From the IMG/VR virus record IMGVR_UViG_3300027859_000094, positions 1-21,248 of that record: DNA of 21,248 nucleotides. One strand, 5' to 3'. The stretch comes from a virus. The translations under genes and the position numbers were made by a program. Position 1 is the first letter of the stretch. The number at the start of each line of letters is the position of its first letter. Under the pieces are notes generated by a model. The model worked only from the letters and a program-made list of their open reading frames with translations, did not search any database and had not been told where the DNA came from. Positions 1 through 21,248 of the stretch are shown here, piece after piece.

Positions 1-1
1 T

Positions 2-562
2 CAAGGTGTTGGTAGGACTGCTTCTGGTATTAGCATGCTTATGTCTGCTGCCAACGGAAGTATCAGAACGGTTGTTAAAAATGTGGATGACTACCTAATT
101 AGACCACTAGGTAGAGCATTCTTTGCATTTAACATGCAGTTTGACTTTGATGAAAGCATTCGTGGTGACTTGGAAGTACACGCATCAGGTACAGAGAGCT
201 TGATGGCTAACGAGGTACGTAGCCAACGATTGATGCAGTTCTTGCAGGTTGCACAGAATCCAGTGCTTGCACCATTTGCTAAAATGGATTATATTATACG
301 AGAGATTGCGAAGAGCATGGACTTAGACCCTGACAAAGTTACTAATTCTATGTCAGATGCAGCTATACAAGCTGAGATCTTAAAAGGCTTTCAGACACCA
401 GCGCCAACACCAGAGGAAGGTGTAGCTGCCCCTGAAGGTCAAGGTCCACAGTCTGTAGCTGATACATCTGGAGGTGGAGGTTCACAAATAGGTATGGGTA
501 CAGCACCTGTGCCAGGAGAACAAGGATTTACAGGTAATGCACCTCAAGCAGTTGGTCAATGA
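2..562 (+). CDS. Portal protein, C-terminal part (5' end outside window)
   Basis: The reading frame is open from base 2, so the gene starts upstream; about 186 residues are visible. The stretch GVGRTASGISMLMSAANG and the following helical segment resemble the C-terminal region of podovirus portal proteins of the P22-like or marine-phage type. The portal is the dodecameric ring at one capsid vertex through which DNA is packaged and ejected. The last 60 or so residues are rich in Pro, Gly, Gln and Ala (TPAPTPEEG, SGGGGSQIG), a likely disordered tail. The position just ahead of scaffold and coat genes fits. The stop overlaps the next gene by 26 bases. The assignment is from remembered family resemblance plus synteny; the catalytic or clip regions cannot be seen because they lie upstream. 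Confidence 0.75.
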   Translation, partial: QGVGRTASGISMLMSAANGSIRTVVKNVDDYLIRPLGRAFFAFNMQFDFDESIRGDLEVHASGTESLMANEVRSQRLMQFLQVAQNPVLAPFAKMDYIIREIAKSMDLDPDKVTNSMSDAAIQAEILKGFQTPAPTPEEGVAAPEGQGPQSVADTSGGGGSQIGMGTAPVPGEQGFTGNAPQAVGQ

Positions 563-737
563 TAAAGAATGCTACGAACAGTTTCAACAACACATAGATG
601 ACTTAATACACATTAGACAACGTGCGTTGGAATCAGCTAATGATCCTAACACAATGTACAGACAACAGGGTGCAATAGACGTACTCAGAAAACTAAAACT
701 ACTGAAGGAGACAATAAATGCCGTACATGGGATTTGA
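537..737 (+). CDS. Small helical protein of unknown function
   Basis: A 66-residue protein, charged and predicted mostly helical, with no recognised motif. It begins inside the portal tail (26-base overlap) and ends inside the next gene (20-base overlap), so it sits in a translationally coupled chain. The ATG at 537 has an AAGGA sequence at 522-526, ten bases upstream, which supports this start. The same size and position, right behind the portal, are common for small proteins in marine podovirus-like phages, but I cannot name a function. The composition (EQFQQHIDDLIHIRQRALES, then KLKLLKETINA) suggests two helices that could form a hairpin or coiled coil. It could be an assembly factor or small virion protein; this is inference. 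Confidence 0.7.
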   Translation: MHLKQLVNDKECYEQFQQHIDDLIHIRQRALESANDPNTMYRQQGAIDVLRKLKLLKETINAVHGI

Positions 738-2700
738 AGATTTAAATAAGTCTAGTAAAATAGGTGTTAAAGGTATCATTGCTCTTGCAAAAGAAAACGG
801 TTTTGATTTTGAGCTTGTTGATAACGGTGTAAAGTTAATTGATCCTAATGGTAAGGATCAGGTATTTACAGCTAAAACTACAGCAGGACGTGTAGGTAAA
901 TGGATGGGGTATAATAAAGGCGGTAGTGTAGAAGAGCAAATGTCAATGAACTTTGGTGATGTACCAGACAATACTGTAGGTGTAGATCCTGTGTCAGGTA
1001 ATGAGATCCCACTAGGTTCGACAGCAGAAAATGTAAGAGATGATATACCAGCTAACCTAAGTGAGGGTGAGATAGTTGTACCTGCTGATGTTGTACGCTT
1101 TCACGGTGTAAAACTATTTGAAGATCTAAGAGCAGCCGCTAAGATGGGCTATGCACAAATGAATGAGGATGGGCGTATTGGTGGTGAGCCTATTCCTATG
1201 AATGGTGATGACGAAGGTTTGGGCTTAGAGTTAGCAGACCTAGAAGTAGTAGAAGAAATGGGTGATCCACAAATGATGGCAGCAGGTGGTCAACCTAGAA
1301 AAAGTTATACGTTTGATCAAGTCAAACAACGTATGGTAGAAAAGAAAGACACACCTAAGTTTAAGAATCGCTATGAAGAACTAATGCATAAATTCTTTGG
1401 AGGTGATGATGACAAACCTGCCCCTGCTCCTAAAGCTAAAGACAAGCCTCCTATAGATTTTGGCTTTGGTGGTAACCCTATGGAACGTGCAGCACGTAAG
1501 TATGGATCAGAACCTACACCTACACGAAATGAACCATTAAGAGAACCCAGAGGTAGCTCAACAAGACCTGCTCCCACTAGAGGTAAAACATTAGCAGAGC
1601 AAATGAACTTTCCTGGCTTTGATGAAGGTACAGGTTTAGTTACATCCCTAGAAGGAAAGTCAGGACAGTTATTGCCAAAAGATTATGATCCTTCTGTAGA
1701 TAGCATTAGTGCTGCTGGCAGTGGCAGTGGTGTTATGGAGATGCGTGAATATCAAAACGCTGAGGGTCATACAATTATGATACCTTTCTTAGATGGAGTT
1801 CCACAAACTGTTATACCCAATGGTTACTATCCTGTAGGTTCTGTTCCTGTTACTGTTGGTAACACAACAGGTCCATCTTCTGATGATAATGATGATCCAG
1901 GTGGTGATATAGAAACACCAGAACCATACAACTACAAAACGTTAACTATTGATGAATTAGCGCAAGAAGTTGAAAACATACAAGCAACACCAGACTTTCC
2001 ATTAAAAGGTATTTTTGCTGGTATAGTTTCAATACAAGCAGAGCGACATAAAAACAATGTTATAAAAGAAATAAATAGAAGACTGGACGAAAGATCAAGT
2101 TTTAATAATCCTAACGATCCTACAGGTGGTAGTTTACCAATATATGAACAAGAGTATTTACAAAATCTTTTAGAGGTAGTAAAAGCTCCTAAGAAGAAAG
2201 GCATGGTAGGTAAACTTCTTGATAAAATAACTGGTAACGAAACAGAAGAACCTGACTTACCTAATTTAACAGGTCCAGAGTTTACTGCTGGTACTGTTCC
2301 CCTTTCTAATGAACCATACAAACCTACTACGTCTGCAGATCCAGATCCTAAACCATCAAGAACAAAGACTTCAGCAGAAATAATACAGGATAGCATAGAT
2401 CAAAAAGCTTTTGTAGACGCTAGTAAAGAAGCATCTAAGGAAGCTGCTGAAAAAGCTTTCGCTCCACGAACAGAAACAGCTAAACTACGTGCCTCAACAG
2501 AAACTGCTGCTGAAGATAGACGTGAAGATGCAAGAGATAGAGCAGATGACATAACTAGAATTGCTGATGAAACAGGATCAAGCATAGCTCAAGTAGGTAG
2601 AGACATTGCCCCATCTGATGAAGAAAAAGATCCTGATTACGGTGATCCAAGAAGAGGAATGAGCAAAGGCGGTATTGCTAAAAAGAAAAAATCCAAATAA
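718..2700 (+). CDS. Large unknown protein, probably virion-associated
   Basis: 660 residues. The start is supported by AAGGAG at 705-710, seven bases before ATG. Residues 1-62 look like a small folded domain. Residues 88-147 are the part most likely to be conserved: they include DPVSGNEIPLGSTAENVRDD and NLSEGEIVVPADVV, similar to the short DDIPAxLSxGE motif I remember from various phage structural proteins. From about residue 195 on, the sequence is low in complexity, rich in Pro, Asp, Lys and Thr, with long stretches likely disordered. Residues 560-630 are Ala/Glu/Arg-rich and probably helical. The protein ends in a strongly basic tail (SKGGIAKKKKSK). It lies between portal and scaffold, so a role in the capsid or in DNA ejection is plausible, but no enzymatic motif is visible. 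Function unknown. Confidence 0.85.
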   Translation: MPYMGFEDLNKSSKIGVKGIIALAKENGFDFELVDNGVKLIDPNGKDQVFTAKTTAGRVGKWMGYNKGGSVEEQMSMNFGDVPDNTVGVDPVSGNEIPLGSTAENVRDDIPANLSEGEIVVPADVVRFHGVKLFEDLRAAAKMGYAQMNEDGRIGGEPIPMNGDDEGLGLELADLEVVEEMGDPQMMAAGGQPRKSYTFDQVKQRMVEKKDTPKFKNRYEELMHKFFGGDDDKPAPAPKAKDKPPIDFGFGGNPMERAARKYGSEPTPTRNEPLREPRGSSTRPAPTRGKTLAEQMNFPGFDEGTGLVTSLEGKSGQLLPKDYDPSVDSISAAGSGSGVMEMREYQNAEGHTIMIPFLDGVPQTVIPNGYYPVGSVPVTVGNTTGPSSDDNDDPGGDIETPEPYNYKTLTIDELAQEVENIQATPDFPLKGIFAGIVSIQAERHKNNVIKEINRRLDERSSFNNPNDPTGGSLPIYEQEYLQNLLEVVKAPKKKGMVGKLLDKITGNETEEPDLPNLTGPEFTAGTVPLSNEPYKPTTSADPDPKPSRTKTSAEIIQDSIDQKAFVDASKEASKEAAEKAFAPRTETAKLRASTETAAEDRREDARDRADDITRIADETGSSIAQVGRDIAPSDEEKDPDYGDPRRGMSKGGIAKKKKSK

Positions 2701-2750
2701 CTATAAGGCCACTCGGCTTAGGCTGACCCCAACATAAAAGGAGAATAAAT

Positions 2751-3710
2751 ATGGCTGAAGGTGGAACTATGATTCATGAGAAGCAGAACATAAAATCTGT
2801 TAACATGAACTCTAAATCACACGCACGTAATGATGCACGTATTAAACAGGATGAAGCTGAACTAGCTGAATTGATGAAGCAAGCTAGGGCTGCTAAAGGC
2901 ATAACAGATGAAGAAAGTGTTGAAGATAAACCCGATAGCGAAGAGCCTCAAGCTGAACCAGTACAGGCAGAGAGTGATACCAAACAAGAAGAAGAACCAA
3001 AAGCTGAAGCACAAGAAGAAGATTTAAGTGCCGAAGAAAAGAACTTCAAGAAACGTTATGGTGATCTACGTAGACATTCACAGAAGAAAGAAGAAGAGTT
3101 TAACGCAAAACTAGAAGCACTACAAGCGCAACTAGATAAAGCGGCAAACAATGAACTTGTACTCCCGAAGACAGAAGAAGAGCTAGAAGCTTGGAGCAAA
3201 GAGTACCCTGATGTGGCAGGTATAGTTGAGGCTATAGCAGACAAAAAATCTAAAGCCACAGCTAAGGATCTTGAAGCACGTATGGCTGAGTTTGAAGAGC
3301 TACGTGTTACAGCTAAACGTGAAAAGGCTGAAGCTGAACTAGCAGGTATGCACCCTGACTTTGTACAGATACGTGAAGATGACTCCTTTCATACTTGGGC
3401 AAAAGAACAACCTAAGTGGGTACAGGATGCTCTATATGAAAATACGGAAGATGCTAAGTCTGTAGCACGTGTAATAGACTTATACAAAATAGACACAGGC
3501 ATAGTAACTAAGAAAACAAACAATGACAAGGCAGCAGCAGAGTCTGTTAAAACAAAAGGAACTGTAAAAGCAGAACCAGATGAAGCAAGTAAGTTTATCA
3601 AAGAGTCTGAAGTTGCTAACATGTCTATAAAAGAATACGAAAAAAGAGCAGAAGAAATTTTTGATGCTCAACGTAACGGAAGATTTGTCTACGATATGAC
3701 AAGAAAATAG
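2751..3710 (+). CDS. Capsid scaffolding protein
   Basis: 319 residues, highly charged and mostly helical. AAGGAG at 2738-2743 lies seven bases before the ATG. Residues 50-95 are an acidic Glu/Pro-rich linker. Residues 95-135 form a predicted coiled coil that includes RYGDLRRHSQKKEEEF. Further helices follow, and the C-terminal 29 residues (from SEVANMSIKEYEKRAEEI to the end, FVYDMTRK) resemble the helical, partly basic coat-binding ends of phage scaffolding proteins. Scaffolds guide coat assembly into the procapsid and leave before or during DNA packaging. Position directly before the major capsid gene supports the call. I see no protease signature, so a fused maturation protease is unlikely. 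A second ATG at 2769 could be used but has no better ribosome binding site. Confidence 0.8.
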   Translation: MAEGGTMIHEKQNIKSVNMNSKSHARNDARIKQDEAELAELMKQARAAKGITDEESVEDKPDSEEPQAEPVQAESDTKQEEEPKAEAQEEDLSAEEKNFKKRYGDLRRHSQKKEEEFNAKLEALQAQLDKAANNELVLPKTEEELEAWSKEYPDVAGIVEAIADKKSKATAKDLEARMAEFEELRVTAKREKAEAELAGMHPDFVQIREDDSFHTWAKEQPKWVQDALYENTEDAKSVARVIDLYKIDTGIVTKKTNNDKAAAESVKTKGTVKAEPDEASKFIKESEVANMSIKEYEKRAEEIFDAQRNGRFVYDMTRK

Positions 3711-3738
3711 TTGACAAACTAGATATTGTAGATAAAAC
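3711..3738 (+). promoter_or_regulatory. Candidate sigma70-type promoter before the capsid gene
   Basis: A perfect -35 hexamer TTGACA (3711-3716) starts on the base after the scaffold stop codon. Sixteen bases later TAAAAC (3733-3738) matches four of six positions of the -10 consensus. The better promoter at 14771 has the same arrangement (stop codon, then TTGACA, then a 16-base spacer). The -10 is weak, so this is a candidate only. Confidence 0.35.
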
Positions 3739-3901
3739 TATAGCATATACACAACAATTAAAGTGTGTATGCTTTATGCACTAGCCACACGAAAGACTTA
3801 CCCAAAAGAATCGGCCCCTTATGGACTACCCGAAGACGTTGGCCTCTTCAAGGTGGATATGTAGTGTTACTTCAACGCCATATCTATAAGGAGAAACAAT
3901 T
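3739..3901 (+). promoter_or_regulatory. Non-coding structured leader of the major capsid gene
   Basis: The 191-base gap between scaffold and capsid genes is by far the largest in the window and holds no credible gene. Two hairpins can be drawn. The first pairs GAAGA (3832-3836) with TCTTC (3845-3849) around an eight-base loop. The second pairs GATATG (3856-3861) with CATATC (3879-3884) and, after a two-base TA bulge, GTGTT (3864-3868) with AACGC (3874-3878), leaving loop ACTTC; one pair is a G-T wobble. The second hairpin ends four bases before the strong ribosome binding site AAGGAG (3888-3893). A role in mRNA stability, RNase III processing or high-level capsid translation is inference. Confidence 0.5.
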
Positions 3902-4966
3902 ATGGCTATTTCAGTTGCCTCTGGCAAAACAGGATTTGACGGCAATTTCAGCCCGATTATCTATTCCAAACAAGCACAGATAGCTTTACGTAAAGCTGCT
4001 GTTGCTACAGCAATCACAAACAACTCCTACTTTGGAGAGATTGCTAATCAAGGTGATGTAGTACGTATTCAAAAAGAGCCTGATGTAACAGTCAACTCTC
4101 TTGAGCGTAAAACAGCAATCTCTGTACAAGACCTAGATGACAGTGACTTCCAGTTAACCATTGACAAAGCTAACTACTTTGCTTTTAAAATGGATGACAT
4201 CGAAGATCAATTTGCATCTATTGATTTCGTAAGCCTAGCTGCAGATAGAGCAGCATACAAGATGGCTGACGCAATGGACGCAGATTTACTACAGTACATG
4301 TCAGGTCACTCTGCAAGCGGTGCAATTACTACAACTGCTTCAGGTACAGCACAGCACCCAACAGCAAACGAGCTAAACGGTGAATTTCTAAAAGTTAACC
4401 GCTTAGATGCTTCCGACATTGGACACATCACAACATCAGCTTCATCAGGTACAACTGGTGACTCCATCCCACTTGCTGCACGTCTTCCAGGTGCAACATC
4501 ATTGTCAAACGCAGTAACATCACCATTGACTGTTATTGCACGTATGGCACGTCAGATGGATACAGCAAATGTTGATTCACGTGGACGTTGGTTGGTTGTT
4601 GACCCAGTATTCATGGAAATCTTGAAGGACGAAGATTCACGTCTTCTAAACTCAGACTACGGTGGATCAGGTCTACAAAACGGATTAGCTGTTAACAATC
4701 TACACGGCTTCAGAGTCTATGTAACAAACAACTTACCTGCTAAAGGTACAGGTGCTGGTACATCAGGTTCAACTGCACAAGATGACAACTACGGTGTTAT
4801 CCTAGCAGGGCAAGAAGACGCAGTTGCTTCTGCAGAGCAGATCAACAAGGTTGAGAACTACAGAGATCCTGACTCATTTGCAGACATTGTACGTGGTATG
4901 CACCTATATGGACGTAAAATTCTACGCCCACAAGCATTGGTGTCAGCTATTTACAACGCTGCTTAA
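3902..4966 (+). CDS. Major capsid (coat) protein
   Basis: 354 residues; AAGGAG at 3888-3893 supports the ATG. The N-terminal stretch resembles P22-coat-like, HK97-fold capsid proteins: NNSYFGEIANQGDVVRIQKE, then TISVQDLDDSDFQLTIDKAN-like text, then a helical run with DRAAYKMADAMDADLLQYM. Residues 140-185 contain Ser/Thr/Ala-rich text typical of a surface loop or insertion. The C-terminal half has the beta-rich segments GRWLVVDPVFMEIL and LHGFRVYVTNNLP, and ends in RPQALVSAIYNAA. It forms the icosahedral shell. Size is usual for the family. It has its own leader and candidate promoter upstream and a terminator-like hairpin downstream, which fits the need for many copies. Confidence 0.88.
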   Translation: MAISVASGKTGFDGNFSPIIYSKQAQIALRKAAVATAITNNSYFGEIANQGDVVRIQKEPDVTVNSLERKTAISVQDLDDSDFQLTIDKANYFAFKMDDIEDQFASIDFVSLAADRAAYKMADAMDADLLQYMSGHSASGAITTTASGTAQHPTANELNGEFLKVNRLDASDIGHITTSASSGTTGDSIPLAARLPGATSLSNAVTSPLTVIARMARQMDTANVDSRGRWLVVDPVFMEILKDEDSRLLNSDYGGSGLQNGLAVNNLHGFRVYVTNNLPAKGTGAGTSGSTAQDDNYGVILAGQEDAVASAEQINKVENYRDPDSFADIVRGMHLYGRKILRPQALVSAIYNAA

Positions 4967-4979
4967 TCAAGATATACTT

Positions 4980-5004
4980 AGAGGCTGGCCTAGTGCTGGC
5001 CTCT
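4980..5004 (+). terminator. Terminator-like hairpin after the capsid gene
   Basis: Left arm AGAGGCTGGC (4980-4989), loop CTAGT, right arm GCTGGCCTCT (4995-5004): ten base pairs, two of them G-T wobbles, six of them G-C. It is followed by only a short T run (TT then G). It begins 13 bases after the capsid stop. The weak U tract suggests partial termination or a 3' stabilising hairpin, allowing some read-through into the fibre genes. Confidence 0.65.
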
Positions 5005-5037
5005 TTGTACGTTTAATTTATATAGGGACATTTCCAA

Positions 5038-5475
5038 ATGGCAATCACAACGGCAATGTGTAACAGCTTCAAGCAAGAGCTTCTTGGGGGTGTTCACGAT
5101 TTAGATACACACACATTAAAAATAGCTCTTATTAAAGGTTCTCACTCAGGAACTTACAACGCTTCTACAACAAACTATTCTGATGTGACAGGTAACTCAG
5201 ACGAAGCCTCTGGTACTGGCTACACTTCAGGTGGACAAAACCTAGATAGTGCATCAATAACACTATCTGGTAGTACAGCTTTTGTAGACTTTGCAGATGA
5301 AGTATTTTCTACTGCAACAGTATCTGCAGATGGTGCTATAATATATAATTCATCAGCTTCAAATAAAGCTATAGCAGTATTTAGTTTTGGTAGCACTGTT
5401 ACCTCAACTAATGGTGACTTTACTGTAGTCTTTCCAACAGCAGATGCATCAAACGCAGTCATCCGTATAGCTTAA
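5038..5475 (+). CDS. Conserved phage virion-type protein, function unknown
   Basis: 145 residues, beginning MAITTAMCNSFKQELLGGVH, a start I recognise as recurring in marine phage structural modules. A spacer containing DTHTLKIALIKGS follows, then GTGYTSGGQNL and a beta-rich C-terminal half with alternating hydrophobic residues (DGAIIYNSSASNKAIAVFSF). There is no signal peptide or membrane segment. GGGA at 5025-5028 precedes the ATG. It sits between the capsid terminator and the fibre genes, so it may be a capsid decoration or a tail/fibre component; the sequence alone does not decide. The family resemblance is from memory. Confidence 0.75.
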   Translation: MAITTAMCNSFKQELLGGVHDLDTHTLKIALIKGSHSGTYNASTTNYSDVTGNSDEASGTGYTSGGQNLDSASITLSGSTAFVDFADEVFSTATVSADGAIIYNSSASNKAIAVFSFGSTVTSTNGDFTVVFPTADASNAVIRIA

Positions 5476-5490
5476 TAAAGGATTGATTTA

Positions 5491-6426
5491 ATGGTCGTAC
5501 TTGCAGATCGAGTAAAGGTAAGTTCTAGCACGACAGGCACAGGTACTGTAACTTTGGGTTCAGCCGAAGCAGGATTCCAAACCTTTGCAGCAGGTGGTGT
5601 TAGTAACGGGGACACTGTAAGGTATGTAATTGAAGATGGTAGTGCTTGGGAGATTGGTACAGGTGTATACACTCACTCAGGCACTACTCTTACTAGGGTT
5701 TATACTTCAAGCTCTACTGGTTCTTTACTAAACCTAAGTGGTAATGCAAGGGTGTTTATAAGCCCTAGTGCATCTGACTTAGTATTGTCTGCTAATGCTT
5801 TCAACGTAAATACATTTACCGCAACTTCTAATCAAACCACGTTCTCAGTAAATTATACTGTGGGTACGATTGAAGTTTTTCTTAATGGAATCAAGCTCTT
5901 ACAGTCAGATTATACCGCTACAAACGGAACCACAGTAGTACTTGATGACGGGGCTGATGCAGGAGACAACGTAGAAATAGTTGAATATGGACTAGGGGAT
6001 AGTAACCTAAGTACGTTTTCAAATACCTTTACTTTGCCTGGATCTGATGGTAGCAATGGACAAGCACTAACCACTAACGGTAGTGGTACACTTAGCTTCA
6101 CAACTATCTCAGGTGGTGGGGGGAGTTCTCTTACAGTACAGGATGAAGGTAGCTCTCTATCAACTGCTGCTACTACACTAAACTTTGTTGGTTCGGGTGT
6201 CACAGCTAGTGGCACAGGAGCATCTAAGACTATCACCATTGCAGGTAGTAGTGGTGGTGGGGCTACAGGTGGTGGCAGTGATCAGGTCTTCAATGAAAAC
6301 TCAACAACTATTACTACTAGTTACACGTTATCAACAGGTAAAAGTGCAATGTCTGTTGGACCAATTACTATAAACAATGGGGCGACAGTAACTGTTCCCT
6401 CAACTGCTAGATGGGTAGTCTTGTAA
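5491..6426 (+). CDS. Tail fibre or baseplate-like protein
   Basis: 311 residues. AAGGA upstream of the ATG supports the start. Domains by eye: residues 1-75, a beta-rich N-terminal domain (starting [10 protein letters not shown] and including [19 protein letters not shown]) that I remember as a recurrent phage fibre anchor; residues 104-166, a domain of the type [14 protein letters not shown]...VFLNGIKLL...GDNVEIVEY that is common in phage fibres; Gly-rich linkers at 208-213 and 252-263; and a C-terminal module, 264-311, that includes [19 protein letters not shown]. No enzymatic residues are seen. Stop codon TAA and the next gene's ATG share one base, so the two are probably translationally coupled. 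Most likely a structural fibre that holds other adhesins. Confidence 0.75.
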
Positions 6427-7898
6427 TGACAGAAATAAAAGTAGATAACGTAGTAAACGTAGCAGGGTCAGGTAAACCTAATTTTTCGGTAGCACCAACG
6501 CACTCCTCTGGCTCTGCACTTAGCACGTTAAATACATATCAATATGACACCACTGCTAGAGTAGTTACTGTTGTAAACTCTGGTGGAAATAAGTATGCTA
6601 TAGATGGTGTAACTACACCAACCATAACTCTTCTTAGGGGTGTTACTTACGTTTTTGACATGAGTGATTCTAGTAACGCAGGACATCCTCTAGCATTTAA
6701 AAACAGTGGGTCATCCTATACCACAGGAGTTGTTACTAGCGGAACTGCTGGTCAATCAGGGGCTACTGTTAAATTTACTGTTGCAGCAAATGCGCCCTTG
6801 ACAGGACTAACATACTATTGTACTGCACATGGAGATGGTATGGGGGCTTCTCTTACAACGTCTGATCCTAAGAATGGAGCCTTAGTTTGGGATAGTGTAG
6901 AAGCAAGACCTATGGTCTATATTAATAGTGAATTTAAAAACATACAACTAAACACTGCTTTACCTTCTGCTGCAGCTTGGTGGGGTGCTAGGGGTGTGTC
7001 TGTTGGTGGTCAAACTTCAGCAGGTCAGGTAAATGTACTACAATATTTCACGATTGCAAATACAGGAAACGCTACAGATTTTGGTGATTTAACTGAGGTT
7101 ACTCAAAAAGGAAGTAGTGGAAGTAACGGATCTAGGGGTGTTAGAATTGGAGGCAACGAAAACAGTAATACTATGGATTACTGGGCTTTTGCAACAACAG
7201 GAAACGCCACAGATTTTGGTGATACAACGAGAGGAAGACATAAATGTACTACTGTAGCAGATGGCACAAAAGCCATAACTGCAGGAGATGCTTCCAGTGG
7301 TTATGTTAACGACATTGAATACATAACTGTAGCAACAACAGGTAATGGTACAGATTTTGGAGATCTTACAGGTACTGCTGCAGGTATGGCTGGTACAAAT
7401 GATTTAACAAGAGGTGTATTTGCAGGGGCGCAAGGAGGAACAAAGTCTGCTGAGAGTATGGAATACATAACAATGTCAACGCCAGGTAATGCTACAGATT
7501 ATGGAGATTTGTTTGTTGTTACACCTAATAACTCAAATTTAGCAAATAATCAAAACATGCTGTATGGTGTGGTAGGTGATAATACATATGGTGTGTTCAT
7601 GGGAGGCTATAGTGTTGGGGCATATACGAATGCCATACAGCGCATGACAATACAATCCTCTGCTAATTGTACAGACTTTGGCGACTTATCTCAGGCTAAA
7701 TATGCTGGTGGACAATGTGGTGACGCATCTACTAAACGTGGAATGGCAGTGGGTGGATATGCAAATCCAGGTAGCGGTGGTGTGAGATATAATACTATAG
7801 AATATATAACTGTGGACAACCCAGGTAACGCTACTGACTTTGGTGATCTACTAGCAGCCAACGAAAACTGTAATGCTTGTTCGGGAGCAGCATCATGA
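6426..7898 (+). CDS. Cupredoxin-like domain fused to a six-repeat propeller; putative adhesin
   Basis: 490 residues from the ATG at 6426, chosen because it overlaps the upstream TAA by one base and gives [10 protein letters not shown], like the starts of the related genes downstream; an in-frame ATG at 6411 would add five residues. Residues 44-143 resemble a cupredoxin (blue copper) fold, with a possible ligand set His87 (in AGHPLAF), Cys132, His135 and Met139 (in YYCTAHGDGMG). Residues 153-176 are a short WD/YING-type module shared with the two paralogues. Residues 185-490 hold six repeats centred on GNATDFGD-like text (starts at about 214, 259, 307, 354, 413, 467; 45-59 residues apart), predicted to form a six-bladed propeller. 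Likely a virion surface protein; whether it binds copper is unknown. Confidence 0.75.
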   Translation: MTEIKVDNVVNVAGSGKPNFSVAPTHSSGSALSTLNTYQYDTTARVVTVVNSGGNKYAIDGVTTPTITLLRGVTYVFDMSDSSNAGHPLAFKNSGSSYTTGVVTSGTAGQSGATVKFTVAANAPLTGLTYYCTAHGDGMGASLTTSDPKNGALVWDSVEARPMVYINSEFKNIQLNTALPSAAAWWGARGVSVGGQTSAGQVNVLQYFTIANTGNATDFGDLTEVTQKGSSGSNGSRGVRIGGNENSNTMDYWAFATTGNATDFGDTTRGRHKCTTVADGTKAITAGDASSGYVNDIEYITVATTGNGTDFGDLTGTAAGMAGTNDLTRGVFAGAQGGTKSAESMEYITMSTPGNATDYGDLFVVTPNNSNLANNQNMLYGVVGDNTYGVFMGGYSVGAYTNAIQRMTIQSSANCTDFGDLSQAKYAGGQCGDASTKRGMAVGGYANPGSGGVRYNTIEYITVDNPGNATDFGDLLAANENCNACSGAAS

Positions 7899-9997
7899 CG
7901 AAATCAAAGAATAGACAGTTTGCAGAACTAGCTAGATCTACAAAACTTGCTGAGTTAAAAGACGCTAACATACCTGCTGGATTAACAATATCATCATACG
8001 GTGCTACTCTTATTGATGATGCACATGCTACTGCAGCAAGAACTACACTAGGCTCTGCTATAGGCACAGATGTACAAGCACATTCATCTGTACTAGATAG
8101 TACTACAGCAGCGTTTACTACAGCATTAAATACAAAGTTATCTGGCATAGAGGCCAGTGCTACTGCTGACCAGACTGCAGCAGAAATAAGAACTCTTGTT
8201 GAGGCTGCTACGGACAGTAATGTTTTTACCGATGCAGACCACACTAAACTAAATGGCATAGCTGCTAGTGCAGATGTAACTAGCATAACTGTTTCAGACG
8301 GTACTAATTCTACAGCAAGAACTGCTGGCTCTACTATTACCTTTGCTTCTGTGGGAAATGAAACAACCGTAGCAGAAAGTTCAGGTACAATAACCATTGG
8401 CTTACCTAGTGATGTTACTGTTTCTAATGACCTAACAGTAGCAGGTAACTTAGTTGTTTCAGGTACTACTACACAAACAGGTGCTGTTGTATCAGATGAT
8501 AACTTTACGGGTCTTACAAATGCTAACACAGGGAACGCTACAGACTTTGGTTTCTACGGAAAGTATGTAGAGTCTAGTACAACTAAGTACGCTGGTTTGT
8601 ATTATGATGCATCCACAGACAATACTTTTAATTTATTCTGTGATACTCAAACTGAACCTTCTTCAACAGTAAACACATCTGCTACAGGATATGCTGCTGC
8701 AAACTTGTCAATTAATAACTTAGTAGTATCTGGAACTGTAGATGGGCGTGATGTTGCTACTGATGGAACGAAGCTAGATGGCATTGAGGCTAGTGCAGAT
8801 GTAACAGATACAGCTAACGTAGTTGCAGCACTTACTGCTGGTACTAATATTACTATTGCTAACGATGGTACTATTACTGCTGCAGGTGGTACAAATGCCG
8901 ACACTCTTGATAATCTAGATAGCACTCAGTTCCTTAGAAGTGATGCTTCAGATACCATGACAGGTGATTTAACTGTTAGCGAAAATGTAAAAGCTGATGG
9001 CGGTAACATTATTATGGGGGATGATGCTTACGGATCATCTAGTAATTATGTTGGCATAAAAACTTCTTATCAAAGCGGTAACGATGATTACATGATGATT
9101 AGCGGTAATTCATCTACTAGTGATGGTAATACCTATATTTCTGCTAAAAGTGGTAGTGATGTACATATTCGTGGCGGTGCAAATACCTCTACATATGAAA
9201 TTGTAGTTTATCCAGATCAAGCTCCTAGAGCTTACGGTAATGTAATCTGGCATGCAGGGAATGATGGTTCGGGTACTGGTTTAGACGCAGATAAATTAGA
9301 CGGCTATCATAGTGCAGAGAGCGGAGCCAGTATAAATCTTAGAACTGCCTCTAACAGTTATTTAATGCTTCAAAACTGGATAAACGTAAGTACGGCAGGG
9401 ATATATTCATCAACAAATAGCGCTCATTTTTATCCAAATACAGTTACCTCTTATGGATCATGGAGAACAGCAGGTTCTAGGGGTGGCTATGATGGTATTG
9501 TGTTTGATAGTGGCGGTGATGTTGCAATTATGTATGATAGCTCAGGCAACGGGGGCATATATAGACAAAGTGGAGGTGGTTGGTATACCTACTACAATCT
9601 AGGTAATAGCTGTCTCGGCATAAACTCTTCTACAACATCAGGTTCACATGCCCTATATGTATCTGGGAACATATACTCTACCCAAAATATTACTGCATAC
9701 TCAGATGCCAGAATTAAAGAGAATGTAGTAACGATTGAAAGCGCATTAGATAAAGTAAATTTAATGCGAGGCGTATATTACAACAAAATAGATGACCCTG
9801 ATAAAACAAAAGAAATTGGATTTATAGCGCAAGAAGTAGAAGAAGTTCTACCAGAAGCTGTTATTTACGCTGAGGACGTAGATCAATACGGTGTTAAGTA
9901 TGGGAATGTAACTGCCTTATTGGTAGAGGCAGTTAAAGAGTTATCCGATCAAGTAAAAGATTTAAAAGCAGAATTAAAGGAGCTTAAAAATGGCTGA
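7895..9997 (+). CDS. Tail fibre with C-terminal S74 intramolecular chaperone
   Basis: 700 residues from the ATG at 7895, which overlaps the previous stop as ATGA and has GGGAG just upstream; an in-frame ATG at 7877 is less likely. The body has fibre-type repeats (TKLSGIEASATADQTAAEIR, TKLNGIAASADVT, TKLDGIEASADVTDTAN), a GFYGKYVESS...YAGLYYDAS module, an ADTLDNLDSTQFLRSDASDT segment and an IWHAGNDGSGTGLDADKLDG segment, all types seen in long tail fibres. Residues from about 602 to the end are a peptidase S74 (endosialidase-type) chaperone with the SDARIKEN motif; Ser603 and Lys608 have the expected Ser-Lys spacing for self-cleavage. It ends in a coiled coil (SDQVKDLKAELKELKNG). This domain trimerises the fibre and is then removed. 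A host-binding fibre is the likely role. Confidence 0.85.
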   Translation: MTKSKNRQFAELARSTKLAELKDANIPAGLTISSYGATLIDDAHATAARTTLGSAIGTDVQAHSSVLDSTTAAFTTALNTKLSGIEASATADQTAAEIRTLVEAATDSNVFTDADHTKLNGIAASADVTSITVSDGTNSTARTAGSTITFASVGNETTVAESSGTITIGLPSDVTVSNDLTVAGNLVVSGTTTQTGAVVSDDNFTGLTNANTGNATDFGFYGKYVESSTTKYAGLYYDASTDNTFNLFCDTQTEPSSTVNTSATGYAAANLSINNLVVSGTVDGRDVATDGTKLDGIEASADVTDTANVVAALTAGTNITIANDGTITAAGGTNADTLDNLDSTQFLRSDASDTMTGDLTVSENVKADGGNIIMGDDAYGSSSNYVGIKTSYQSGNDDYMMISGNSSTSDGNTYISAKSGSDVHIRGGANTSTYEIVVYPDQAPRAYGNVIWHAGNDGSGTGLDADKLDGYHSAESGASINLRTASNSYLMLQNWINVSTAGIYSSTNSAHFYPNTVTSYGSWRTAGSRGGYDGIVFDSGGDVAIMYDSSGNGGIYRQSGGGWYTYYNLGNSCLGINSSTTSGSHALYVSGNIYSTQNITAYSDARIKENVVTIESALDKVNLMRGVYYNKIDDPDKTKEIGFIAQEVEEVLPEAVIYAEDVDQYGVKYGNVTALLVEAVKELSDQVKDLKAELKELKNG

Positions 9998-10163
9998 TGT
10001 TACTCATATAAATTGGCATCCAGATAGGACTGCCCCAACAGAGGAAAGCTCAGTATTGCAAGTGGATATGTCAGATAACAGTCAACTTTTGGTATATAAA
10101 GATACAGATGTTTCTTCGATGCCAACTCTTGTTCAACAATTAAAACCAATATTATTTCCGTAA
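9990..10163 (+). CDS. 57-residue protein of unknown function
   Basis: A short frame, MADVTHINWHPDRTAPTEES to QQLKPILFP. It overlaps the end of the S74 fibre gene by eight bases and has GGAG at 9978-9981, nine bases before its ATG, which makes it a believable gene despite its size. The next gene starts 15 bases after its stop. There is no signal peptide or membrane segment. It may be a small fibre assembly or attachment factor, as such small proteins are often placed next to fibre genes; this is inference from position only. Confidence 0.6.
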   Translation: MADVTHINWHPDRTAPTEESSVLQVDMSDNSQLLVYKDTDVSSMPTLVQQLKPILFP

Positions 10164-10178
10164 AGAAGGTATAAATTT

Positions 10179-10532
10179 ATGAGTATATCATACCAGTGGG
10201 GCATTGAAAAGCTACAAACTCAAGACATGACAAATACCAATGACGAGCTTTTACAAAAGGCAATCGTAAAAATTTGGTATTGGAAAGAAGGTACTCATTC
10301 GGATGGACGTAAAGGTAAGTATACAGGCTTATGTGTTCCTAAATTAGAAAATACGGCTGCTAGTAGTTTTGTAGCTATAGGTGATGTAACAGAAGCACAA
10401 GTAATAGCTTGGGTTAAAAGTAGTTATGAAACAGACTTTGAAACAAAACACGTTAACAAAACCATTCAGATGCAAATAAATGAAACAACTAGAGAGGACT
10501 TAGACAGTAAGTCTTTTCCTTGGGTTAGCTAA
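10179..10532 (+). CDS. Conserved small phage protein in fibre cluster
   Basis: 117 residues; AAGAAGG at 10163-10169 supports the start. The N-terminal part, ISYQWGIEKLQTQD, and the segment DVTEAQVIAWVKSSYETDFE resemble a small protein family I remember near fibre genes of marine phages, where a core with similar Trp and Val pattern recurs. Mixed alpha/beta is likely. It is unclear whether it is in the virion or helps fibre assembly. TAA and the next ATG share one base, implying coupling to the large propeller gene that follows. Confidence 0.65.
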   Translation: MSISYQWGIEKLQTQDMTNTNDELLQKAIVKIWYWKEGTHSDGRKGKYTGLCVPKLENTAASSFVAIGDVTEAQVIAWVKSSYETDFETKHVNKTIQMQINETTREDLDSKSFPWVS

Positions 10533-12430
10533 TGGCACTTCAAACTTCTGGCGCAATATCATTAAATGACATCCATGTTGAGGCAGGGGGTAGCTCTGGT
10601 TCTAATGTTACAATTAATGATAGCGACATAAGAAGTTTAATTGGCAAAAGCAGTGGGGCAACCATGTCCTTCAATGAATGGTATGGCGCTAGTAACTTTC
10701 CAACGTTTAGTCCTAGTGGCACAACTCCTTTTAGTTTGGCAAATCTTAGGATGGGACCAGACAGTGGGGGGCATGGTGTCAAATACATAGGCAACTATGA
10801 GTTCAACCCCATAGCAATTACTATGAAGCCTGATGGTACGAAAGCCTATGTAAGTGGTACAATAGGTGATGGCATAGATGAATTTACTTTATCTACTGCA
10901 TGGAAAATGAGTACTGCAACACATACAAACTTTAAATCTTTTTCAGATGCAGGTCACGCAGCTACTCTTCCTTATGGTCTTGCTTTTAAGCCAGATGGTA
11001 CAAGATTAATTATGGTTGATGGTGGAGGAGACAAGTTAGTTGAGTTTAGTTTAAGTAGTGCTTGGAATGTATCTACTCTATCTAAAGTAAGAGATTTTAG
11101 TATTTCATCTTATGACACAATACCAACAGGACTTTGGGTTAAGCCAGATGGTACAAAACTTTATATGGTTTCTGATTATGAAAACGGAATAGATCAATTT
11201 ACTTTAAATAATGCTTGGCAACTCAGTAGTGTTACACACAACGGAGTCTGGGATATGTTCTACCCTGGAGGCGGTGGTTCTAATTCTGGAATCAATAGTC
11301 CAGATAGTGTTTGGTTAAATAGTAATGGCACTAAATTTTATGTAATAGACACACCAGATTTATTTGAATTTAGTACTACTAGTGCTTATAACATAAGTGG
11401 TTTGCCAACTGGTACTTCAAGCTATAATTACAGAGTTCCAGCTAGTTGGATACATGATGGTAATAGTTATGATGCTAATAACTTAGGTTCTTGGTCAGAC
11501 GGTACTCGTTTAGTACAAGTAACTAGAGAAAGAGATTTTATGGCTACAGAGCTGCTAACTGCCTCTGCTTATGACTATAGATATTTAACATTAGACGATT
11601 CTAGATTTCACACATATCTTCCTACAGCATTCTTTAGAGATCCATGTCCTTTCTACTTCTCTCCTTCAGGACACAGACTTTATTATACATCCTACTACGG
11701 TAAACTAGGTAGATATCAATTCAATGGAACTGGTGGATCAAATGGTTCTTGGGACGGTTATGTTATACAAATAAACATGACAGAAGGTTACAATCTTTCA
11801 ACTGCATCTATTGCTAGATACATTGACTTTACGTCCAATACAGCAAGAGCGCAAGGAGTATTTTTTAGCAGAGATGGTACTTATATGTATCTTGGTGACA
11901 GAGGGGACTCTTCTAATAGTTACAATCAAACAATAGAACAATATACATTAAGTACAGCTTGGGAGATTAATACAGCATCATACACAAGATCATATGATAT
12001 AGATTCCTATGTTCCTGACCTTACAGATTTTCACTTCAATACAGACGGTACTATAATGTATGCAATGTGCTACAACACTGATAAGATATATCAATGGTCA
12101 TTAAGCACAGCTTGGAATATTAGCACAGCTTCCTATTCTACCCAGTACAGCGTGTCTAATAGAGAAAATAAACCTAGATGTTTTACTATAAGTCCTAATG
12201 GCACAAAAATGCTTGTAGGTGGATGGGCTGGTGATGATCTTAACGAGTATAACCTTACCACTGCTCATAACATTTCTAGTGCTTCATATCAAAGAGTTTT
12301 TGATACTGATGCTTATACCTTTCCTTTTACTCCTGCTATTGGTGGGGTATGGTTTCACGAGGACGGTGGAATTGTTTACGTTACAGATGGTAGAGGTGAT
12401 GCCATAACTATACATGGGTTCTTGACATAA
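10532..12430 (+). CDS. Large beta-propeller tail protein with LSTAW-type repeats
   Basis: 632 residues. Residues 1-54 are a recognisable phage fibre N-terminus (MALQTSGAISLNDIHVEAGG, then DSDIRSLIGKSSG and SFNEWYGAS), probably the virion attachment part. The rest repeats a unit of the form PDGTKxYVxxxxxDxIxEFTLSTAWxxST, about 45-60 residues each. I count roughly nine units, the middle ones (residues about 300-420) more diverged. Examples are KPDGTKLYMVSDYENGIDQF, SPNGTKMLVGGWAGDDLNEY, and LSTAWEINTASYTRSYDI. Such DGT/K-Y repeats are typical of YVTN/lactonase-like propellers, but no catalytic residues are evident. A receptor-binding protein is the likely role. The repeat differs from that of the neighbouring GNATDFGD propellers, so it is a separate lineage. 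Confidence 0.7.
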   Translation: MALQTSGAISLNDIHVEAGGSSGSNVTINDSDIRSLIGKSSGATMSFNEWYGASNFPTFSPSGTTPFSLANLRMGPDSGGHGVKYIGNYEFNPIAITMKPDGTKAYVSGTIGDGIDEFTLSTAWKMSTATHTNFKSFSDAGHAATLPYGLAFKPDGTRLIMVDGGGDKLVEFSLSSAWNVSTLSKVRDFSISSYDTIPTGLWVKPDGTKLYMVSDYENGIDQFTLNNAWQLSSVTHNGVWDMFYPGGGGSNSGINSPDSVWLNSNGTKFYVIDTPDLFEFSTTSAYNISGLPTGTSSYNYRVPASWIHDGNSYDANNLGSWSDGTRLVQVTRERDFMATELLTASAYDYRYLTLDDSRFHTYLPTAFFRDPCPFYFSPSGHRLYYTSYYGKLGRYQFNGTGGSNGSWDGYVIQINMTEGYNLSTASIARYIDFTSNTARAQGVFFSRDGTYMYLGDRGDSSNSYNQTIEQYTLSTAWEINTASYTRSYDIDSYVPDLTDFHFNTDGTIMYAMCYNTDKIYQWSLSTAWNISTASYSTQYSVSNRENKPRCFTISPNGTKMLVGGWAGDDLNEYNLTTAHNISSASYQRVFDTDAYTFPFTPAIGGVWFHEDGGIVYVTDGRGDAITIHGFLT

Positions 12431-12443
12431 ATAGGATAACAAA

Positions 12444-13586
12444 ATGAGTACTTTAAAAGTAGATACTGTTGAACACCCTACATCCAGTAGTGCCGTAGAC
12501 TTACCTAACAAACTTAAGATAGGTGGGGCTACAATAGAACAAGGATACACTGCAAGTGGGTCAGAGCCTGGCAGTGCTAATACTGGAGATTGGTGGTGGG
12601 ATACTAGCAATGATAAACTTTATAGATACATAAACGGAGAGTTTAAACTTATTGGCATGGCTGTCGTTCCTGTTTCTGGGTACAATGGAGCTAGAGGTTT
12701 TTGGTATGGTGGTTCAACCACTTCGTCAGATAGTAGTAGAACAAATATTATAGACTATGTTACTATAGCAACACCAGGTAACGCAACCGACTTTGGAAAT
12801 TTGACTGAGAGTATGGGTAGAAATGGTCAAGGTGCATCTAATGGTGTAAGAGGTGTAAGACTTGGTGGTGAAAAATCTAATAGCTCCAAAACAAATACTA
12901 TGGATTATATAACTTGTGCAACTCCTGGTAATGCTACAGACTTCGGTAATCTATCCTCAGCAAGGGAAGAAGGTACGGGTGCTTCTAATGGTACAAGAGG
13001 TTTAGCAATCGGTGGTTACGCTTCTTCTTCTCAAAATGTTATAGAATATATAACTATATCTACCACAGGAAATGCTACAGACTTTGGGGATTGTTTAACT
13101 ACTAAAGTTGCATCTACTGGTGTAAATGGAGAAACAAGAGCATTAGTGTGTGGAACAACGACATCAGCCGCACACTATCAAACAATAGAGTATATTGTAG
13201 TAGCTACCACAGGCAACTCTGTAGACTTTGGGGATTTAACAGGCAACCACAATAGAGGTGGTTCTGCTGCTGATGCAAGCAGAGCCGTAATAGCTCTTGG
13301 GTATGATACTATAGCAAGTACAGATAATCAATTATGCTATGTAGCAAATGATACTGCAGGTAATGCTCAGGACTTTGGGGACTTAACTGTTGGTAGATAT
13401 GAACAGGTAGCAGGTTGTTCTGATGGAACATATGCAGTCTTTGGTGGTGGTCAGGTTTATAATACTCAGACTAAAACTAATACCATAGATTATGTAACAA
13501 TACAAACTACAGGTAATGCCCAAGACTTTGGTGATCTAACAGTAGCCAGATTAGAACAAGGTTCCTTTGGAGGAAATGCAGCATGA
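12444..13586 (+). CDS. Six-repeat propeller protein, putative adhesin (paralogue 2)
   Basis: 380 residues; AGGAT at 12433-12437 supports the start. The N-terminus MSTLKVDTVEHPTSSSAVDL resembles the anchor of many marine phage tail proteins. Residues 50-70 are a WWWDTSNDKLYRYINGEF module. Six repeats follow, centred on GNATDFGNL/GNAQDFGDL text starting at residues 112, 162, 209, 257, 306 and 357, so 47 to 51 residues apart, each with an RG-x-x-GG strand, then an IDYVTIATT strand. This is the pattern of a six-bladed kelch-like propeller. It lacks the cupredoxin-like domain of paralogue 1. The stop overlaps the next start as ATGA. Confidence 0.72.
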   Translation: MSTLKVDTVEHPTSSSAVDLPNKLKIGGATIEQGYTASGSEPGSANTGDWWWDTSNDKLYRYINGEFKLIGMAVVPVSGYNGARGFWYGGSTTSSDSSRTNIIDYVTIATPGNATDFGNLTESMGRNGQGASNGVRGVRLGGEKSNSSKTNTMDYITCATPGNATDFGNLSSAREEGTGASNGTRGLAIGGYASSSQNVIEYITISTTGNATDFGDCLTTKVASTGVNGETRALVCGTTTSAAHYQTIEYIVVATTGNSVDFGDLTGNHNRGGSAADASRAVIALGYDTIASTDNQLCYVANDTAGNAQDFGDLTVGRYEQVAGCSDGTYAVFGGGQVYNTQTKTNTIDYVTIQTTGNAQDFGDLTVARLEQGSFGGNAA

Positions 13587-14770
13587 GTAAGGTTGAGATA
13601 ACAAAAATAACAGACAGGACAGGTTCTGGCGCACCCAACTTTACGAATGGGTTTAACATTGCAGGTGCTGACAGTGGCATATCAGGCTTCACTCACACAG
13701 AAGGTTCTTCGGAACCTAGTAACCCTAGCAACGGTGATACATGGTGGGATTCAGGTAACGATATATATAAAGTCTATATGAACAATGCATGGCAAGATTT
13801 TCTAGGAAGTTCTGCACCTGCTGCTATAGCTTGGGGAGGTGATAGAGGTTTTCATATTGGTGGTGGTGACAGCAGTAGTTCTAAAAATCAAATACAGTAT
13901 TTTGATATAACCACATCAGGAAATGCTCAGGACTTTGGAGACATAAATGCCAGCTATTCTAGAGAAGGTTCAGGTCTTTCTAGTGGAAGTAGGATAGTAA
14001 TTTCTATTGGAAACGAACACAGTGGTGCTTCATCCTCTGGACGTACTAATAAACTAGAATATTTTGCATCTGCAACAACGGGTAATGCTAGTAGTTTTGG
14101 AACATTAAGTGCATTAAAACAAGACGCAGCCTCTTCTTCAAATGGTACTAGAGGAGTCTTTGCAGGTGGCGTATCTGCTGGAGGTTCTTCAGGACTAAGA
14201 AATGAAATAGAATATATAACTATTGCAAACACAGGAAACGCTGCAGACTTTGGGGATCTTTTAAACCCTAGTTTTGCTAGATCTGGAGTTGGCGGTAGTA
14301 CTCGTGGACTCTTCAATAGTGGAAGATTGTGGTTCCAAAATAGCCCATCACAACTTAATAACATTGAATATATAACTATTGCAACAACAGGAAATGCTAC
14401 AAACTTTGGAGAAACTAGTCAAAACTGTTATTATTCTGCTGCAGCATCAGATGCAACACGAGCAATAATAGCAGCAGGTGGTGGTTTTGGAGATACTGTA
14501 GGTAATAGTACTATGGAATATGTCACTGTTGATACTACTGGCAATGCTACAGATTTTGGCGACTTAACGAATAACCCTGTTGCAAAAAATCTATCTGGCT
14601 GTGCTAATTCTACTTATGCAACTTTTTCAGGAGGTATTGAAACAACAGGATATACCTATCAAAATATTATAAATAGAGTTACTGTTCAAACAGCAGGTAA
14701 TGCTACGGATCACGGAGACTTAGCAACAGCTACGATGGATGCCGCAGCAGCATCAGGGAACGCATCATGA
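13583..14770 (+). CDS. Six-repeat propeller protein, putative adhesin (paralogue 3)
   Basis: 395 residues. GGAGG (13568-13572) precedes an ATG that overlaps the previous stop (ATGA). The N-terminus MSKVEITKITDRTGSGAPNF is similar to that of paralogue 1. Residues 52-75 are a WWDSGNDIYKVYMNNAWQDF module, the counterpart of WWWDTSNDKLYRYINGEF in paralogue 2. Six repeats centred on GNATDFGD-like text start at residues 113, 167, 218, 270, 320 and 372, 50 to 54 residues apart; repeats 2, 4 and 6 have diverged (GNASSFG, GNATNFG, GNATDHG). The 3' end abuts a promoter, so this gene probably ends the fibre transcription unit. Predicted virion surface protein; binding target unknown. Confidence 0.72.
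   Translation: MSKVEITKITDRTGSGAPNFTNGFNIAGADSGISGFTHTEGSSEPSNPSNGDTWWDSGNDIYKVYMNNAWQDFLGSSAPAAIAWGGDRGFHIGGGDSSSSKNQIQYFDITTSGNAQDFGDINASYSREGSGLSSGSRIVISIGNEHSGASSSGRTNKLEYFASATTGNASSFGTLSALKQDAASSSNGTRGVFAGGVSAGGSSGLRNEIEYITIANTGNAADFGDLLNPSFARSGVGGSTRGLFNSGRLWFQNSPSQLNNIEYITIATTGNATNFGETSQNCYYSAAASDATRAIIAAGGGFGDTVGNSTMEYVTVDTTGNATDFGDLTNNPVAKNLSGCANSTYATFSGGIETTGYTYQNIINRVTVQTAGNATDHGDLATATMDAAAASGNAS
14210..14384 (+). repeat. Direct 19-base repeat within the propeller gene
   Basis: The 19 bases GAATATATAACTATTGCAA occur at 14210-14228 and again at 14366-14384, 156 bases (52 codons) apart and in the same frame. They encode the EYITIA strand of adjacent propeller repeats, so they come from blade duplication and could allow blade loss or gain by recombination. 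Confidence 0.75.
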
Positions 14771-14798
14771 TTGACAAAACTTATTTATTTGCTATAAT
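14771..14798 (+). promoter_or_regulatory. Consensus sigma70-type promoter
   Basis: A perfect -35 TTGACA (14771-14776), a 16-base spacer, and a perfect -10 TATAAT (14793-14798). It starts on the base after the propeller stop codon and lies in an AT-rich gap of 54 bases before the next gene. A transcript would start near 14805, giving a leader of about 20 bases with AAGGAT before the ATG at 14825. It should be read by a bacterial host RNA polymerase and drive the neck and tail genes. Confidence 0.8.
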
Positions 14799-14824
14799 AA
14801 AAAACTAAAACAAAAGGATAGCAT

Positions 14825-15637
14825 ATGACTAAATCAAACGTAGTAACTAAGCCTATAACATTCTCTTTGCCAGTAGAAGCATCTGAGAATATTAATCAGG
14901 TAGCTGCTGCAAGGGTAGCAGAGAAGTTACCAGAAATAGACAGAGCTACTAGAGCTTTTGATCGTAACAACTCACAGACAACTTTGTCTATGATGACACT
15001 TACTATGCTCAACGGTCACTCACCATACCGTATGTTACGACAGATTACTGCTGAAGTAGAGAAACGTAAGATGGCTTTATCAGAAGCACAAGTAAGTCAC
15101 GCCAAGCAGCGTGTCAAGATACTAGAGCTAGAGGGCGAGGATGACCCTGTATCTGAGGCAGAATTAAAGGCAGCACGTCATGGTCTTGTCATGATGGAGA
15201 ACAAGATCAATGGTTCTATAAAAGATATTGCTACGCTGATAGACAGCTACGAGAACATAAAAGCTAAGAATGAAATTGATGAATGGGATGAAGAAGCATT
15301 TGAAAGAGAAGAGAAGAGACACCATGTAAGACGTGGCTTTGAGCTTATGTATCGTAACTTGATGGATGGTGGCAGAGCTTCAACGGCTACTATAGAATAC
15401 ATGCAGCAGTATGGTGTACACCCACAGGTAGCTATGACTGAAGTACAGGGTTACCTGAAGATTACAGCACAAAGAATTGCTAACCTTGAAGTATTGCACT
15501 CTAATGACCTAGAAGATTTTCTAGATAAGATGGCAGATAAATACTACCAGAACGCAGACAAGACAGCAGAAAGACTATTTGGTAAGGCAGACTTTGTTAA
15601 CACAGAGTATATGTTAAGGTTAGAAAAAGCGGAGTAA
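14825..15637 (+). CDS. Helical protein of unknown function
   Basis: 270 residues, predicted almost entirely helical. An Ala/Glu-rich N-terminal part is followed by TLSMMTLTMLNGHSPYRMLR, and then a heptad-like stretch with EVEKRKMALSEAQVSHAKQR. A strongly acidic and basic mixed segment around residues 155-170 (DEWDEEAFEREEKRHHVRRG) and a second helical half follow, ending EYMLRLEKAE. No catalytic motif, signal peptide or membrane segment. It is the first gene after the consensus promoter, and AAGGAT lies just before ATG. It may be an assembly or chaperone-type protein or an internal virion protein. I do not recognise the family with confidence. Confidence 0.75.
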   Translation: MTKSNVVTKPITFSLPVEASENINQVAAARVAEKLPEIDRATRAFDRNNSQTTLSMMTLTMLNGHSPYRMLRQITAEVEKRKMALSEAQVSHAKQRVKILELEGEDDPVSEAELKAARHGLVMMENKINGSIKDIATLIDSYENIKAKNEIDEWDEEAFEREEKRHHVRRGFELMYRNLMDGGRASTATIEYMQQYGVHPQVAMTEVQGYLKITAQRIANLEVLHSNDLEDFLDKMADKYYQNADKTAERLFGKADFVNTEYMLRLEKAE

Positions 15638-15641
15638 GCAG

Positions 15642-16541
15642 ATGTTTGGGTTTTATCCCCTCTCATTTAAACCTGTAGGAGACAGTGGTACTGCTATACC
15701 AGCTTCGGTATCAGTTACACTTTCTGGTGCTACTTCTTCTATAGGTACTCTAAGTACAAATCTTACTGCCAATGTTTCTGTTAGTACTGCTTACGCAAAC
15801 ATTTCTAGCTCTGTTGGTACTCTAACAACATCATGTGATGCTAGTGTAACATTAGGTAGTGTGTCTGCTAGTACAAATGCAGGAGCCTTTACTTTTGTAT
15901 TTAGTAAAACTCTAGATGGAGTTTCAGCTAATGCAAGTTCAGGAGGACTAGTACTATCTGGTGATGCTAGTCGTATAATAGTTAGTGGTGCAGCAGGTGG
16001 GGCAACATCAAGTGTAGCTACCGTAGCTCTTACTGCTGAAGCAAACCACACACTAGCAGGTGCATCTGCAACTACTACTGTCAATGCACCAGAAGCAAGA
16101 GCAATAACAAATGTACCTGTCACTGGCGTTGCTAGTACTAGTGCTAGTGGAACAGCAACAGCAAACGGTAAAGCTACCTCTGAATTAAGTGCAATTAGTT
16201 CTACTTTAAACAATTCAACACTTGACTTTCAAGCAAAAGCTGGTATAACATTAAGTAATGTATTGTCTTCTACATCTGCAGGTAGTATTTCAGCAGATAC
16301 AGAGTCAAAAGTTTTTCCTCTAGGTGTAACTGCTCTATTTACAACGCAGCTTGATGACCCCATAGGTGCATCGTTTGACTACGAGTCTGTTGCACTTGTA
16401 TATACTAAAGCAAGAACAGTCTTTATACTTCCTGTTGAGGGTTATCAACCCGATAACACCATAGTTATTCCAGCACAAAACTTTAGAGTTTATATTGAAC
16501 CCTATAGAGATTTACCAAGAACAATATTTATAACAAACTAA
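15642..16541 (+). CDS. Ser/Thr/Ala-rich repetitive structural protein
   Basis: 299 residues. GGAG at 15631-15634, overlapping the previous gene's end, supports the ATG. Residues about 20-235 are built from degenerate beta-rich units of roughly 20-25 residues, such as SVTLSGATSSIGTLSTNLTA and NISSSVGTLTTSCDASVTL, very low in charge. The C-terminal 60 residues have a different character, with RTVFILPVEGYQPDN and FRVYIEPYRDLPRTIFI, looking like a folded beta cap. This layout is familiar from marine phage tail or virion proteins; a solenoid-like fibre is a reasonable inference. It precedes the adaptor gene and could contact it. Confidence 0.65.
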   Translation: MFGFYPLSFKPVGDSGTAIPASVSVTLSGATSSIGTLSTNLTANVSVSTAYANISSSVGTLTTSCDASVTLGSVSASTNAGAFTFVFSKTLDGVSANASSGGLVLSGDASRIIVSGAAGGATSSVATVALTAEANHTLAGASATTTVNAPEARAITNVPVTGVASTSASGTATANGKATSELSAISSTLNNSTLDFQAKAGITLSNVLSSTSAGSISADTESKVFPLGVTALFTTQLDDPIGASFDYESVALVYTKARTVFILPVEGYQPDNTIVIPAQNFRVYIEPYRDLPRTIFITN

Positions 16542-16551
16542 GGATTTCACA

Positions 16552-16869
16552 ATGGCTTACAGATGGCCTGATAAAGACCCTGATGAAACAGCAGACTTCA
16601 GTGTAGACTGGTCTAGGTTTATTCCAGAAACCACTTTGTCTGCAGCTAGTTGGTTTATTAAAAATGCCAGTGGTGTTAAAACTGCTGTTAATAATGCAGA
16701 CGTGGTAGATGGTTTGCAGTTTGTTGCATCTACAGTAACAGGCAAAGTAGTAACTGTACGTTTTGCATTAGGCACTCTTAATAAAAGCTACACCACTGTT
16801 TGTAGAATAACAACAGGTGACGGGCTTTCCTATGAACGTTCTATTGTATTAAGAATAAAAGAGAAGTAA
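16552..16869 (+). CDS. Fibre-tail adaptor-like small protein
   Basis: 105 residues with the N-terminal motif MAYRWPDKDPDETADFSVDW, which I remember from phage proteins annotated as fibre-tail adaptors or Ig-like structural proteins. It continues with an Ig-like beta pattern: SAASWFIKNASGVKT, TVRFALGTLNKSYT, then RITTGDGLSYERSIVLRIKE. AAGGA at 16540-16544 supports the start. It lies between the Ser/Thr-rich protein and the gp4-like adaptor. Likely to link a tail fibre or peripheral protein to the tail hub. The family name is from memory and was not verified. Confidence 0.65.
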   Translation: MAYRWPDKDPDETADFSVDWSRFIPETTLSAASWFIKNASGVKTAVNNADVVDGLQFVASTVTGKVVTVRFALGTLNKSYTTVCRITTGDGLSYERSIVLRIKEK

Positions 16870-16870
16870 T

Positions 16871-17554
16871 ATGGCATATGATTTTATAGGCTTAACTAAT
16901 GACGTTAACAATAGACTTAATGAAGTAGAGTTAACTTCTACTACCTTCCCTACAGCAACAGGATACTTTTCTTTTGCTAAAGATGCTGTTAATGCTTCTA
17001 TAAGACATATTAACCAAGAAGAATACCAGTGGCCTTGGAATCATGTAGAAGAAACTGAATTGCTTGCAGTGGGTACAGTTAGATACTCCTACCCTTTTGA
17101 TGCTAAGACTGTAGATATGAATAGTTTCAGAATCAAAAGAGATGACTCTATAAATGTAGGAACTACAAAGCTAAAGAATATGTCCTATGAAGAGTATTTA
17201 GAAAAGTATGCTGATGCTGAGTACAATACTGAAACAAAGGGATGCCCTACGCATATTGTAAGAACTCCTAACAGAGAACTAATTTGTTATCCTGGCCCAG
17301 ACAAAGCTTATCAAATGGTATATGAATATTACAGGACAGGCTATGACCTAGAGCTTGCTACAGACGTACCCACGCTACCAGAGCAGTATAGGTTCTGTAT
17401 TATTGATGGTGCTATGTATTATGTTTATCAATTTCGTGGTGATACACAGATGGCAGATATATCCAATCGTAAGTTTCAAGACGGAATAAAGTATCTAAGA
17501 AGCTTAAACATTAATCGCATGGATTACATAAGAGACACAAGGGTACACTTTTAA
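16871..17554 (+). CDS. P22 gp4-like head-tail adaptor
   Basis: 227 residues, close to the usual size of podovirus neck adaptors. The N-terminal helix with FIGLTNDVNNRLNEVEL and the helix FAKDAVNASIRHINQEEYQW, then the beta part (EETELLAVGTVRYSYPFD, IVRTPNRELICYPGPDK, MVYEYYRTGYDLEL) and the C-terminal helix (LPEQYRFCIIDGAMYYVYQF) fit the gp4/tail-tubular-A-like adaptor pattern. This protein sits under the portal and joins head to tail after packaging. It directly precedes the gp10-like gene, sharing one base (TAATG) and so coupled to it. The assignment is by pattern and neighbours. Confidence 0.75.
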   Translation: MAYDFIGLTNDVNNRLNEVELTSTTFPTATGYFSFAKDAVNASIRHINQEEYQWPWNHVEETELLAVGTVRYSYPFDAKTVDMNSFRIKRDDSINVGTTKLKNMSYEEYLEKYADAEYNTETKGCPTHIVRTPNRELICYPGPDKAYQMVYEYYRTGYDLELATDVPTLPEQYRFCIIDGAMYYVYQFRGDTQMADISNRKFQDGIKYLRSLNINRMDYIRDTRVHF

Positions 17555-19380
17555 TGCCTACACAATGGACTACTTTTCCTGTTGAGTTCAAAGGTGGTTT
17601 GATCTCTAACATGTCCCCCTTACAGCAGGGCATAAATGCTATAGGGTCTAGTACTGTATTACAAAATATGGAATCTGACAGGCAGGGTGGTTACACAAAA
17701 ATAAAGGGCTATGAGAAGTTTAGCTCTACATTAATTCCTGGCACTGGAAAAATACTAGGATTACATGTTGTTTCTGGTGGACGTGCTGTAGTTGCACGTA
17801 AGTTAGACGCTGCTGCTATAACCGCACAACAAGCAACAGCTAGTGTAAATGGAGCTACTAGTTCTGCTACGGCTGTAGTTCTAGATGGTAACACAGGAAC
17901 TATAGCACAAGGAATGGTAGTCACAGGGTCAGGTATCTCAGGTACTGTAACTGTTTCTACTGTAACAAACCAAAACAATATTGTATTATCTTCTCAACAA
18001 TCTTTATCTGATGATACTGTTCTTACCTTTCAAAAAGTAGGTCTTCAAACAGCAGACGCAAACAAGACAGCATACTATTTTAGTACAGGAACTAATTGGA
18101 CACACATGGCTACTGCTGCCCAAGTAGGGGGAGGCAAAGCATATAAAGCATCGTTTAATTTTACAGGAGATGATAAAGTTGTATTTGTAGATGGGCTTAA
18201 TTATCCTGGTATTTACAGTACCTCTGGTAACACTATGTCCTTCTTAACATCATCTAGCCCTAACATAAGTACAGATGTCCAAGGCGCAGAGTTAGTTTCT
18301 ATTTTTAAAAACCATGCATTCTACGCAAAAGGACAAACACTTACGTTTAGTGTGCCTAGTAGCGTAGACAACTTTGCATCAGGTAGTGGTGCTGGTAGTA
18401 TAAACGTTGGCAATACTGTAACTGGAATGGCTGTGTTTCGTGAGCAGCTAATAGTATTTACAAAAGATAGTGTACAAAAAATAACAGGGAACACTGAGGC
18501 AGACTTTAAGTTGTCTCCTATAACAACTAAGATAGGTTGCATTAGTGCTGACAGCATACAAGAGTTTGGTGGGGATATTATGTATCTTGCACCAGATGGT
18601 CTAAGACTACTAAGTGCTACAGATCGTATAGGTGACTTTGCACTAGACGTTGCTTCAGATAAAATATTTAAAGACTCAGATGACTTTTTAAGATCCTCGC
18701 CAATATTTTCTTCTGTTATACTAAGAGAAAAAGGACAGTACAGAATTTTTGCATATGTTGAGTCCTTAGATAAAGAGGTGGCTCAAGGGTTAATAGCTAC
18801 AAAGTTTGTGTCTCAAGGTTCTTCTGGTGTAGAATGGTCTACGACTAAAGGTATAAAAGCATTCATATCAGACAGTATTTACTCAGGTACAACAGAGGCT
18901 GTAATGTTTGCTAACAATGATGGTTACCTGTATGAAATGGAACAGACAAATGGGTTTGATGGTGGTGCTATAGAAACTATTATGGAAACGCCATACATGC
19001 CCATAACAGATTCAGAGATACGTAAGACAGCATACAAGCTAACTTTATATACAGACCCTACAGGTCAAATGAGTTTAAAATTTAGATTGTTGTTTAACCT
19101 AGACTCAGGAGATGATACTAGAATAATACAACCAGAAGAAATTACTATAGGATCTACCTCTGGTGGTGGTGGTATCTTTGTATATGGCGCACAAACTTCC
19201 CTATACGGAGGCTCAGGCAGCACAGCTTCTAAGTATGGTAGCAAAGTAAAAAGAATATATAATGAAAACTTGATAGGCTCCTTTCATACAGTTGCAATGA
19301 GAATAACAAGTAATGATACTAACCCACCCTTCACACTAGACACAGCAGTATTACAATACAGAGAAAACGATAGGCAATAA
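17554..19380 (+). CDS. P22 gp10-like tail hub / packaged-DNA stabilisation protein
   Basis: 608 residues, within the expected size range. The N-terminus has VEFKGGLISNMSPLQQGINA and the MESDRQGGYTKIKGYEKF stretch typical of phage stabilisation/tail-tubular-B-like proteins that set out a propeller. Around residues 285-370 are VFREQLIVFTKDSVQKITG and FGGDIMYLAPDGLRLLSATD, core propeller-like repeats. Residues about 86-160 look like an inserted beta-rich domain (GMVVTGSGISGTVTVSTVTN, then LSSQQSLSDDTVLTF) between propeller strands. The C-terminal part ends LDTAVLQYRENDRQ. The protein closes the portal channel and connects it to fibres. Start ATG shares one base with the previous TAA. Confidence 0.75.
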   Translation: MPTQWTTFPVEFKGGLISNMSPLQQGINAIGSSTVLQNMESDRQGGYTKIKGYEKFSSTLIPGTGKILGLHVVSGGRAVVARKLDAAAITAQQATASVNGATSSATAVVLDGNTGTIAQGMVVTGSGISGTVTVSTVTNQNNIVLSSQQSLSDDTVLTFQKVGLQTADANKTAYYFSTGTNWTHMATAAQVGGGKAYKASFNFTGDDKVVFVDGLNYPGIYSTSGNTMSFLTSSSPNISTDVQGAELVSIFKNHAFYAKGQTLTFSVPSSVDNFASGSGAGSINVGNTVTGMAVFREQLIVFTKDSVQKITGNTEADFKLSPITTKIGCISADSIQEFGGDIMYLAPDGLRLLSATDRIGDFALDVASDKIFKDSDDFLRSSPIFSSVILREKGQYRIFAYVESLDKEVAQGLIATKFVSQGSSGVEWSTTKGIKAFISDSIYSGTTEAVMFANNDGYLYEMEQTNGFDGGAIETIMETPYMPITDSEIRKTAYKLTLYTDPTGQMSLKFRLLFNLDSGDDTRIIQPEEITIGSTSGGGGIFVYGAQTSLYGGSGSTASKYGSKVKRIYNENLIGSFHTVAMRITSNDTNPPFTLDTAVLQYRENDRQ

Positions 19381-19382
19381 TT

Positions 19383-21248
19383 ATGGCAGGATATACACGT
19401 CAAGCGACAGCTAACATAGTTACAGGTGCAGTTATTGATGCTGCAGATTTTAACTCAGAGTACAATGCTATTGAAGCAGCATTCAATGCATCGACAGGTC
19501 ACGCACACGATGGAACAACAGGTAATGGTCCTCCCATTGAAAACGTAGGGCCATCACAGGATCTTGTTGTTACGTCTAGTGTTGTTCGTCCCAAGGTAGA
19601 CAATACCTATGATTTTGGTACGGCTAGTATTGAATGGAAAGACGGCTTCTTTGATGGTACACTACGAACAGACGTACTTACTGTAGATGAAACCTCCACC
19701 TTAACAGGTAATGTTACAGCTTCTGCAGATGTTGCTATAGGAGGCAACCTTACAGTTACAGGTAATGCTACAATAAATGGTAATCTTACTTTTGGAGATG
19801 CAGATACAGATACTGTTTCTTTTGGTGCAGATATTGATAGCCATATTATACCTGATGACGATGACACTTTTGATCTAGGTAGCAGCACAAAACAATGGCG
19901 CAACCTTTACATAGATGGTGTAGCTGAGATTGATGGGTTGAATGCAGACACAGCAGATATAAATGGTGGTACTATTGACGGTACAGTTATAGGTGGCAAT
20001 GTAGCTGCTGCTGTAACAGCAACAACAATAAACGCTTCTGGTGCAATCACAGGTGACGTAACAGGAGATCTTACTGGTGATGTTACTGGTAACGTATCAG
20101 GCTCTGCAGGTTCTTGTACTGGTAACGCAGCCACAGCAACAAAACTGGCAACAGCACGTGCTATAGCAGTAAGCGGTGCAGTCACGGGTACTGCAAACTT
20201 TGACGGTAGTGCTGGTATTACAATATCAACTACTGCAACTTCTGATCCTCAACTTACTTTGAGTGGTGATGTTACTGGTAGTGCTACATTTACTAACCTT
20301 GGTAATGCTACTCTATCTGCATCACTATCAGCAAACTCTGTAGGTTCTAGTGAAATAGCTAACAACGCTGTAGGATCTACTGAAATAGCAGATGATGCAG
20401 TCACCTCAGCTAAAATAGCAGCAGGTGCAGTAGACAGCACAGCCCTTGGAACTGATGCAGTAACTACATCTAAGATAGCTGACAATGCAATAACTGCAGC
20501 TTTGATAGCAACTAATGCTGTAGGATCTAGTGAAATAGCAGCTAATGCTGTAGGTGCTAGTGAGATTGCAGCTAACGCTGTGGGTTCTAGCGAAATTGCT
20601 GCATCTGCTGTAGGCGCAAGTGAGCTTAATGTTAGCGGTGACGGTAATAATACACAGTTCTTACGTTCAGACGGGGATGGTTCATTTAGCTGGGCTACTC
20701 CTGCTGGACAAACTCTTACTGGTGGTACTTCTATTTCCATAAGTGGGTCAGCAATTAATTTAGATCCAGACCAAAGACACGCTGCTACAGTAGATGTTGT
20801 TGTTGGTAATCAGGATGAATATATTACTTTTGATAAAGATGATCAGGCTATTAAGTTCAGGACTGGTGGTACAATCGAGATGATGCTAGAGAATGATGGG
20901 GATCTGCATGTTGATGGTGATGTAATTGGCTTCTCAACATCTGTGTCTGATAAACGTCTGAAGCATGACATTGAAAAGATTGACAGTGCCTTGGATAAAG
21001 TATCTGAACTAAATGGTTATACATTTAGCTACAACAAAAATGGTAAGAGGGCTGCTGGTGTAATTGCACAGGAAGTTGAAAAAGTATTACCATCTGCTGT
21101 AGAAAATAAATCACTAGTATTCCATACTGGAGAAGAGGGTGTAGAGTATAAGACTGTTAAGTATGACCAGCTTCATGGTTTGTTAATAGAAGCTATCAAA
21201 GAACTAAAACAAAAATTAGATGAATGTAAATGTAAAAAGTGTGAGTGT
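19383..21248 (+). CDS. Tail fibre with S74 chaperone, cut off by window end
   Basis: 622 codons, open to the last base, so the stop lies outside. The ribosome binding site is weak; the ATG follows the previous stop by two bases. N-terminus MAGYTRQATANIVTGAVIDA and then NSEYNAIEAAFNAST, GHAHDGT is a recurrent fibre anchor. The body has TGDVTGDLTGDVTGN-type repeats, then ten 10-residue units of the type NAVGSSEIAA (residues 317-415), then a FLRSDGDGSFSWATP linker. The S74 domain starts with SDKRLKHDIEKIDSALDKV; Ser522 and Lys527 form the expected dyad. The visible end is a coiled coil followed by ECKCKKCEC, so almost the complete protein is present. Likely the main host-binding fibre or a second one beside the 7895 gene. 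Confidence 0.85.
   Translation, partial: MAGYTRQATANIVTGAVIDAADFNSEYNAIEAAFNASTGHAHDGTTGNGPPIENVGPSQDLVVTSSVVRPKVDNTYDFGTASIEWKDGFFDGTLRTDVLTVDETSTLTGNVTASADVAIGGNLTVTGNATINGNLTFGDADTDTVSFGADIDSHIIPDDDDTFDLGSSTKQWRNLYIDGVAEIDGLNADTADINGGTIDGTVIGGNVAAAVTATTINASGAITGDVTGDLTGDVTGNVSGSAGSCTGNAATATKLATARAIAVSGAVTGTANFDGSAGITISTTATSDPQLTLSGDVTGSATFTNLGNATLSASLSANSVGSSEIANNAVGSTEIADDAVTSAKIAAGAVDSTALGTDAVTTSKIADNAITAALIATNAVGSSEIAANAVGASEIAANAVGSSEIAASAVGASELNVSGDGNNTQFLRSDGDGSFSWATPAGQTLTGGTSISISGSAINLDPDQRHAATVDVVVGNQDEYITFDKDDQAIKFRTGGTIEMMLENDGDLHVDGDVIGFSTSVSDKRLKHDIEKIDSALDKVSELNGYTFSYNKNGKRAAGVIAQEVEKVLPSAVENKSLVFHTGEEGVEYKTVKYDQLHGLLIEAIKELKQKLDECKCKKCEC
20331..20627 (+). repeat. Tandem array of about ten 30-base units in a fibre gene
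   Basis: Consecutive in-frame 30-base units encode the decapeptide NAVGSSEIAA and variants (AVTSAKIAAG, AVDSTALGTD, AVTTSKIADN). They are imperfect at DNA level; the units at 20511-20600 are most alike. They probably make a rod-like repeat of the fibre and may vary in number by slippage or recombination. Confidence 0.8.

Follow-up and report, generated by a model that had tools for sequence, protein, structure and literature searches.

In the cupredoxin topology, the copper ligands follow one another along the strands in the order His, Cys, His, Met. The closest described systems are the small cupredoxins (PF00127: plastocyanin, amicyanin, pseudoazurin, azurin) and rusticyanin (TIGR03095), with which the phage domain reported here has in common a predicted beta-sandwich, a His followed by Cys-x2-His-x(2,3)-Met, the ligand order and the single Cys. 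While the small cupredoxins are soluble electron carriers, the phage domain lies inside structural proteins and gives weak, non-significant matches to the curated models. By fold, the cupredoxin domains of copper nitrite reductase (2dv6) and of multicopper oxidases (McoA, laccases) are nearest to it; unlike these, it is a single domain, seen with neither an enzyme partner domain nor a type-2 or trinuclear site. Iron on phage tail fibres was already proposed in the Ferrojan or Trojan Horse idea (reviewed in PMC11705849), and tail-borne metal is therefore not new as an idea. T4-type tail fibres and the phage domain share a proposed metal on the tails of oceanic phages, but while the former would hold iron at HxH in a trimeric fibre, the latter is predicted to be a self-contained H2CM copper-type fold. 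The PHROG tail families 30742, 693, 677, 708, and 32294 contain the domain, but they describe whole proteins (tail fiber, baseplate wedge) in which the copper-type domain is unnamed.

The domain studied here is encoded in the IMG/VR virus record IMGVR_UViG_3300027859_000094, and the window, i.e., the whole stretch of DNA analysed, comprises 21,248 bases. Its gene content is that of a tailed phage, including a head-tail adaptor, a major head protein and tail proteins, and two tail-fibre-type genes match long-tail-fibre families, one of them with a Pfam S74 chaperone domain. An earlier note made on this DNA had described the reading frame of the 490-aa protein (Table 1) and several motifs within it. 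Translation of 6426-7898 confirms them all at the residues quoted, namely GVTYVFDMSD, AGHPLAF, which contains His87, and YYCTAHGDGMG, which contains Cys132, His135, and Met139. Starting instead from an in-frame ATG at 6411 would lengthen the protein by 5 aa. The stop codon of the upstream reading frame shares its last base with the ATG at 6426, and the strand opposite the gene is interrupted by stops. The domain region matches PHROG tail fiber families (phrog_30742, E 3.8e-18), and judged from these families and from the gene neighbours the protein appears tail-fibre-like and may be a phage tail fibre or adhesin.

Table 1. Features of the gene for the 490-aa protein; positions are those of the window.
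Feature	Position	Strand	Basis
Tail-fibre-like protein, 490 aa	6426..7898	+	ATG at 6426 to stop at 7898; PHROG matches
N-terminal segment, residues 1-45	6426..6560	+	Conserved among the window, L002, and L003
Cupredoxin-like domain, residues 46-146	6561..6863	+	AlphaFold2, Foldseek, 45-member alignment
His87 codon, putative first copper ligand	6684..6686	+	Invariant column; never lost without Cys132 and His135
Cys132 codon, putative thiolate ligand	6819..6821	+	Invariant; only Cys within the domain
His135 codon, putative second His ligand (C-x2-H)	6828..6830	+	Invariant
Met139 codon, putative axial ligand (H-x3-M)	6840..6842	+	Invariant
Six TGNATDFGD-type repeats of about 50 aa	6978..7886	+	Motif at residues 213, 258, 305, 353, 412, and 466

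The N-terminal segment probably forms an attachment or linker region ahead of the cupredoxin-like domain. From their motif, the six C-terminal repeats could possibly be a beta-propeller; the AlphaFold2 model of the full-length protein (pLDDT 40.6) is too poor to show one, and a propeller query found no match among viral contigs. Repeats of this type and length are common to three fibre-region genes of the window (6978-7886, 12444-13586, and 13583-14770), and few relatives of them were found. A further gene, at 10532-12430, encodes a protein of 632 aa that might be another propeller adhesin: it matches lactonase/PD40 beta-propellers (PF10282, E 1.3e-5) and has the phage N-terminal domain phrog_26746.

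The cupredoxin fold suspected in the earlier note is borne out by structure prediction. With residues 40-153 and 44 relatives as input, AlphaFold2 returned a confident model (mean pLDDT 94.5, pTM 0.87) that is nearly all beta and resembles the Greek-key beta-sandwich of known cupredoxins. Here His87 (position 48 of the model) lies shortly before strand 50-54, Cys132 (93) ends strand 89-93, His135 (96) lies in a turn and Met139 (100) inside strand 97-107, which is the ligand order of the cupredoxin topology. The top matches of a Foldseek search against the PDB are copper proteins with a probability of about 1.0, led by the cupredoxin domain of nitrite reductase 2dv6 (E 3.8e-4) and including rusticyanin 1rcy (E 5.8e-4), the multicopper oxidase McoA and small laccases. 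Among the points against a copper site are the modest TM-scores to solved cupredoxins (0.5-0.6).

The direct sequence resemblance of the family to known cupredoxins, as judged by profile and single-sequence searches, is remote. The window domain has no match in Pfam, where the family has no model of its own, and single-sequence searches of Pfam and the PDB gave noise and antibody YYC matches only; a profile search of the PDB was indecisive, with antibodies and plastocyanins near E 0.4. PF00127 matches 4 of the 45 members (best E 0.023), one or two members match the rusticyanin and halocyanin models at E values near 0.02 (rusticyanin best E 0.016, 2/45), and the curated cut-offs of PF00127 Copper-bind and of the NCBIfam rusticyanin model are not reached. 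The window domain is a member of the cupredoxin fold superfamily only and does not belong to the PF00127 or rusticyanin sequence families. The P-HM1 protein ADO98728 (L204, reading frame from 1560) holds a second, plastocyanin-like copper domain. The family profile detects this second domain (iE 3e-7), and since the domain in turn resembles plastocyanin 1b3i (E 1.1e-4) and, at a score slightly short of the cut-off, PF00127 (E 7.5e-4), it forms a sequence bridge from the family to known cupredoxins.

The weak matches of YYC to antibody chains suggest another reading, a beta-sandwich of immunoglobulin-like or other type that binds no metal and whose YYC and neighbouring residues are structural; ADO98728, the protein with both domains, was annotated with PF07686 by its depositors. 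We regard this reading as highly improbable, since copper proteins rank above the Ig-type matches in the fold search, and since the His/Cys/His set is either retained or lost as a whole. A second Cys is absent in 229 of 231 domains, and a single Cys per domain excludes a disulfide role. The immunoglobulin V-set/disulfide assignment, which requires a Cys-Cys pair, was rejected.

The full type-1 ligand set claimed in the earlier note, His87 and Cys132-x2-His135-x3-Met139, is present in cupredoxin order and spacing, and conservation singles out the same residues. Among 45 representative relatives, 7 of 111 columns are invariant (Y36, F38, H48, C93, H96, M100, and G101), and the four ligands, all named beforehand, fall into four of these seven, for which random placement gives p ~6e-6. 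As part of the homologue retrieval used peptide patterns that contain ligand residues, the subset from ligand-free patterns was examined separately: in the 27 loci found by such patterns only, H/C/H/M is present in 36/36 full-length domains, four more domains that are interrupted, partial or doubtful standing outside the 36. The first His (H48) is kept in 114/119 of the loci from L086 upward, which were retrieved by patterns without it, the others having Tyr (3) or Phe (1) or being uncovered (1). The Met spacing in the family is H-x2-M in 144 domains and H-x3-M in 74.

For the conservation census, 294 loci supplied 257 complete domains, all distinct, which were grouped into 73 clusters at 70% identity. 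H/C/H/M is found in 245 domains, and one, representing a single lineage, keeps the H/C/H triad but has no Met, and its Cys-His loop is longer. The remaining 11 lack His, Cys, and His jointly; not one domain lacks only one or two of the three. Co-variation of the ligands among homologues, which the earlier note had put forward as a check, is thereby observed: the triad is kept in 66 clusters, lost as a whole in 7 and mixed or partial in none, the 7 becoming 6 without the doubtful member L037 371-465, which was excluded from the tree. In this tree, built without the ligand columns, the triad-less copies form at least three separate clades; a Fisher-type figure for the all-or-none pattern is 6e-10 but ignores kinship, and at least three separate losses are therefore the fairer statement. 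Regarding interrupted copies, the one in phage Syn1 has also lost the ligand set, and those in L073 and L074 retain His, Cys, and a later His. This all-or-none loss argues that His/Cys/His act as one unit, for which a metal site is the best explanation. The Met persists in several triad-less copies and may thus be partly structural, and the axial ligand of cupredoxins is known as replaceable (compare PMC4059628). In the known cupredoxin AcoP the motif reads C-x6-H-x4-M (PMC4059628), and changes in loop length are hence compatible with the fold.

Fold and ligands together make it likely that the segment 46-146 is a genuine cupredoxin domain, belongs to a new subfamily of mainly marine occurrence and keeps a working, metal-competent mononuclear site of the type-1 copper kind. 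A site of cupredoxin shape could also be real and hold another metal (Zn, Ni, Fe) or stay mostly empty, as a generic metal-stabilised loop. H2CM sites do take other metals in vitro, and iron on the HxH motifs of T4 gp37 is a precedent for metal in phage fibres (PMC11705849). The ligands of the phage domain are, however, the exact type-1 set including the axial Met in its two spacings, and the nearest folds are copper proteins, which makes this alternative unlikely. Copies without ligands persist in phage tails and in secreted proteins, and so the fold alone appears to be useful and able to serve without metal. The stand-alone copy of about 112 aa in PSS2 gp080 (L206 1992-2330) and in L209-L212, in which His/Cys/His are lost, adjoins the tape-measure gene and represents a natural metal-free control. 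Very large secreted flavobacterial/Bacteroidetes proteins (L103, L108, L116, L117) carry the domain twice, in one copy with every ligand and in the other with His, Cys, and His all lost.

The guess that the feature is family-wide in marine phage tail proteins is supported. At least 581 relatives are present among the 600 pattern matches listed for IMG/VR, and 140 of 50,697 GenBank phage records match the domain family, almost all of them phages of Synechococcus, Prochlorococcus, Pelagibacter, and Methylophilales. The matching genes are annotated as tail fibre, baseplate wedge, virion structural or hypothetical proteins. The PHROGs that match are mostly tail families, those for tail fibres, baseplate wedges and fibre connectors covering 34-45 of the 45 members, and annotated isolates agree with a location of the domain in tail proteins. 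Plasmids gave no domain match. In SAR86 and other gammaproteobacteria, the domain occurs in lipoproteins (lipoboxes read by eye); several other matches in MAGs resemble phage proteins and may come from phage contigs binned with bacteria. The earlier note had called the domain unusual, which does not hold for its frequency, the domain being very common in marine phages, but does hold in the sense that it is undescribed in the open-licence literature. There, no copper-type domain in phage tails was found, an absence that is no proof, and no cupredoxin-domain protein is named in the virion proteomics passages covered. While the cupredoxin fold is known, its use in phage tails thus appears new to that open-licence record.

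Regarding function, a copper-loaded rigid adhesion or structural module is the most likely role, and it is much less certain than the site; taken by itself, a structural or adhesive role is a tentative assignment with somewhat less than an even chance. It is favoured over a soluble electron carrier because the domain is reused in viral structural proteins and cell-surface lipoproteins. Most characterised cupredoxins are electron carriers, the ligand set is intact and many hosts are picocyanobacteria, and the copper site of the fibre could accordingly be imagined, during infection, to sense the redox state or to exchange electrons with a protein of the host's surface or periplasm. This is distinctly unlikely given that the domain sits in long structural proteins, that no redox partner gene is nearby in the 21,248-base window and that the relatives found in cells are lipoproteins of the surface, many of them bearing a collagen-like stalk, and not obvious carriers.

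In the structural role, the domain would be a compact rigid module between the N-terminal linker and the repeat domain of the tail-fibre protein. The virion would be assembled with an empty site, as the cytoplasm contains practically no free copper, and the exposed domain would pick up copper from the lysate or seawater, where cupredoxin sites bind it very tightly. The bound metal would lock the Cys/His/Met loop, resulting in a stiffer fibre and/or a shaped surface for host attachment. The identity of the metal, its loading route and the function of the site are what we infer here. As hundreds of tail proteins from marine phages share the domain, copper may be present on the tails of some viruses of the ocean. 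A wider proposal, which we consider doubtful, is that marine phages of picocyanobacteria, SAR11, and methylotrophs bear functional type-1 copper sites on tail fibres and baseplates that are loaded after release, that copper availability or redox would control fibre stiffness or attachment, and that the virions would form a seawater pool of copper binding, the copper counterpart of the iron-on-tails idea. Should the site be loaded, certain viruses that rank among the ocean's most abundant would bear a redox metal on the parts of the tail that contact the host, phage attachment would be linked to trace-metal chemistry, and cultured phages with the domain (S-TIM5, Bellamy, P-SSM2, HTVC028P, Melnitz) would allow a cheap direct test. 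A very common unannotated domain of marine phage tail genes would, if this is true, gain a name and a mechanism.

The domain also occurs in Poseidoniales (Marine Group II) archaeal lipoproteins (L096-L098, L100-L102, L104-L107; LSGC lipobox read by eye), which have collagen-like G-P-x stalks and carry it at the C-terminal tip. In a comparison by fold, the BFVD entry A0A481YXP1, named as a protein of Marseillevirus LCMAC201, matches the domain model with a TM of 0.73 (E 3.6e-5), which suggests that the cupredoxin-like fold may extend to giant viruses.
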